Of a stretch of DNA of 50,056 nucleotides, positions 1 through 50,056 are shown one piece after another. Location of the stretch: IMG/VR virus record IMGVR_UViG_3300024518_004078, positions 1 to 50,056 of that record; one strand, 5' to 3'. Made by a program: the position numbers and the translations under genes. The stretch comes from a virus. The number at the start of each line of letters is the position of its first letter. Position 1 is the stretch's first letter. The notes beneath the pieces were generated by a model. That model had not been told where the DNA came from. It saw only the letters and a program-made list of their open reading frames with translations, and ran no database searches.

Positions 1-15
1 CTATATGTCGCAGCA
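1..15. repeat. 15-bp direct repeat of the window ends
   Basis: The first 15 bases (CTATATGTCGCAGCA) are identical to bases 50042-50056. This is what a circular or circularly permuted assembly with a short overlap looks like, so genes and control signals should be read across the junction. It could instead be a short physical terminal repeat. The sequence alone cannot decide. Confidence 0.8.
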
Positions 16-47
16 CGCGACCTCTTTTAACTAATACTGTAATTCGG

Positions 48-83
48 TGAATAATCATACACCTGGGGTGAATATTTATTCAC
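48..83. promoter_or_regulatory. Paired operator sites upstream of the left operon
   Basis: A perfect 16-bp palindrome GTGAATATTTATTCAC lies at 68-83. A degenerate relative, TGAATAATCATACA, lies at 48-61. The core 69-82 is the reverse complement of TGAATAAATATTCA at 49796-49809. With the sites at 49818-49831 and 6095-6108 it belongs to a family TGNATAAATATNCA. All sit upstream of plus-strand genes, so a phage repressor or LexA operator is likely. Confidence 0.55.
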
Positions 84-122
84 TCGCGCGAAATGACTTT
101 TGTCAAGCACGAAATTATTTTC

Positions 123-151
123 TTGACCGGCCCCGAAATACGTTGTAGCGT
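123..151 (+). promoter_or_regulatory. Candidate promoter of the left operon
   Basis: TTGACC (123-128), a 17-bp spacer, then TAGCGT (146-151). The -35 is good and the -10 is weak (3 of 6), so an activator may be needed. It lies 35 bp before the first convincing start codon and just downstream of the paired operator palindromes. Confidence 0.4.
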
Positions 152-185
152 TTGGGGGAGGTCAGACACGAAAGGGAAAAACAGA

Positions 186-377
186 ATGGATAAAGTCGAA
201 AAAATAGTAATCGGATTTTTAGTTGTAGTGCTCGTGGCTGTTATTATGGGGGCAATCCTCGCCCCTGCAATCAAAACCCATACCGACGAAAACGGATGTC
301 AATATCTCAGAACGGTCCAGGGCGGAATAACCCCCCGCCTAAATAGCGACGGCAATCAGATGGGGTGTGGGAAATGA
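186..377 (+). CDS. Small single-pass membrane protein
   Basis: 63 residues, function not recognised. After a short charged start (MDKVEK) a strongly hydrophobic segment (about residues 7-26) forms one transmembrane helix or uncleaved signal anchor. The rest is polar with two Cys. The start at 186 is chosen over the in-frame one at 93 because AAGGG lies upstream and the longer form would overlap the promoter. Its stop overlaps the next start as ATGA, so it is the first gene of a translationally coupled operon. Confidence 0.65.
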   Translation: MDKVEKIVIGFLVVVLVAVIMGAILAPAIKTHTDENGCQYLRTVQGGITPRLNSDGNQMGCGK

Positions 378-649
378 AAACCGAAGCCGATGCCGGGGGA
401 TATGAGATCAGAAGAATTCCAGGTTATGCAGATTTTGCGATCGGCACGCGGGGGGCGGTTGAGGAGTCGTTTAATTATTGGAAATACCGATCGATCCCGG
501 CCGGGTGTCTGGCGTCTCTAATGGTCGCGGGCCATATCGCCGACGAAAAGGCATTTTTAAAAGCGTTTCACTATTTACAGCTAGCCGGGGTGGAGGTCGT
601 CGGTTTCAACCCGTTGGCCGTCCGGTTGGCTGAGGGGGTTTCGATATGA
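374..649 (+). CDS. Hypothetical protein
   Basis: 91 residues with no recognised domain. It looks like a small soluble alpha/beta protein with no Cys pairs and no signal peptide. It starts in an ATGA overlap with the gene before and ends in an ATGA overlap with the gene after, which supports it as a real coupled gene. Confidence 0.6.
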   Translation: MKTEADAGGYEIRRIPGYADFAIGTRGAVEESFNYWKYRSIPAGCLASLMVAGHIADEKAFLKAFHYLQLAGVEVVGFNPLAVRLAEGVSI

Positions 650-1056
650 AAACCGAAAAACCGAAATGCGAGGAGTGCTACTGGTGGATAGCCGGAGTCG
701 AGACGGTTTCAATTCCCACATCCATGAATGTAAAACAAATTGGTGTCTGCTACCGCTTTCCGGCCACAGAAGAAAAATGGGTTGACGACTTTTGCGGCGA
801 GTACACACCGAGGGCGTCGGAGAAACCGAAACCGAAAAAAACGGAGCCGGAAAAGGATTGTCAAAACTGCAACCACGGGGAAGGACAGAGAGGCGATCAG
901 CGGGCGTGTGTGGTGTGCAATATTAATCATTCTAACTGGGCGCCACAACCAGAGGAGCCGGAGCCGGTCGAACAAAATTGTGATGATTGCAAATATTTAG
1001 ATAGTCTCCCTTGTAAACAGTGTCGCCGCCGGGCATTCTGGGAACCCCGCACCTAA
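646..1056 (+). CDS. Cys-rich protein with three zinc-knuckle-like segments
   Basis: 136 residues. Cys clusters occur near the N-terminus (CEECYWW), in the middle (CQNC...CVVC) and at the C-terminus (CDDCKYLDSLPCKQC). They are separated by Pro/Lys/Glu-rich linkers, so the protein probably binds several zinc ions. No enzyme motif is seen. It lies directly before the small terminase gene, whose start shares one base with this stop (TAATG). A nucleic-acid or protein adaptor role is inference only. Confidence 0.6.
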   Translation: MKTEKPKCEECYWWIAGVETVSIPTSMNVKQIGVCYRFPATEEKWVDDFCGEYTPRASEKPKPKKTEPEKDCQNCNHGEGQRGDQRACVVCNINHSNWAPQPEEPEPVEQNCDDCKYLDSLPCKQCRRRAFWEPRT

Positions 1057-1721
1057 TGCCCAAAAAACCAACGAAAAACAAAAAAGGGCACCTATCTCCA
1101 GCCGAGTTCGCCAAACGTTGCGGGGTCAGTCAGTCGGCGGTAAGCTTGGCGATCAAGCGCGGCGACATTATTAAGGGTGCGGACGGGTATATAGACAAAG
1201 AACTACCGGGTGCCGTGTATTTCCGCACGAAGCCGAAAAGCTGGCGAAATCGAAAACGGCGAGAGAAACCAAAATGGGATCAGTTACCCCCGGCCGGAGA
1301 GTTACCGGGCGGATACCACCCCGGCGGAGAGATATACGATCCACAGCAAAAAGTATATGAGGACGTACGCCTAAAAGCTGCGCAGGCGGATCTCAAGTCG
1401 TTAGAGTACGCTAACAAGTTGAAGGTTATTGTTGATCTCGATGCACTGGAACAGCGGTTTGGGGTGTTCAGGGATTTCCTTTTGAACGGTTTGATCTATA
1501 TGCCAGAGTCTGTTTGTGATATGCTTTGGCTAAAAGCCCAGGGGGCCGAGCACCCGGAACGAATAATTGAGGAGACCCTAAAAGACGTGATAGCCGAAAT
1601 TATAGAGCAGGCCAAACGCGCGGCGGCGGCAGTAGTTCCGCCCGTAGAGGGGACGAAATATATAATGATCCGTCCGGGGGAAGCCGGGGGTGATGGTGGT
1701 GGGGAGGAGTCGGATGAATAA
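1056..1721 (+). CDS. Terminase small subunit, Nu1-like
   Basis: 221 residues. An N-terminal helix-turn-helix (about 12-36: SPAEFAKRCGVSQSAVSLAI) is followed by a basic linker, then a helical, charged body (about 85-205). The tail is Gly/Glu-rich. This matches the Nu1 plan: DNA recognition at the packaging site and loading of the large subunit. The start at 1056 overlaps the previous stop and puts the HTH at the N-terminus. The GpA-type large subunit lies about 1.7 kb downstream with eight small genes in between, whereas in lambda the two are adjacent. Confidence 0.8.
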   Translation: MPKKPTKNKKGHLSPAEFAKRCGVSQSAVSLAIKRGDIIKGADGYIDKELPGAVYFRTKPKSWRNRKRREKPKWDQLPPAGELPGGYHPGGEIYDPQQKVYEDVRLKAAQADLKSLEYANKLKVIVDLDALEQRFGVFRDFLLNGLIYMPESVCDMLWLKAQGAEHPERIIEETLKDVIAEIIEQAKRAAAAVVPPVEGTKYIMIRPGEAGGDGGGEESDE

Positions 1722-2175
1722 CGGCGGCGATATCCGCTGGGATATAGTCGGGCAGGCCCAGCTATTGGCCCGATCGTACAGACTCTATCTGCATTCGTCC
1801 GGGAACGCGAGACGGGATCATCTGAAAATAATGCGAATCCATATGGGCACCGTCGAATTTATGGCTAATCAGTACGCAGCCCGGAAGTTATGCGAGTGCG
1901 GGCAAGCGACGGCGATGTCGAGCGACCCTCGATGTGTGGGTGATAGTAGATGTGGGGATTGCATGTGTCCGGTTGAAGAATTGGATGTGATCGATTATTC
2001 ACGGCGAGAGTCTAGTTTTTCCCTAGGGTGCCGGACTGGCGAGGGGTTACCCGAAGATTTCGAAAATAAAAAAGGGGAGTATCGGATGGCGCGAGAATTA
2101 CGAAAAAAGATGGGTCGACCGTGGGGAACGTTGAAATTCGCGGGGTCGATAGATTTTGCGGAGGAGAAAAAATGA
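1714..2175 (+). CDS. Hypothetical protein with Cys cluster
   Basis: 153 residues. A helical N-terminal half is followed by a Cys-rich stretch (CECGQA...CVGDSRCGDCMC), then a basic C-terminus, so a zinc-binding fold is likely. A strong GGAGG precedes the start, which overlaps the terminase stop by 8 bases. No family recognised. The neighbourhood suggests an accessory early or packaging role, but this is not shown. Confidence 0.6.
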   Translation: MNNGGDIRWDIVGQAQLLARSYRLYLHSSGNARRDHLKIMRIHMGTVEFMANQYAARKLCECGQATAMSSDPRCVGDSRCGDCMCPVEELDVIDYSRRESSFSLGCRTGEGLPEDFENKKGEYRMARELRKKMGRPWGTLKFAGSIDFAEEKK

Positions 2176-2438
2176 AAACGATGAATTGCACGACGTGTAA
2201 CGGGTCGATGAAAAACGACAAGATGTGGGTGTGTGTTGCCGGTATGGGTGCGATGAGTGCCGACGGTCAAGGGCATATATGTACCATGTGGACCACGAGA
2301 TCGGACACCATTGACGGTGGGGCGTTACCGTGGGACTCCGACCCGGAGAAGGCCCGCGCTATTTTCGAGGCTTGGGCTTGGGGGCTAGGGGTCGAATTGG
2401 AAAGATCCGAAAGGCGACGGGTGAAATGTATTATTTAA
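2172..2438 (+). CDS. Small Cys-containing hypothetical protein
   Basis: 88 residues. A CTTC pair near the N-terminus and further Cys suggest a small zinc ribbon. The start lies in an ATGA overlap with the preceding stop, and the end overlaps the next gene. Function unknown. Confidence 0.55.
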   Translation: MKTMNCTTCNGSMKNDKMWVCVAGMGAMSADGQGHICTMWTTRSDTIDGGALPWDSDPEKARAIFEAWAWGLGVELERSERRRVKCII

Positions 2439-2650
2439 AACTGAGAGACGCCGACGAAAACGAAGCTGCGTTTTATTCCGGGTTCGAAGAAGTACAGCCG
2501 GGCTGGAAATATGAGAATATAAACGGAAATTTTCTAATGACAGAAAAGTTCAAGTATGCGGAGGCATTCGAAACATTGGACGCGGCCGAAAGGTTTTGGG
2601 CAAAATACGACACGCACGAACGTTTTGTTATTATGGAGAGGGTAGGATGA
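2426..2650 (+). CDS. Hypothetical protein, aromatic and acidic
   Basis: 74 residues, rich in aromatic and acidic residues, no Cys. The start at 2426 (MYYLKLRD) is preferred to an upstream in-frame one because it overlaps the preceding gene by only 13 bases and has GGGTGA before it. The stop overlaps the next start as ATGA. Function unknown. Confidence 0.55.
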   Translation: MYYLKLRDADENEAAFYSGFEEVQPGWKYENINGNFLMTEKFKYAEAFETLDAAERFWAKYDTHERFVIMERVG

Positions 2651-2853
2651 CCGCCTGTCAGTCGGACAACGGCGGGCAGGAGGGGTGCGAAACCTACCGC
2701 GAGCGCGCCGCGATCATAGAATACCACGGAGCGATCGAACGGCCGGAGGCGGAACGGCGCGCGCGCGAGTATTGCTGTATCGGCTGTTCGGAATATGGCG
2801 AGCAGGGCGGATTATTTACGGAGGTAAAAAATGAAAAAATGTCCGGTATGTAA
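2647..2853 (+). CDS. Small Cys-rich hypothetical protein
   Basis: 68 residues. The middle is Arg/Glu-rich and helical. Cys residues lie before it, and a CCIGC cluster (about residue 40) after it, so a zinc or metal site is possible. It starts in an ATGA overlap and its end runs 23 bases into the next gene. Function unknown. Confidence 0.5.
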   Translation: MTACQSDNGGQEGCETYRERAAIIEYHGAIERPEAERRAREYCCIGCSEYGEQGGLFTEVKNEKMSGM

Positions 2854-3025
2854 AAAAACCGAATGCGTAAACGATGAAGTTTGCGAACTTCGCGCGCGCA
2901 AATTTCTAGATCTTATATTTTTTGGCAAGGAAAGAGGAAGCGCGATTGACAAGATCAAAAAGATGAAGATCAATCCGGGGGGAATGGGACTTCCGGGGGG
3001 AACCGTCCCGGAGGAGGATCGATAA
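2831..3025 (+). CDS. Small zinc-knuckle protein
   Basis: 64 residues starting MKKCPVCKKTEC, a CxxC knuckle with further Cys at about 12 and 18. A basic helix and a Gly/Pro-rich tail follow. GGAGG precedes the start. The stop shares one base with the next start (TAATG). Function unknown. Confidence 0.55.
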   Translation: MKKCPVCKKTECVNDEVCELRARKFLDLIFFGKERGSAIDKIKKMKINPGGMGLPGGTVPEEDR

Positions 3026-3246
3026 TGGGCACTGTTACGAATTTAGCAGATTGGAAACAGAGAAAAACCCGAGAAGTGAAAAAGTATATGGAAATCCTGT
3101 TTGAGACGTACAGCGAAAGCAGTGGGGAAAAGGTGGGGGAAAACGTGAGCGTTTGTAGGTTTTCTTACGACGAAAACGGGGATGTGGTAATACACAATGA
3201 AACGAAGGTGAAAAATGATCAGCCACGAAATATATTTCCTAGATAA
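3025..3246 (+). CDS. Hypothetical protein
   Basis: 73 residues. A basic N-terminal helix (LADWKQRKTREVKKYMEIL) is followed by a beta-rich C-terminal half. No recognised domain. TAATG coupling to the gene before, GGAGG upstream, and a 32-base overlap with the next gene. Confidence 0.5.
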   Translation: MGTVTNLADWKQRKTREVKKYMEILFETYSESSGEKVGENVSVCRFSYDENGDVVIHNETKVKNDQPRNIFPR

Positions 3247-3451
3247 TCCGCAGACGGCACAGCTGAAAGATGCGCTGAGAAAGGCGCGATCCGATCTAGC
3301 TGCCTTGGAAATCCGGTATGAAGGCGTGTGTGAATCGGATCTCAGATTTAACAAAATGTGTGCGGAACAGATAACGGAAATGCTAAGGTTGAGGAAAGAG
3401 ATAGCAGAGTTGAAGGGCGACCCGGTATACCTCCGGCCGGACGATGCCTAA
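3215..3451 (+). CDS. Coiled-coil hypothetical protein
   Basis: 78 residues, mostly one heptad-like helix (about 12-70: LKDALRKARSDLAALEIRYE and onward), so a small coiled-coil dimer is expected. It overlaps the large terminase start by 8 bases and probably couples its translation. It could be a packaging accessory protein, by position only. Confidence 0.55.
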   Translation: MISHEIYFLDNPQTAQLKDALRKARSDLAALEIRYEGVCESDLRFNKMCAEQITEMLRLRKEIAELKGDPVYLRPDDA

Positions 3452-5480
3452 AACCATAGAGACAACCCTAACGATTCCAGCGGCGACAGCCGCGCGTATG
3501 TATGCCGACGTCCAGAAGCTGATCGACGCCTGTCCATCTCGCGTGCCGACGATTACCGTTTCTGAGTTTGCGGCCAGCGACCGAGTTCTGCCCAGGGGGA
3601 CACCGTACCCCGGCCCATGGCGTAACGAGCGCACTCCGTATCTAGTAGAGATCATGGACGCACTCTCGGCCAGCAGTCCGATTACAGGCGTGGCGTTTGC
3701 GAAATCTGCACAGGTCGGCGCGACTAGTGCGGTAGAAAATCTGATTGCATATATCATCAAAAGCGTTCCTGGGCCAACGCTTTATTGTACGGCCAACGAA
3801 AAACTATTGGCCAAATGGGTCAACAAACGGTTGACTCCTCTGCTTGTATCGTGCGGACTCGACGGAGTAATTGACGCCCAAAGCAAGATGAAAGGTGGAA
3901 GACGCACGGGGAACAAGATGTTTTCCAAAGAGTTTCCCGGTGGAAGTTTGGACATGGTCACGGCCGGAAGCGCGGCGAACTTGAGATCGGATACGGTCAG
4001 GTATCTGATCCTCGATGAGCTCGACGGATATCCCTTGGACGTCGACAAAGAGGGAGACCCCGTATCGATCGCAGAGGCCCGGACGAAAAACTGGAAACGA
4101 CGGAAGAAAATTCTGTATATTTCGACACCCACCACGGCCGAGACGAGTCATATTTGGCCGCTCTACGAGTCGGGAGACAGACGAAAATATTTCGTCCCCT
4201 GCCCACATTGTGGCGAATTTCAGGTGCTGGAATTTGGATACGATTATACCGAGGATGAAGACGACGACCGGCCCAGCCACGGCATGAAATGGGAAGTCGT
4301 TAAGGGGCATTTGGATCCTAAGTCCATCTATTACGAGTGCGAACACTGCCACGAGTCGATCTATGAGTCGAAAAAATGGGCGATGTTACAAAAGGGAGAA
4401 TGGAGACCGACCGCGATCTCGAATAGTCCGCTGTTCAGGTCGTACCATATCAGCGCGATCTACTCATTGATGGAGGACTGGGTATTTGTTGTCCAGGCTC
4501 ACCTAAACGGTGAGGACAACGCCTTGAAAAAACGTGCGTTTGTAAATACCGGTTTGGGGCTGGCGTATCGCGAGGTGGGAAAGAAGATCAACCACAAGAA
4601 AATCAGAAATAACGCTGGGCTGTATAAATCCGGCACGATTCCCGACATGTTGCCGGGAGTTCTGTATTTGACAGCGGCGATCGATATCCAGAGGGGCCAG
4701 GCGAAGTCCACCGAGCTTGGGCCTAGGTTAGAGATGGAAATTTGCGGCCACGGCCGGGGGTATCGAACCTGGAGTATTTTGTATAAGGTGTTTCGCGGAG
4801 ATATTGGCGATGCGTTCGATGGGGCGTGGGAGGATCTTTTTCAGTGGGCCGTTAAAAACCGGTTGACATTCTTGCGTCCGGATGGTATGAGCTTTTCTCC
4901 TCAAATAATCGGAATCGACTCCGCAGACGGTGAGACAGAGGGGCAAGCGTTCCAGTTTTGTACCCGTTGGCAGAATACCTTTCCGATCAAAGGTTTTCAC
5001 GAGCTGAAAAAAACCGAGGGGAAGATCAATGATTATCTCGACCCCGAGAGACACACCGATTTCGATAGATTCCGTGAGCGGTCGAAGGCCGGGCAGACGG
5101 TTTTTCAGATATCGACGAACTGGTACAAAAAGCAGATATACAGCAATTTGGCCATCAACCGCCGCGAGGGAGACTTCCAACGCCCGAATTTCATGGATCA
5201 TCCCAAGGATTACGGCGAACGATATTATAAAATGTTGACAGCGGAGGAGTTGAGGCCGGATGGAACGTTCTGGAAGCCTTCAAGTAGGGCGAATGAGGCG
5301 TTGGATCTCAAGGTATATAATTGTTGTCTCGCGGAAATCTGGTTAGCGGCACAGGTCAAGCGCGCGCAGGGGGTCATTATGAAAGAGGGCAATTTGTCAA
5401 AAGAACAAGTCGAGCAGACGATACGATCTCCGTATGTGTTGGATTATTTGGAAAAGTTGACTGCTCGGAGGAAGGTATGA
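3444..5480 (+). CDS. Terminase large subunit, GpA family
   Basis: 678 residues, close to lambda gpA (641). It pumps DNA into the prohead using ATP and cuts the concatemer. Seen: the GpA-type Walker A region KSAQVGATS (87-95), Walker B LILDELD (188-194), a Cys4 zinc ribbon (CPHC near 253 and CEHC near 294), and a C-terminal nuclease region with acidic clusters (IGIDSADGE near 490). The ATG overlaps the preceding gene and the stop overlaps the next start (ATGA). GpA enzymes usually work at cos sites. No cos sequence could be proved here. Confidence 0.95.
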   Translation: MPKTIETTLTIPAATAARMYADVQKLIDACPSRVPTITVSEFAASDRVLPRGTPYPGPWRNERTPYLVEIMDALSASSPITGVAFAKSAQVGATSAVENLIAYIIKSVPGPTLYCTANEKLLAKWVNKRLTPLLVSCGLDGVIDAQSKMKGGRRTGNKMFSKEFPGGSLDMVTAGSAANLRSDTVRYLILDELDGYPLDVDKEGDPVSIAEARTKNWKRRKKILYISTPTTAETSHIWPLYESGDRRKYFVPCPHCGEFQVLEFGYDYTEDEDDDRPSHGMKWEVVKGHLDPKSIYYECEHCHESIYESKKWAMLQKGEWRPTAISNSPLFRSYHISAIYSLMEDWVFVVQAHLNGEDNALKKRAFVNTGLGLAYREVGKKINHKKIRNNAGLYKSGTIPDMLPGVLYLTAAIDIQRGQAKSTELGPRLEMEICGHGRGYRTWSILYKVFRGDIGDAFDGAWEDLFQWAVKNRLTFLRPDGMSFSPQIIGIDSADGETEGQAFQFCTRWQNTFPIKGFHELKKTEGKINDYLDPERHTDFDRFRERSKAGQTVFQISTNWYKKQIYSNLAINRREGDFQRPNFMDHPKDYGERYYKMLTAEELRPDGTFWKPSSRANEALDLKVYNCCLAEIWLAAQVKRAQGVIMKEGNLSKEQVEQTIRSPYVLDYLEKLTARRKV

Positions 5481-5662
5481 GCGAAATCGATAGCGCGTTT
5501 TATAGATTTGTTAACCGCATTTGCGATATACTAAAGGATCCTGAATTCGAACAATTAGCGGAGAACGTTAAACAGGAAGGTCGGGAGATCGTCGAAAAGA
5601 TGAAACTAGGCACCTATGAATATCTAAGAAAAAAACATTCCTCCGGCCCACAAAACAGTTGA
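5477..5662 (+). CDS. Small helical hypothetical protein
   Basis: 61 residues, helical and acidic in its first part, basic at the end. ATGA overlap with the large terminase stop makes it the last gene of the left operon. It may assist the terminase, but nothing in the sequence shows it. Confidence 0.55.
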   Translation: MSEIDSAFYRFVNRICDILKDPEFEQLAENVKQEGREIVEKMKLGTYEYLRKKHSSGPQNS

Positions 5663-5688
5663 CAGCGGGGACGGATAGGTGGGATAAA
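5659..5688 (+). promoter_or_regulatory. Candidate promoter overlapping the end of the left operon
   Basis: TTGACA (5659-5664), 18-bp spacer, GATAAA (5683-5688). A perfect -35 and fair -10. It would fire only about 70 bp before the terminator at 5729-5763, so either it makes a short RNA or it is regulated by antitermination. Confidence 0.4.
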
Positions 5689-5728
5689 CAGTCACCTTGT
5701 TTTTCTGATCGGAAAAGGTACTTTTCAA

Positions 5729-5763
5729 AACGGCTAACTTTCCACGGTTGGGCCGTTTTTTTT
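5729..5763 (+). terminator. Rho-independent terminator after the terminase operon
   Basis: AACGGC (5729-5734) pairs with GCCGTT (5752-5757), with an inner AAC/GTT extension, followed by a run of T to 5763. It separates the left operon from the structural operon. A second weaker hairpin (ACCTT/AAGGT) lies at about 5694-5717. Confidence 0.75.
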
Positions 5764-5765
5764 AC

Positions 5766-5794
5766 TTGACACCCCCAACGAACTACGATATAAA
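5766..5794 (+). promoter_or_regulatory. Strong sigma70-type promoter of the structural operon
   Basis: TTGACA (5766-5771), exactly 17 bp, TATAAA (5789-5794). It directly follows the terminator. Transcription from here would give a leader of about 345 bases before the first structural gene. The leader contains a GC hairpin (CCGCCC at 5839, GGGCGG at 5853), the TAGACATT repeats and the stem-loop at 6021. Confidence 0.7.
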
Positions 5795-5893
5795 AAGTTG
5801 TTTCATCCTTTTTCCCTTTGGATGTTGCTCTCCTCGCTCCGCCCCTTAAAATGGGCGGGGCACTTTAATCTAATAAGTATCTAACTTTTAGCC

Positions 5894-5978
5894 TTAGACA
5901 TTTCTAACCCACCGTAATCATACAAAAACATTAGATCGGAATGTCTAAAATAGATCTAACTATCCGGTCTAGACATTC
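5894..5978. repeat. TAGACATT repeats in the structural-operon leader
   Basis: Three copies: TTAGACATT at 5894-5902 (+), GAATGTCTA at 5939-5947 (inverted) and TAGACATTC at 5970-5978 (+). The last two form a 9-bp perfect inverted repeat with a 22-bp spacer. They lie in non-coding DNA and look like a protein-binding array (operator or initiator). Confidence 0.6.
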
Positions 5979-6020
5979 TAATCGCAAAGCGAATAACTCA
6001 CCTGCGACCGACAAAACCGG

Positions 6021-6055
6021 TTGTCGCTAACGGAATCAAGATCCGTGCGCGACAA
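6021..6055 (+). other. Strong stem-loop in the structural-operon leader
   Basis: TTGTCGC (6021-6027) pairs with GCGACAA (6049-6055), and inside it ACGGA (6030-6034) pairs with TCCGT (6042-6046), around a 7-base loop. No T-run follows, so it is not a simple terminator. It could be an RNA regulatory element or part of a DNA packaging or protein-binding site. Confidence 0.55.
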
Positions 6056-6072
6056 ACTCCATCACCGCCCGA

Positions 6073-6108
6073 TGTATAAAAACACACAGAATCCTGCATA
6101 AATATACA
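6073..6108. promoter_or_regulatory. Operator sites before the first head gene
   Basis: TGCATAAATATACA at 6095-6108 matches the genome's TGNATAAATATNCA family exactly. TGTATAAAAACACA at 6073-6086 is a degenerate copy. Same paired arrangement as at 48-83 and 49796-49832. Confidence 0.5.
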
Positions 6109-6115
6109 ATTTCTC

Positions 6116-6145
6116 TTGACACCCACATGTAACCCGGTGTAGGTA
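6116..6145 (+). promoter_or_regulatory. Possible second promoter of the head operon
   Basis: A perfect TTGACA (6116-6121) lies right after the operator site, but the -10 region (GTAGGT or TAGGTA, 6139-6145) is poor and overlaps the assigned start codon. If used, it would make a leaderless or internally started mRNA. It may need an activator. Confidence 0.3.
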
Positions 6146-6444
6146 TGAGTATGACTTGTCGTAATACGGCCCGTTTTGAGCGTATAATTACACAAATTCA
6201 AACTTTACAGGCGCAGCTTGAGGCGTTGAACCTTACTTTTTTGACAGCCTCCGCCACCGATGTAGACGAATACAGGTTTAATAGTAACGAGGGATCGCAA
6301 AGCACCGGCCGCCGATCGTTAACCGAGATGGGCGCCGCGATCGATAGACTTCAGGCTATGATTGACAAACTTTACCGCCAGCTCGAAGGCAACGGAATCA
6401 CGATCATGAATCTCCGCCGTAAGCAGAACGGGCCGCGCTGCTAA
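6145..6444 (+). CDS. gpW-like neck or head-tail joining protein (tentative)
   Basis: 99 residues. Two helices (about 5-30 and 65-85) flank a middle with STGRRSLTEM, like small phage gpW/DUF6148-type proteins, which have a GRxLT segment between two helices and sit just before the portal. Such proteins join head and tail or stabilise the connector. No clear Shine-Dalgarno precedes the start, and starts at 6145 and 6151 are both possible. Its stop overlaps the portal start by one base (TAATG). Confidence 0.5.
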   Translation: MSMTCRNTARFERIITQIQTLQAQLEALNLTFLTASATDVDEYRFNSNEGSQSTGRRSLTEMGAAIDRLQAMIDKLYRQLEGNGITIMNLRRKQNGPRC

Positions 6445-8162
6445 TGGGGTGGCTCTCAAAGATCGCCGGGTTTTTCATTGGCATGAATACTGAACAACCC
6501 GAGATCGGCGCGTATTCGGGCAACTACGGCGGCGGGTACGGTGGATACGGCGGGTACGGTGGATACGGCGGCGGATATCCATACGGAGGAATAGGCAGCG
6601 GCGGCGGTAAATGGCCCGGTGGGATGTCGACTAACGGCAAAGCTCCAATTTTCGACCACTGCGCAATACGTCAAAACGCCCGATCGGCATACTTCGAATC
6701 CCCACTAGGTAAATCGATTGTTGATACTTATGCGGACTCGGTAGTTGACCAGGGTTTGAAATTACAGGCAGAACCGAAATCAGATATTCTGGGTATCACT
6801 CCCGAGGCGGCCGAAAAATGGGCCGAAGAAACAAACGAGGCGTTTGATCTCTGGGCCGGATCGAAAAAATCTAGTTTAGATGAAATGTTGACGTTTTATC
6901 AGATACAACGTCTAGCAGTTATCTATCAACAGAGAGACGGCGAGTACTTCAACCGCTTCCATTACTCCCGATCTCGGGCACTATTAAATCCGTTGCAACT
7001 GCAATTTATCGATCCGAATCAAATACGCGGTACGGAGTTCACGACCACTTACGGTTTCCAACGCGACAACGACGGAATAGAGAGAGACGCAGCGGGCCGG
7101 GAAATATCCTACAAAATTTGGGTAAGAGATAAAGAATATAACTACAAAGAAGTAACTGTCAAGAAAAAAAGCCGCTCCGGCCGAATTTTCATGGTACATG
7201 GTTTTATGCCAGAACTACCGGGCCAAACGCGCGGGTTTTCCAGGATGCAACATATTTTGCAGAACCTGGAAAACCAAGAAGATTATTCTCTCGGCATTTT
7301 AAAGAAGTGTATCAATCAGTCAAGTATTACGATGTTCGTCAAGCCGTCTCAAGATAACCCGGCGTCGAATCCATTTGAGGGCATAACGACTGGCGGAGCC
7401 GGGCCGGTTGCCACGGTGACACCGACAACCGATCCGGCGGCCATGGCCGCTACGATCGCCAACCAGGTACACTATCAACCGATGCCGGAGGCGACATCTA
7501 ACGTTCCCGGATCGATCGGTGTTTTTAATCTCAATGAGGGCGAAGAGATCAAGCCGTTCCAGGATACCGGCCCGCTTCCTCAATACGGTGATTATATCGA
7601 TTCTCTCAGTTCGTACGTGTGCGCGTCGATGGGCGTGCCGCTCGCGGTAGTGAAAAAACAATTTGAAGATTCATACTCCGCCAGCCGTGCCGCCCTCCTG
7701 TTATGGGATCGTATCCGAGGTATTTGGGAAAACGAACTAGACAGCGATCTTTTAGCAGACGTGTACGAGATGTGGTTATCCGGAGAAATAGCGGCCGGAC
7801 GACGTACCGCGCCGGGCTGGACCGATCCCCGTATGCGGGCGGCGTGGTTATCCCATAGTTGGGCCAGCCCGCCGATGCCCAACATAGACCCGATGCGCAC
7901 TGCGAAAGCCGACAAGGAATATATTGAAATGGGCGCGCAAACCCTCGATCGAGTTGCGCGGAATCACAACGGCAGCTCGGGTAAATCGAATCGTGCCAAA
8001 CTCGCGCGAGAGTTGCCAGAATTACCGCTTGCCCCATGGTCGGCAGCGGCGCAGGCGGCGGCGCAGGCCGAAGCGCAGGCCGATGCGTCCGCCGATACGA
8101 GCGACGACAAACCGAGCGAGAAAAAAACGAGCCGCAAACGCGGCAGACCGGCAGGAGTTTAA
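6444..8162 (+). CDS. Portal protein, lambda family
   Basis: 572 residues (lambda gpB 533). It forms the dodecameric ring through which DNA enters. The conserved core runs from about 70 to 500, including RSRALLNPLQLQFIDPNQ near 177 and the SYSASRAALL motif near 413. Two oddities: the N-terminus has a Gly/Tyr repeat (about 27-50, GGYGGYGGYGG type), and the C-terminus is an Ala/Gln repeat followed by a basic KRGRPAG tail that resembles an AT-hook. The core is undisturbed, so function should be normal. Confidence 0.93.
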   Translation: MGWLSKIAGFFIGMNTEQPEIGAYSGNYGGGYGGYGGYGGYGGGYPYGGIGSGGGKWPGGMSTNGKAPIFDHCAIRQNARSAYFESPLGKSIVDTYADSVVDQGLKLQAEPKSDILGITPEAAEKWAEETNEAFDLWAGSKKSSLDEMLTFYQIQRLAVIYQQRDGEYFNRFHYSRSRALLNPLQLQFIDPNQIRGTEFTTTYGFQRDNDGIERDAAGREISYKIWVRDKEYNYKEVTVKKKSRSGRIFMVHGFMPELPGQTRGFSRMQHILQNLENQEDYSLGILKKCINQSSITMFVKPSQDNPASNPFEGITTGGAGPVATVTPTTDPAAMAATIANQVHYQPMPEATSNVPGSIGVFNLNEGEEIKPFQDTGPLPQYGDYIDSLSSYVCASMGVPLAVVKKQFEDSYSASRAALLLWDRIRGIWENELDSDLLADVYEMWLSGEIAAGRRTAPGWTDPRMRAAWLSHSWASPPMPNIDPMRTAKADKEYIEMGAQTLDRVARNHNGSSGKSNRAKLARELPELPLAPWSAAAQAAAQAEAQADASADTSDDKPSEKKTSRKRGRPAGV

Positions 8163-8165
8163 AAG

Positions 8166-8423
8166 ATGGCAGATCCCGTATTAATAGCAACCGTCGAAGA
8201 AGTTTGGAAAAAAGTCGCCACTGGTGTGTTGGTCGGTCAAATTTGGAAACAAATCATTGATTCGGATTATCTAATCACGTACCGCGCGACTGGAAACCCG
8301 GCGCCCACGGATTTATCAGACGCGCAACCGTGGGCCGGTCAATCGGCGTTGATCGAGTCTCCGACGCCGATCGATGTTTACGTGTATTCCAGAAAAGCCG
8401 GATCGGTGAGGGTGGATCTATGA
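8166..8423 (+). CDS. Small hypothetical protein of the head cluster
   Basis: 85 residues, predicted beta-rich (VLIATVEEVWKKVATGVLVG start). No family recognised. It lies three bases after the portal stop and overlaps the next gene by ATGA. It probably works with the next three genes, which look like accessory virion proteins. Confidence 0.6.
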   Translation: MADPVLIATVEEVWKKVATGVLVGQIWKQIIDSDYLITYRATGNPAPTDLSDAQPWAGQSALIESPTPIDVYVYSRKAGSVRVDL

Positions 8424-9247
8424 AAATCGGGCCGGGATTAATCAGCGACCCGAATTATTTCCTTTCCGTGGCGCGCGGAAATGTAAAGGGAGTATCGGCC
8501 GTTCGAAAATACGGTAAAGCGAGATTGGACACGGGCGGATTCCGGGACGTGTGGTTTTTCGGGAGTGATAACAGGGGTAATTTGGATTATGTGCAGCCCG
8601 CCGATGGGACCGCGCCGATCACCCACCTTTCAAGTTCGGACAATACCGACGCCGGAGTAGCCATTCTAACGGGGTTGGACATTAACGGGGCCCTAACTGT
8701 CCAGCCCGCTACCGTCGCAGGAAATGCTAAAGTTGCGCTCACGACGCCCTTATGGCGCTGTCATACTACGCAGTTCACCAAGGCGGCCACTAGTTACATC
8801 ATAGGTTCGGCCGATGCGGGGGGCCGGTTGTCTGGGTTACAAGGAGATCTATACGTTTACGAAGATGTCGTTCCAGTGGCGGGAGTCCCGGCGGCCGCCG
8901 CCGTTCGATCTTACGTGGAACGATTTCACAATCGGACCCTACAGGCGTTTTATACGGTTCCGCTGGGTACAACCGCATTTGTGATGTGGGCCAGAAACAC
9001 AATCAACAAAAAGACGGCGGCAGCTGTGGAGGCAGAGGCATGGATTCGGCCATATGGCGGCGTTCCATTTATTGGGGACACAGGATCTGTTCACACGGAC
9101 GGAACGGGCACCTATCAAGAGTGTTGTTTTTTACAACAACCGGTTCCCGCGTTGACAGATATCATGATTCGCGCGGAGCCTGATTCAAATGATACGTCCT
9201 ACGGCGGACGTTTTGACATCTTACTCTTCGAAGACGGGGTACTTTAG
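8420..9247 (+). CDS. Probable accessory virion protein
   Basis: 275 residues, rich in beta-strand patterns, Gly, Ala and Thr and poor in Lys. No signal peptide. The composition and the position inside the head operon suggest a capsid surface or connector-associated protein, perhaps with a jelly-roll fold. The start at 8420 has GAGGGTGG before it and overlaps the preceding stop by ATGA. No enzyme motif seen. Confidence 0.6.
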   Translation: MKIGPGLISDPNYFLSVARGNVKGVSAVRKYGKARLDTGGFRDVWFFGSDNRGNLDYVQPADGTAPITHLSSSDNTDAGVAILTGLDINGALTVQPATVAGNAKVALTTPLWRCHTTQFTKAATSYIIGSADAGGRLSGLQGDLYVYEDVVPVAGVPAAAAVRSYVERFHNRTLQAFYTVPLGTTAFVMWARNTINKKTAAAVEAEAWIRPYGGVPFIGDTGSVHTDGTGTYQECCFLQQPVPALTDIMIRAEPDSNDTSYGGRFDILLFEDGVL

Positions 9248-9714
9248 TGTCAATCGTCCAAACACAGCAGATAATCGGGCCGGGTGGCGGAGGAGTTTTC
9301 GTCGAAAAAAACCGCACGGCGACTTTCGCAGTTGATGCTAGTTCGAATCACGGCGCATATCGCGGCCGATCGATTACGTCTAGTGGGGATCACAATTTCA
9401 CATTTGTGGTACCAGCTGAGTTTGATGCGTTAATTTCAATTGAACTTTACGGAATCCCGGAGTCGTCGTTCACGTCGCAGGATATCGACCTAGACAGTAA
9501 CTACGGGGGCCTGGGAGAAAATTACCAAACCCACGTAGAGGCCGATCACACGGGTACCTACTCCGGGGTTATTAATTCCGGGTTCAGCTTGGATCTGTCC
9601 TCGGTTTTCTCTGCCCTATCGGCCGGGGATCGGTGTGGTGTTCTGGTCGATCACAATGTGATTGGCGACACGATAAATTATTTAATGATTGTACTCAACT
9701 ACACGGTGGCATAA
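9247..9714 (+). CDS. Probable virion surface protein
   Basis: 155 residues with a GTG start that shares a base with the previous stop (TAGTG). Beta-rich, aromatic and Ser/Gly-rich, with no Lys-rich segments, so a compact beta-sandwich is likely. It could be a head fibre or decoration protein. Function inferred from context only. Confidence 0.55.
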   Translation: MSIVQTQQIIGPGGGGVFVEKNRTATFAVDASSNHGAYRGRSITSSGDHNFTFVVPAEFDALISIELYGIPESSFTSQDIDLDSNYGGLGENYQTHVEADHTGTYSGVINSGFSLDLSSVFSALSAGDRCGVLVDHNVIGDTINYLMIVLNYTVA

Positions 9715-9968
9715 TGGCTGAAACAACTTACACATATACACGAACACTCAAAACGGGCTATTACGATATCGGATATAACGACCCGTCCGCTACTCCAGCG
9801 AGGGTTGAGCCGGCTTTGATCGGCGAAGTGCTTGCGGCGATCAGTGTTGAGCCTCGCATGTGTTGCGACGGGACTGATTGTATGTTGATTTTTCCCGATG
9901 CCCTATCGGGCGGAGACAAAACAACCCTTGACACAGTGGTATCAGACCACAAGACGGCGGCCCCATGA
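9714..9968 (+). CDS. Hypothetical protein of the head cluster
   Basis: 84 residues with a CCDGTDC segment (about 45-51) that could bind metal. TAATG overlap with the gene before and ATGA overlap with the protease after. No recognised family. Confidence 0.55.
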   Translation: MAETTYTYTRTLKTGYYDIGYNDPSATPARVEPALIGEVLAAISVEPRMCCDGTDCMLIFPDALSGGDKTTLDTVVSDHKTAAP

Positions 9969-11302
9969 AATATCCCAGGATTTTAAGCGAGCTTATCGGC
10001 CACCAATGGGCGATTTTACCAGAAGCGTTAAAGGGTATTTTGGCGGGAATAGAAAACGGGTTATCGCCCGAAGATTACAAACTTTTTCACGCGGTGTCTC
10101 AAGACGATATGTTTGCACTTACGGCCGAAGCCGGGGAGCAACCGGAGGGGACGCGATTTACTAGGATCAGTGGTGACACGGCGTTTCTATTTGTCAATGG
10201 GCCGATCATACCGCGTTCTAGTGCCATAACTGATATTTCTGGTTTGACCTCGATCAGCCAGTTGACCACCGAATGGCTAGCACTGGAAGCCGATGAGGAG
10301 ATCGTCAACATCATAGGAGTTTTTGATACTCCGGGAGGCGCCGTGGCGGGTGTTTCGGATTTCGCCGGTCTGATTGCAGCCAGCGGCAAAAACACGGTGG
10401 CGTATGTTTTCGGCAATGCCGCGAGCGCTGGGTTTTGGATCGCGTCGGCGTTTGATCATATTGTTTCTAGTGACACTGGTCTAGTTGGATCGGTGGGCGT
10501 CGTCATGTCGGTCAACATTCGCGAGGACGATCAGACGGTTGAAATTGTCTCGAATCAGTCTCCTTTTAAACGAGATAGTTTGAAGTCGAAAGCCGGAAAA
10601 GAGCGAGCGCAGACGATCGTCGATGATTTGGCGGACGTTTTTGTAAGCACGGTTGCCACCGGTCGCGGGGTGAGTAAAAAAACGGTTTTGTCGAAATTCG
10701 GTAAAGGCGGAATGCTAGTTGCCGCCCGAGCGCAAAAAGCAGGAATGATAGACGCAATTTCGACAATGCAAGGAACGATTGCACAACTAAAAAATAACGA
10801 AGACATGAGATCCGATACCGGATCTGACAATGCAAATATGTCCGCTGGCGCGGGCGAATCAATCACTATGGAGGTGAAAAAAATGAATTTGCAAGAAGCG
10901 ATCGCAGAGTCGCCGCGCATAGCCAGCGAGGTAGATAAGATCAAAGAAGAGGCTTACGCAGAGGGTGCAAAAGTGGCAGCGACAGCCGCCGCCGCAGATG
11001 CAACTGCCGCCACCGAGAGGACCAGACTTTCTGCTGAAATTTTGGTTAGCGAGGTCTACCCCAAGGCGATCAAAGAGATGGCCGCCAAGGTGCTGAATGG
11101 AAAAGTATCGGCCGACTCTCTCCAAGGTGCCGTAACCGTTTACGATGCCATGAAAGAAGACGAAAACGGGGAATCCGCCGAAGGCGAGCAATCCCCGCCG
11201 ACTCCGACACAGGGCGACGATCAGCCGTTGTCCGAAGATGGATCCGTTTCTACCGAGGCAGACGTTCAAGCGACGATCGCTCGACTGAGCGGGGAGGCAT
11301 AA
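9965..11302 (+). CDS. Prohead serine protease, S49/SppA-like (lambda gpC type), with scaffold domain
   Basis: 445 residues. The protease domain (about 70-275) has the S49 signature: DTPGG (121-125), then NAASAGFWIAS with the likely nucleophile Ser154, and a likely general base Lys near 202 (SPFKRDS). It cuts scaffold and itself during head maturation. From about 307 the protein is helical, Ala/Glu-rich and acidic, as expected for a scaffold. As in lambda C/Nu3, the scaffold half has its own in-frame start (see 10883). Confidence 0.9.
   Translation: MKYPRILSELIGHQWAILPEALKGILAGIENGLSPEDYKLFHAVSQDDMFALTAEAGEQPEGTRFTRISGDTAFLFVNGPIIPRSSAITDISGLTSISQLTTEWLALEADEEIVNIIGVFDTPGGAVAGVSDFAGLIAASGKNTVAYVFGNAASAGFWIASAFDHIVSSDTGLVGSVGVVMSVNIREDDQTVEIVSNQSPFKRDSLKSKAGKERAQTIVDDLADVFVSTVATGRGVSKKTVLSKFGKGGMLVAARAQKAGMIDAISTMQGTIAQLKNNEDMRSDTGSDNANMSAGAGESITMEVKKMNLQEAIAESPRIASEVDKIKEEAYAEGAKVAATAAAADATAATERTRLSAEILVSEVYPKAIKEMAAKVLNGKVSADSLQGAVTVYDAMKEDENGESAEGEQSPPTPTQGDDQPLSEDGSVSTEADVQATIARLSGEA
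10883..11302 (+). CDS. Nested scaffold protein (Nu3-like), internal start
   Basis: In-frame internal ATG at 10883 (codon 307 of the protease gene), preceded by a near-perfect GGAGGTG at 10870-10876 with a 6-base A spacer. This Shine-Dalgarno is among the strongest in the window, and it lies inside a gene. The product (139 residues) is helical, Ala/Glu-rich with an acidic tail, typical of lambda-like scaffolds. It would guide capsid assembly and then be degraded by the protease. Confidence 0.75.
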   Translation: MNLQEAIAESPRIASEVDKIKEEAYAEGAKVAATAAAADATAATERTRLSAEILVSEVYPKAIKEMAAKVLNGKVSADSLQGAVTVYDAMKEDENGESAEGEQSPPTPTQGDDQPLSEDGSVSTEADVQATIARLSGEA

Positions 11303-11303
11303 G

Positions 11304-11744
11304 ATGGCCGTACAAACAAGAACTGATTACACCAATAAGGCGTTTGTTCTTTCTGGCGAACCGGCCACCGATGAGGCGGCAACGCTTCTCCAGGACGCCG
11401 GACGCGGGGCCGTGGCGCTTGAGGAGTTCACCTTAATGTCTCAGGTTTCCGCCTCTGGAAAATGGGTTCCTTTTACCAATGAGGCCGCCACAAACGGCAC
11501 GCAGATTCCAGCCGGGATTATCCTTGCGACGGTTACCGGTGCCGAGCTGGTAGCCGGGGATGTTGTGGACATTCCGATTCTTGTAGGAATTGGGATCACT
11601 ATCGACGGCGGACAACTCGTTATCGAAAACTCCAAAACCCTCGCAACTGTGATCACAGATAGTACCCTCACTGTCAAAGCCGAGTTGAGGCGCCAGGGCA
11701 TTTTCACCGAATCCGTCATTGATATTGACGGCTTTGAGAACTAG
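11304..11744 (+). CDS. Head decoration protein, gpD-like
   Basis: 146 residues (lambda gpD 110). The N-terminal arm and the beta-core with the W-V-P-F segment (about 50) and PAGIILATV (about 70) fit the gpD family, which sits as trimers on the capsid and stiffens it after expansion. Gene order protease-decoration-capsid is as in lambda. Confidence 0.85.
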   Translation: MAVQTRTDYTNKAFVLSGEPATDEAATLLQDAGRGAVALEEFTLMSQVSASGKWVPFTNEAATNGTQIPAGIILATVTGAELVAGDVVDIPILVGIGITIDGGQLVIENSKTLATVITDSTLTVKAELRRQGIFTESVIDIDGFEN

Positions 11745-11756
11745 GAAGGATTTAAA

Positions 11757-12974
11757 ATGGTAGCCTATAACACAACTCCCCTTTCCGTCGATCTGTACGG
11801 CCGCGTAATGGCGTCGTCTTTCAACGAGAAAGATATAGTCGGCGTTCCAACCGGCTTTCAAGTTTTTTTCGGACAGCCCGAGGGAAACAGTCAAACGATC
11901 TTTTCCCCCGACTCGAATGACGTCGATATCGATATCATTAGAGCCAACGAGCGCACGGCGGTACTAGTTCCGCGCAGTATACGGGGCCGAACCCTTGGCG
12001 ACACTCAAAAGGACGCCAACAACCAGCGTTTCACAAACATCAATCGCGTATTTCCTCTCTCTATTGAGGAGAGCGATTTCGCGGCCGGGCAACTGCTAAA
12101 CAGGCAGATGGGCGAAAATCCCTATGCGACGCGCACCCGTCGCGAACGGCTGCAGGCGTTGGCCGTAGATGCGCACCGTGAGCAAGTCCGGCGCGAGGTT
12201 CGACTATTTGAACGACTGGCGGCTTTGTCGATTTTAACGGGCAAGATGCCCGCAATTTTGGGTACATCCGATAGTACTCTTGAGTATGATTTCCTCAGAA
12301 ATTCGACTCACTCGGTAACTCTCGGCACCCAATGGTCGAATATTGCGGCCGATGCCCTAGGGGATATCGACGACTCATGGGATCTTATCCGTGAAGATGC
12401 CCACGTTTCCGCCGATATGATGCTTGCTGGTGAGGGTGCTTTTGAGGCGTTTCTTTTGAATACCGCCGTACTTGCGAAGGCCGACAACCGACGTTTTGAG
12501 ATGGTCATGGTCAATCAAAACATGCCGGTACCTGAGAAGTTTTCCAGGTTTATCGAAGCTGGGATGACTGCTCGCGGACGGCTCCGAACTCCTCGCGGTC
12601 ACGAAATCTGGATGTTCACTTACTCGGACGTTTACACCGCCTCCGGTGGCACGGCCACTAAGTACATGGACGACGACAAAGTTCTCATTTGTTACAGCCA
12701 AGCTCGCGCCGATCGGTATTTCGGGCCGCCTGAGTTGCTGCCCCAGGTCGAGCAACGCACCCAACTATATCAACAGCTTTTCGGCTTTGATATTACCACT
12801 CCGAATATGCCGCCCAATGTTAAAGGCGGTAGCCGAGTGATTCAACCCGGAATGTTCTACTTCGACGCATACGCAAACGCAGAGTGGACAAACGCAACAA
12901 CTCGATGCCAGACCGCGCCGATCTTTGCTACTACGCAAACCGACGCCTATGTTGTCATCGAAAACGCCATATAG
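11757..12974 (+). CDS. Major capsid protein, gpE family
   Basis: 405 residues (lambda gpE 341). HK97-fold protein of the phage capsid E family. Seen: RSIRGRTLGDTQKD near 77, a helical block RERLQALAVDAHREQVRREV (about 128-147), and the C-terminal strand region ending in TQTDAYVVIENAI. AGGAAGG-type Shine-Dalgarno upstream. Forms the head shell. Confidence 0.92.
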   Translation: MVAYNTTPLSVDLYGRVMASSFNEKDIVGVPTGFQVFFGQPEGNSQTIFSPDSNDVDIDIIRANERTAVLVPRSIRGRTLGDTQKDANNQRFTNINRVFPLSIEESDFAAGQLLNRQMGENPYATRTRRERLQALAVDAHREQVRREVRLFERLAALSILTGKMPAILGTSDSTLEYDFLRNSTHSVTLGTQWSNIAADALGDIDDSWDLIREDAHVSADMMLAGEGAFEAFLLNTAVLAKADNRRFEMVMVNQNMPVPEKFSRFIEAGMTARGRLRTPRGHEIWMFTYSDVYTASGGTATKYMDDDKVLICYSQARADRYFGPPELLPQVEQRTQLYQQLFGFDITTPNMPPNVKGGSRVIQPGMFYFDAYANAEWTNATTRCQTAPIFATTQTDAYVVIENAI

Positions 12975-12985
12975 GAGGGCTTAAA

Positions 12986-13201
12986 ATGGGCGATGTAAAA
13001 TTATTGGAATGGACCGGATCGGGCGTCTTTAAAAAGGGGAAAAAAGATGTCTACAAAAAGGACGATTATGTCGATCCAGAAGGAATTGATCCGGATACAT
13101 TGGCAAAACTGAAAAAGGCCGGATTGCTGGTTGATCCTGATAAGGCGATTGCCAAGAAAAAGGCAGCGGCCACGAAAGCTAAATTGACGGGGAAGAAATG
13201 A
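12986..13201 (+). CDS. Short Lys-rich protein after the capsid gene
   Basis: 71 residues. A small folded part (about 1-50, with YVDPEGIDPDTLAKLKKAG) is followed by a Lys/Ala-rich tail. AGGAGGG precedes the start. It ends by ATGA overlap with a second short Lys/Pro-rich protein. Similar small proteins lie between capsid and neck genes of many phages. The role is not known. Confidence 0.65.
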   Translation: MGDVKLLEWTGSGVFKKGKKDVYKKDDYVDPEGIDPDTLAKLKKAGLLVDPDKAIAKKKAAATKAKLTGKK

Positions 13202-13371
13202 AAATCCCCAAGGGTAAGGTCATGTATGTAGCCGGTGGAAGATTCGAGGAGGAGATCCCCGACGAAAAACTACCGCCCGGCTGCAAAGAGAAATTGGATC
13301 CGGAACCCGAGCCGAAACCCGATCCGAAACCCGATCCGAAACCGGACAAAACGAAGGCCGGAAAAAAATAG
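13198..13371 (+). CDS. Short protein with Pro-Asp-Pro-Lys repeats
   Basis: 57 residues. A short N-terminal domain (about 1-32) is followed by a PDPK repeat tract (about 36-50) and a Lys-rich end. ATGA overlap with the gene before, and the next gene starts on the base after its stop. Probably a structural companion of the protein before it. Function unknown. Confidence 0.6.
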   Translation: MKIPKGKVMYVAGGRFEEEIPDEKLPPGCKEKLDPEPEPKPDPKPDPKPDKTKAGKK

Positions 13372-13980
13372 ATGAACCTACGCGAACAAGTTGAGGCAGA
13401 TCTAGAAGTGACTCTCGAAGGCGAATGGGGTTTACCCGTCGTCCTCATTAGTCCCGACGGAGAAAAACAGGAATCTCCCGTTATTCTCTCGGCGTCCGAT
13501 CTGTCTTTTCTTGATTCGGATAGTAGTATCAACTCGGTTACGACCGACTTTAGATACTTGCGTTTAACTATTGGAGACACGATCACCGTTTCCGGATCCG
13601 CCTCGAACGATGGAACTCTAACTGTTGCAACTATATCACAAAACAAAATAACAGTTGATGAGGCCATAACGACTGAGGCGGCCGGGAGCGCGATCACTCT
13701 TGTAAACGATAGTTTGGATCTATTGGGTCAAATTATCTACGATACCCTTTCCGATAGCCCAGAGACGGGCGCGGAAATAATTGTCCACAAACCGGTTGTA
13801 ACTCTCAGACGCACGAGTTTAACCAGAATTCCCGTAGACGGTGAAAACTGGTATGTTGAAATACCTTTGAATCCTAGCCTTACTGGCACAAAGTATCCCT
13901 TTACTATGGAACGCCCTACAGAGGACGGCGGATCAATAGGGTTTATTCGTCTCTATCTCATACAGGCGGATCAGATATGA
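13372..13980 (+). CDS. Neck/head-closure protein with an inserted Ig-like module
   Basis: 202 residues. The outer parts (about 1-37 and 115-202) would form a small head-tail connector protein of about 125 residues. Between them (about 38-114) sits a module with GDTITVSGSASNDGTLTV that is also present in the baseplate gp47 protein of this genome. The inserted part looks like an added surface domain. The neck role is inferred from position between capsid and tail terminator. Confidence 0.6.
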   Translation: MNLREQVEADLEVTLEGEWGLPVVLISPDGEKQESPVILSASDLSFLDSDSSINSVTTDFRYLRLTIGDTITVSGSASNDGTLTVATISQNKITVDEAITTEAAGSAITLVNDSLDLLGQIIYDTLSDSPETGAEIIVHKPVVTLRRTSLTRIPVDGENWYVEIPLNPSLTGTKYPFTMERPTEDGGSIGFIRLYLIQADQI

Positions 13981-14633
13981 CGATGAATTTCAGACTGATT
14001 AAAGCGTCGATTGTAACCATGTTGGGCGCGGCGGCGGCTGGACAATTTAGGGTTATTGGCTATCAAGAGCAGGGACAGGGCGCGACTGAGATCAAAGATC
14101 TGAATCGTTCGGTTCAGGTCTATTATAGGTCTGGCGACTTTCCGAAGTCGGCCGGATCGATAGTCGGATCGGTTACTCACGAAATGACGTTTAGTCTCGA
14201 TTTGGCGTTGTCTTCTCCTTCGAATGTGGATTTGACCGTGATGCAAAATCCAGCGTCTAGCCCGGCCGCGTTGACAGCGGCCCTTGCGGCGTTGCAAGAG
14301 TCTACCGAGTTGGCAGACGCGAGTTTCGATGAGTTCGCCGACGTCGTTTACAATATCGTCATGAACGCAGAAAATATCGATCTCGGTTGGACTAGCGAAG
14401 TCGGATCGCGTTGGATTGGAAATATAAATAAAGACGACCCCATAGAGCGCGGGGCTCTGGTCGTTCTGACTGGACAGATGAATTTGACATGTAAAATAGA
14501 CGAACAGCTTTCCGGCGAAACGCCGGTTCTGGGCGTCGCGCCTGTCCACGACATAGAATTAGAAACATATCAAACAGACAGCGAGTCAACCCCCGATGCA
14601 GAGGGTAAAGCTGGCGTATTAACAGGAGGCTAA
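13977..14633 (+). CDS. Probable tail terminator protein (Mu gp37-like position)
   Basis: 218 residues, alpha/beta, no signal peptide. It starts by ATGA overlap and lies directly before the sheath gene, the place of the tail terminator in Mu-like phages. The pattern of an N-terminal helix followed by strands (RVIGYQEQGQG; TFSLDLALS) fits but is not diagnostic. It would cap the tail tube and sheath and bind the neck. Confidence 0.5.
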   Translation: MTMNFRLIKASIVTMLGAAAAGQFRVIGYQEQGQGATEIKDLNRSVQVYYRSGDFPKSAGSIVGSVTHEMTFSLDLALSSPSNVDLTVMQNPASSPAALTAALAALQESTELADASFDEFADVVYNIVMNAENIDLGWTSEVGSRWIGNINKDDPIERGALVVLTGQMNLTCKIDEQLSGETPVLGVAPVHDIELETYQTDSESTPDAEGKAGVLTGG

Positions 14634-14636
14634 GGA

Positions 14637-16190
14637 ATGCCACTATCAGCAAGTAGTTTAGCTGCTGCCGTTGGATCATCGGTCGAAAACGTCCAGTTCC
14701 AATCATCGGCGGAAGTATTACCTAGGAAAATTTTAATTATCGGCACATATGATCCCGCTAAAACGGCGGTTGTTGCCGAGACGCCCGTCTTGGTAACCAA
14801 TGAGGCCGACGCCGGATCGGTTTTTGGGTTTGGTTTCATGGTGCACAGGCTGGCGATCAAGACGTTTGCCGGTGGTCTAGGTGTCGAAACTTGGATCCAA
14901 CCACAAGCGGAGACCGGCGCGCAATCTACCGGTGATATCGATTTCACAGGATCGGTTCCAACCGAAAACGGAACGATTTATCTTTATATCGCTGGCGATG
15001 CTGTTCCGGTGGATATACTGGCTACCGACACGGCCACGTCCATTGCGTTAAAAGTAAAGGACGCCATTGTGGCAAATACCGATCTACCCGTTACGGCCGC
15101 TTTGAACGTCACCCCGGAGATCGTAGACTTGACCGCCAAAAGTGAAGGTCCATGGGGCGATGATATCTCGATCACTTTCAACTGGGGAGTGGGCGAAGCT
15201 CTCCCCGATGGGGTGGTTACCGCACTCACTGCCATGACCGGCGGCACTGGTATTCCTGATATTGACGACGCACTCAACGGATTGGGGACCGGCGACGATC
15301 AGAACGAAAGTTTTTTTACGGATGTCGTCCACGGTTACGGGTCGGATACTACGACTCTCGACAAGCTCTCGGTTTATAACGGCATTGCAAACGGATTTAC
15401 CGGGAACTATGCCGAACTCGTTTCTCGACCTTTTAGGGCATTGATCGGAGACACGACCGCCGGATCCGGTGGCTTAACGGCCGTTTTGGCGTTGGGCAAC
15501 GGTCGCAAAACCGATCGAACAAACGGTATTATGTCGAATCCCGGATCACCCAACCATCCCGAGGAGATCGCCGCCATGGCGATCGGAATCATGGCGAGAA
15601 TAAACGCGAACCGCGCGGAGGAGTCTTACATAGGCCAAGTGATGGGCGGGATTATTCCCGGACTCAAAGCGGACCGGTGGACAAGTTCCTACGACTCTCG
15701 CGATACCGCCTTGAAAGCTGGCGTCTCTCCGATCAAAATTGAAAATGGCGTTTCGACCATGCAAAACGTCGCCTCGTTTTACCATCCCGATTCGGTCCCG
15801 GTGACTTCGAACGGCTATCGGTCCATGAGAAATATTTCGATTTTGCAAAACATCCTCAATAACGTGAAGGTAAATTTTTCTCAACCCAAGTGGCAGGGAA
15901 TCTCAATCGTTGCGGACGTCACGAAAGTAACCAATTCCACCGACCGAGAGAAAGCGCGAGATATTGACGCGGTGATCGATGACCTTCTAGCGCAGGCCAT
16001 TTCGTTTGAGGGGCACGCTTGGGTTTTTACGGCGGCGTTTACAGTTGCTAAACTTCAATCGGGAACAATGGTTTCTATTCGCGCCGGAGGCACCGGGTTT
16101 GATTCGACACTCCCTGTAATTCTGAGCGGCGAGGGTGGAATTTTTGACACTAATACTCAATTCGACACGTCGTTAGCCGTGTTGCTATAG
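14637..16190 (+). CDS. Tail sheath protein, Mu gpL-like
   Basis: 517 residues, near Mu gpL (495). The N-terminal part carries insertion-like beta domains (about 90-220). The conserved C-terminal sheath core includes GIMARINANRAEESY near 318, the YHPDSVPVTSNGYRSMRN region (about 380-397) and a long region ending VSIRAGGTGFDS. Contracts around the tube to drive it through the cell envelope. Confidence 0.9.
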   Translation: MPLSASSLAAAVGSSVENVQFQSSAEVLPRKILIIGTYDPAKTAVVAETPVLVTNEADAGSVFGFGFMVHRLAIKTFAGGLGVETWIQPQAETGAQSTGDIDFTGSVPTENGTIYLYIAGDAVPVDILATDTATSIALKVKDAIVANTDLPVTAALNVTPEIVDLTAKSEGPWGDDISITFNWGVGEALPDGVVTALTAMTGGTGIPDIDDALNGLGTGDDQNESFFTDVVHGYGSDTTTLDKLSVYNGIANGFTGNYAELVSRPFRALIGDTTAGSGGLTAVLALGNGRKTDRTNGIMSNPGSPNHPEEIAAMAIGIMARINANRAEESYIGQVMGGIIPGLKADRWTSSYDSRDTALKAGVSPIKIENGVSTMQNVASFYHPDSVPVTSNGYRSMRNISILQNILNNVKVNFSQPKWQGISIVADVTKVTNSTDREKARDIDAVIDDLLAQAISFEGHAWVFTAAFTVAKLQSGTMVSIRAGGTGFDSTLPVILSGEGGIFDTNTQFDTSLAVLL

Positions 16191-16201
16191 GAGATTGAAC
16201 A

Positions 16202-16585
16202 ATGGCTAAAGATGTAGTTGGTAGTTTAAGGAAATTTACCTGGGAGGGCGTCTCGTATAACGTCGCGTTTGACACGAACGTTGCCGAAATGATCACGAGG
16301 TTCGAAAACAGTATGATTCCCTCATCTGGAAAAAACATGCGCAAGATGGTTAAGCGGGTCACCTCGCGCGAGGGTCTCGTTTTGCTCGTTAATGCAGCCG
16401 AAAAAGACCTTCTTAAAGCGGCGGCCGAGTCGCTTGATTCTGGAAGAATGGCATATACTAACGCGGCCGGGGATACCTACCGCGCGACCGGAACGATGGA
16501 GATTGAAAACAATGAAACAGAAGAGGGGCGATTGGCCGTTCAATTGCTTCCAGAGGACGACTGGACACCGTTTATTAATGCGTAA
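16202..16585 (+). CDS. Tail tube protein (Mu gpM-like)
   Basis: 127 residues, the size of the small tube proteins of Mu-like phages (about 118). Beta-strand-rich with a central helix (MVKRVTSREGLVLLVNAAEKD). Its position directly after the sheath and before the chaperone genes supports the tube. AGGAGA-type Shine-Dalgarno. It forms the inner tube for DNA passage. Confidence 0.75.
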   Translation: MAKDVVGSLRKFTWEGVSYNVAFDTNVAEMITRFENSMIPSSGKNMRKMVKRVTSREGLVLLVNAAEKDLLKAAAESLDSGRMAYTNAAGDTYRATGTMEIENNETEEGRLAVQLLPEDDWTPFINA

Positions 16586-16620
16586 ACACGAACGAATAAA
16601 CACGAACGAATAAACACTAA
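16585..16620 (+). repeat. Short tandem repeat after the tube gene
   Basis: Two copies of the 14-mer AACACGAACGAATA and a partial third (AACACTAATG) fill the gap between the tube and chaperone genes. Probably replication slippage. No hairpin or promoter is visible. Confidence 0.6.
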
Positions 16621-16635
16621 TGAAAGGGAACAACA

Positions 16636-17064
16636 ATGTCAGAAAAATTATCAAAGGAATCAGCACAGGAACAGATTAAACTTCTGTTTGACAACTACAA
16701 TATGGACCCGGCAGACATTGAAGACGAGAAAAAAGCGAATAGTCTATTAGGTCTTAAAAACCTTTTAGAAATACTGGTCATGAACCGCCAAATCGAGGTA
16801 AAAGAAACCGACGACGGCGGAGTAATTGTAGAACAGCATCTACAGCGGCCGCCCAAGGATTTTGCCAATCCCGTGATCACATATGCGGAAATTTGCGGGA
16901 AACACAAAATCGCCATGAAGGACAACGACGAAAACGATAACTATGGAAAAATTCATTCTCTTATGGGTGCAATGTCCGGTTTGGGCGGCACGGCGATTTC
17001 TCAACTGAAAACTGTTGACATGTCTGCCATTGAAACATTGGGGGCCTATTTTTTGGCAGTGTGA
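16636..17064 (+). CDS. Tail assembly chaperone, short form (gpE/gpG-like)
   Basis: 142 residues, acidic and helical, no Cys-rich or membrane segments apart from one Cys. In P2, Mu and lambda-like phages the gene between tube and tape measure makes two products by frameshift. The long form coats the tape measure and recruits tube subunits. Here the slippery site lies three codons before the stop (17049-17055), and an open -1 frame continues for 50 codons. Confidence 0.8.
   Translation: MSEKLSKESAQEQIKLLFDNYNMDPADIEDEKKANSLLGLKNLLEILVMNRQIEVKETDDGGVIVEQHLQRPPKDFANPVITYAEICGKHKIAMKDNDENDNYGKIHSLMGAMSGLGGTAISQLKTVDMSAIETLGAYFLAV
17049..17055 (+). other. -1 ribosomal frameshift site T-TTT-TTG
   Basis: In the zero frame the codons are TAT TTT TTG GCA GTG TGA. 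The heptamer T TTT TTG fits the X-XXY-YYZ rule. A -1 slip continues as GGC AGT GTG ATC and stays open to 17207. P2 gene E/E' uses the same kind of heptamer (established knowledge). No strong downstream pseudoknot was recognised by eye. Confidence 0.8.
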
Positions 17065-17207
17065 TCCCACCGGTAGATCAGTGGATTGGTAATCTTTTCT
17101 ACCGTGGGGTACAGCCCAGTGAGATCGCAAAATTGAAATATCACGAGTTAAAATATTTTGATTCGTGGCACAAACTAATGTCCGAAGCGGAGAAGCCCAA
17201 AACCTAA
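17055..17207 (+). CDS. Tail assembly chaperone frameshift extension (gpE'-like)
   Basis: The -1 frame adds 50 residues after residue 140, giving a fusion of 190. The extension (VDQWIGNLFYRGVQPSEIAK and on) is a two-helix segment ending in KPKT and resembles the small GpE family, with SxEIxxLxxxEL spacing. A GTG at 17061 could also start it alone, but no Shine-Dalgarno is seen. The stop shares one base with the tape measure ATG (TAATG). Confidence 0.75.
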   Translation, partial: GSVIPPVDQWIGNLFYRGVQPSEIAKLKYHELKYFDSWHKLMSEAEKPKT

Positions 17208-19042
17208 TGCCCGATTTTGTAATAACGACGACTTTTAAGGCAGATGACAAGGTTACATTTGCGTTTAAAAAGATGACGAAAGGCGCCGATAAATTCGGTA
17301 AAAAGTCTGAGAAGTCGTTTAAGAAGGCCAGCCGCTCGGCACTTAGTTTTAAAAAGTTGGTGGGCGGAATTCTCACGGCCGGAGTGGTCCAGCGCGGTTT
17401 TAGTTTGCTGGAGCGGGGGGTCAGTGGCGTTGTAACCGAATTCGTTCAGTTTGACGATGCGATTACGGCGGCGGCTGCTAAATTCGATTTGATACCTAAG
17501 GGCACAAAAGAATTTGCAGCGCTGGAGAAGGCCGCGCGCGAGGTTGGCGCAACTACAGAATTTACGAGTACTCAAGCTGGCGAGGGGTTGCGGTTTTTGG
17601 CGAAGGCCGGTTTTGATGCTGAGTTTGCGATCAAGTCGTTAAAATCGTTTGTGGACTTATCGACCGCCTCTGAAATGGAGTTCAGCCGTGCCACCGATAT
17701 CGCCACCGATACCATGGGGGCATTCGGCCTAAACGTCGACGATACCAGTAAGAGAATGGAAAATCTCCAAATGGTCAACGACGTTTTATCCAAAGCCGTA
17801 AACATGGCAAACGTGGATTTAGAGGATTTATTTGAGACCATAAAAGGGGCAGCGCCTATCGCCAAACAGTCCGGAATTTCCATCCAGAAATTTACAGCCG
17901 TCGCAAGCTTCATAGGCGGCGCGGGAATTAAGGGATCTCTCGGCGCGACGGCGCTTAAGAATGCGATCATCAACCTTGCGGCCCCTACTCCGAAGATGAC
18001 AAAACAACTCCAAAAGTTTGGAGTGACACAGAAATTTGTCGCCAAAAACATACAGGATCCAGTCGCGGTATTAGCGAAGCTCAAAGATGGCCTTGTGGGT
18101 GTAGGCAAGGCGCAAAAGGTTGCGGCCCTTGCTACCATATTCGGAAGGCGCGCGGCGGCTGGTATGGCGATAACCATGGACGGCGGAACGAAGGCCCTTA
18201 ATAAATTTGAACAGTCGTTAATCGATTCAAAACAGCACTCTAAAAAGTTAGCCGACCTTATGCGGCAATCGCTAGGCAAAAAACTAGCGGAACTCGAATC
18301 AACCGCGATCGAAGTAGGCTTTAAATTCCTGGATGCGTTCAAAGGAGACATCCCCAAGGCCATCGACGCGGCAATAGCAGCGATACGGAAATTCGATGTC
18401 AAATCGATTATGGTCGAGGTTGAAAATGTGATAGAGGCGTTCCGTGGTTTTGATATTAACTCTTTCGTCCAAGGTATCGAAAAAGTAGTAAGGGTTACGG
18501 CCAAAGTCGTCTCAACTCTGGAAAAGATATCCCCGGCTATTGATTTTATAAATGACAAAATGTTCCCCTTTCTTAATACCGCGAAAAAGGTTTTTCTTGC
18601 GGTGGGTGGCTTCATTTTAGATGTGATCGACAATTGGGATATAATGGGCAGCTCGCTGAAAGAATCGTCTTTAGACGTCTGGCACTTCATCAAGACCGGG
18701 TTTAAAAATCTGTTCTTCGGAATATTGGGCGGTGTTCTTACACTCGGTTTGAAGGCTAAAAACATTCTACTCGGACGGGATCTGAACGCCGGGATGGATG
18801 AGTTACAGAAAAATATCGCGGGTGGAAGCTTATTCAGATCCGACGCCGAAAAGGGTTTGCCGGTGAAAGCCGAAAGAGAACTACCGGCACCCCGGCAGGC
18901 ACCCAACCAGGCGGAGATCGAGCGGAGCGAGTCGAGCGAATTCCGCGCCTTTTTAGATTTCCAGAACGCCCCCAAGGATTTGACTTTTATCGGTGCTCAG
19001 GGATCGCCCAAGGTTGAAGTAGAAGGGCTAGGGGCGCAATAG
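17207..19042 (+). CDS. Tape measure protein, TP901 type
   Basis: 611 residues. It sets tail length and is ejected with DNA. The TP901 core (about 75-300) shows ATTEFTSTQAGEGLRFLAKAG and GAAPIAKQSGISIQKF. A hydrophobic region (about 430-460) follows, and the C-terminus is Pro/Glu-rich. The ATG at 17207 is preferred to an upstream in-frame GTG at 17165 because it couples to the chaperone extension stop. By the usual 0.15 nm per residue the tail should be about 90 nm (inference). Confidence 0.9.
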   Translation: MPDFVITTTFKADDKVTFAFKKMTKGADKFGKKSEKSFKKASRSALSFKKLVGGILTAGVVQRGFSLLERGVSGVVTEFVQFDDAITAAAAKFDLIPKGTKEFAALEKAAREVGATTEFTSTQAGEGLRFLAKAGFDAEFAIKSLKSFVDLSTASEMEFSRATDIATDTMGAFGLNVDDTSKRMENLQMVNDVLSKAVNMANVDLEDLFETIKGAAPIAKQSGISIQKFTAVASFIGGAGIKGSLGATALKNAIINLAAPTPKMTKQLQKFGVTQKFVAKNIQDPVAVLAKLKDGLVGVGKAQKVAALATIFGRRAAAGMAITMDGGTKALNKFEQSLIDSKQHSKKLADLMRQSLGKKLAELESTAIEVGFKFLDAFKGDIPKAIDAAIAAIRKFDVKSIMVEVENVIEAFRGFDINSFVQGIEKVVRVTAKVVSTLEKISPAIDFINDKMFPFLNTAKKVFLAVGGFILDVIDNWDIMGSSLKESSLDVWHFIKTGFKNLFFGILGGVLTLGLKAKNILLGRDLNAGMDELQKNIAGGSLFRSDAEKGLPVKAERELPAPRQAPNQAEIERSESSEFRAFLDFQNAPKDLTFIGAQGSPKVEVEGLGAQ

Positions 19043-20352
19043 TGGCAACACCTCTTACCAAAATAAAAGAGCTGTTGGGGCTAGGACCGAACGACTGGCG
19101 CGCGCGCCTCCGCCCGAACATAGAGCTACTTTCGCCAGATGGCGACGAATACGCGGCCAGTTGGACCGGGGACACCCGAGCAAAAGAGAAAAAGATCGGG
19201 TTATTTAATTACCCCAAGATTGTCGGCACGATTGCTCAAGATTTAGAGATGCAGTCGGCGCAATACGATATAACGTTTTTCTTCACCGGAAAAGATAACG
19301 ATATTTTAGCCCAACAGTTTTGGACTAGTTCGGATCAAAAAGGCGAGTGGACGATCACGCATCCCGTCCACGGCTTTTTAGGCTTGCAGATGTTGTCCGT
19401 ATATCAACAGGTGGAACCCGTTAGATCCGGAAACATAACCGAAATTCAAACCACCTGGATCGAACCGATCGACGAGGCGACTCTGAAGACCGCGCGCGAG
19501 TGGGCCGGGATTACCGACGCGCGGATCAAAGATCTGAATCTGAACGCGGCCCAGCAATTTGCGGACAATATCCAGCAGACCACCGAAATTTTACGCAATA
19601 CCACGCAGGACGCGGCCGATATAGTGGTAGGATTGACAGACAAGGCCCTTAGTCCACTGTTTACGACGTCCGACGCGCTCAATAATTTGGTGGATGGTAT
19701 TCAGACGTCGATTCAAGATATTTTAGGGGCCGTGATTCTGCAGCCGCTTGCGCTCGCGGGACAGATTCAGCAGTTGACACAATTGCCCCTACTGGCGATC
19801 AACGACATAGCCGGGCGGTTTGATTATTATCAGACTTTGACGGAAGAAATCTTTGGTATTGCTCCCGATAGCGCAACGCAGGTATCAAAAAACAAAACGT
19901 TGGTCAACGAGCTTTCATTATCGGCGGTCATCGGCGCCAATGCGAAGACGGCCACAACAGGCACGCTCCAAACTCGCGCTCAGGCCGTCGAATTCGCGGT
20001 AGACCTGACGGACAAATTCGAAGCGATTACTGACAATTTAGACGCTATAATGTTGGCGTTCAATCAGAACGATATTGATAAACAGTATTTTTCACAGTCC
20101 CAATCTTTTATCGACGCGGCCCTCGTTACATCGGCCGCGATGCAATATTTGTTTGTTGCGGCCTTCGACTTGCAAGTTGAAAAACGTTTTATTTTAGAAG
20201 AGGCGCGATCACCGATAGAAATTACAGTTACAGAATACGGATCGTTGGGGGAGAACGACGAAAATTTTGATCTATTTGTCGATTCGAACAAGCTCAAAGG
20301 AGACGACCTGCTCATTCTAGAAGCCGGGCGCGAGGTGGTCGTTTATGTCTAA
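19042..20352 (+). CDS. Tail/DNA circularisation protein, Mu gpN-like
   Basis: 436 residues with a GTG start at the last base of the tape measure stop. The N-terminal domain (about 15-145: WRARLRPNIELLSPDGDEY; LFNYPKIVGTIAQDLEMQS) fits the DNA_circ_N/Mu gpN family. The long middle and C-terminus are helical. It is a baseplate hub-associated structural protein. The name circularisation comes from P22-type annotation and does not prove that activity. It overlaps the next gene by 8 bases. Confidence 0.8.
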   Translation: MATPLTKIKELLGLGPNDWRARLRPNIELLSPDGDEYAASWTGDTRAKEKKIGLFNYPKIVGTIAQDLEMQSAQYDITFFFTGKDNDILAQQFWTSSDQKGEWTITHPVHGFLGLQMLSVYQQVEPVRSGNITEIQTTWIEPIDEATLKTAREWAGITDARIKDLNLNAAQQFADNIQQTTEILRNTTQDAADIVVGLTDKALSPLFTTSDALNNLVDGIQTSIQDILGAVILQPLALAGQIQQLTQLPLLAINDIAGRFDYYQTLTEEIFGIAPDSATQVSKNKTLVNELSLSAVIGANAKTATTGTLQTRAQAVEFAVDLTDKFEAITDNLDAIMLAFNQNDIDKQYFSQSQSFIDAALVTSAAMQYLFVAAFDLQVEKRFILEEARSPIEITVTEYGSLGENDENFDLFVDSNKLKGDDLLILEAGREVVVYV

Positions 20353-21613
20353 GGCAGTAGCAGGCGCGCCATATACCGTTGTGACCGGCGATCACCTATC
20401 CGGCATTGCTGCACAAGCGTACGGCAACGGCCGCAAGTGGCCGCTAATCTGGAAAGCCAATCAATCGACGTTAAGATCGGGAGATTCCGATCTTATTTTT
20501 CCAGGTGAAATAATAAATATCCCGGTTGATCCGGAACAGGTCGCGCTCGAAAATGAAATCACCCGACTGACTGCCGACGACCTCAAAGGAAAAGACAAAG
20601 ACGATTTTACGTTTGAGATGGACGGCAATGAAATTGCGATTGAAAGCGGTACGCTGATTCGGACGATGGACACGGCCGCCGATGGATTCACAGTCGTTTT
20701 GCAGTGGGATCCGACCGACGATTTTTTGTACGAACTTTTTCGGCCGTATCAATATCGCCCGGTCAAATGTTATTTGGGCGGCAAACGAGTATTTACTGGG
20801 ATCGCATATAAAACCACCCCGTCCATCGGAGACAATGGCGCAAAAATGACGATCTCCGGCGCCACCGCAACGGCCGATATAGTGGATTCGACAATGCGAC
20901 CCCCGTACGAGTCCAAAAAAATAACGCTCAAAGATCGAGCGGCGGAGCTACTGGAGCCGTTGGGGATCCCGGTCGTTTACGATTTCGACGATACGGAAAT
21001 ATTTAGCAAGGTCACGGCCGATCCAACTGATAAAATACTTGGTCACTTGGGCGACCTGTCCCGGCAGCGCGGCGTTTTAATTTCGTCCTCACGACTAGGC
21101 GAGCTGGTAATGTATCGCGCGAGCACCGATGGGCAACCAGTGGGCACGTTAGAAGAGGGCCGACCGCCCGTGCGCGATTTGGAATCTGAATTCGACGGTC
21201 GTGCGCGGTATAATTCTTATAAAGCAATTGCGAACAGTTCGAACAAAAAACGAAAGACGGCGATCGCGAAAGACAACAACGTCCCTAAATCTCGGTTTAT
21301 GACTTTTTCAGCGGAGGACTCTACAGCCGGAAACATTCAGACGGCGGCCGACTGGCGACGCTCTAAACAGTTGGCCAAATCGTTGACGCTCGATATCCCG
21401 GTTGATAGTTGGTACGATCCTAACGATGAGTTATGGGAAGAAAATACATTAGTGACATTGGTTTCTCGGTCGCTCTATATCCCCGATGGTTTCGACTTCT
21501 CAATCCAGCGGGTTGAATATGGCTTTAGCGATCAGGGTACCCCGTCCGTCTTGTCTTTGATACCCCCACAGGCGTACACGGGAGAGGAGTTGGTAGAGCC
21601 ATGGCTGCAATAG
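20345..21613 (+). CDS. Baseplate hub protein with LysM domain, Mu gpP-like
   Basis: 422 residues. An N-terminal LysM domain (about 10-60: VTGDHLSGIAAQAYGNGRKW...IPGEIINIP type) is fused to a T4 gp27/Mu gpP-like hub (about 90-415). LysM binds peptidoglycan, so the hub may hold to the cell wall during penetration. In many Mu-like phages the LysM unit is a separate small gene (X-like). Here it is fused. It overlaps both neighbours. Confidence 0.85.
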   Translation: MSKAVAGAPYTVVTGDHLSGIAAQAYGNGRKWPLIWKANQSTLRSGDSDLIFPGEIINIPVDPEQVALENEITRLTADDLKGKDKDDFTFEMDGNEIAIESGTLIRTMDTAADGFTVVLQWDPTDDFLYELFRPYQYRPVKCYLGGKRVFTGIAYKTTPSIGDNGAKMTISGATATADIVDSTMRPPYESKKITLKDRAAELLEPLGIPVVYDFDDTEIFSKVTADPTDKILGHLGDLSRQRGVLISSSRLGELVMYRASTDGQPVGTLEEGRPPVRDLESEFDGRARYNSYKAIANSSNKKRKTAIAKDNNVPKSRFMTFSAEDSTAGNIQTAADWRRSKQLAKSLTLDIPVDSWYDPNDELWEENTLVTLVSRSLYIPDGFDFSIQRVEYGFSDQGTPSVLSLIPPQAYTGEELVEPWLQ

Positions 21614-22158
21614 GTAGAGTTTCAGGATCCACGGTCGGCACGAATAGAGATGGGGATAGCCCAGTGCGGTTGCTCCAGGTGATAATTTCCGATCCCGAAG
21701 ATGTGCAAGAGGTCGAGCAGTTTGGCCAGTCCGGCGAAGACTTCAACCCGCCGAATGAATCCAACGCGATCATTTTAGATTTGGGATCCGCGTTTAGGGT
21801 GGTTGTCGGCGTAGATGACGGGATTGAACCGACCATGGGCGTCGGCGAGCGGAAAATGTATTCGATAAAGGATGGGACGATAAAGGCGTTTATCAATCTT
21901 TTGTCTTCCGGGGTTATAGAATTAAATGGCAATGCGGATTATGCGGTTCGTTTCAACGAATTGAAAACGGCGTTCGATCAGTTGAAAAAGGATTTTGACG
22001 ATGCGATGTCACTGGGCTTAAACCCCCATACACACAACGATTCACTAGGGGCACCAACAACCGCTCCATTATTGCCCGGACCGACGTGGCCCGCTGGCGT
22101 GCTACCATCTACGGCGGATATCGATCCGGCCAAAATTGAAGAAATAAAGGTGCCCTAG
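21601..22158 (+). CDS. Baseplate spike protein, Mu gp45-like
   Basis: 185 residues. An OB-fold-like N-terminal region (RLLQVIISDPEDVQEV) is followed by beta-prism strands (about 85-115, VVVGVDDGI; GVIELNG) and an HTH triplet (His-Thr-His, HxH) near 143. The HxH pattern is the metal site seen in P2 gpV-type spikes, although the fold here has a longer C-terminal tail. It punctures the outer membrane at the tip of the tube. Confidence 0.8.
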   Translation: MAAIGRVSGSTVGTNRDGDSPVRLLQVIISDPEDVQEVEQFGQSGEDFNPPNESNAIILDLGSAFRVVVGVDDGIEPTMGVGERKMYSIKDGTIKAFINLLSSGVIELNGNADYAVRFNELKTAFDQLKKDFDDAMSLGLNPHTHNDSLGAPTTAPLLPGPTWPAGVLPSTADIDPAKIEEIKVP

Positions 22159-22611
22159 ATGCCAGATAGATTCCAAGGCGATCCACTTCTAATTTTGACC
22201 GACGACGGATCGGATATGGTTTTTCCCGGCGACGGCGGCCAGCCTCTTATGGATCAGGGGTTGGAAAATTCGGTGAACATTTCTCTTTTTACCGAACCCG
22301 GATGGGTGGGCAATGTACTTTTCGAGCCAAACGAGCAGATCGGCGCGGGATACGAGGCGGCCGGGAGGCAGCCGATTACTTTGACCAATATCAACAATTT
22401 GCAGAACACGGCCGAACTGGCGCTCAAGTGGATGATAGACGAACGTATGGCGTCAAAAATAACGGCCAAAACGACAAACTCCGAGGGCACCTTACGCACG
22501 ACGACAATTTTAATCGAACCGCCGGGCGCCGATATTCAAGAAGTGATTTTGACCAAATACGGCGAAAACTGGATTAACCAAACGGTCGATCCGGCGTACA
22601 GAAAGATATGA
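22159..22611 (+). CDS. Baseplate wedge protein, Mu gp46-like
   Basis: 150 residues with the gp46/gp25-type plan: an N-terminal strand region (DRFQGDPLLILTDDGSD), a central conserved stretch (NVLFEPNEQIGAGYEAAGRQ, about 53-72) and C-terminal beta (TTTILIEPPGADIQEVIL). It begins on the base after the spike stop. Joins sheath and baseplate wedges. Confidence 0.8.
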   Translation: MPDRFQGDPLLILTDDGSDMVFPGDGGQPLMDQGLENSVNISLFTEPGWVGNVLFEPNEQIGAGYEAAGRQPITLTNINNLQNTAELALKWMIDERMASKITAKTTNSEGTLRTTTILIEPPGADIQEVILTKYGENWINQTVDPAYRKI

Positions 22612-22612
22612 A

Positions 22613-24007
22613 ATGCCAGTAACGATCCCAAGTACGCAGTCATTGAAAGATTTATTTCTGTCCAATTATGAAGCCCGTCTTAATCAGTCGGTGCCGCTAT
22701 CGCTAAAAGCGTTCCTCCGCGTAGCGGCCGGGATTGACGCTCTAATGGGCACTTCTCTTTTTAGGTACGCAGCGGAACGAATACTTCAAAACCTCGCTCT
22801 AACAGCGACCGGCGACGATCTAAAACGTATCGGTGAGAATTATGGCATAATTCAAAACCCGGCGACGGCTTGTAACCTTACGATCACAATCGCGGCCGAT
22901 GTCGCGGCCACACTTCCTCAAACGGTCGAATGGGTAGGAGACGCAAACGACGAAAGATACTCTGCCGATTCATCGGGCGCGGAGGCGGCCGGGTTTATCA
23001 CGATCAATATCACCGCGAAAAATACCGGTGAGTCTGGAAACCTAGAAGTCTCCGACGCCTTGACGATCGGCACACAAACGCCAGGCGTCTCGAATATCGG
23101 AACGGTTACGGTTGTCAACACGGTCGGCGCGCCGGAAGAAACCGAAGCGTCTTACCGGGGTCGCGTTTTGACGGCGATTCGCACGGTGGGTGGCGGAGGA
23201 AATTCGGCCGACTATCGAACGTGGTCTGAAGAGGTTACCGGGGTTGAAAACGCTTTTCCATACGCGGGCAAGCCTCGTGCGTTAATTTTAACGGCAACAG
23301 ATATATTTTTCACGGCGCCTGATAAAATTGAATCCACGGTAACGGATTTGACGTCGATAGAATTTGCAGTGGGTCACGGAGTGACCGTCACGGGATCGGC
23401 CAGCAATGACGGGACTTACCCAGTCGTGTCGGCGGCGATCAATCAGTTGGTCGTGTCTGGATCTATCGCGGCGGAGATCGCGGGTGCGTCCGTCACTTTA
23501 GAAAACGAATCTCTCCCCGGAGACCGGACGGTATATGTTGAGGCGGTTTCGACTCTTGACCCGGACGGTATCGCGTCCCCTGCTCTGCTGGCGCAGGTCA
23601 GATCGGAAATAAATAACGACCCGGAGACGGGGCGCACGCGCCCGCCACTAGGCGAGACGGACGAAACGTTGTGGGTAGAATCGATCGAACGGACAACTCT
23701 GTATGTCGAGGTGAGATCGCTATCGGTCGACCCGGCGATCGAAGTAACTGTTAAAGCCGATATCGCCACGGCCGTAGACGAATATTTCCGATCCACACAA
23801 CCTTTTATAACCGGCCTAGATTTCGAAAGTGACAAAAATGACATTATCACAGACTTGACGGTTTCAAGCGTTGTTCAGGATATTTTAGAGCCGGTCGGCG
23901 CGTCCGCTGGTACCGTGGGATTTGGGGTTACACCGGGTATTTTTATACCGGTATATACTCTCAAAAAGGGCGAAATGGCCAAATCAGGCGGCGTAACGTA
24001 TATTTAG
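22613..24007 (+). CDS. Baseplate assembly protein J, Mu gp47-like, with inserted module
   Basis: 464 residues (usual about 350-380). N-terminal baseplate J signature (about 60-175: GDDLKRIGENYGI; GNLEVSDALTIG), conserved EASYRGRVLTAIR (178-190) and SADYRTWSEEVTGVENAFPY (198-217). A module of about 78 residues (224-301, GVTVTGSASNDGTYPV) interrupts the family sequence right there. The rest resumes with YVEAVSTLDPDGIASPALL. The insertion explains the extra length. Confidence 0.88.
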   Translation: MPVTIPSTQSLKDLFLSNYEARLNQSVPLSLKAFLRVAAGIDALMGTSLFRYAAERILQNLALTATGDDLKRIGENYGIIQNPATACNLTITIAADVAATLPQTVEWVGDANDERYSADSSGAEAAGFITINITAKNTGESGNLEVSDALTIGTQTPGVSNIGTVTVVNTVGAPEETEASYRGRVLTAIRTVGGGGNSADYRTWSEEVTGVENAFPYAGKPRALILTATDIFFTAPDKIESTVTDLTSIEFAVGHGVTVTGSASNDGTYPVVSAAINQLVVSGSIAAEIAGASVTLENESLPGDRTVYVEAVSTLDPDGIASPALLAQVRSEINNDPETGRTRPPLGETDETLWVESIERTTLYVEVRSLSVDPAIEVTVKADIATAVDEYFRSTQPFITGLDFESDKNDIITDLTVSSVVQDILEPVGASAGTVGFGVTPGIFIPVYTLKKGEMAKSGGVTYI

Positions 24008-24015
24008 GAGTTTAA

Positions 24016-25758
24016 ATGGCTATTAATCCAGAAATAAAAATCGATCTACCTGCCGATCCGGGCGTTGCTGGCGTCTCGCGCGAGGAGCTCTACGCGAAAA
24101 TTTCCGGCGCGCCGATACTGGTTACGCTCTCTCTGGGATCCGTTGTTGGGGTCACGGCCTACGAGTGGTCGCTGGTCGATAGGCCGGTAGGATCTACGGC
24201 GGTTCTTTCTTCGACCACGGCCGCGAGTCCGACGTTTACTGCCGATCAGGGACCGATCACAGGCACGTATTTGATCCGATGTATTATCAATTTCGGTACC
24301 GAATCTACTAAAGAGGGGATATCTTTTGGTACGGAAGTCGAAGATTTCCGGGAACCGGCGGCCGGGGAAACGAATGAATTTGATCTAGACGAGGGCTGGA
24401 AAGTTGCTATCACAAAAATAATAAGGGCCATGGATGCGGCCCTCTCTACAAATACACTAAACGAGGCATACGACGAAGGCGGGGCTGGGGCCGGGAGAAC
24501 AATAACAGTTGACTCGGGACCGGTGGCGCTTGTGGGGGTTGGTAATCTATTATTTGCCGGAGACCTCACACCAAGCGGCGATGATAGCGCGATACTAATG
24601 GGAAGGGGCATTTCGGGCGATTCTCTTTTTTCTCACGGCATAAGAGATGAAAGTACTTTTACGTCCACCACCACAGGCGCTTACAGCTCCTACGATTCTC
24701 AGTACGTGATCTCCGGGGCAACCCACTATAACCACATGAATCAGTACCAGGCGCGGGCACAATTTAACGGCACTGATCAGATAGATGCCTGTTACGGTTT
24801 AACTTTTTTATGCACGAACGCGAACACCGGAACGATTAACCAGGCGTTCGGTTTACATGTTCTAAACCCCGTGAATTCAGGCGGTGGGGCTATTAGTGAT
24901 TGGCGAGCGATCTACATACCGGCTATAACGGCAACATTGGCCCAAAAATATGCCTTTTACTCGGTGTCTACGGATCTGCCATCCTTTCACGGCGGTTTTT
25001 GGCAGACGGGTGGCGACATCACGGCGGCTGGAAACTTGCTTAGTACCAATCTTAAATCTTACGTGTCGGGAGAGTCGACAAATATAGGAGTGGGGTTTTC
25101 GAATAATTCATATTTCTTTTGCACCACGGGTGGGACCAATTCCGGAAATTCCTTAAGCGGTGGCATTGTCCGAACTACCCTATATGGCAATCGATCTGGG
25201 TATAATATGACCGATGCCAACGAGATGACCGCAATTGGTGCCTATTCAGCGTACAGTTCGGCGGGCGCGGATGGGGGTGTATATCTCGGACATGAATCTG
25301 GATATTTCGAAACGGCCGATAACAAACTTTTCATCGACAACGCCAAAAGAACAAACGAGGCGGACGGAAGGGTGAAAGCTCTCCTTTACGGAGTGTTCGA
25401 CGCGGCCACAGCCAATCAGGTCTTGACCTGTAATGGGAACTTTAATGCGACGGAACTCTTGCAGGGCGCGAAGGGCGCGGATTTGGCAAGCGCTACCGAT
25501 ATGGCCGTTCCTGGGGCTAACTACTGCGACGTAACTGGCACGACACAGATTGACACAATGGCCACAACGGGCATATTGGCCGGTTGTATTGTCGTTTTGC
25601 AATTTGACGCCTCTGTTACCGTCAAGCACAATACCGCAGGAGCAGGCGCGCTGTTTTTACTCTCAGGCGCGGTAGATTTCTCTGCGACTGTAAACGATAC
25701 ACTGACCATTGTTTACGATGGAACCAATTGGCGAGAATCAGCAAGAGCTGTAATATAG
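24016..25758 (+). CDS. Tail fibre or tailspike-like structural protein
   Basis: 580 residues. An Ig/PKD-like N-terminal domain (about 25-110, AYEWSLVDRPVGSTAVLSS) is followed by a long Gly/Thr/Ser-rich beta region. Near 400-450 a YadA-head-like pattern (TAIGAYSAYSSAG; VYLGHESGYFETADNKLFID) suggests a trimeric fibre. The C-terminus is a small beta domain (AGALFLLSGAVDFSATVND). It is probably a receptor-binding fibre. It sits between gp47 and gp48, where Mu has no gene. Confidence 0.75.
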   Translation: MAINPEIKIDLPADPGVAGVSREELYAKISGAPILVTLSLGSVVGVTAYEWSLVDRPVGSTAVLSSTTAASPTFTADQGPITGTYLIRCIINFGTESTKEGISFGTEVEDFREPAAGETNEFDLDEGWKVAITKIIRAMDAALSTNTLNEAYDEGGAGAGRTITVDSGPVALVGVGNLLFAGDLTPSGDDSAILMGRGISGDSLFSHGIRDESTFTSTTTGAYSSYDSQYVISGATHYNHMNQYQARAQFNGTDQIDACYGLTFLCTNANTGTINQAFGLHVLNPVNSGGGAISDWRAIYIPAITATLAQKYAFYSVSTDLPSFHGGFWQTGGDITAAGNLLSTNLKSYVSGESTNIGVGFSNNSYFFCTTGGTNSGNSLSGGIVRTTLYGNRSGYNMTDANEMTAIGAYSAYSSAGADGGVYLGHESGYFETADNKLFIDNAKRTNEADGRVKALLYGVFDAATANQVLTCNGNFNATELLQGAKGADLASATDMAVPGANYCDVTGTTQIDTMATTGILAGCIVVLQFDASVTVKHNTAGAGALFLLSGAVDFSATVNDTLTIVYDGTNWRESARAVI

Positions 25759-25767
25759 GGAGATACT

Positions 25768-26067
25768 ATGATACTAACAGGCAAAAAGGCGCTCGCTTCC
25801 AAATTGGCCGATCCAAAGGTGAAAATACACAAATATAAGGGTGTAGTGAAGGGGGCAGACACGAAAGATGAAATTTTCTCGGGTGCGATAGAAGACATTG
25901 ATATCGTCATGGCCCGTAAAATACTCAACTATTCGGCGGATCTTTTGTGGTGCAAGATCGATCCTGTTAAAAGGTGTGAACACGGAAACCCAACAGAAGA
26001 AAACTGCTCCACGTGCGCTTTTGAGATCAAGATAGCGAAAGGCGAAAGATTGTCTAAATTCCATTGA
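25768..26067 (+). CDS. Hypothetical protein with small Cys cluster
   Basis: 99 residues. Mixed alpha/beta, with a C-terminal RCEHGNPTEENCSTC segment (Cys/His pattern CxH...CxxC, about 73-86) that probably binds zinc. Follows the fibre gene by 9 bases. Its end overlaps the promoter at 26064. Could be a fibre chaperone, but there is no motif for it. Confidence 0.55.
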   Translation: MILTGKKALASKLADPKVKIHKYKGVVKGADTKDEIFSGAIEDIDIVMARKILNYSADLLWCKIDPVKRCEHGNPTEENCSTCAFEIKIAKGERLSKFH

Positions 26068-26093
26068 CATTGGCTGTTTAAATATACTAGAAT
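26064..26093 (+). promoter_or_regulatory. Internal promoter in the late tail region
   Basis: TTGACA (26064-26069), 18-bp spacer, TAGAAT (26088-26093). Both boxes are close to consensus. It would start a transcript about 20 bases before the Shine-Dalgarno AGGGAGAG of the gene at 26122 and serve gp48, the fibre gene and the lysis genes. Confidence 0.65.
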
Positions 26094-26121
26094 TCGTGAA
26101 ACTTTAAACAAGGGAGAGCAA

Positions 26122-26448
26122 ATGAAAATTGATGTAACAAAACAGTTAACAAACTTCAACGGAGATCCAGCAATGGGACCCGATGGCACCCCTATTCTAG
26201 TAAGGTGGGCGCTGTGTACGGCTTTGGAAAGTGGAGATAAAGAGGCAGACGGGGAGATTAAATTCAGGCGCGGCGCGTTGGGACAAAAGATTATCAATTC
26301 CGATAGTCCCGACCTAGATGAAGAAGACCGAACAGAGTTAAAAAAATTAGTCAAGGAAATTCATAGCCCGTCCGTCGTTTTCCAGGTTGTGGGTATGTTA
26401 TCGGATCCGGTTCCGTCCGTCGCTCTCGCCCCGGAGGAAACAAAATAA
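26122..26448 (+). CDS. Small hypothetical protein (tail region)
   Basis: 108 residues, acidic, alpha/beta. Contains LVRWALCTALESGDKEADGE and a helical EEDRTELKKLVKEIHSP, a pattern met in small phage proteins of unknown role that expand a start segment and a length-limited helix. First gene after the internal promoter. One base separates it from gp48. Confidence 0.55.
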   Translation: MKIDVTKQLTNFNGDPAMGPDGTPILVRWALCTALESGDKEADGEIKFRRGALGQKIINSDSPDLDEEDRTELKKLVKEIHSPSVVFQVVGMLSDPVPSVALAPEETK

Positions 26449-27237
26449 ATGGTTAGCGGTTACGGATTAGGCGGGTTCGGTGGTTTTTCGGAACCGTGGG
26501 GTAGTATTCTTCATGGCTTGGGGATCACTGTCAATCCACCCCTTCTAAACCGCATGTATCGCGCCCTATTGCCGCCGGGTTCACTCTGGAAACCCAAGGT
26601 TGACGGCTATTTCGATCAGTGGATCTGGGGGAAAGCCGATAATTTCGCGTATCTTCATAATTTCCTTTCCGGGTTGGCATTTCTTAGAGATCCGAACTTC
26701 ACACCTATATTAGAAGACCTGGAAAAGGAATTTGGGGTTGTAACCGATACCGCGATCAGCGAGTCAATCAGGCGGCAACAGCTTGCGGGAATTGCATACG
26801 CGGTGCCGGGGGGCGGGTCTCTGGACGATTTACAGGATGCTCTAACGGCCGCTGGGTTCGACGCCACGGTCTACGCAAACGACCCGATTATCGACCCGTC
26901 CCTAGTTATCTCCGATTCCGATCTGTTGGTCAATGGCGAAAACATTGAGACGCAGGGCCCGGCGTATTTGATGCAAGCCGGGGGCGCGTACACGGCCGGG
27001 AATACAAACGCAGTCGCGGGATATTTTCAGGCTATGACCACAACCACCGTCGACTATAAGATTCCCACGGATCCGCGTAGGTGGAATTTTATATTTTTCA
27101 TCGGTGGCACTCGACCTGTTCCGACGACGATCAACCCGGCGTTGATTCCGGCGGAGCGGCGTATGGCGTTTGAAAAAATAATTTTGAAATACAAACCCGA
27201 CCATTCTTGGGCCGGTTTAGTGGTTACGTATATATAG
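26449..27237 (+). CDS. Baseplate protein, Mu gp48-like (DUF2313)
   Basis: 262 residues (Mu gp48 about 190). N-terminal Gly-rich start, then RALLPPGSLW (39-48) and the helical part LSGLAFLRDPNFTPILEDLEKEFG typical of gp48/YmfQ proteins. The C-terminal part is extended. It follows baseplate J in Mu and joins fibres to the baseplate. Confidence 0.75.
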   Translation: MVSGYGLGGFGGFSEPWGSILHGLGITVNPPLLNRMYRALLPPGSLWKPKVDGYFDQWIWGKADNFAYLHNFLSGLAFLRDPNFTPILEDLEKEFGVVTDTAISESIRRQQLAGIAYAVPGGGSLDDLQDALTAAGFDATVYANDPIIDPSLVISDSDLLVNGENIETQGPAYLMQAGGAYTAGNTNAVAGYFQAMTTTTVDYKIPTDPRRWNFIFFIGGTRPVPTTINPALIPAERRMAFEKIILKYKPDHSWAGLVVTYI

Positions 27238-27247
27238 AGGTTTAAAA

Positions 27248-28735
27248 ATGATAGATTATTCCACATTGGCTAATACAGTTGGCGCGTTTCCGACCGTCAC
27301 GGGCAAGGATGCCACCGGGCCGTCTACTCCGGATGGAACGCCCTATAACGAGATAGTGATAAACGATCTATGGGGAGCGGCGCAAGCTCTACTATCAGCG
27401 GCCGGATTTGCCCCCGATGGCAACGCGGAGGCGGACGGAACTTCGCAACGCCTTGCGGCCCTTAAACGTTTGTTTGGAGAGCAGACATTGCCCCCAAATA
27501 TTTCAAACGAGCAGATAGCCTCTAAACGGTTCGGATCGACGGTCGCGACCGGCGCGCCGTGGGGCCATATGTGGTCAACTCAGAATTCCATCTCAGCGGG
27601 TGGCACTACGGAGATCGTAGATCTGGCGGTTGCGTTTGCAGATTCGAAAAAATATCTTTTAGCTCTCGATCGTTCGGTGCCGGAGGTCCTCCAATACGAT
27701 ACCGACACGCTCGTTCAAACGGCCGCCTCCGGATCGGTCGCGCTTTTAGCGGGTCTACCGTCCGGTGGTGGTGAGACGTGGGAGCCAACGGCGTTTTGTT
27801 CCGATGGAACGTTTGTTTTTATCATGTTTATGGACACGGCGGCGTCTCCAAACGAAACGCATTATATCCAAAAATACCGTGTCTCCGATTGGTCAACTGG
27901 TGCGGCGGTCGGATGGCCGGCCACCGGTACGGCGTTGGCCGGAACGGGGACTAATCCGTTCGGATCGGCCCCGTCGAATTACGGGAACGACCGGGTGATT
28001 ATTGCCGACGATACAAATATAGCCACGGCCAATTCCTGGATCGCGGCCACGGCTGGGGTGTCTACGTGTATCTCTATCGTGACCCGTGCAGCCGGAGTGA
28101 TAACAGCTAGCGGAGCCGGAGACAGTAACAACGGCGCGGCCATCTACCCTACGGGCGGTGGGCTGGTGTCCGATGGAACAAATATTTTCTGGGGCAATCG
28201 AGACGGCGCGGCGGCCGCGAATAGCCGGTATTGTAGCGCGGTCATTGCCGGACCCACGGCCGGGATCGGTTCTGGCGGCTGGCCGACCGACGTAGGATCG
28301 AAACAGGGAATTAGGGGTGCTGGTTTCGATGGCGATATATCGTATGCGTTTGTCGATAGTAACTCGATCGATCCAATCATTGCGTCGGTTGGGGATTCAA
28401 CTTTTGGGACAATCGATATCAGCCCCGCTTTCTTTAATGCCTTGACCGATGCGACCTTTGATGGGTCGTTTCTATGGGTCATGGGCAACGATGGAGCCGG
28501 GCAGGTATTGGTAGTCAAAATCGATGTTTCAGCACTCGAAACCGGCGCGAATACGTTTGAAACCTATCTCAGAGGTGTGTTTTATTTTGATACTGCTGTA
28601 ATTTCAGCGGGGAACACCAATGTTTTGGGCCGTATACTTTTCGACGGCCGCGACGTGTGGATGGTAGCCGACAAAAGAGCCGGACAGACGTTTTCCGGCG
28701 TAATCCGGCGCACTCCTCGCGCGATGGTCAGATAA
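27248..28735 (+). CDS. Tail fibre-like protein, possible beta-propeller
   Basis: 495 residues. An N-terminal region (about 1-95) looks like a baseplate attachment part. The rest has repeated blades with FCSDGTFVFIMFMDT, LVSDGTNIFWGNRDG and TFDGSFLWVMGNDG spacing (SDGTxxF/W), as in propeller or repeat receptor-binding proteins. It takes the place of the Mu fibre gene S after gp48. The receptor is unknown. Confidence 0.7.
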   Translation: MIDYSTLANTVGAFPTVTGKDATGPSTPDGTPYNEIVINDLWGAAQALLSAAGFAPDGNAEADGTSQRLAALKRLFGEQTLPPNISNEQIASKRFGSTVATGAPWGHMWSTQNSISAGGTTEIVDLAVAFADSKKYLLALDRSVPEVLQYDTDTLVQTAASGSVALLAGLPSGGGETWEPTAFCSDGTFVFIMFMDTAASPNETHYIQKYRVSDWSTGAAVGWPATGTALAGTGTNPFGSAPSNYGNDRVIIADDTNIATANSWIAATAGVSTCISIVTRAAGVITASGAGDSNNGAAIYPTGGGLVSDGTNIFWGNRDGAAAANSRYCSAVIAGPTAGIGSGGWPTDVGSKQGIRGAGFDGDISYAFVDSNSIDPIIASVGDSTFGTIDISPAFFNALTDATFDGSFLWVMGNDGAGQVLVVKIDVSALETGANTFETYLRGVFYFDTAVISAGNTNVLGRILFDGRDVWMVADKRAGQTFSGVIRRTPRAMVR

Positions 28736-28747
28736 GGGAGAAATGAG

Positions 28748-29269
28748 ATGAAATATTTTTTAATAGCAATGTTTTTTTTTACCCCGACAATATCGGAGGC
28801 CGATCGCGTTACCGTTCGGACTGTCCTAACTGATCGGACTACCGTACGGGCCTATATCAGCTATTTTAAACGAGACGTAAAAGTGTCATACCGAAACCGA
28901 GCCGTAGCATTAACCGATAAAATCGTTTCGATATCCAGAAAAAACGGTGTGGATCCCTTTCTGACGGCTCTAATGATGCGTTACGAATCCAGTTATCAAC
29001 CGGGTGTCATTGGCAAATTAGGCGAGCGCGGTTTGATGCAAGTACACCCTATTTTGTTGGGATCCCGAGAAATGGAAACGATCGACGACGAGATCCGGAT
29101 CGGCGTAGAGCACCTCTCAAAGTCGCTCGACGCTTGTCCAAGTCTCAAGCAATCAATAAACCATTACATGTCCGGGCGTTGTTTTCCCATTTACCGAAAA
29201 CCCGAAATGCGATTTAATAATTATGTCAACGCTGTAAAAATATTCAGAGGTGAAGATGTCGATTTCTGA
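28748..29269 (+). CDS. Lytic transglycosylase endolysin with signal peptide
   Basis: 173 residues. Hydrophobic N-terminus (about 2-17) with a possible cleavage after SEA18 (or a signal-arrest-release anchor). The SLT fold (about 55-165) shows the catalytic Glu80 in RYESSY, then GERGLMQVHP (92-101) and INHYMSG. It cleaves the glycan strands of peptidoglycan. GGGAG lies 8 bases before the ATG. As it carries its own export signal it may not need a pore holin. Confidence 0.85.
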   Translation: MKYFLIAMFFFTPTISEADRVTVRTVLTDRTTVRAYISYFKRDVKVSYRNRAVALTDKIVSISRKNGVDPFLTALMMRYESSYQPGVIGKLGERGLMQVHPILLGSREMETIDDEIRIGVEHLSKSLDACPSLKQSINHYMSGRCFPIYRKPEMRFNNYVNAVKIFRGEDVDF

Positions 29270-29678
29270 AATTCCTATTTCGAAAAAAATCAGCTGGGCC
29301 GCAAAGAATCTGAAAAATGTTATTTTTCTTGTTGTCTTCTCCGGGGGCGCGCTTACGTTTGTCTTGGGCTGGCGGTTTTATGATAAGACCGAAATCGACA
29401 CGCAACATCAGGCGACGCACGATTTAATATCCGGAGTTGTCGATCGCTTTGATGTCCATGTAGAAAAAAATGCAGACGATTTCGAAATACTCACCACCAC
29501 TATCGGCCAGATCCAAACCGTACAAAGGAAATCATACGCCCGAGATGAGGCGCGCCGGGTTACCGGTCATATTAGAGACAGGGACAAGAGAGAGCGGCAA
29601 TACGATTTTATCGTAGAAAAAAATATGTTCCGGCTGGAAAACAAACTGGATACCTGCTCGGATACCCGATGCCGATGA
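29256..29678 (+). CDS. Single-helix membrane protein with coiled coil (holin or inner spanin-like)
   Basis: 140 residues. One transmembrane helix (about 22-39, NVIFLVVFSGGALTFVLGW) after a basic N-terminus, then a long charged helical region (about 60-130). This shape fits an inner-membrane spanin or a lysis accessory protein better than a multi-helix holin. It overlaps the endolysin gene by 14 bases. ATG 29256 has AGAGG at 29245, and a GTG at 29250 is the alternative. Confidence 0.65.
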   Translation: MSISEIPISKKISWAAKNLKNVIFLVVFSGGALTFVLGWRFYDKTEIDTQHQATHDLISGVVDRFDVHVEKNADDFEILTTTIGQIQTVQRKSYARDEARRVTGHIRDRDKRERQYDFIVEKNMFRLENKLDTCSDTRCR

Positions 29679-30016
29679 GAGAGGGCGAAAAAATAAGGGA
29701 AATTCTCGCGTGTCTCAGTCCGGCGAAACGACTATTCAGAATCAACGCGGGAATGGGTTGGGTCGGTAAGATCGTCCGCAGGGAAGGAAATATTCTCATT
29801 TTAAAAGATCCCCGGCCCCTACACGCAGCGCCCAAAGGTTGGCCCGATTTGTCCGGCTGGGAATCGATCACCGTCACTCCGGAGATGGTGGGCCAAAAGA
29901 TTGCGGTTTTCACGGGGATAGAAGTGAAAGTTACTGGGAACCTCCGCCCGGAACAGGCCAATTTTAAGAAAATTTTGGAGGATCAGGGTGGGATATTTGA
30001 GGTTGTTCGGGATTAG
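29669..30016 (+). CDS. VRR-NUC-type nuclease
   Basis: 115 residues, full length for a stand-alone VRR-NUC domain of the PD-(D/E)XK superfamily. Motifs: conserved RINAGMGWVGK (24-34), GWPDL (57-61, catalytic Asp60), IEVK (84-87, Glu85 and Lys87) and RPEQANFKKIL (93-103, the Gln helix). Such phage enzymes cut branched DNA and clear Holliday junctions before packaging. Overlaps the preceding gene by 10 bases and is the last plus gene. The end is convergent with the minus gene after it. Confidence 0.85.
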   Translation: MPMREGEKIREILACLSPAKRLFRINAGMGWVGKIVRREGNILILKDPRPLHAAPKGWPDLSGWESITVTPEMVGQKIAVFTGIEVKVTGNLRPEQANFKKILEDQGGIFEVVRD

Positions 30017-30282
30017 CACCGGGATCGATTTTGCCAGGGGCCTAAACTCTTTTTGTTTTTTCGAGGATCCGGATCCTCGACTTCATAAGTCTCAACGATC
30101 GCAACGTCCGTAAATTCCTCACCCGTAAAATCGAAAAACTCTCTTTTGACTTCCTCTCTTTTCAATAGCTTTTTGCCGTGAATAAAGACCGCAACATCCC
30201 CGGCGTCTACTGGCGTGAAGATATTTCCCATTTGTACCATGTCCGGCCCGCATCCTTTGTTTTTGTATACTGTTAGGGTCAT
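30013..30282 (-). CDS. Hypothetical protein
   Basis: 89 residues, alpha/beta, with a C-terminal basic tail. The start at 30282 is preferred to the in-frame one at 30384: AGGAAAT lies before it and it couples by ATGA to the zinc-ribbon gene upstream. A perfect 20-bp palindrome (30061-30080) lies in its coding sequence. No family recognised. Shares 4 bases with the convergent nuclease gene end. Confidence 0.6.
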   Translation of the reverse strand: MTLTVYKNKGCGPDMVQMGNIFTPVDAGDVAVFIHGKKLLKREEVKREFFDFTGEEFTDVAIVETYEVEDPDPRKNKKSLGPWQNRSRC

Positions 30283-30419
30283 TTTAATTTCCTGTCTTTG
30301 ATTATTTCCTGGATTACTAGGAGCGGCGAAGCGGATAAACATATAGGACAGACTAGCGTCTTTTTTCCTAGTTTTTCCCCGCATTCCTCACAAAATTGAT
30401 GTGGTATTATTGTTTCCAT
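30279..30419 (-). CDS. Small zinc-ribbon protein from the conserved promoter cassette
   Basis: 46 residues with CEECGEKLGKKTLVCPIC, a CxxC-13-CxxC zinc ribbon. AGGGAAAG precedes ATG 30419. The reading frame is open upstream to the transcription start: the first base of the predicted mRNA is the A of an in-frame ATG at 30455, which would add MMRDTQNTEGKK. The same leader occurs at 30843 and, in shorter form, at 44493. Function unknown, probably early. Confidence 0.6.
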   Translation of the reverse strand: METIIPHQFCEECGEKLGKKTLVCPICLSASPLLVIQEIIKDRKLK

Positions 30420-30461
30420 TTTCTTTCCCTCCGTGTTTTGTGTGTCCCTCATCATGAGGGA

Positions 30462-30490
30462 AATATAATACGGCGTGACGCCGGGGTCAA
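30462..30490 (-). promoter_or_regulatory. Minus promoter with internal palindrome (cassette copy 1)
   Basis: On the minus strand: TTGACC (30490-30485), 17 bp, TATATT (30467-30462). The spacer holds the palindrome CGGCGTCACGCCG. The predicted start is 30455, at ATGATGAGGGACACAC. Identical layout to copy 2 at 30886-30914. Confidence 0.75.
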
Positions 30491-30552
30491 CCCCGATGAA
30501 CTCTTTTTTTGCTTTTTTACCTCCGCCGCCCCGAAGGGCGGCCGGTTTGTTG

Positions 30553-30843
30553 TTAAGAAATATCCGCGCAAAAAACCCGGTTATAGGCTTGGATGCATTC
30601 GTCATTGATACACTCAGGAATCGAAGTGGCCGGGGTGCGTCGGTGCCCATCCCAGTGGTTCGCGGCGATATTCAGATCCCGGCAAATTTTGCTGATCGTG
30701 CCGTGGGGGGATTTGATCCATCCCGGAATATTTGCGGCGTTTCTTCCCCCGCGCGGCCCGCGAGTTGGGAGCGCGTCGATCTCCTCGATGTAAAGTTTTT
30801 TGATAAATTTGATTCTTTTTTCTAATAAGTCTGTTTTCGTCAT
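30553..30843 (-). CDS. Hypothetical protein from the conserved promoter cassette
   Basis: 96 residues. Basic, mixed helix and loop, with CRDLNIAANHWDGH that looks like a recognition helix or HNH-like remnant, but no complete motif. Start 30843 has GGAGGGAAAG before it. An in-frame extension MMRDTQNTEGKK begins at the predicted transcription start. Possibly a small DNA-binding early protein. Confidence 0.55.
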   Translation of the reverse strand: MTKTDLLEKRIKFIKKLYIEEIDALPTRGPRGGRNAANIPGWIKSPHGTISKICRDLNIAANHWDGHRRTPATSIPECINDECIQAYNRVFCADIS

Positions 30844-30885
30844 TTTCTTTCCCTCCGTGTTTTGTGTGTCCCTCATCATGTATAA

Positions 30886-30914
30886 AATATAACACGGCGT
30901 GACGCCGGTTTCAA
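30886..30914 (-). promoter_or_regulatory. Minus promoter with internal palindrome (cassette copy 2)
   Basis: On the minus strand: TTGAAA (30914-30909), 17 bp, TATATT (30891-30886). The spacer holds CGGCGTCACGCCG. The predicted start is about 30879, again at ATGATGAGGGACACAC. The leader is identical to copy 1 through GAGGGAAAGAAAATG. Confidence 0.75.
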
Positions 30915-30933
30915 CTGGAAAAGTGAAAATAAA

Positions 30934-31227
30934 TTATTTTTTTATCGCGCGGCGTTTTTTCAATATATTGACAGGGATCACAAAATTATTGTCGATTTCC
31001 TCGAAACACAGAGTTCCGTTTTTGTCATCCGAGTAACCCAGGTCGGGCAAGAACCGCCTAGTTTTCAGTGTCAATCGTTCACACAGTAGATCGAATCTAT
31101 CACCCGCATAGAATTCCAGGGCCGTCTCTCTGGAAACGTTTTCCAATTTCATCCAGTATTGGATCATTCTTTCCCTAAAATCCTTGGGTCCCTCTGCGTA
31201 AAAAATCTCAAAATATTTTATCCCCAT
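30934..31227 (-). CDS. Hypothetical protein
   Basis: 97 residues, mixed helix and strand, basic tail (KKRRAIKK). No recognised domain. Last gene of the operon that runs from 41 kb. The amidase stop lies three bases upstream of its start. The sequence of the amidase end supplies GGAGG. Confidence 0.6.
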   Translation of the reverse strand: MGIKYFEIFYAEGPKDFRERMIQYWMKLENVSRETALEFYAGDRFDLLCERLTLKTRRFLPDLGYSDDKNGTLCFEEIDNNFVIPVNILKKRRAIKK

Positions 31228-31230
31228 TTT

Positions 31231-32043
31231 TCACCTCCGTGCCAAAAAACCATTTTCGATCATCTCTCGATAATACTCCCCGGTTACCCGTTCGAACTCA
31301 CCATACCGGATCCCGGCTGCGTCGGTTTTACGTTTTGTCAGATGCATATGGAGAAGCAACCCATTGTGTTTCAGCGGCTTTTTAATATCCCGAAGCGGAA
31401 TTTCTCCAAACTGATCAGAAGGAAAAGCCGGAGCGATAGCGATCAAATCCCTTAACGTCGCCCTAGCTGCCCATAGGCCCGCGCACAGCCGCGCCATCGA
31501 GTCGATCTGTATGTCTGGCATGTGAAAGACCTTGCGGTCCCTCCCGCGAATCGTCTGCTCGATCACTTCATGGGGTGCGAGTCCTAAACGTTTGCATCTC
31601 GCTTCTGAGTATGCATTTGGCCGGAGGTCTGCCCAAGGATAGAGCACGTTTTCTATTCCGGGGCCGTGTGGGTTGGCCTTCCCAGCGTGCCAGGCGTATT
31701 CGACGGCGTCCAGGCATTGAAAGATCGTGCCGTAGTCGGAATTGATAAACGGCACCGATAGGCCGCGCTCTTTGTGCAAGGTATCAAAACACGTACGCGC
31801 GCGATATCCGCCGGTATGATGGATCGTTATCAGGTTGAATTTTTTCAAACCTTTTTCTAAATTGCGCGGAGTGTATCTTTTTCCCTTGACAATTACAATT
31901 TTGTCTTTTCCGGTTTTTCGATCTTCGGTTTTGTGGATATATTTCGTGGTGTCGTATCCGTCGAATCCGTTTCGCGAATCCCAGCGGAGGACCGGGACGC
32001 CAATATCGAATTTTACCCCGGCTACTGTTATGCATGTTGGCAT
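31231..32043 (-). CDS. N-acetylmuramoyl-L-alanine amidase, Amidase_2 family
   Basis: 270 residues. It cleaves the amide bond between MurNAc and the stem peptide. Zinc ligands: His75 or His76 in LITIHHTGG, His234 (or His232) in LLHMHLTKRKTDAAG and Asp241. Also NSDYGTIFQCLDAVEYAWHA (101-120) of the family. No signal peptide, so it would need a hole or spanin route, or act in another way. It lies in the early minus operon, away from the transglycosylase. Confidence 0.85.
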   Translation of the reverse strand: MPTCITVAGVKFDIGVPVLRWDSRNGFDGYDTTKYIHKTEDRKTGKDKIVIVKGKRYTPRNLEKGLKKFNLITIHHTGGYRARTCFDTLHKERGLSVPFINSDYGTIFQCLDAVEYAWHAGKANPHGPGIENVLYPWADLRPNAYSEARCKRLGLAPHEVIEQTIRGRDRKVFHMPDIQIDSMARLCAGLWAARATLRDLIAIAPAFPSDQFGEIPLRDIKKPLKHNGLLLHMHLTKRKTDAAGIRYGEFERVTGEYYREMIENGFLARR

Positions 32044-32044
32044 T

Positions 32045-32437
32045 TCAGAAAACCTCCGATTTTAAGTTTTCAATTTCTTTCTGACAATAATGGACTGCCT
32101 TTTCCAGATCTTCAATCCGTTTTTCGGGATCTTTTTTTCTGATAATATACTTGACAGCGTTTCCTTCGTAAAAATTGAGATCGCACGCGTCAACTACGTG
32201 CCAGGGTTGGATCTTCAATTTTTTGTAGTGCTCTCCTCCTACTTGGCGATCAGTGGTGGGAGACACTTCGCCGCGCTCAATCGGCACCCGTGGCGCTTGC
32301 CACTTTGTTTTGTATAGACCAAACACGCATTCTTTCGGTTTAAATATTTCATCAGCTATCAGCGTGCAATTGCGGAGACAGCCCACACACTCCCATTCTG
32401 ACCGCTGTTTTTTCTCGTTCTGTTTTTTTTCCTTCAT
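32045..32437 (-). CDS. DUF3310 protein (T7 gp1.7-like)
   Basis: 130 residues. An N-terminal basic region with a Cys cluster (about 18-40) precedes the DUF3310 unit (about 62-128): VGGEHYKKLKIQPWHVVDAC, YEGNAVKYIIRKKD and EDLEKAVHYCQKEI. The T7 member gp1.7 is a nucleotide kinase (established). The rest of the family is poorly known. ATGA overlap with the helicase gene supports a role in nucleotide supply or replication. Confidence 0.8.
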   Translation of the reverse strand: MKEKKQNEKKQRSEWECVGCLRNCTLIADEIFKPKECVFGLYKTKWQAPRVPIERGEVSPTTDRQVGGEHYKKLKIQPWHVVDACDLNFYEGNAVKYIIRKKDPEKRIEDLEKAVHYCQKEIENLKSEVF

Positions 32438-33918
32438 ACTCGCCCCTTTAATTTCTCCGCCTGGAAATGTGCCCAGCCGGGTTTGTATTTTTTAACTCTC
32501 GCAATTTCGTACAGTAACGGAACGTTTACCATAGATTGGTTCTTATTCAGCTGATGATAGATCCAGACCGGCTTCCTGCCAAGCTCTAAAGCGATCGCGG
32601 CCATTTCTTCGATTGCGGAGTCGTCGATCGCGCGGTTGATCCGGTCGATCATCTCGCGGCGTTCTTCAATCGGGCGTTCGGCCATCTTGACGGGTCCGGT
32701 CACTTCGATCAGTCGCCCGTCTACTTCTTTTAATCCGGCTCTAGGTTTTGCCGGTTTTTCCTCTTGACAATTCGGGCATTTTGTGCCTTCGAAATACATG
32801 AAACAGGCCGGGCAGAGATGCAACGCGGCCGGGGCGACACCTTTCGGTTTTTTCGTCTTTAGCGTTCCGTGAAATTTCCATTCGTAATCCGCGAGCGGGT
32901 GCCCATGCTGGCGGAGGTTATTAACGTGGTCCAATATAACGCAATCCTGTTTTCCGGGCCAAGGGCGCAACCCACGGCCGACCATCTGCGAAAACAACGC
33001 CCTAGATAAAGTGGGGCGAAGCATGACGATGCAGGACACTCTCGGCACGTCTAGGCCATATGTGATCAAATCGCAGCTGGTTAACCCGTGGATCTTTCCA
33101 TCCCGGAGCGCGTCGATCAGTATCGTGCGTTTTTTATAGCTCATTTTGCCGTCGATATTTTCGAACAAATATCCGGCGTCATTGTATTTCTGCGCGGTAA
33201 GAGTCGCCATTTTGACAGACGAGCAGTAGACCAAACACGGCTTTTCGTGCGCGTGCTCGCGGTAGTGCTCAATCGTCTTGCCGAAAATTTGCCGTTCTTC
33301 CAGGAGCGCCTGCAGTTCATCGGCTTTGTATTCAGTTCCGCGCCGGGCCAGCGATTCGATACCTTCGATCGGTGGGCAGAAATATTTTACACCGGTTAAA
33401 AAGTCTTGCGAGATCAGCTCTGCAATGGTGGGCCCCTTGACGAGTATTTCGTAAACTTCCGACAGCCCGCGTCCGTCTAATCGTTCGGGGGTGGCGGTTA
33501 CTCCCAGAATTTTCGCATTTGGATATCGCGCGGCGATCTCTTTCTGGCGCTCCAGATATAAATGAACCTCGTCGAAAATTATAAAATTAGGCGGCGATTT
33601 AATTTTGTCGTACCGTCTCACGAGCGTATCTTTTGAGACGACGTGAACTTTATACAGTTTCGACTCGGACGATCCTGGCGCGATCCGGCCGTGGGGGATC
33701 CCAAGCTCTTTTAGTTGGTTACTGGTCTGCTTTAATAGTTCGTTTCTCGATACGATTATCCAAACGGAGTTACCACGCAAAACAGCCGCCTTGGTCATCT
33801 CCGTAAATAACCGGGTTTTTCCGGATCCGGTGGGCGCGGTCGCGCATACGGCTCGGAAGTTCCGGAACGCTTCCCGCACTTCCTGAAATAATTTGGTTTG
33901 GTAGGGGCGGAGGGGCAT
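32434..33918 (-). CDS. SF2 DNA/RNA helicase (DEAD/ResIII type) with zinc ribbon
   Basis: 494 residues. Motifs: Q-type start LRPYQ, Walker A APTGSGKT (about 27-34), DEVH (about 115, FDEVHLYL), TAT (about 140, GVTATPERLDG), and motif VI QMVGRGLRP (about 320). A zinc ribbon near 360-380 (CPACFMYFEGTKCPNC) and a helical C-terminus follow. It probably unwinds branched DNA in replication-recombination, like UvsW-type proteins. Start 33918 (MPLRPYQ) puts the Q-motif at the N-terminus. An in-frame start at 33960 lies inside the ligase gene. Confidence 0.88.
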   Translation of the reverse strand: MPLRPYQTKLFQEVREAFRNFRAVCATAPTGSGKTRLFTEMTKAAVLRGNSVWIIVSRNELLKQTSNQLKELGIPHGRIAPGSSESKLYKVHVVSKDTLVRRYDKIKSPPNFIIFDEVHLYLERQKEIAARYPNAKILGVTATPERLDGRGLSEVYEILVKGPTIAELISQDFLTGVKYFCPPIEGIESLARRGTEYKADELQALLEERQIFGKTIEHYREHAHEKPCLVYCSSVKMATLTAQKYNDAGYLFENIDGKMSYKKRTILIDALRDGKIHGLTSCDLITYGLDVPRVSCIVMLRPTLSRALFSQMVGRGLRPWPGKQDCVILDHVNNLRQHGHPLADYEWKFHGTLKTKKPKGVAPAALHLCPACFMYFEGTKCPNCQEEKPAKPRAGLKEVDGRLIEVTGPVKMAERPIEERREMIDRINRAIDDSAIEEMAAIALELGRKPVWIYHQLNKNQSMVNVPLLYEIARVKKYKPGWAHFQAEKLKGRV

Positions 33919-33919
33919 T

Positions 33920-34846
33920 TTATTCCACGGACGCCAGAAATTGACGACAGAATGCGGCAACCTTCCCGTTGAATATTTTGGTTACTTGTTTCCGTTCGTC
34001 TTTCAGGAGACAGTCGAAAATATCGGGTTCATCTTCTCGCGCGTCCGTAAAAATATCTTGATTGTAGGCACCTAGGAATTTACCGAAATCTTTCAATTCC
34101 CAAGGTTGTTTCCCAAATAAATTATCATATCGGGTTTGCGTTATATATTCTTCCAGCCGTGTCAGGATCTCCCCCTGTTCCCCGGAGAGTTCAACCGTTT
34201 TTTTCGGTTTCTTCACCCGTTCGGAGAAGCTGGCATTTTTGTTTTTGATAATCAAACGCTTCCCGCCGTTGTTAAACCGCGTGATATTGGGTTTTAAAAC
34301 TACGCCTTCCATTTGGTTGGGGCCGGAGGCATCTAGAAAAACACACGATTTATGATCGTTGGGGTGTTTCATGCCTTCCTCCAATGTTGCGCCGCCAAAA
34401 CCGGGCGGTGTTGCAAATCCTGGAATTTGGGACAGGAATTCTTGTGGCAAATATCTTTCACTATCGTCCCATATCAATACTACATCAAAGAGGGCAAAGT
34501 TTTTATCTGGGCCATAATCTACCCGCTTCTGAATTCCGGGGCCGTACAATTCCCCGTAAAAAATAACATAGTCACAATCAGAATCGGCGATCAGTTGGGC
34601 AGATTCGGCGATCGCGGGCTCACTATACCTATCAATTACCTCTTGACAATTGTAAAAAGTTCCATCCACAAACTGATTTCGAGACGCTACTTTGACCTCT
34701 TTCCCATCGCTGTAAAACGCGAAGTTTGCACCATCGATCTTTTCGGTGATAAACCATCTTTCGTTTTCTGGAACCGAGTTTTTGATTTGCGTTATGAATT
34801 TGCTATTATAGGCGTTTGTGATGCTGTTATATTTTTTAAACTTCAT
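33920..34846 (-). CDS. RNA ligase 2-type (Rnl2) ATP-dependent RNA ligase
   Basis: 308 residues (T4 Rnl2 334). Strong agreement with T4 Rnl2: N-terminus MKFKKYNSITNAYNSKF, motif I EKIDGAN with the adenylated Lys36, YGPGIQKRVDYG (about 107-118), motif IV MEGVVLKP and motif V LIIKNKN, then the C-terminal domain. It seals nicked double-stranded RNA ends. GGGGGAG precedes ATG 34846. No polynucleotide kinase/phosphatase partner is seen in the window. Confidence 0.9.
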   Translation of the reverse strand: MKFKKYNSITNAYNSKFITQIKNSVPENERWFITEKIDGANFAFYSDGKEVKVASRNQFVDGTFYNCQEVIDRYSEPAIAESAQLIADSDCDYVIFYGELYGPGIQKRVDYGPDKNFALFDVVLIWDDSERYLPQEFLSQIPGFATPPGFGGATLEEGMKHPNDHKSCVFLDASGPNQMEGVVLKPNITRFNNGGKRLIIKNKNASFSERVKKPKKTVELSGEQGEILTRLEEYITQTRYDNLFGKQPWELKDFGKFLGAYNQDIFTDAREDEPDIFDCLLKDERKQVTKIFNGKVAAFCRQFLASVE

Positions 34847-35072
34847 TCTCCCCCTCTTTCTGATCCGTTTCGTCCGACTCCACATAGCCAATTTTAACCA
34901 TCAAGATAGTTAGGATTGTTTTGATGGCTATCAGGTTGGCAGAAAGAACCACCCCATCATCCACCTCTCGCCCTGGGCGTGAATCCTGGATCATGGCTAC
35001 TGCCTCGTTCACTAAGTCAACAATTTTTTTCGCGGCAATTTTCTCCAAATCAAAATTCTCGTGTTCATTCAT
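34836..35072 (-). CDS. Hypothetical helical protein
   Basis: 78 residues, helical with a moderately hydrophobic middle (LIAIKTILTILMVKIGYV, about 47-64) that could be a membrane helix or a hydrophobic core. Acidic C-terminus. It overlaps the ligase start by 11 bases and the ATPase gene by 8 bases. Function unknown. Confidence 0.55.
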   Translation of the reverse strand: MNEHENFDLEKIAAKKIVDLVNEAVAMIQDSRPGREVDDGVVLSANLIAIKTILTILMVKIGYVESDETDQKEGENEV

Positions 35073-36774
35073 AATCTTCCCTTTCGTTTAATACGCCCCC
35101 GATCACAGTACATGCAGCCGTGCGGCCCGCAATCAGACAGCGTTTGTTTTTTTCGACCAAGTCCGGGTGCCGATGTAATTGATGATGGTATCCGGATGTT
35201 CTCTCGATTATCGATTTGATTTTATGGTGATTATTCGCAATCACTAGATCGCCGTCTTTTGTCACTCCAACGCCGTACTGCCCGGCTAAATTTCTCAGAT
35301 ACGTTTTCCCGTCTTGATGCAATCCATTATCATTCAAAATCCCGGTGGCTACTGACGTTAAAATCTGAGCGATCGATAGTTGACACCGAATGATATCCAT
35401 CCCACCCGTGGGAATTTCGCATCGTACCGACTCGGACAATAACCGATCGATAATGTCGATTGTCTCGTCTCGGCCCGCGTCTAACGGTTTCATTTCGTAC
35501 ATCATTTTAACGGCCAGTGTGGCGGCCTCATCTCGGGGTGTCTCATCTCGCCAGACGATGTAGTACGCGGATAGTAACAGAGCCTCCGCATACGAAAACC
35601 GGTTATCTTTGCCAGTCTCTCCTCTGATATACGGCTCTAGGTATTCGGCATACTCCAAAATTTCAGGAAGTTTTCGCCACGTAAGCGCGCGAATCCCAGC
35701 ACAGTTTTCAGGGGTTGTCAACCTGGAAATCGTACTGGATAACTCTTTCCAGTTGTTTAGCTGGTCTCCCGTGGGCTTTCTCATCTCAATACGAAAAATT
35801 CTGTTTTCATCGGCGATGTTTCCGACCGTTGGATCGATCGCCACGAATAAAAACATATTCGACATGCGAAAAATCTGCGCCCGCCCCTCGATCGTCCCTT
35901 TGGCAATGATCGGCGCGTCGTCACTGGTGGACATTCTCATCAATGAGAACAGATCTTCAGTGGTCTGTTTTTTCTTGGCAGTGTCTTTTTCTGACTCCTC
36001 GATAATTACAGCACAACTGTCATTTGCAACCGATTGCCGGATTGCCGCTTCCGTAGTTCCGCCGGAAAACGTTTCGGGCTGTGCGATTTTTCTAACTATA
36101 TAGTTGACAATTGTAGATTTCCCTGATTTAGACGGCCCGGTTATCAACCCACACGGCCGCCAGGAGAGCGCCCCGGCGAAGGGAGCCAACGCAGTCCACC
36201 CCAAAACGCGGGATTTATCCGCGCCGCTCGCGAAAGAGAGTTTCCCAACCGTGTCGGCAATCTCGGCCCGGATATCCGGGCTTGCATCCGCGCTTGACAG
36301 ACCGATATCTTTTTGAGTCTTTCGGAGGTATAGCCGTTTTTCAGAGTATTCACCAATCGTTTTGCGTCCGTCGTGATAACAGATCCGGCCGTCGTTCTCG
36401 CGCCAACCTCCCCGCCCACGTATCAGCATCGGGTCGAAATCGGTATTTAAAGACGTCTCGATCAGGAAGCTGATCGCGTTATCCCATTTTGTAGTGCCAT
36501 CGATCGCGAAGTTTTGATCCCACCATTGAACAATCGCCAATGTCAAGAGAAAGTTTTTGCCAAATTTTTTCGGCAACTCAGACTGTAGACGATCGTGAAC
36601 GCCGACAAAATACGCGCGCCCGTCATCTCCCAAACCTAAAATCCGAAAGGGGAATTTTTTGGGCGGAGGGGGCGGTGGGGATTTTTTCTTTTTTTTGCGC
36701 GGTTTCGCGGGTTTGTCTTCCCAACACTCAGGCTCTTTTATCGGGGGTGCCGGTTTTTGGAAGGGGTCGATCAT
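35065..36774 (-). CDS. Primase-helicase-like replication ATPase
   Basis: 569 residues. A basic, Pro-rich N-terminus (KKKKSPPPPPP, about 27-38) is followed by an alpha/beta region and an ATPase: ALSWRPCGLITGPSKSGKST (202-221, Walker A 213-221), STEAAIRQ-like GTTEAAIRQ (239-247) and Walker B AVIIEESE (255-262). This layout is typical of phage proteins often annotated as DNA primase/helicase, with a SF3-like core. No Toprim or PrimPol motif is seen, so priming is not proved. It is the probable replicative motor. Confidence 0.72.
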   Translation of the reverse strand: MIDPFQKPAPPIKEPECWEDKPAKPRKKKKKSPPPPPPKKFPFRILGLGDDGRAYFVGVHDRLQSELPKKFGKNFLLTLAIVQWWDQNFAIDGTTKWDNAISFLIETSLNTDFDPMLIRGRGGWRENDGRICYHDGRKTIGEYSEKRLYLRKTQKDIGLSSADASPDIRAEIADTVGKLSFASGADKSRVLGWTALAPFAGALSWRPCGLITGPSKSGKSTIVNYIVRKIAQPETFSGGTTEAAIRQSVANDSCAVIIEESEKDTAKKKQTTEDLFSLMRMSTSDDAPIIAKGTIEGRAQIFRMSNMFLFVAIDPTVGNIADENRIFRIEMRKPTGDQLNNWKELSSTISRLTTPENCAGIRALTWRKLPEILEYAEYLEPYIRGETGKDNRFSYAEALLLSAYYIVWRDETPRDEAATLAVKMMYEMKPLDAGRDETIDIIDRLLSESVRCEIPTGGMDIIRCQLSIAQILTSVATGILNDNGLHQDGKTYLRNLAGQYGVGVTKDGDLVIANNHHKIKSIIERTSGYHHQLHRHPDLVEKNKRCLIAGRTAACTVIGGVLNEREDYE

Positions 36775-36775
36775 T

Positions 36776-37069
36776 TTACATCCAGTGTTGAGCGATCCAG
36801 CCAGTGAGCAGGGCGAACAGGGGCGCGAGATATGCCCCGGTTAGTAACCGTTTGGCGACCGTCCAGTCATCGGTTTTTTCGCCTAAATACACTTTCCCGG
36901 TCGCGAATGTTATCAACAAATCTAGTCCGATAGCATGAGCAAGCGACAGGGGTGGAAGTCCCAGCGGACATACAAACCACGCCCAGAGATGGCAGATCAC
37001 ATAACCGGCCAGTAATGCCGATGTGATAATCATAAAAACGGCCGCAATATAGACTGCTACTTTTTCCAT
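36776..37069 (-). CDS. Integral membrane protein, three or so helices
   Basis: 97 residues. Hydrophobic segments at about 6-27, 45-58 and 73-93 suggest two to three transmembrane helices. Small multi-helix size would also fit a holin, and the amidase lies about 5 kb downstream in the same operon. TAATG overlap with the gene before. Confidence 0.6.
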   Translation of the reverse strand: MEKVAVYIAAVFMIITSALLAGYVICHLWAWFVCPLGLPPLSLAHAIGLDLLITFATGKVYLGEKTDDWTVAKRLLTGAYLAPLFALLTGWIAQHWM

Positions 37070-37293
37070 TATTTTTCCCCTCTTTCATCATTTATAAAAA
37101 CCAACCGAGCGATCCGGCACTCTCCAAATTTGCCGTTTAATTTATCGATTTGATCCGCGCACTCCCGAAAACTCGCCCTCTGTACATACTGTTCCAAAAC
37201 GATCGGGCCGTCCGGATCCGTAAACTCCCCGTCGCAATTCCGACCGGGTTGATCGTTTTCGGCTACTATGACGTATATCTCGGGATCGGTCAT
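37069..37293 (-). CDS. Hypothetical protein
   Basis: 74 residues, soluble, acidic with two Cys. ATGA overlap with the gene before it, TAATG with the one after. No recognised domain. Confidence 0.55.
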   Translation of the reverse strand: MTDPEIYVIVAENDQPGRNCDGEFTDPDGPIVLEQYVQRASFRECADQIDKLNGKFGECRIARLVFINDERGEK

Positions 37294-37622
37294 TCCGCAC
37301 CCTCCAAACGTTCGCGCGCAAAATTACCCAACTCCAAAAGTTCCAGTTTAGATTGGATAAATTCGGCCGGAGCCGTAAACCCCAAACCCATAGGCGTCGG
37401 GGTGCCGTGGCAAATTAGTCCTACTTTCGGCCATTCTTTCATCTTTGCCAAGCCCAGGGCGGCACAATGAAAACTACAATACCCCGGACGGACAGGGCAC
37501 AGGAGAGGTGTAGATTTCAACGGTGTCACGTCGGTAACTCTGCAAATCTCGTTATCGGAATTTATCGCCAACATCTGATAACGCTTCTCCGGAGCGGTCC
37601 ATGGTTTATTATCATCGGACAT
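37290..37622 (-). CDS. Hypothetical protein with Cys cluster
   Basis: 110 residues. The central CPVRPGYCSFHCAALGLAKM has a CxnCxxxC pattern that could bind a metal. C-terminal helix. Overlaps the RecT stop by one base. Function unknown. The same operon holds recombination genes. Confidence 0.55.
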   Translation of the reverse strand: MSDDNKPWTAPEKRYQMLAINSDNEICRVTDVTPLKSTPLLCPVRPGYCSFHCAALGLAKMKEWPKVGLICHGTPTPMGLGFTAPAEFIQSKLELLELGNFARERLEGAE

Positions 37623-38521
37623 TAAAACGTGTCTCCCTTTTTCGCCCCGTCCCTTTTCGCCCCGTCCGCCGTTTTAGCATCCGTTCCCCCTGCTGGTTGA
37701 TCGGTCGGTTTATCCGCAGCCGGTTCAACCCGTTCAACCGTCGCGGCGATCTCCCCGGCTAAATCTTCCGGCGAACTGCCGGGTCCGCGATCGGCGGCCG
37801 CTTTCTCTTCACGAATGGCCGCCTCTTTCTTGTCATCTTCGACCACGGCTTTTACTACGGTTTTGATATACATATTTCTTAATAGAGCTTTGATAACTGT
37901 TTTAATTGCCATGCCGTCAAACGACTTGCCCCAGGCGGAATCGGGTTTCATACTCCGACCGTAGATTTTGGCATGATCCCAAACTTGTTGGGCCGACATA
38001 TATTTTACATTCGTTCGTCCGTTTGTCATCAGGATCGCGGCGTAGTATCCAAGGGCAGGCCCGCGATCGGTCAGGGCAATGTCGTGGTGATAAATATCTC
38101 CGGTCACGGCTTTAGATATTCTAAATGTATCGTTCGTATAAACCGCGTCCGCCGTCATGGTTTCGACCTCTGGAGACTCCAGCGCCAACGCGATCAGGCC
38201 GTTTTTCATTAGCTGAAAATTCGCCTGATATTTACCGGTCTTATCCTTGTACGCGATGATCGTACCTTGCGCAAATTGAGGGTTTAAACTGATCCCCGTG
38301 CTCGCGGCGCGTTGTAGCGCGTTAAACAAGGAGATCTCCCCGTCTTTCGAATTTAAGCACGCCTGCAGATTTTTGTCTTGACAAATCAAAAAGTGCGCAC
38401 CGTTCATGAACTCTTGCTCTTTGCTGGTATCTCCTAGCAGCTTTTTTAGCCCGTTGATTTTGCCTTTTAGGTAATCCCCTACAATCGCACGTTCGGATTT
38501 TTGTATTTCTTTATTTGCCAT
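37622..38521 (-). CDS. RecT single-strand annealing protein
   Basis: 299 residues (E. coli RecT 269). Core about 20-215: LKKLLGDTSKEQEFMNGAHF, LFNALQRAASTGISLNPQFAQGTIIAYKDKTGKYQANFQLMKNG-type region with the typical G-I/L-x-L-NP, and VWDHAKIYG. The C-terminal tail is Ala/Asp/Lys-rich and disordered. It anneals DNA strands made by the exonuclease upstream. GGGATCAAAG before the start. Confidence 0.92.
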   Translation of the reverse strand: MANKEIQKSERAIVGDYLKGKINGLKKLLGDTSKEQEFMNGAHFLICQDKNLQACLNSKDGEISLFNALQRAASTGISLNPQFAQGTIIAYKDKTGKYQANFQLMKNGLIALALESPEVETMTADAVYTNDTFRISKAVTGDIYHHDIALTDRGPALGYYAAILMTNGRTNVKYMSAQQVWDHAKIYGRSMKPDSAWGKSFDGMAIKTVIKALLRNMYIKTVVKAVVEDDKKEAAIREEKAAADRGPGSSPEDLAGEIAATVERVEPAADKPTDQPAGGTDAKTADGAKRDGAKKGDTF

Positions 38522-38564
38522 CTTTGATCCCTTTCGTGTGTGGCGCGGTTATCGCGGCCAGTTC

Positions 38565-39518
38565 CTAACGGTACGTTTTACCATTATAAGAAGCAAGCTT
38601 TTTTCCGGTTGAATCGCGCAAAATCCACTTTTCGACGGACTCGTCGTCTATCGGTTTTTCCGCTTGACTTCCCATATATTTTAGTATTTCGGTTTTTAAC
38701 GCGGTCTTTCTTTTGTTGGCCTCTGAAATTTCTTTTCCAATGGCTTGGTATTCTCTTGCCAGCGATTCGATCCGCTCGTCTGCTAAGATGGTTCCCTTGG
38801 GGGCGGTGAAAAGCGCGCGCACGTCTGAATAGTCGACCGCCTCCGGAGGTACGCGCGGAATTACATATGTCTCCCAAAAGTCGACTTCGGCGGCTATTAT
38901 TTTTTTTTGAACTTCCGGGTTGGCTTGGATCCGGTATTCGTGGAAATATCCGAGATCCGCCAGGGTCGAAACCCATTGTTCCCAGTCGATGTTTTCGTTT
39001 TCCAGTTGGGCGATCTCGTCTTGACGGCGTGGGAAAACTAACACGGTAACAAACGCGCGAGGTAACCGAGCCACGGCCATATTGTGCTGAACTTGACATT
39101 GGTATTCAGTCGGTATTTTATCAGTGCCAGGCTCGCCCCATTTGTTGCTGAACGTAATCGCGTTTGTTGTTTTGCCTTCGAAAAGTTCCCGGTGTGTGAT
39201 CTGCCCATCGATATGGCATGTCAAAAAATCGTAATCAGGATGCACAAAAGCTTTCTCCTGATTGAATATCAGATATTTCCCGCCATCCTCCGCGCTCTCG
39301 GTTTCTAAAAACTCAATGATCGGCCCCTCCGCCGCGTTCCCTAATTCCGTAGCCGCGTTCCCTTCGAATATTTCGCGTTTGTATCCGTTCGCCTCACAAA
39401 AACCCGGCTCCAACTCCTCCACAATATCCATCCAGACAGACACCGGAGTTTTGAACGCATTAAGGCCGAGTATCGCGGACGCTCTCGATCCTGATATTTT
39501 GCTTGGTAGGGATCCCAT
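38565..39518 (-). CDS. YqaJ-type phage exonuclease (RecE/lambda Exo role)
   Basis: 317 residues. YqaJ viral recombinase domain (about 8-180): SGSRASAILGLNAFKTP start, AAEGPIIEFLE, HPDYDFLTCHIDGQI with catalytic Asp, and ELFEGKTT with the E-x-K pair of PD-(D/E)XK nucleases. The C-terminal part is helical. It degrades one strand of a duplex to make tails for RecT, with which it forms a standard recombination pair. Separated by 43 bases from recT. Confidence 0.88.
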   Translation of the reverse strand: MGSLPSKISGSRASAILGLNAFKTPVSVWMDIVEELEPGFCEANGYKREIFEGNAATELGNAAEGPIIEFLETESAEDGGKYLIFNQEKAFVHPDYDFLTCHIDGQITHRELFEGKTTNAITFSNKWGEPGTDKIPTEYQCQVQHNMAVARLPRAFVTVLVFPRRQDEIAQLENENIDWEQWVSTLADLGYFHEYRIQANPEVQKKIIAAEVDFWETYVIPRVPPEAVDYSDVRALFTAPKGTILADERIESLAREYQAIGKEISEANKRKTALKTEILKYMGSQAEKPIDDESVEKWILRDSTGKKLASYNGKTYR

Positions 39519-39805
39519 TATTTGTCGTCCCGCGTTTTAACCGTTGCCAAGAGCGCGCGGGCGGCGTCCAGGTTGAAACGCGCTCGGACTTCTGTTTTTG
39601 CCGCTCTTTCCCATTTTTCTAAGCAATCACCTTCTAAGTGTTCCGCCGCTTCTATCTCAGTATCAAAATAATATACACCCTCGCTGATCCGTTGACGTCG
39701 CCGTCCATTGATCCATACACTGGCCTTAGTAGAGCGTTCAACCTGTATTTTTTCTATTCCACAACGTTGCCATCTCCATGACGTTAATTCATAAACCGTT
39801 TTCAT
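39518..39805 (-). CDS. Hypothetical protein
   Basis: 95 residues, basic N-terminal beta part (WRWQRCGIEKIQVERS) and helical C-terminus with AEHLEGDCLEKW. No family. It abuts the exonuclease gene (one-base overlap) and its ATG overlaps the stop of the small zinc gene upstream (ATGA). Confidence 0.55.
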   Translation of the reverse strand: MKTVYELTSWRWQRCGIEKIQVERSTKASVWINGRRRQRISEGVYYFDTEIEAAEHLEGDCLEKWERAAKTEVRARFNLDAARALLATVKTRDDK

Positions 39806-39975
39806 AATTCACCATCCTCTTTCTCCGGCGCCCCACAATACAAACAATAGGCCCAGACGCCAAAACCGGGGTCGTCCTCCGATTCTTCAAAATGGGCCGT
39901 GTGTTCCAAATCCTCCGACCCGTAGACCGGGAAAATACATTTTCCTTTTTCGTCGGTGCAGTCTTTACAGATCAT
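39802..39975 (-). CDS. Small zinc-ribbon protein
   Basis: 57 residues with MICKDC at the N-terminus and AYCLYCGAP near the C-terminus: two CxxC pairs 38 residues apart, a zinc-ribbon. The stop overlaps the next ATG (ATGA), and the start lies 11 bases inside the methyltransferase gene. Coding is supported by coupling and by the Cys pattern. Confidence 0.6.
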   Translation of the reverse strand: MICKDCTDEKGKCIFPVYGSEDLEHTAHFEESEDDPGFGVWAYCLYCGAPEKEDGEL

Positions 39976-40417
39976 CGATCGACTTTTCGCGGCCGTCCAT
40001 AATGACGATCATGCTATCGTGCATCCCGCATTTTCCGGATACAAAAACGCCCTTACTATTGACGCCCTCAAATTTTACACGCCCCCGGAGAAATCGGATC
40101 GGCTCCGTAATGTTCGGCTGGATTACGTCGTGAAATAATTTCGTACTAGTCGAAACCGGTAACAATAAAACGCACAGCTTCCCGGCGCCCCAAGACATTT
40201 CAACCGCGCGGCATACAAAAGCCGTTTTCAGTCTCAGAGAGTACGGCGGGTTGATAAAATTCCGGGATCCCCATTCGATTTCTAGGCCGTCTGTCTCCGG
40301 GGCGCCGTCCCAATGTAGAGGACACGGATCGAAATCAAAATTGAATTCCGTATTCAATTCGTTATAGAGCGATTCTGGAGTTTTCCAATTATCGTGTATT
40401 TTCGTTCGGGTTTTCAT
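39965..40417 (-). CDS. Phage DNA N-6-adenine methyltransferase
   Basis: 150 residues, full length for the phage DNA_N-6-adenineMTase family. Seen: DNWKTPESLYNELNTEFNFD (9-28), the DPCPL segment (30-34), and motif IV INPPY (55-59), the catalytic loop for N6-adenine methylation. It may protect phage DNA from host restriction or alter gene control. The target site cannot be read from the sequence. Confidence 0.88.
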   Translation of the reverse strand: MKTRTKIHDNWKTPESLYNELNTEFNFDFDPCPLHWDGAPETDGLEIEWGSRNFINPPYSLRLKTAFVCRAVEMSWGAGKLCVLLLPVSTSTKLFHDVIQPNITEPIRFLRGRVKFEGVNSKGVFVSGKCGMHDSMIVIMDGREKSIDDL

Positions 40418-40419
40418 TT

Positions 40420-40605
40420 TTAACCCCGTCTACTTTCCAAAAAAGCCACCAATAACAAAATAGCGTTCTCCATCTTCGCGCTAATATTCCGCCGCCCCGC
40501 GCGCCAATGTCCAATTGATGAGATATTGACACCTAGATTGATCGCCATGGTTATATTGTCCATCTTTAGATCCTTTTGGATCTGTTTGAATTCGGAGGGG
40601 GTCAC
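40420..40605 (-). CDS. Small XRE/Cro-like HTH regulator
   Basis: 61 residues, one helix-turn-helix unit: MTPSEFKQIQKDLKMDNITM then AINLGVNISSIGHWRAGRRN, the pattern of a Cro/C1-type fold with the second helix at about 17-25 and the recognition helix about 28-38. It lacks a dimerisation or protease domain. Likely acts at one of the operator families in this genome. Confidence 0.7.
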   Translation of the reverse strand: MTPSEFKQIQKDLKMDNITMAINLGVNISSIGHWRAGRRNISAKMENAILLLVAFLESRRG

Positions 40606-40811
40606 GGTTGTGCCGTGCCGATTTCCATCTTAGTAACGTAAATTTCAGATCCGGTGGTTCCCCAAATATATCGATGGGGACCGGCGATAATTTCCGTTAT
40701 CAGTGGAAAACTCCGGAACAGCTCGGCGGCCTTATCTATTCCGATCTCGCAATTTACGGCCATTATCCCGGTTTCTTTATCCCATTTTTTTATTTCGCCT
40801 ATTCCAGTCAT
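40602..40811 (-). CDS. Hypothetical protein
   Basis: 69 residues, alpha/beta. The start at 40811 is chosen because the stop of the upstream gene lies one base away (TAA-A-ATG) and GGGAGCG precedes it. A longer in-frame form from 40931 would overlap that gene. The stop overlaps the HTH gene (ATGA). Function unknown. Confidence 0.5.
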   Translation of the reverse strand: MTGIGEIKKWDKETGIMAVNCEIGIDKAAELFRSFPLITEIIAGPHRYIWGTTGSEIYVTKMEIGTAQP

Positions 40812-40812
40812 T

Positions 40813-41016
40813 TTATGCGCTCCCGAATCTGTCAGAGTAAAAACATCTCCCGTTGTGATCCTCCTCAAATCCCAGAATTCCCAGCTCCACCCTATCCGCC
40901 CCCGATACATCGGACGGGTCGACATGGACATACCTCACGCCATGACTGCACGTGGTCGGGTGTTCGTCGTCTTTGTATTGACAAAATATCTGTAATGCTT
41001 TTATTAAATCTTTCAT
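40813..41016 (-). CDS. Hypothetical protein, first gene of the replication operon
   Basis: 67 residues. N-terminal helix MKDLIKALQIFCQYKD, then His/Asp-rich strands. No recognised domain. First gene after the promoter at 41041, with AGGGGAATTGGG before the ATG. Confidence 0.55.
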   Translation of the reverse strand: MKDLIKALQIFCQYKDDEHPTTCSHGVRYVHVDPSDVSGADRVELGILGFEEDHNGRCFYSDRFGSA

Positions 41017-41040
41017 CCCAATTCCCCTTTCGTTCTCTCC

Positions 41041-41068
41041 ATAATAAACTACTAGGTAGCCCTGTCAA
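41041..41068 (-). promoter_or_regulatory. Promoter of the replication-recombination operon
   Basis: On the minus strand: TTGACA (41068-41063), 16 bp, TATTAT (41046-41041). The spacer holds CTACCTAGTAG, a partial palindrome (CTAC...GTAG), which differs from the cassette operators. It would transcribe the genes from 41016 down to about 30934. Confidence 0.65.
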
Positions 41069-41095
41069 CCGAAATCGACACCCACCGAAATAAAA

Positions 41096-41326
41096 TTATT
41101 CCGACGATTTCAAAACCTCCAAAACATCATCTACCCGTGCGCCAATATCGCACATTTTTTCGATCTCCTCTTGTTTCGGTACCGGCGCCAACTTAGCAGA
41201 CAGACACGCCTGCTTAACCGACTGTCTCACGGTGTTTTTCGATATCCCCGCGCAACTGGTTAGAATTAGAGCGAAGACTACCCCTATCATTGCGGTTACT
41301 GTAAATTCTGAAATCCATTTTTTCAT
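41096..41326 (-). CDS. Small lipoprotein
   Basis: 76 residues with a type II signal peptide: basic start MKKW, hydrophobic 8-22 and the lipobox LTSC with lipid Cys at 25. The mature part (about 52 residues) is charged and helical with two more Cys. It should anchor in the inner or outer membrane. It could be an outer-membrane spanin subunit (Rz1-like, but not Pro-rich) or a superinfection-exclusion protein. Last gene of the zincin operon. Confidence 0.75.
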   Translation of the reverse strand: MKKWISEFTVTAMIGVVFALILTSCAGISKNTVRQSVKQACLSAKLAPVPKQEEIEKMCDIGARVDDVLEVLKSSE

Positions 41327-41331
41327 AAAAA

Positions 41332-41619
41332 TTACTCCTTAAACGATTGAACAGCGGATTCAATCTCTTGTTCGCTTACTTCCAAATTAAACCAGTGTTC
41401 CAACACGTGGCCGAACTCATGCATTATAGTCTCAACTATAGCCCTTTTCCTATCGTCGGTCGTAAATTCCACCGGGTTATTATCCTCGTCGACCAGCTCA
41501 CCAAGCAGGTAATCTACATTGATCACAATCAAGGGTTCATCGTCTACCGGCCCCTCCATATTCCGGAGATAGGCCCCAACGGCCGGTAGAGAATCGCCCC
41601 TGTTTACTCTGATTTTCAT
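41332..41619 (-). CDS. Small HExxH metallopeptidase
   Basis: 95 residues. HEFGH at 67-71 gives two zinc His and the catalytic Glu. Acidic residues follow at 84-87 and could supply the third ligand. The fold is a minimal zincin. No signal peptide, so it would be cytoplasmic. ATGA overlap with a second, larger zincin gene, so both are made together. Possible targets are a repressor or host regulators, by analogy with ImmA, but this is inference. Confidence 0.75.
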   Translation of the reverse strand: MKIRVNRGDSLPAVGAYLRNMEGPVDDEPLIVINVDYLLGELVDEDNNPVEFTTDDRKRAIVETIMHEFGHVLEHWFNLEVSEQEIESAVQSFKE

Positions 41620-42065
41620 TTCGATTCATCCTGTGAGATCTCATGGGCAAACTCGAAGGCCAGCGCGCCCACAACACCGTAATTATCTGCGCGGTTTTCT
41701 TCAAACAGCGGGTGTTCTTCCAGTTCCTCTTTCGTCGGTTCGGTCATAGAGTGGCCGATCTCGTGCCCGAAAAAGTATATCAAGTCAACCAGGGTTACCC
41801 GCTCCCTATCCACGGCGATGTAAATGATCCACTTCCCCTCTCCATCCTCCTCTATCATTCCAAACACCGGCTGTATCTTGACAGACTCCCGGTAGTCTGT
41901 TATGGAAACGTCTTCTTCTTTGCCCTCCGAATCCATCGAGAATGGGGAAAGCCCCTCTTTCTCTAAGTGGTCAACGGCTTCATCAAAAGTTATCTCTTTG
42001 ACGGTGTATTTATCCCGCTGGTCGATCACCCAGGCTACCAGATCACTTTTTCCGTGTATTTTCAT
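41616..42065 (-). CDS. HExxH metallopeptidase, IrrE/ImmA-like
   Basis: 149 residues. HEIGH at 101-105 and ENRAD at 123-127 give the HExxH...ExxAD pattern of the IrrE/ImmA (COG2856) peptidases. The N-terminal part (about 1-95) is beta-rich and acidic. ImmA cuts the ICEBs1 repressor in Bacillus, and IrrE controls the DNA-damage response in Deinococcus (established). Here no repressor of that type lies beside it. Confidence 0.78.
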   Translation of the reverse strand: MKIHGKSDLVAWVIDQRDKYTVKEITFDEAVDHLEKEGLSPFSMDSEGKEEDVSITDYRESVKIQPVFGMIEEDGEGKWIIYIAVDRERVTLVDLIYFFGHEIGHSMTEPTKEELEEHPLFEENRADNYGVVGALAFEFAHEISQDESK

Positions 42066-42075
42066 TGAAAAGGGC

Positions 42076-42288
42076 TCACATTCTGTTTCTTGTTATGCTC
42101 CGACGAAAGGCCAATAAATCCATCATGAGTCTGGTATCAGACTCTACCATGGGGCGCCCTGCCACGCGGTCCTCAACCCCTTTGATAAGTTTATCAATCT
42201 CGGTGATCTCAAAATCCCTATCGGCTTTTGTCTCTACAACTCGGCCCGTCTCCAAACCTTCCGGCCCACCATCTTCATATTCTTTCAT
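42076..42288 (-). CDS. Hypothetical protein
   Basis: 70 residues. Acidic N-terminus, helical C-terminus ending in RRSITRNRM. No recognised domain. The start lies in an ATGA overlap with the coiled-coil gene, and the stop is 10 bases before the ImmA-like gene. Confidence 0.55.
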   Translation of the reverse strand: MKEYEDGGPEGLETGRVVETKADRDFEITEIDKLIKGVEDRVAGRPMVESDTRLMMDLLAFRRSITRNRM

Positions 42289-42449
42289 TTCTCTTTTCCT
42301 TTCGACGCCGCCCGTCGGCGTAAATTAATAACTTTTCTCGCTAACTCGTCTCGCTCTTTTCGTACTAGGATAAGAGCATCGTTTAATTCTTTTATATCTT
42401 CCATCAATTGAGCGTTTTCGAATTTTAATAGATCTTCTTTTGTTATCAT
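42285..42449 (-). CDS. Small coiled-coil protein
   Basis: 54 residues, entirely one heptad-rich helix (LLKFENAQLMEDIKELNDAL...) with a basic end. The ATGA overlap with the next gene supports it. No clear Shine-Dalgarno precedes ATG 42449, which is close to the expected transcription start, so a short-leader mRNA is likely. Function unknown. Confidence 0.55.
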   Translation of the reverse strand: MITKEDLLKFENAQLMEDIKELNDALILVRKERDELARKVINLRRRAASKGKEK

Positions 42450-42466
42450 TTTATTTTAACCGGATC

Positions 42467-42496
42467 TTTAAAAACCGCCCCCGTCCAACGTGTCAA
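42467..42496 (-). promoter_or_regulatory. Candidate promoter of the zincin-lipoprotein operon
   Basis: On the minus strand: TTGACA (42496-42491), 18 bp, TTTAAA (42472-42467). Good -35 and fair -10. It lies about 20 bp upstream of the first gene (42449). No palindrome of the cassette type in the spacer. Confidence 0.5.
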
Positions 42497-42560
42497 GGCG
42501 TTGAGTGTCGAAAGGGGGCGACCATATCCATCGATCGTAACTTCCACAGATTGTATAATC

Positions 42561-42585
42561 GGCGACCGGAGTCGCCTTTCTTTTT
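42561..42585 (+). terminator. Plus-strand terminator hairpin in a minus-strand region
   Basis: GGCGAC CGGA GTCGCC (42561-42576) is followed by TTTCTTTTT. It is a clear rho-independent terminator on the plus strand, though all neighbouring genes are on the minus strand. On the minus strand there is no T-run. It may end an antisense or small RNA that starts near 42500, or stop read-through from the plus strand. Confidence 0.65.
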
Positions 42586-42612
42586 AGTTGTTTTGCCTCG
42601 ACATTCATTATT

Positions 42613-42963
42613 TTATTTTAATCGGTTGGCGGTGTCAATTTTTTTATTTATCTCCAGACATTTTCTCGTCTGCCCTGCGGATTTCACAATCAGTCGATGG
42701 CACTCTTTTCTATACTCAACTAATTTGTCCACTATCTTCAGACATTCATCACCGTTATCCGCCACCGCGTAAAATTGCTCTTGACTTCTTTCGATTTCTG
42801 CTTTCCATCGGGACGCCTGCCAAATATTCGTTAACGAGAGAATCGCCAAACACGCCAGGGCGACCCATTGGGGAAAGTTTGTTTTTTTATCGTTTCTCCT
42901 TAACTCAAAAAGCTCCTCTTTCAATTCGGTGGCGGCTTTTTCGGTTTCTGGGCTCGTTTTCAT
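42613..42963 (-). CDS. Single-helix membrane protein with coiled coil
   Basis: 116 residues. A helical charged N-terminus (1-30), one transmembrane segment (about 33-50, WVALACLAILSLTNIW), then a long Cys-containing helix (about 55-110). Topology like an inner-membrane spanin with a longer cytoplasmic part. ATGA overlap with the zinc-ribbon gene. The lipoprotein at 41096 could be its partner, but that is inference. Confidence 0.6.
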   Translation of the reverse strand: MKTSPETEKAATELKEELFELRRNDKKTNFPQWVALACLAILSLTNIWQASRWKAEIERSQEQFYAVADNGDECLKIVDKLVEYRKECHRLIVKSAGQTRKCLEINKKIDTANRLK

Positions 42964-43217
42964 GATTCCTCCGCGTTTCTCTTCTTCGGTTCACGCCACT
43001 CCACTTTGACAATATGCCTTTTTTCTTCTGAAAACCAACCTTCAGGTTGTGTGACACGCCACCTTTTTCGTCCCACGAGAAATACAATTTCCCCTCCACA
43101 CTTGGGGCACACCTCATAGGGGCCATACCAAGGTTGAGGTACACGTTTTAGACAATCCACACACCTCGGCATTCTGTTCCAAATCGTCCAGTACTCATCT
43201 CCCGCTTTACTTTTCAT
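42960..43217 (-). CDS. Zinc-ribbon protein
   Basis: 85 residues: RCVDCLKRVPQPW and YEVCPKCGGEI form CxxC-16-CxxC, a classic zinc ribbon. A basic C-terminus follows. ATGA coupling at both ends. A role in nucleic-acid binding is possible. Confidence 0.6.
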   Translation of the reverse strand: MKSKAGDEYWTIWNRMPRCVDCLKRVPQPWYGPYEVCPKCGGEIVFLVGRKRWRVTQPEGWFSEEKRHIVKVEWREPKKRNAEES

Positions 43218-43561
43218 TTTCCCTCCCTTTCATGCGTTTCGATCAGTATTTCAAAAGACCGCTCAAGAGTATGGAACGCCCGCTGTTGAACTAACATCAC
43301 TTTTTCTAGACGTTCGCTTTCTAGTTCGTATTTTGCGACCAGTTCGCTCTTTTCTTTTGCGTGTCGTCTTTTGAGGCTGTCCTTTTCTTCCATGTGGTTT
43401 TGACTAATGTAGGATTCAGTCTGCCAATTTCTTTTTCCCTCCCTTTTGTTATTTTCCTTCAGGCGACACACCATATCTTCCAGACTCTTTATCTCAGCTT
43501 GTAACTCTTTCCGGCCCGGCTCCCCTGAATCCGGTTTCTTCTTTTTTCGCCACCAACTCAT
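43214..43561 (-). CDS. Coiled-coil protein with basic N-terminus
   Basis: 115 residues. MSWWRKKKK start, then heptad-rich helices throughout (LQAEIKSLEDMVCRLKENN). The start at 43561 is chosen as it overlaps the HTH gene stop (ATGA). Could be a membrane-edge or DNA-tethered coiled coil. Function unknown. Confidence 0.6.
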   Translation of the reverse strand: MSWWRKKKKPDSGEPGRKELQAEIKSLEDMVCRLKENNKREGKRNWQTESYISQNHMEEKDSLKRRHAKEKSELVAKYELESERLEKVMLVQQRAFHTLERSFEILIETHEREGK

Positions 43562-43881
43562 TCGAAAACCTCCCCACAATCAGAACAGAGTCGGCAACCG
43601 CTGCGCGGTAGATCCTCGATCTCAGTACTGCAACATATCGGACAAATAACTACCCCGGCCGCGCCCTCCGGTTTTGCTAAATCCGGCACACCTAGATCTT
43701 CTCGCATCTTCAAAAGTAACTCCGATTGCCGAGACATATTTAACGACCCGGCCGCCCACTTTTCCACCGTGCGCTTATCGACCCCGAATACCTCTCCCAT
43801 TTGTGGCCAGGTGAGCCCGTGTTTTTGTTTGAAGTTCCGAATCGATTTTGCGTTTTTTTTCGTTTTATCGGCGTTTTTCAT
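43558..43881 (-). CDS. HTH regulator with C-terminal zinc ribbon
   Basis: 107 residues. HTH (about 14-45: FKQKHGLTWPQMGEVFGVDK, then RTVEKWAAGSLNMS) of XRE type, similar to small host and phage regulators with the sequence TxPQMxxxFGV. A C-terminal ribbon has CPICC near 82 and CRLCSDCGEVF near 97. The fusion of both units is uncommon. It is a candidate to bind the cassette palindrome or other operators. Start 43881 is set by ATGA coupling. Confidence 0.7.
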   Translation of the reverse strand: MKNADKTKKNAKSIRNFKQKHGLTWPQMGEVFGVDKRTVEKWAAGSLNMSRQSELLLKMREDLGVPDLAKPEGAAGVVICPICCSTEIEDLPRSGCRLCSDCGEVFE

Positions 43882-44087
43882 TTCGGATCCGTCCATCCCT
43901 CATCTGTGAAAATGTAGTTCTCAGGCGCGATAGCCCAGGCAAATGAATATGGGTAAAAAGCCTCAAACACTACAAGCGCATCAATAGCTTGAAGCCTAGT
44001 CCAGTCGGTATGCTGGTTACTGGCGCGCCCCGATATACTCGACCCATCGCAGTTTACCAATTTATATTTTCCTTTTTCTTTTTTCAT
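43878..44087 (-). CDS. Hypothetical protein
   Basis: 69 residues. Basic start (MKKEKGKYKLV), then aromatic-rich strands (AFYPYSFAWAIAPENYIF). No recognised domain. Both ends are coupled by ATGA to neighbours. Confidence 0.5.
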   Translation of the reverse strand: MKKEKGKYKLVNCDGSSISGRASNQHTDWTRLQAIDALVVFEAFYPYSFAWAIAPENYIFTDEGWTDPK

Positions 44088-44266
44088 CTTTCCCTCTTCT
44101 TTTCGATCGCCTCGATACACTGTTTAATCCAACCTTTTGCGAAGTCACCCAGTCCCTCACCATCTAGTGCCTCGTCAATCATCACTATTGGATCGATTCC
44201 CCTCTTTATGCTCTCATCGGCGGAATCGCGCCCGGTTTCATATCTGGTTTTTTTCGGTTTTTTCAT
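44084..44266 (-). CDS. Hypothetical helical protein
   Basis: 60 residues, basic N-terminus (MKKPKKTRY), acidic middle and helical end. The start at 44266 rather than 44428 is chosen by ATGA coupling. Function unknown. Confidence 0.5.
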   Translation of the reverse strand: MKKPKKTRYETGRDSADESIKRGIDPIVMIDEALDGEGLGDFAKGWIKQCIEAIEKKRER

Positions 44267-44493
44267 CCCATCACCTCCAAAATCCGACGCAACTCCCCGG
44301 TAAACCCTCCGGCCGCGCACACCGACGGGATCCCGGTTTTCAGTGAGATCGATATATTTCCTATAACAGCCTTCGTGCCCCGGATATTTTTTTTGACAAA
44401 AACTTTCGTCTCGTCTCTGCCTTCCCAAATAAATCCGGATAACCCCGATCCGATGACGGCAGTTAGGATCTCGCTTGCTTTTTCCATTTTCAT
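44263..44493 (-). CDS. Hypothetical protein from the conserved promoter cassette (copy 3)
   Basis: 76 residues, alpha/beta, with a Gly-rich loop (IGSGLSGFIWEG) but no Walker motif. GGGGACGAA precedes ATG 44493 (44487 is an alternative). The frame is open back to an ATG at 44523, the predicted transcription start, and would add MMRDTNKGDE, the same MMRDT start as in the genes at 30419 and 30843. First gene of the operon that continues to 42613. Confidence 0.6.
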   Translation of the reverse strand: MKMEKASEILTAVIGSGLSGFIWEGRDETKVFVKKNIRGTKAVIGNISISLKTGIPSVCAAGGFTGELRRILEVMG

Positions 44494-44530
44494 TTCGTCC
44501 CCTTTGTTTGTGTCCCTCATCATGTAAACA

Positions 44531-44559
44531 GTTATGTCACGGTCTTGAGCCGTGGTCAA
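44531..44559 (-). promoter_or_regulatory. Minus promoter with internal inverted repeat (cassette copy 3)
   Basis: On the minus strand: TTGACC (44559-44554), 17 bp, CATAAC (44536-44531). The spacer holds CACGG...CCGTG. The predicted start is ATGATGAGGGACACAAAC at 44523, as in copies 1 and 2. Confidence 0.65.
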
Positions 44560-44771
44560 GGGTTATTTTGATATTCCGGTACGTTCTTTTTTACCCAGTT
44601 AGAATAAGCGCGATCCTCACATTGATCCCTATCCAACCAGGGTTGCCACGACTTCGCGCCGTTCACCCACACATAAAAGCCGTCCAGGCAACCGAGCCAC
44701 GTTCGGGGCCGCGATTTTACAACCATCTTTTGACCGTCCACGTAAAACGTTCTTTGTTTTGAACAGCCCAT
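44556..44771 (-). CDS. Hypothetical protein
   Basis: 71 residues, Trp-rich (five Trp), with Cys at 3, 27 and 50. No recognised domain. Start 44771 follows the previous stop by one base. Its stop overlaps the -35 box of the next promoter. Confidence 0.55.
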   Translation of the reverse strand: MGCSKQRTFYVDGQKMVVKSRPRTWLGCLDGFYVWVNGAKSWQPWLDRDQCEDRAYSNWVKKNVPEYQNNP

Positions 44772-44772
44772 C

Positions 44773-44955
44773 TTACCAATCCCCCAATTTTTTCGCGACC
44801 GACTTGCAATCCCAACAAAGCGGCGATCCTGTTTTCTCCTCGTGCGCCTTGTTATCCGCCACGGTGCGGAGCCACGTGGCCGTATTTCTGCAACCGGCGT
44901 CAAAGGTTACGTGTTTTTTTTCTGATTTACTGAGCTTTTTCCATCCTTTAACCAT
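44773..44955 (-). CDS. Small basic hypothetical protein
   Basis: 60 residues, Lys-rich helical N-terminus with a C-terminal CWDCKSVAKKLG pair. AAGGGAAAG precedes ATG 44955, the same kind of Shine-Dalgarno as in the cassette genes. First gene after the promoter at 44995. Confidence 0.55.
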   Translation of the reverse strand: MVKGWKKLSKSEKKHVTFDAGCRNTATWLRTVADNKAHEEKTGSPLCWDCKSVAKKLGDW

Positions 44956-44994
44956 TTTCTTTCCCTTTCGGTGGTAACTCCCGACTACTCAATA

Positions 44995-45024
44995 AACATA
45001 ACCCAGGCGTGAGACCGTGGTCAA
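44995..45024 (-). promoter_or_regulatory. Minus promoter of cassette type (copy 4, diverged)
   Basis: On the minus strand: TTGACC (45024-45019), 18 bp, TATGTT (45000-44995). The spacer holds GGTCTCACGCC, related to the cassette palindrome (GGCGTCACGCC). The ATGATGAGGGAC start is absent here. Confidence 0.45.
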
Positions 45025-45051
45025 CACCTTTTTAATTATTTTTTCACTTTC

Positions 45052-45171
45052 TCACTTTTTATCGTTATCCCGGTTGATTCTCTCTATCGCACGCCATGAG
45101 TACACTATTAATGTCAGGGCGCAAGAGGTCAGAAATAGGACAACCGCTTCTTTTATTTCGAGTGGGGTCAC
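45052..45171 (-). CDS. Very small single-pass membrane protein
   Basis: 39 residues with a GTG start in a GTGA overlap with the preceding stop. One hydrophobic helix (about 9-25, VVLFLTSCALTLIVY), then a basic end (RAIERINRDNDKK). A longer ORF in this frame from 45264 would overlap the upstream gene. Function unknown. Confidence 0.5.
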   Translation of the reverse strand: MTPLEIKEAVVLFLTSCALTLIVYSWRAIERINRDNDKK

Positions 45172-45482
45172 TTCGGATCCTCCGCGCACCAACCCGGCCG
45201 ATCGGGGTAGATTTCGCAGCTTGAACAGTAGCAACCCGGCAGACCGGTCCGGATCGATCTCCATTTACAATCGCGGCAATTTCGAACGGTCGACCCACTT
45301 TCGATTTTTTCGATCTCCGTGTTTTCTAGGGTTTCGAGTTCGGCGCCGTAGTCGGTTCGTTTGCGTGCCAAGCGGAGGGCTTCTATCTCCCCCACTGCGT
45401 GCATCTGGCGCGTCAATTCTATCCTCTTATCCCGCAGCCAATCGATCCTCCCCATCTTCTCCATTAATTCTTTTATGATCAT
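45168..45482 (-). CDS. Coiled coil plus Cys-cluster protein
   Basis: 104 residues. Helical coiled coil (about 1-60) followed by a Cys cluster CRDCKW...CYCSSCE...CAED, probably one or two zinc sites. ATGA coupling to the gene before. Function unknown. The layout is like small zinc-finger adaptor proteins. Confidence 0.55.
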   Translation of the reverse strand: MIIKELMEKMGRIDWLRDKRIELTRQMHAVGEIEALRLARKRTDYGAELETLENTEIEKIESGSTVRNCRDCKWRSIRTGLPGCYCSSCEIYPDRPGWCAEDPK

Positions 45483-45715
45483 TTTGATCCCTCCAATGCA
45501 GCGATGGCGCAGCGTAGGCCTGATAGGGCGATATCGGCCGAGAGACGGGGAAGGGGTAAAAGACGCATCAAGAGAGCCTGTATCGCCCCTAAACTATCCT
45601 CGTGATCCTGGCCCTCCAATATGTCATACATCTTTTGTACGTCCTCCTCCGGAAGTCCATATATTAGGGATAGTGACTCGATTCTTTTTTTAATTTCGTT
45701 CTCCGTTTCGGTCAT
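45479..45715 (-). CDS. Hypothetical helical protein
   Basis: 78 residues, fully helical, no Cys-pair. Start 45715 is set by ATGA coupling. No recognised domain. Confidence 0.5.
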   Translation of the reverse strand: MTETENEIKKRIESLSLIYGLPEEDVQKMYDILEGQDHEDSLGAIQALLMRLLPLPRLSADIALSGLRCAIAALEGSK

Positions 45716-46041
45716 TTTAACATCTCCTTTAGCATTTCGAGGGCGTCGGGTGCGATGCCGGTCGTATCTCCTGATTTGTTCCGGCAAGCGACAACACCGT
45801 TAAATGCATCCGTTATGTTGGCGCCCACGTTTTGGCAGATATGCAAACCGGCGGCAAAAACAGCCGCAAAAATCATCTTTTCCCCGTCGGTTAGTCGCTG
45901 GCGATCCGGGGTAATCGGCGGTGACAGTCCGGCGTCATCGGGGCAATCGGAAAGTCTACACCGACTATCGCGCGAATCCGGGTGGGTACAGCTAAAAATT
46001 CCACTATTGGTATATTTACAATCTTTTTTTTCGTTTTTCAT
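45712..46041 (-). CDS. Cys-containing hypothetical protein with hydrophobic segment
   Basis: 109 residues. N-terminal CKYTNSGIFSCTHPDSRDSRC-like Cys/His cluster, then an amphipathic to hydrophobic helix (MIFAAVFAAGLHICQNVG, about 56-73). Not clearly a membrane protein. ATGA coupling at both ends. Confidence 0.5.
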   Translation of the reverse strand: MKNEKKDCKYTNSGIFSCTHPDSRDSRCRLSDCPDDAGLSPPITPDRQRLTDGEKMIFAAVFAAGLHICQNVGANITDAFNGVVACRNKSGDTTGIAPDALEMLKEMLK

Positions 46042-46226
46042 TCCGTCCCCTCTTTCTCCTCAACAACCGCGTCCGCTTTGACTACCAGCCCGGTGTCTTC
46101 GCTGTATTCTATTGAGTCGGCCCAGACCTCGATCGACCATAGAAGGCAGCTGATATCCTTGAATCCATCCTTATTTTTCGCGGTCTTCCCGCACGCATTA
46201 CAAACCCATATTTTTTTTCGTTTCAT
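46038..46226 (-). CDS. Small zinc-finger protein
   Basis: 62 residues with CNACGKTAKNKDG near the N-terminus, then an acidic beta part. Only one CxxC pair and a single later Cys are seen. Start 46226 is set by ATGA coupling. Confidence 0.5.
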   Translation of the reverse strand: MKRKKIWVCNACGKTAKNKDGFKDISCLLWSIEVWADSIEYSEDTGLVVKADAVVEEKEGTE

Positions 46227-46417
46227 TTTACCTCGCTTTCCAAACATTCCTTACAGCGCTTGAGTGTGTCCATGATTTTCTCAGTAGTATTCGCCTTTTT
46301 ATCGGATATTAAAGGTCGGCGAAAGATTCTACAAAAATAGTTCTCATCAAAATGTCGACAGTCCGAGCAAGACACACCATCGGCCCAGATCGTTAATTCG
46401 CCTATTTTTATTTGCAT
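46223..46417 (-). CDS. Small Cys-cluster protein
   Basis: 64 residues: CSDCRHFDENYFC in the middle and CKECLESE at the end, two CxxC pairs as in zinc-binding domains. Overlaps the 27-residue gene before it by 10 bases. Function unknown. Confidence 0.55.
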   Translation of the reverse strand: MQIKIGELTIWADGVSCSDCRHFDENYFCRIFRRPLISDKKANTTEKIMDTLKRCKECLESEVK

Positions 46418-46491
46418 TTTTCCTCTCCTTTAACCTTTGTCACCTGCTCGTCAAATATTTCGAATCTGCGGCCATCTTGTTCATGTTTCAT
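46408..46491 (-). CDS. 27-residue peptide gene
   Basis: Starts in a TAATG overlap with the preceding stop, with AAGGCGG before the ATG, and ends inside the next gene. The peptide is charged (MKHEQDGRRFEIFDEQ...). Coding is supported only by coupling and by the ribosome binding site. Confidence 0.35.
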   Translation of the reverse strand: MKHEQDGRRFEIFDEQVTKVKGEEKCK

Positions 46492-46679
46492 TATTTCGCC
46501 GCCTTCCAATATTCGCAACCGGCGCAAATTTCGCCGATTGGCGACCGGCGAGCCCGCTTTAATCCATCGGTATACGTTGCCCAAGTCCAGCAATAACCGA
46601 AAATATCCGGCTCAAACGGATATTGACACCGGGGATCCGGGTTGCGGTATTTTTCGTATTTTTCGGCTTTTTCACTCAT
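46491..46679 (-). CDS. Small Cys-containing protein
   Basis: 62 residues. Aromatic-rich middle (FGYCWTWATY), with a C-terminal ICAGCEYW pair. GGGGAGGAC precedes ATG 46679. ATGA coupling to the gene before. Function unknown. Confidence 0.5.
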   Translation of the reverse strand: MSEKAEKYEKYRNPDPRCQYPFEPDIFGYCWTWATYTDGLKRARRSPIGEICAGCEYWKAAK

Positions 46680-46852
46680 TTCGAGTCCTCCCCTTCCAGT
46701 TTTTCTCCTTTTTCTACTCGCTCCAATTCATTACAAATCAGAATTCCGAGAGCTTTGGCCATCGAAATTTCGTAATCGGTACACAGTTTTTTATACTTTT
46801 TGAATGTTTCATTGTCTACATCAACTCTCATTGTCTTCCCGTAATTCTTCAC
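46676..46852 (-). CDS. Small ribbon-helix-helix-like protein
   Basis: 58 residues from the GTG at 46852 (strong GGAAGG before it), or 51 from ATG 46831. MRVDVDNETFKKYKKL then YEISMAKALGILICNELERV: a short strand followed by two helices, as in Arc/MetJ-type DNA-binding proteins. First gene of the minus region, and a candidate autorepressor of the promoter at 46883. Confidence 0.5.
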   Translation of the reverse strand: MKNYGKTMRVDVDNETFKKYKKLCTDYEISMAKALGILICNELERVEKGEKLEGEDSK

Positions 46853-46882
46853 TTTTTAGCCTTCCGTTGTGGGTACAAGGGG

Positions 46883-46910
46883 ACTATAACACATATTTCC
46901 AAGTTGCAAA
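46883..46910 (-). promoter_or_regulatory. Promoter of the first minus operon
   Basis: On the minus strand: TATAGT (46888-46883) with TTTGCA (46910-46905) 16 bp upstream. Two AACTT half-sites and an upstream AAGTT lie around the -35, a possible operator. It starts the operon from 46852 to 45052. Confidence 0.5.
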
Positions 46911-46941
46911 GTTTTTTTGTAACTTTTCCAAGCCCCTGTAA

Positions 46942-47010
46942 TCATTCAGTTGACACATTTGCCGCAATCGAACAATTAGACACGTAAAATGCGCGTACTT
47001 TTTCGGCCAT
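46942..47010 (-). CDS. Possible 22-residue leader peptide or remnant
   Basis: CGGAG lies 4-5 bases before ATG 47010. The peptide (MAEKVRAFYVSNCSIAANVS...) looks like the start of a helix-turn-helix protein. A TGA ends it, and a 24-residue frame in another phase continues. It could be a leader peptide or a decayed regulator. Low support. Confidence 0.2.
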   Translation of the reverse strand: MAEKVRAFYVSNCSIAANVSTE

Positions 47011-47026
47011 AATCTCCGAAATTACA

Positions 47027-47330
47027 GAATATTACCCCAAAAAGGTAATATTCCCCCGGTCCGTAATTGCCAAAACGCCAATAATAACGGGCACATTACC
47101 AATATTCCGGAAATTATCGCTAGGACAGGCACTATGTGTGTGTGTGCGGGCGTGTGTGTGCGTACGCCTATATATATAATTTTTCTTTTTTAAGTAATAA
47201 TATAATAAAGAGAAAGAGAACATTAAAAAGGCGAGCAGCTACGCGGGGTTCAAAATATCGAGACACGATATATTTTTTGTAATAACCCGTAATATGGGGT
47301 AATATGGGGTAATAAGGGGGTTTTCCCCCA
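47027..47330. other. Candidate replication origin: iteron-like repeats and AT-rich tract
   Basis: A 10-bp perfect inverted repeat GAATATTACC/GGTAATATTC (47027-47053, 7-bp spacer) is followed by ATTACC, a TG/CG alternating tract (47134-47167) and an AT-rich tract (47168-47230). Then come the tandem repeats CCGTAATATGG, GGGGTAATATGG and GGGGTAATAAGG (47287-47319), overlapping the palindrome GGGGGTTTTCCCCC (47316-47329). Direct repeats plus AT-rich DNA in a 500-bp gene-free strand-switch region is the usual look of an iteron origin. No initiator gene is adjacent. Confidence 0.5.
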
Positions 47331-47346
47331 AGATCGTGATTTTAGC

Positions 47347-47375
47347 GTGACAACAGGCGCGCCCGGCATTATACT
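47347..47375 (+). promoter_or_regulatory. Promoter for the right plus operon
   Basis: GTGACA (47347-47352), 17 bp, TATACT (47370-47375). The expected transcription start (about 47382) coincides with the first ATG, so the first mRNA may be leaderless. Confidence 0.55.
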
Positions 47376-47381
47376 TTTCAA

Positions 47382-47567
47382 ATGCCACCAAATATAGAGA
47401 AATACCGCCCCACCAATCGAGAGAAATCCAAAGCAGACAACCGGCGGTGTTTGCATTGGTGTTATAGTTGCGACATGGAGAGAGTAGGGGCCGTGGGCAA
47501 GTGTCCGTTCTGCGGAAACAGAAATAACAGGAAAAAGAGAATCGATCCCCACCTAGAGGCCCATTAA
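47382..47567 (+). CDS. Small zinc-finger protein, possibly leaderless
   Basis: 61 residues: CLHWCYSC and CPFCG give Cys pairs separated by 13 or so residues. Basic with many Arg/Lys/Asn. No Shine-Dalgarno precedes the ATG, which lies at the predicted transcription start. It is followed one base later by a larger basic protein that begins with similar codons (ATGCCACCA). Function unknown. Confidence 0.55.
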   Translation: MPPNIEKYRPTNREKSKADNRRCLHWCYSCDMERVGAVGKCPFCGNRNNRKKRIDPHLEAH

Positions 47568-47568
47568 C

Positions 47569-48285
47569 ATGCCACCAATGTTCCAGCTAAAACAGCAAGA
47601 CCTCAAGCAGCTTGAGGAAGCGTTCCGTAAGAGCCCCAAGCGGTTTCGCAGTGTAACCGGTCGGGTGCTCAATACCTTCGCGTTCGAGTCCAGGCTCCGA
47701 GCTATCAAAATAGTCGAGTCTGAGATGATGTCTCGCCGTAAGGGCTTCGCCAACAAGGTGCTCAAGGTTGAGCGCGCAAACTTCTTTAGACCGATAGACG
47801 CTCAGAGGTCCCAGGTGGGGTCCATAAGACTCCCGCGCTTCTCCGGGTGGGTAGCGCAGCAGAATGGGAGAAAGACGAACAGGACACGTGTAGCGACATC
47901 CCTGGGGCGTGGTGGCAAGGATTCGAGGCAGATCGCTCCGTCTAACAGGCTCAGAAAGGGAAAAGACTTCAAATCACCCGACGAATACAAGGGTCGTTCC
48001 CAGACTCACAGGGCCGTCGTAATGCTCCAGCACCTCAACTCCATAGGCTACAAAAAGCCGTTCATAATTACCGGTCACAAACGCATGGCGCCGGGTCTCT
48101 ATAAATTTCGCGGCCGTGGCAAAAAACGCGGCCCTCAAATGCTCCAATCGTTTAATCCGATCCAGGTGCAGCCGAAAGTTAATCGGTGGCTTACGAAATC
48201 TGTTGACAGAATGTTCAAAATGGTAAATATTCGTTCGGTGTACTCAAGTGCGTTGAAAAAGGCGTTTAAGGTTGGGCTGAAATGA
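47569..48285 (+). CDS. Basic protein, minor tail protein Z-like (tentative)
   Basis: 238 residues, strongly basic (Arg/Lys-rich throughout). Helical N-terminal half (LKQLEEAFRKSPKRFRSVTG; RLRAIKIVESEMMSRRKGFANK) resembles phage GPZ/gp10 tail-completion proteins, and the middle is loop-rich (LGRGGKDSRQIAPSNRLRKG). It lies next to the origin candidate, 17-20 kb from the virion tail genes across the circle, so it may be moved or unrelated. High charge would also fit a DNA-binding protein. Confidence 0.45.
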   Translation: MPPMFQLKQQDLKQLEEAFRKSPKRFRSVTGRVLNTFAFESRLRAIKIVESEMMSRRKGFANKVLKVERANFFRPIDAQRSQVGSIRLPRFSGWVAQQNGRKTNRTRVATSLGRGGKDSRQIAPSNRLRKGKDFKSPDEYKGRSQTHRAVVMLQHLNSIGYKKPFIITGHKRMAPGLYKFRGRGKKRGPQMLQSFNPIQVQPKVNRWLTKSVDRMFKMVNIRSVYSSALKKAFKVGLK

Positions 48286-48325
48286 AAATGACGGGATCCG
48301 GTGTGGGCCGTCACCCGTGCCGGTG

Positions 48326-48405
48326 GGAATTGTAGTTTAATAGGCAAAACACGTTCAGTTATCCGGATTAATTGAGCAGATTCCGGTTCGACTCCGGGCG
48401 ATTCG
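48326..48405 (+). tRNA. tRNA-like element (atypical anticodon arm)
   Basis: Acceptor GGAATTG pairs with CGATTCG (6 of 7), then TA, D-arm GTTT/AAAC with loop AATAGGCA, T-arm TCCGG-TTCGACT-CCGGG, and CTATTTTTTT after it. The D- and T-arms are fully tRNA-like. In between there is no 5-bp anticodon stem with a 7-base loop and U33. Instead a 9-bp hairpin GTTCAGTTA/TAATTGAGC holds the loop TCCGGAT (48053-equivalent region 48353-48377). No CCA is encoded. It may be a decayed tRNA, an att-type relic or a tRNA mimic. Confidence 0.45.
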
Positions 48406-48436
48406 CTATTTTTTTGAGCAATGAAAAGGGGAAATT

Positions 48437-48637
48437 ATGGAAACCGAACACGCGAGTTATCTCGTTTCAACAATCGAAATTTCTAAATGTGGGGAGTGTC
48501 TGGCGTCGAAGCCCTCCTCGCGCGGTTATTGCCGGTGCGTCCTTCTCAGCCAAATAACAGACGTAAATTATCCACCTACGGACGATTGCCCGCTCCGAGA
48601 AAAGCCGATCTTGCTTCGGTTGGGCGAGGGGGTTTAG
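48437..48637 (+). CDS. Small Cys-rich hypothetical protein
   Basis: 66 residues, CGECLASKPSSRGYCRC plus CPLRE at the C-terminal half. This spacing (CxxC...CxC...C) suggests a zinc or Fe-S site. AAAAGGGGAAATT precedes the ATG. Function unknown. Confidence 0.55.
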   Translation: METEHASYLVSTIEISKCGECLASKPSSRGYCRCVLLSQITDVNYPPTDDCPLREKPILLRLGEGV

Positions 48638-48638
48638 G

Positions 48639-49034
48639 ATGGGGGATCTGGAAATGGGGGATCCTGATACTTGCGGATATTCATTTTGGTATGCCCAGGG
48701 CAGATTTACGTGTCAATTCGATCCAGCTATCGCGCTCCACAGTAGAGAGTGCGATAGCTTCGATTGCCCGGCCAAGAAAGCCGCGCTTTTGCCAGCGGTC
48801 AAACCGCCCAAAAAGGAGAAAAGGGAAATGTCAACCAGAAAAGAGATCAGACAGAAAAGGTTTACTATTGAATTTATTGCAAAGGTGGGACCGTCCTCGA
48901 CAAACACGGAAGTAGCGCGCGAGCTACTAGATAGTTTCGGCGACGATTGTGCATATGAGATCGTAGAAGCACAGATTTCCTTCGAGGAAACTTCCGTCCT
49001 TCTCCTTACACCGGGGGAGCTCAATGGAAATTAA
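48639..49034 (+). CDS. Hypothetical protein with possible internal start
   Basis: 131 residues. The first half has Cys and aromatic residues, then a Lys/Pro-rich linker. The second half (MSTRKEIRQKRF... from codon 64, ATG 48828) is an alpha/beta domain. AAAAGGAGAAAAGGG lies before 48828, so the second half may also be made alone (68 residues). Confidence 0.5.
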   Translation: MGDLEMGDPDTCGYSFWYAQGRFTCQFDPAIALHSRECDSFDCPAKKAALLPAVKPPKKEKREMSTRKEIRQKRFTIEFIAKVGPSSTNTEVARELLDSFGDDCAYEIVEAQISFEETSVLLLTPGELNGN

Positions 49035-49188
49035 CCGAGACGAAAAAACATGTAATTCTTGTTGCAAAGGGATAAAAGGTGAATACTACTCTTTTTGGAC
49101 GGCATTTGGAGATGAAGAGGACATATGCCCCGATTGTCTCCAGGAGTGGTTAGACGCGAGCAAAGAGGGAGCGCCTTCAGATGGATAG
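49024..49188 (+). CDS. Small zinc-finger protein
   Basis: 54 residues: TCNSCCKGIKG and ICPDCLQEW form two CxxC pairs separated by about 22 residues, a zinc-ribbon pattern. GGGGAGC precedes the start, which overlaps the previous gene by 11 bases. The stop overlaps the next gene by 8 bases. Function unknown. Confidence 0.55.
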   Translation: MEINRDEKTCNSCCKGIKGEYYSFWTAFGDEEDICPDCLQEWLDASKEGAPSDG

Positions 49189-49420
49189 TTTCAGAAAAAC
49201 GAAGCCGATTTCTTGGCCGGATAAGGCGGGTTATTGGTGGTTTTGGGGAAAGAAATATGAAAATTCCGAATCAGAACTCCTTGCTGTGAGCGTTATCGAT
49301 CGAGGAGACGGGAAGGGCGTGATGATGGTGTTGTTGCTCGGTTACCGCCTATGTGGGGGCTATTTCGATTCTGCCCAATTCATCCCGGCCACGTTGCCGG
49401 AGTTGCCGGAGGGTGAGTGA
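49181..49420 (+). CDS. Hypothetical protein
   Basis: 79 residues, Trp-rich start (PISWPDKAGYWWFWGKKYE), followed by beta-strands (MMVLLLGYRLCGGYF). The pattern GYWWFWG-like is met in small phage proteins of unknown role. It shares a base with the next start (TGATG). Confidence 0.55.
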   Translation: MDSFRKTKPISWPDKAGYWWFWGKKYENSESELLAVSVIDRGDGKGVMMVLLLGYRLCGGYFDSAQFIPATLPELPEGE

Positions 49421-49692
49421 TGGAGTATCAGGTTAAGATAGATTTGATAATAGACGATGATAAAGAGTTGTATTTCTTCGCTTATTTGCCCCAATTTGGA
49501 AGGAGTGCATGCAGCGCGACAGGGGAAACCGCAATAGGGGCGTTGACAAACCTTGGATATGTGTTTGGGGATATCAAGCAGCTATATGCGGATAAGGGCG
49601 CACCAATGCCTCCCATACTGGCGCACGAAGATGAACTTTATCACTCATCACCGGAAGGCTCCTGCGTGCCAACCCACGTTATCACGCACTAG
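49420..49692 (+). CDS. HicB-like protein without HicA
   Basis: 90 residues. MEYQVKIDLIIDDDKELYFF then YLPQFGRSACSATGETAIGA and LTNLGYVFGDIKQLYA fit the HicB antitoxin fold (beta-strand, P-GxxxxG-T--EAL helix). No HicA partner (about 60 residues with a basic dsRNA-binding fold) is next to it, so it may be an orphan antitoxin or regulator. Starts at ATG 49420 in a TGATG overlap. Confidence 0.55.
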   Translation: MEYQVKIDLIIDDDKELYFFAYLPQFGRSACSATGETAIGALTNLGYVFGDIKQLYADKGAPMPPILAHEDELYHSSPEGSCVPTHVITH

Positions 49693-49795
49693 CCCACAAT
49701 CCCCTACATATACCGAAACCACACGCATACACACACATTGCCCTACACATCCCACCACAACCTACACACACCCACATACACGCACCCCCCAACAC
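49693..49795 (+). terminator. C-rich, G-poor tract, possible rho utilisation site
   Basis: About 100 bases after the last plus gene are rich in CA and CCC and almost free of G, in contrast with the flanks. RNA with C>>G and little structure is the usual substrate of Rho. No hairpin-T terminator follows, so Rho-dependent ending is plausible. Confidence 0.4.
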
Positions 49796-49832
49796 TGAAT
49801 AAATATTCACTAATCGCTGTATAAATATACAG
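49796..49832. promoter_or_regulatory. Paired operator sites, one LexA-like
   Basis: TGAATAAATATTCA (49796-49809) is followed by CTGTATAAATATACAG (49817-49832). The second is a perfect palindrome with the CTGT-N8-ACAG form of gammaproteobacterial LexA boxes. Both share the ATAAATAT core with sites at 69-82 and 6095-6108. Confidence 0.6.
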
Positions 49833-49860
49833 TCGCAACACGATACAATGTGTGCCAATG

Positions 49861-50031
49861 TTGTGCCACATTAGCGTGTTCTCCCTAAATAGTGGCACAA
49901 CTATTCTCAAAAGTGGGACAGTGGGTCACGAATGACCCATATTGCTACAGCCCAGCAAATGCGCGGGTCGTAGCTTGTCTGCACGTAGGTGGGGGTGGGG
50001 GCATGTAAGGTACTCTCGCACCCCCTCCCAC
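49861..50031. repeat. Cluster of inverted repeats near the circle junction
   Basis: TTGTGCCAC/GTGGCACAA (49861-49869 and 49892-49900), TGGGTCA/TGACCCA with a CGAA loop (49922-49939), and a G-rich/C-rich pair (49989-50002 with 50018-50031). They lie in non-coding DNA without genes. They could be operators, a partition or packaging site, or structured RNA. Confidence 0.5.
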
Positions 50032-50056
50032 TGTGTGCGCCCTATATGTCGCAGCA

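Follow-up and report, generated by a model that had tools for sequence, protein, structure and literature searches.

A recurrent phage cassette that probably produces mRNAs with a leaderless and a Shine-Dalgarno start in one frame

Does an ATG that sits where transcription should begin serve a phage as a start codon when a second, Shine-Dalgarno (SD)-preceded ATG follows close behind it? An earlier note on this DNA had described a promoter cassette with such an ATG, recurring three times, and had proposed that its frame is under selection, either because leaderless translation adds the residues MMRDT to the protein or because the 5' end of the mRNA is a shared regulatory tag. Here, we report an analysis of the cassette in the window (the whole stretch of 50,056 nt) and in other viral contigs. 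Our reading, which we hold with a probability of roughly three in four, is that the cassette makes a dual-start mRNA, in which a leaderless 5'-terminal AUG and the SD start read into one frame.

The recurrence was borne out, with three exact matches to ATGATGAGGGACAC in the window, every one on the minus strand (Table 1) and with its first ATG 6, 6, and 7 nt after the -10 box in copies 1, 2, and 3. As the note had said, this ATG was in frame with the gene in all three, the SD-preceded ATG lying 36, 36, and 30 nt further on. Each copy had a sigma-70-type promoter (TTGACA-17-TATAAT-like, 17-nt spacer, at most 3 mismatches in total), and the sequence upstream of the first ATG was promoter sequence only, with no SD. 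Other details of the note stood in part: the TTGACC -35 box is found in copies 1 and 3, but copy 2 has TTGAAA; the spacer palindrome is exact (CGGCGTCACGCCG) in copies 1 and 2 only, copy 3 having CACGGctcaagaCCGTG; and the -10 box after a 17-bp spacer is TATATT in copies 1 and 2 but a weak CATAAC in copy 3. Copies 1 and 2 belong to a single duplicated block of ~75 nt (91% identity), which leaves two independent cases and makes the in-frame argument weak when it is confined to the window. A candidate hairpin where copy 1 begins (CCCTCATGATGAGGG) was rejected, since one of its halves falls upstream of the predicted 5' end and copies 2 and 3 have none.

Table 1. Positions of the cassette elements and associated genes in the window
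Feature	Position	Strand	Remarks
ATGATGAGGGACAC, copy 1	30455-30442	-	Predicted transcription start and leaderless start codon; position deduced from the -10 box
ATGATGAGGGACAC, copy 2	30879-30866	-	Predicted 5'-terminal, from the -10 box
ATGATGAGGGACAC, copy 3	44523-44510	-	10 codons (30 nt) upstream of the SD-led ATG; predicted 5'-terminal
Copy 1 -35 box, TTGACC	30485..30490	-	Sequence
Copy 1 -10 box, TATATT	30462..30467	-	17-nt spacer with palindrome CGGCGTCACGCCG, candidate operator
Copy 1 SD-led second start codon (GGAGGGAAAGAAAATG)	30417..30419	-	36 nt downstream, in frame
Gene behind copy 1	30279..30419	-	46 aa, or 58 aa counted from the 5' ATG; resembles a zinc ribbon (CxxC...CxxC), with scores under the Pfam cut-offs
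Copy 2 -35 box, TTGAAA	30909..30914	-	Sequence
Copy 2 -10 box, TATATT	30886..30891	-	17-nt spacer containing CGGCGTCACGCCG
Gene behind copy 2	30553..30843	-	SD start at 30843, 96 aa (108 aa from the 5' ATG)
Copy 3 -35 box, TTGACC	44554..44559	-	Sequence
Copy 3 weak -10 box, CATAAC	44531..44536	-	17-nt spacer containing CACGGctcaagaCCGTG
Gene behind copy 3	44263..44493	-	76 aa (SD start) or 86 aa (5' ATG)
Candidate pure leaderless gene	47382..47567	+	GTGACA-17-TATACT-6-ATG, no room for an SD

No Pfam family was found for the gene behind copy 2. Comparison of the window phage with named phages by DNA found no relatives, nor did a search of viral contigs with the neighbouring 270-aa gene (31231-32043) as query; its terminase was at most ~33% identical to its matches, from Wolbachia WO and Rhodobacter phages. 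The window also holds a tRNA-Pro (cgg) gene (48325-48407, plus strand).

Four promoter spacers in the window (30471, 30895, 44538, and 45019) had in common a partly palindromic motif, CGG-N-TCA-N-CC. The fourth promoter (45024-44975, minus strand), with the operator-like spacer CACGGTCTCACGCCTGG, precedes an ordinary leader without a 5' ATG, and that a sister promoter has the motif but lacks the ATG is a point against the dual-start reading. Together, the motif and this promoter suggest a common phage regulator that would act between the -35 and -10 boxes, separate from the start-codon feature.

Viral contigs were scanned for the exact 14-mer, and viral and prokaryote contigs for the 14-mer with TTGA at promoter distance. 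Among the matches listed and inspected, promoter, exact 14-mer, and SD start came together only in the window and in G001, a 98,187-bp contig (GC content, 63%) unrelated to the window phage and with no near DNA match among named phages; the remaining exact matches inspected, viral and prokaryote, looked like coding sequence or had no promoter and were discarded. G001 carried at least eight cassettes (TTGACA-17-CACACT-GTAACC-ATGATGA...), four of them with the exact 14-mer. Six led to an SD start through leaders of 33, 33, 36, 36, 42, and 42 nt, all in frame, and two had no nearby SD start, one of which (L071:6845) entered its gene directly, in leaderless form (MMNETNTNTEYKILGV...). A degenerate motif scan of contigs found G004, a 94-kb distant relative of G001 with five cassettes, three with in-frame leaders (39, 36, and 33 nt), one whose leader ends at a stop 5 nt upstream of the ATG of its gene, and one with a short open frame. 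In a gene common to both contigs (24/33 residues identical), the leaders, both in frame, differed in length (36 versus 33 nt), which, judged from the two sequences, is a codon-sized change that keeps the frame. At L071:1391-1540, a leaderless frame of 47 codons crosses a T-arm-like sequence (GGGTTCGACTCCC) ahead of the likely start of the gene; no tRNA is called at this site by ARAGORN.

A wider, promoter-anchored scan of viral contigs (5 to 7 nt after the -10 box, then ATGATGAnnGA) placed no requirement on a downstream start, and frames were counted where a strong SD and an open frame of at least 40 codons were present. Relative to the 5' ATG, the strong-SD starts among the viral matches listed fell 51:4:3 (in frame first), a count that the open-frame criterion tilts slightly toward in-frame calls, by a few of the 51 at most according to an internal control. 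No such bias was seen in a control scan with the element placed 10 nt further downstream (2:3:3). Representatives of the 47 downstream-protein families among the matches listed gave 40:4:3 (P = 3.3e-13 against 1/3). One of the seven exceptions (L346) was a miscall whose proper start, at +24, is in frame; in the other six, a stop ended the upstream frame at -2 to +14 nt relative to the start, TAATG and ATGA overlaps included. The in-frame majority and the stop-closed exceptions point to a rule by which the upstream frame either joins the gene in frame or stops at its start. Selection on the frame, as proposed in the earlier note, is thereby supported, and the free shifting of the leader frame in related phages that the note had named as contrary evidence was looked for and does not hold.

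Given the predicted 5' end, an SD start followed a 5'-terminal AUG in all three window copies and in 58 listed viral cassettes, and the matches listed were spread over many contigs, several of which had more than one cassette (L335, L351, L307, L324, L312, and L356). Across 399 Pseudomonadota genomes, the cassette pattern occurred twice, at about chance level, and the cassette thus looks like a phage habit. Scans of lambda, T4, phage 121Q, and others for a -10-adjacent ATG gave few or chance-level matches, and when named phages were searched with the short cassette, most matches covered only part of it, either the promoter or the SD portion.

The position and composition of the first start codon agree with leaderless initiation. 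Behind consensus promoters in the viral matches listed, taken with no condition on frame, ATGATG and ATGAAA both peaked 6 nt after the -10 box; this pile-up fits leaderless starts being common in viral contigs, and in phages they seem to be so. Over 13 cassettes from three phages, the tract after the first codons was 51% A, 44% C, and 5% G, with T at 0 of 189 nt, and the cassette 5' ends folded weakly. Weak structure and a CA-rich tract after the start favour leaderless initiation without strictly defining it, and CA repeats after the start codon raise leaderless translation (PMC9031893). In E. coli, 5'-terminal AUGs on SD-bearing mRNAs bind 70S ribosomes and initiate translation (PMC4965119); for the phage cassette, the frame bias supports such initiation indirectly. 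The efficiency of such a start could drop if transcription began one to three bases off. The candidate pure leaderless gene in the window encodes 61 aa with two CxxC pairs and heads a rightward gene group. At 42604 (minus strand), TTGACA-17-TAAAAT-5-ATG opens a six-codon frame (MSRQNN, stop) followed by a hairpin (GGCGACTCCGGTCGCC), a possible leaderless upstream open reading frame (ORF).

Under the dual-start reading, the sigma-70-type promoter would put AUGAUG at the 5' end of the mRNA, or within a nucleotide or two of it, ahead of the CA-rich, T-free tract that leaderless starts are known to like. Ribosomes would load either directly on this AUG or on the SD-led AUG 30 to 36 nt further in, and, because both starts have one frame in common, either would yield the gene product, as a short form or as a form with 10 to 12 extra residues (MMRDT...). 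In other phages, a stop overlapping or adjoining the gene start would close the upstream frame, letting the first ribosome re-initiate. The likely benefit would be that phage genes are translated quickly or robustly without depending on one initiation route.

It is unlikely, in our judgement, that the 5' ATGATG is the sole real start of a leaderless gene and the inner SD-ATG a chance internal methionine. Many cassettes do enter a long open frame with no nearby SD start (L071:6845, L216, L231, and L247), and the window has one candidate for such a gene (+47382). Against this, SD-ATGs were concentrated at +15 to +61 (58 of the 149 matches listed) versus 8 of 149 at +75 to +121, deeper in the gene; most inner starts in the window, G001, and G004 have a GGAGG-type SD at normal spacing; and G001 and G004 are homologous from near the inner start onward, the leader not being included. 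The pure leaderless genes at the same offset weigh in turn on the proposal that the element is a transcription-only DNA or RNA signal (an initial transcribed sequence or a phage regulator site), with ATG and frame incidental, which does not predict them, nor the 51:4:3 bias with its stop-at-start exceptions. We consider that proposal quite improbable, even with a 14-mer conserved at the nucleotide level, no synonymous changes seen among the copies, and an operator-like motif common to the promoter spacers.

Conservation of the leader could also reflect what it encodes. That the MMRDT extension is a functional peptide tag, selection keeping the protein sequence, draws on its presence in both the window phage and the unrelated G001, yet the 14-mer is identical between the two at every third position, AGG arginine codon included, despite their different base composition. 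Variants in G001 and G004 alter the residues (R to T or N; D to H, E, or G; T to A), with AUGAUG and the CA-rich character of the RNA retained, and other phages have unrelated leaders (MMNEGVNE, MMIEKE, and MMKERD); the idea that the peptide is what is selected is not supported, and we give it very little credence. Just as slight is the chance that the leader is a regulatory, attenuator-like upstream ORF. Upstream frames do end at the start in some relatives (L217:1969, L284, L322, and L333), and the window has the possible six-codon upstream ORF at 42604, but none of the three cassette leaders in the window is closed, each being fused to its gene; they show neither a strong hairpin nor a run of regulatory codons, and the short closed ORF plus terminator/anti-terminator hairpin of a leader-peptide attenuator is absent from them; a search of the leader against Rfam gave no match. 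The third-position identity, the amino-acid-changing variants, and the unrelated leader peptides elsewhere make the RNA start region the more likely object of selection, and the conserved part looks, from these sequences, like an RNA initiation signal and not a peptide. The dual-start reading joins the two options of the earlier note, leaderless translation and a shared 5' tag, which appear to be right together, the conserved RNA tag being itself a start site.

Literature searches for the motif found nothing relevant; three described systems bear a likeness to it. The nearest in layout are the E. coli mRNAs of Beck, Fleming and Janssen 2016 (PMC4965119), which have a 5'-end AUG plus an SD start and include rhaB, with an ATGA overlap of upstream frame and gene. 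There, out-of-frame cases were chosen on purpose, whereas here the frame was kept in 51 of 58 viral matches listed, and the cassette is conserved, repeated, and found in phages. Natural leaderless mRNAs (lambda cI; PMC9031893) likewise have the start codon at the predicted 5' end, weak structure, and a CA-rich tract, but in the cassette another start, SD-led and in frame, comes within 18 to 51 nt. The "-10 adjacent to the ORF" mode of leaderless expression of Deinococcus-Thermus (PMC12340547) starts transcription at the start codon through placement of the -10 box, as predicted here; it concerns cellular genes with one start, and that paper mentions neither phages nor in-frame dual starts. The class to which the cassette belongs, a 5'-terminal AUG plus an SD, is known but little studied, and the cassette is a variant of it that recurs in phages.

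Gene callers pick one start per gene, inner or outer, and proteins made in two forms are missed as a result. A conserved cassette that keeps its frame offers a natural system for probing leaderless initiation during phage infection, a setting in which the role of this mode has been little studied. It is an even bet, in our view, that many unrelated phages rely on dual-start mRNAs as a standing strategy, in which a portable cassette is copied before several genes, in-frame joining or a stop at the start is selected, and the genes are translated by any initiation route that remains available in the infected cell.
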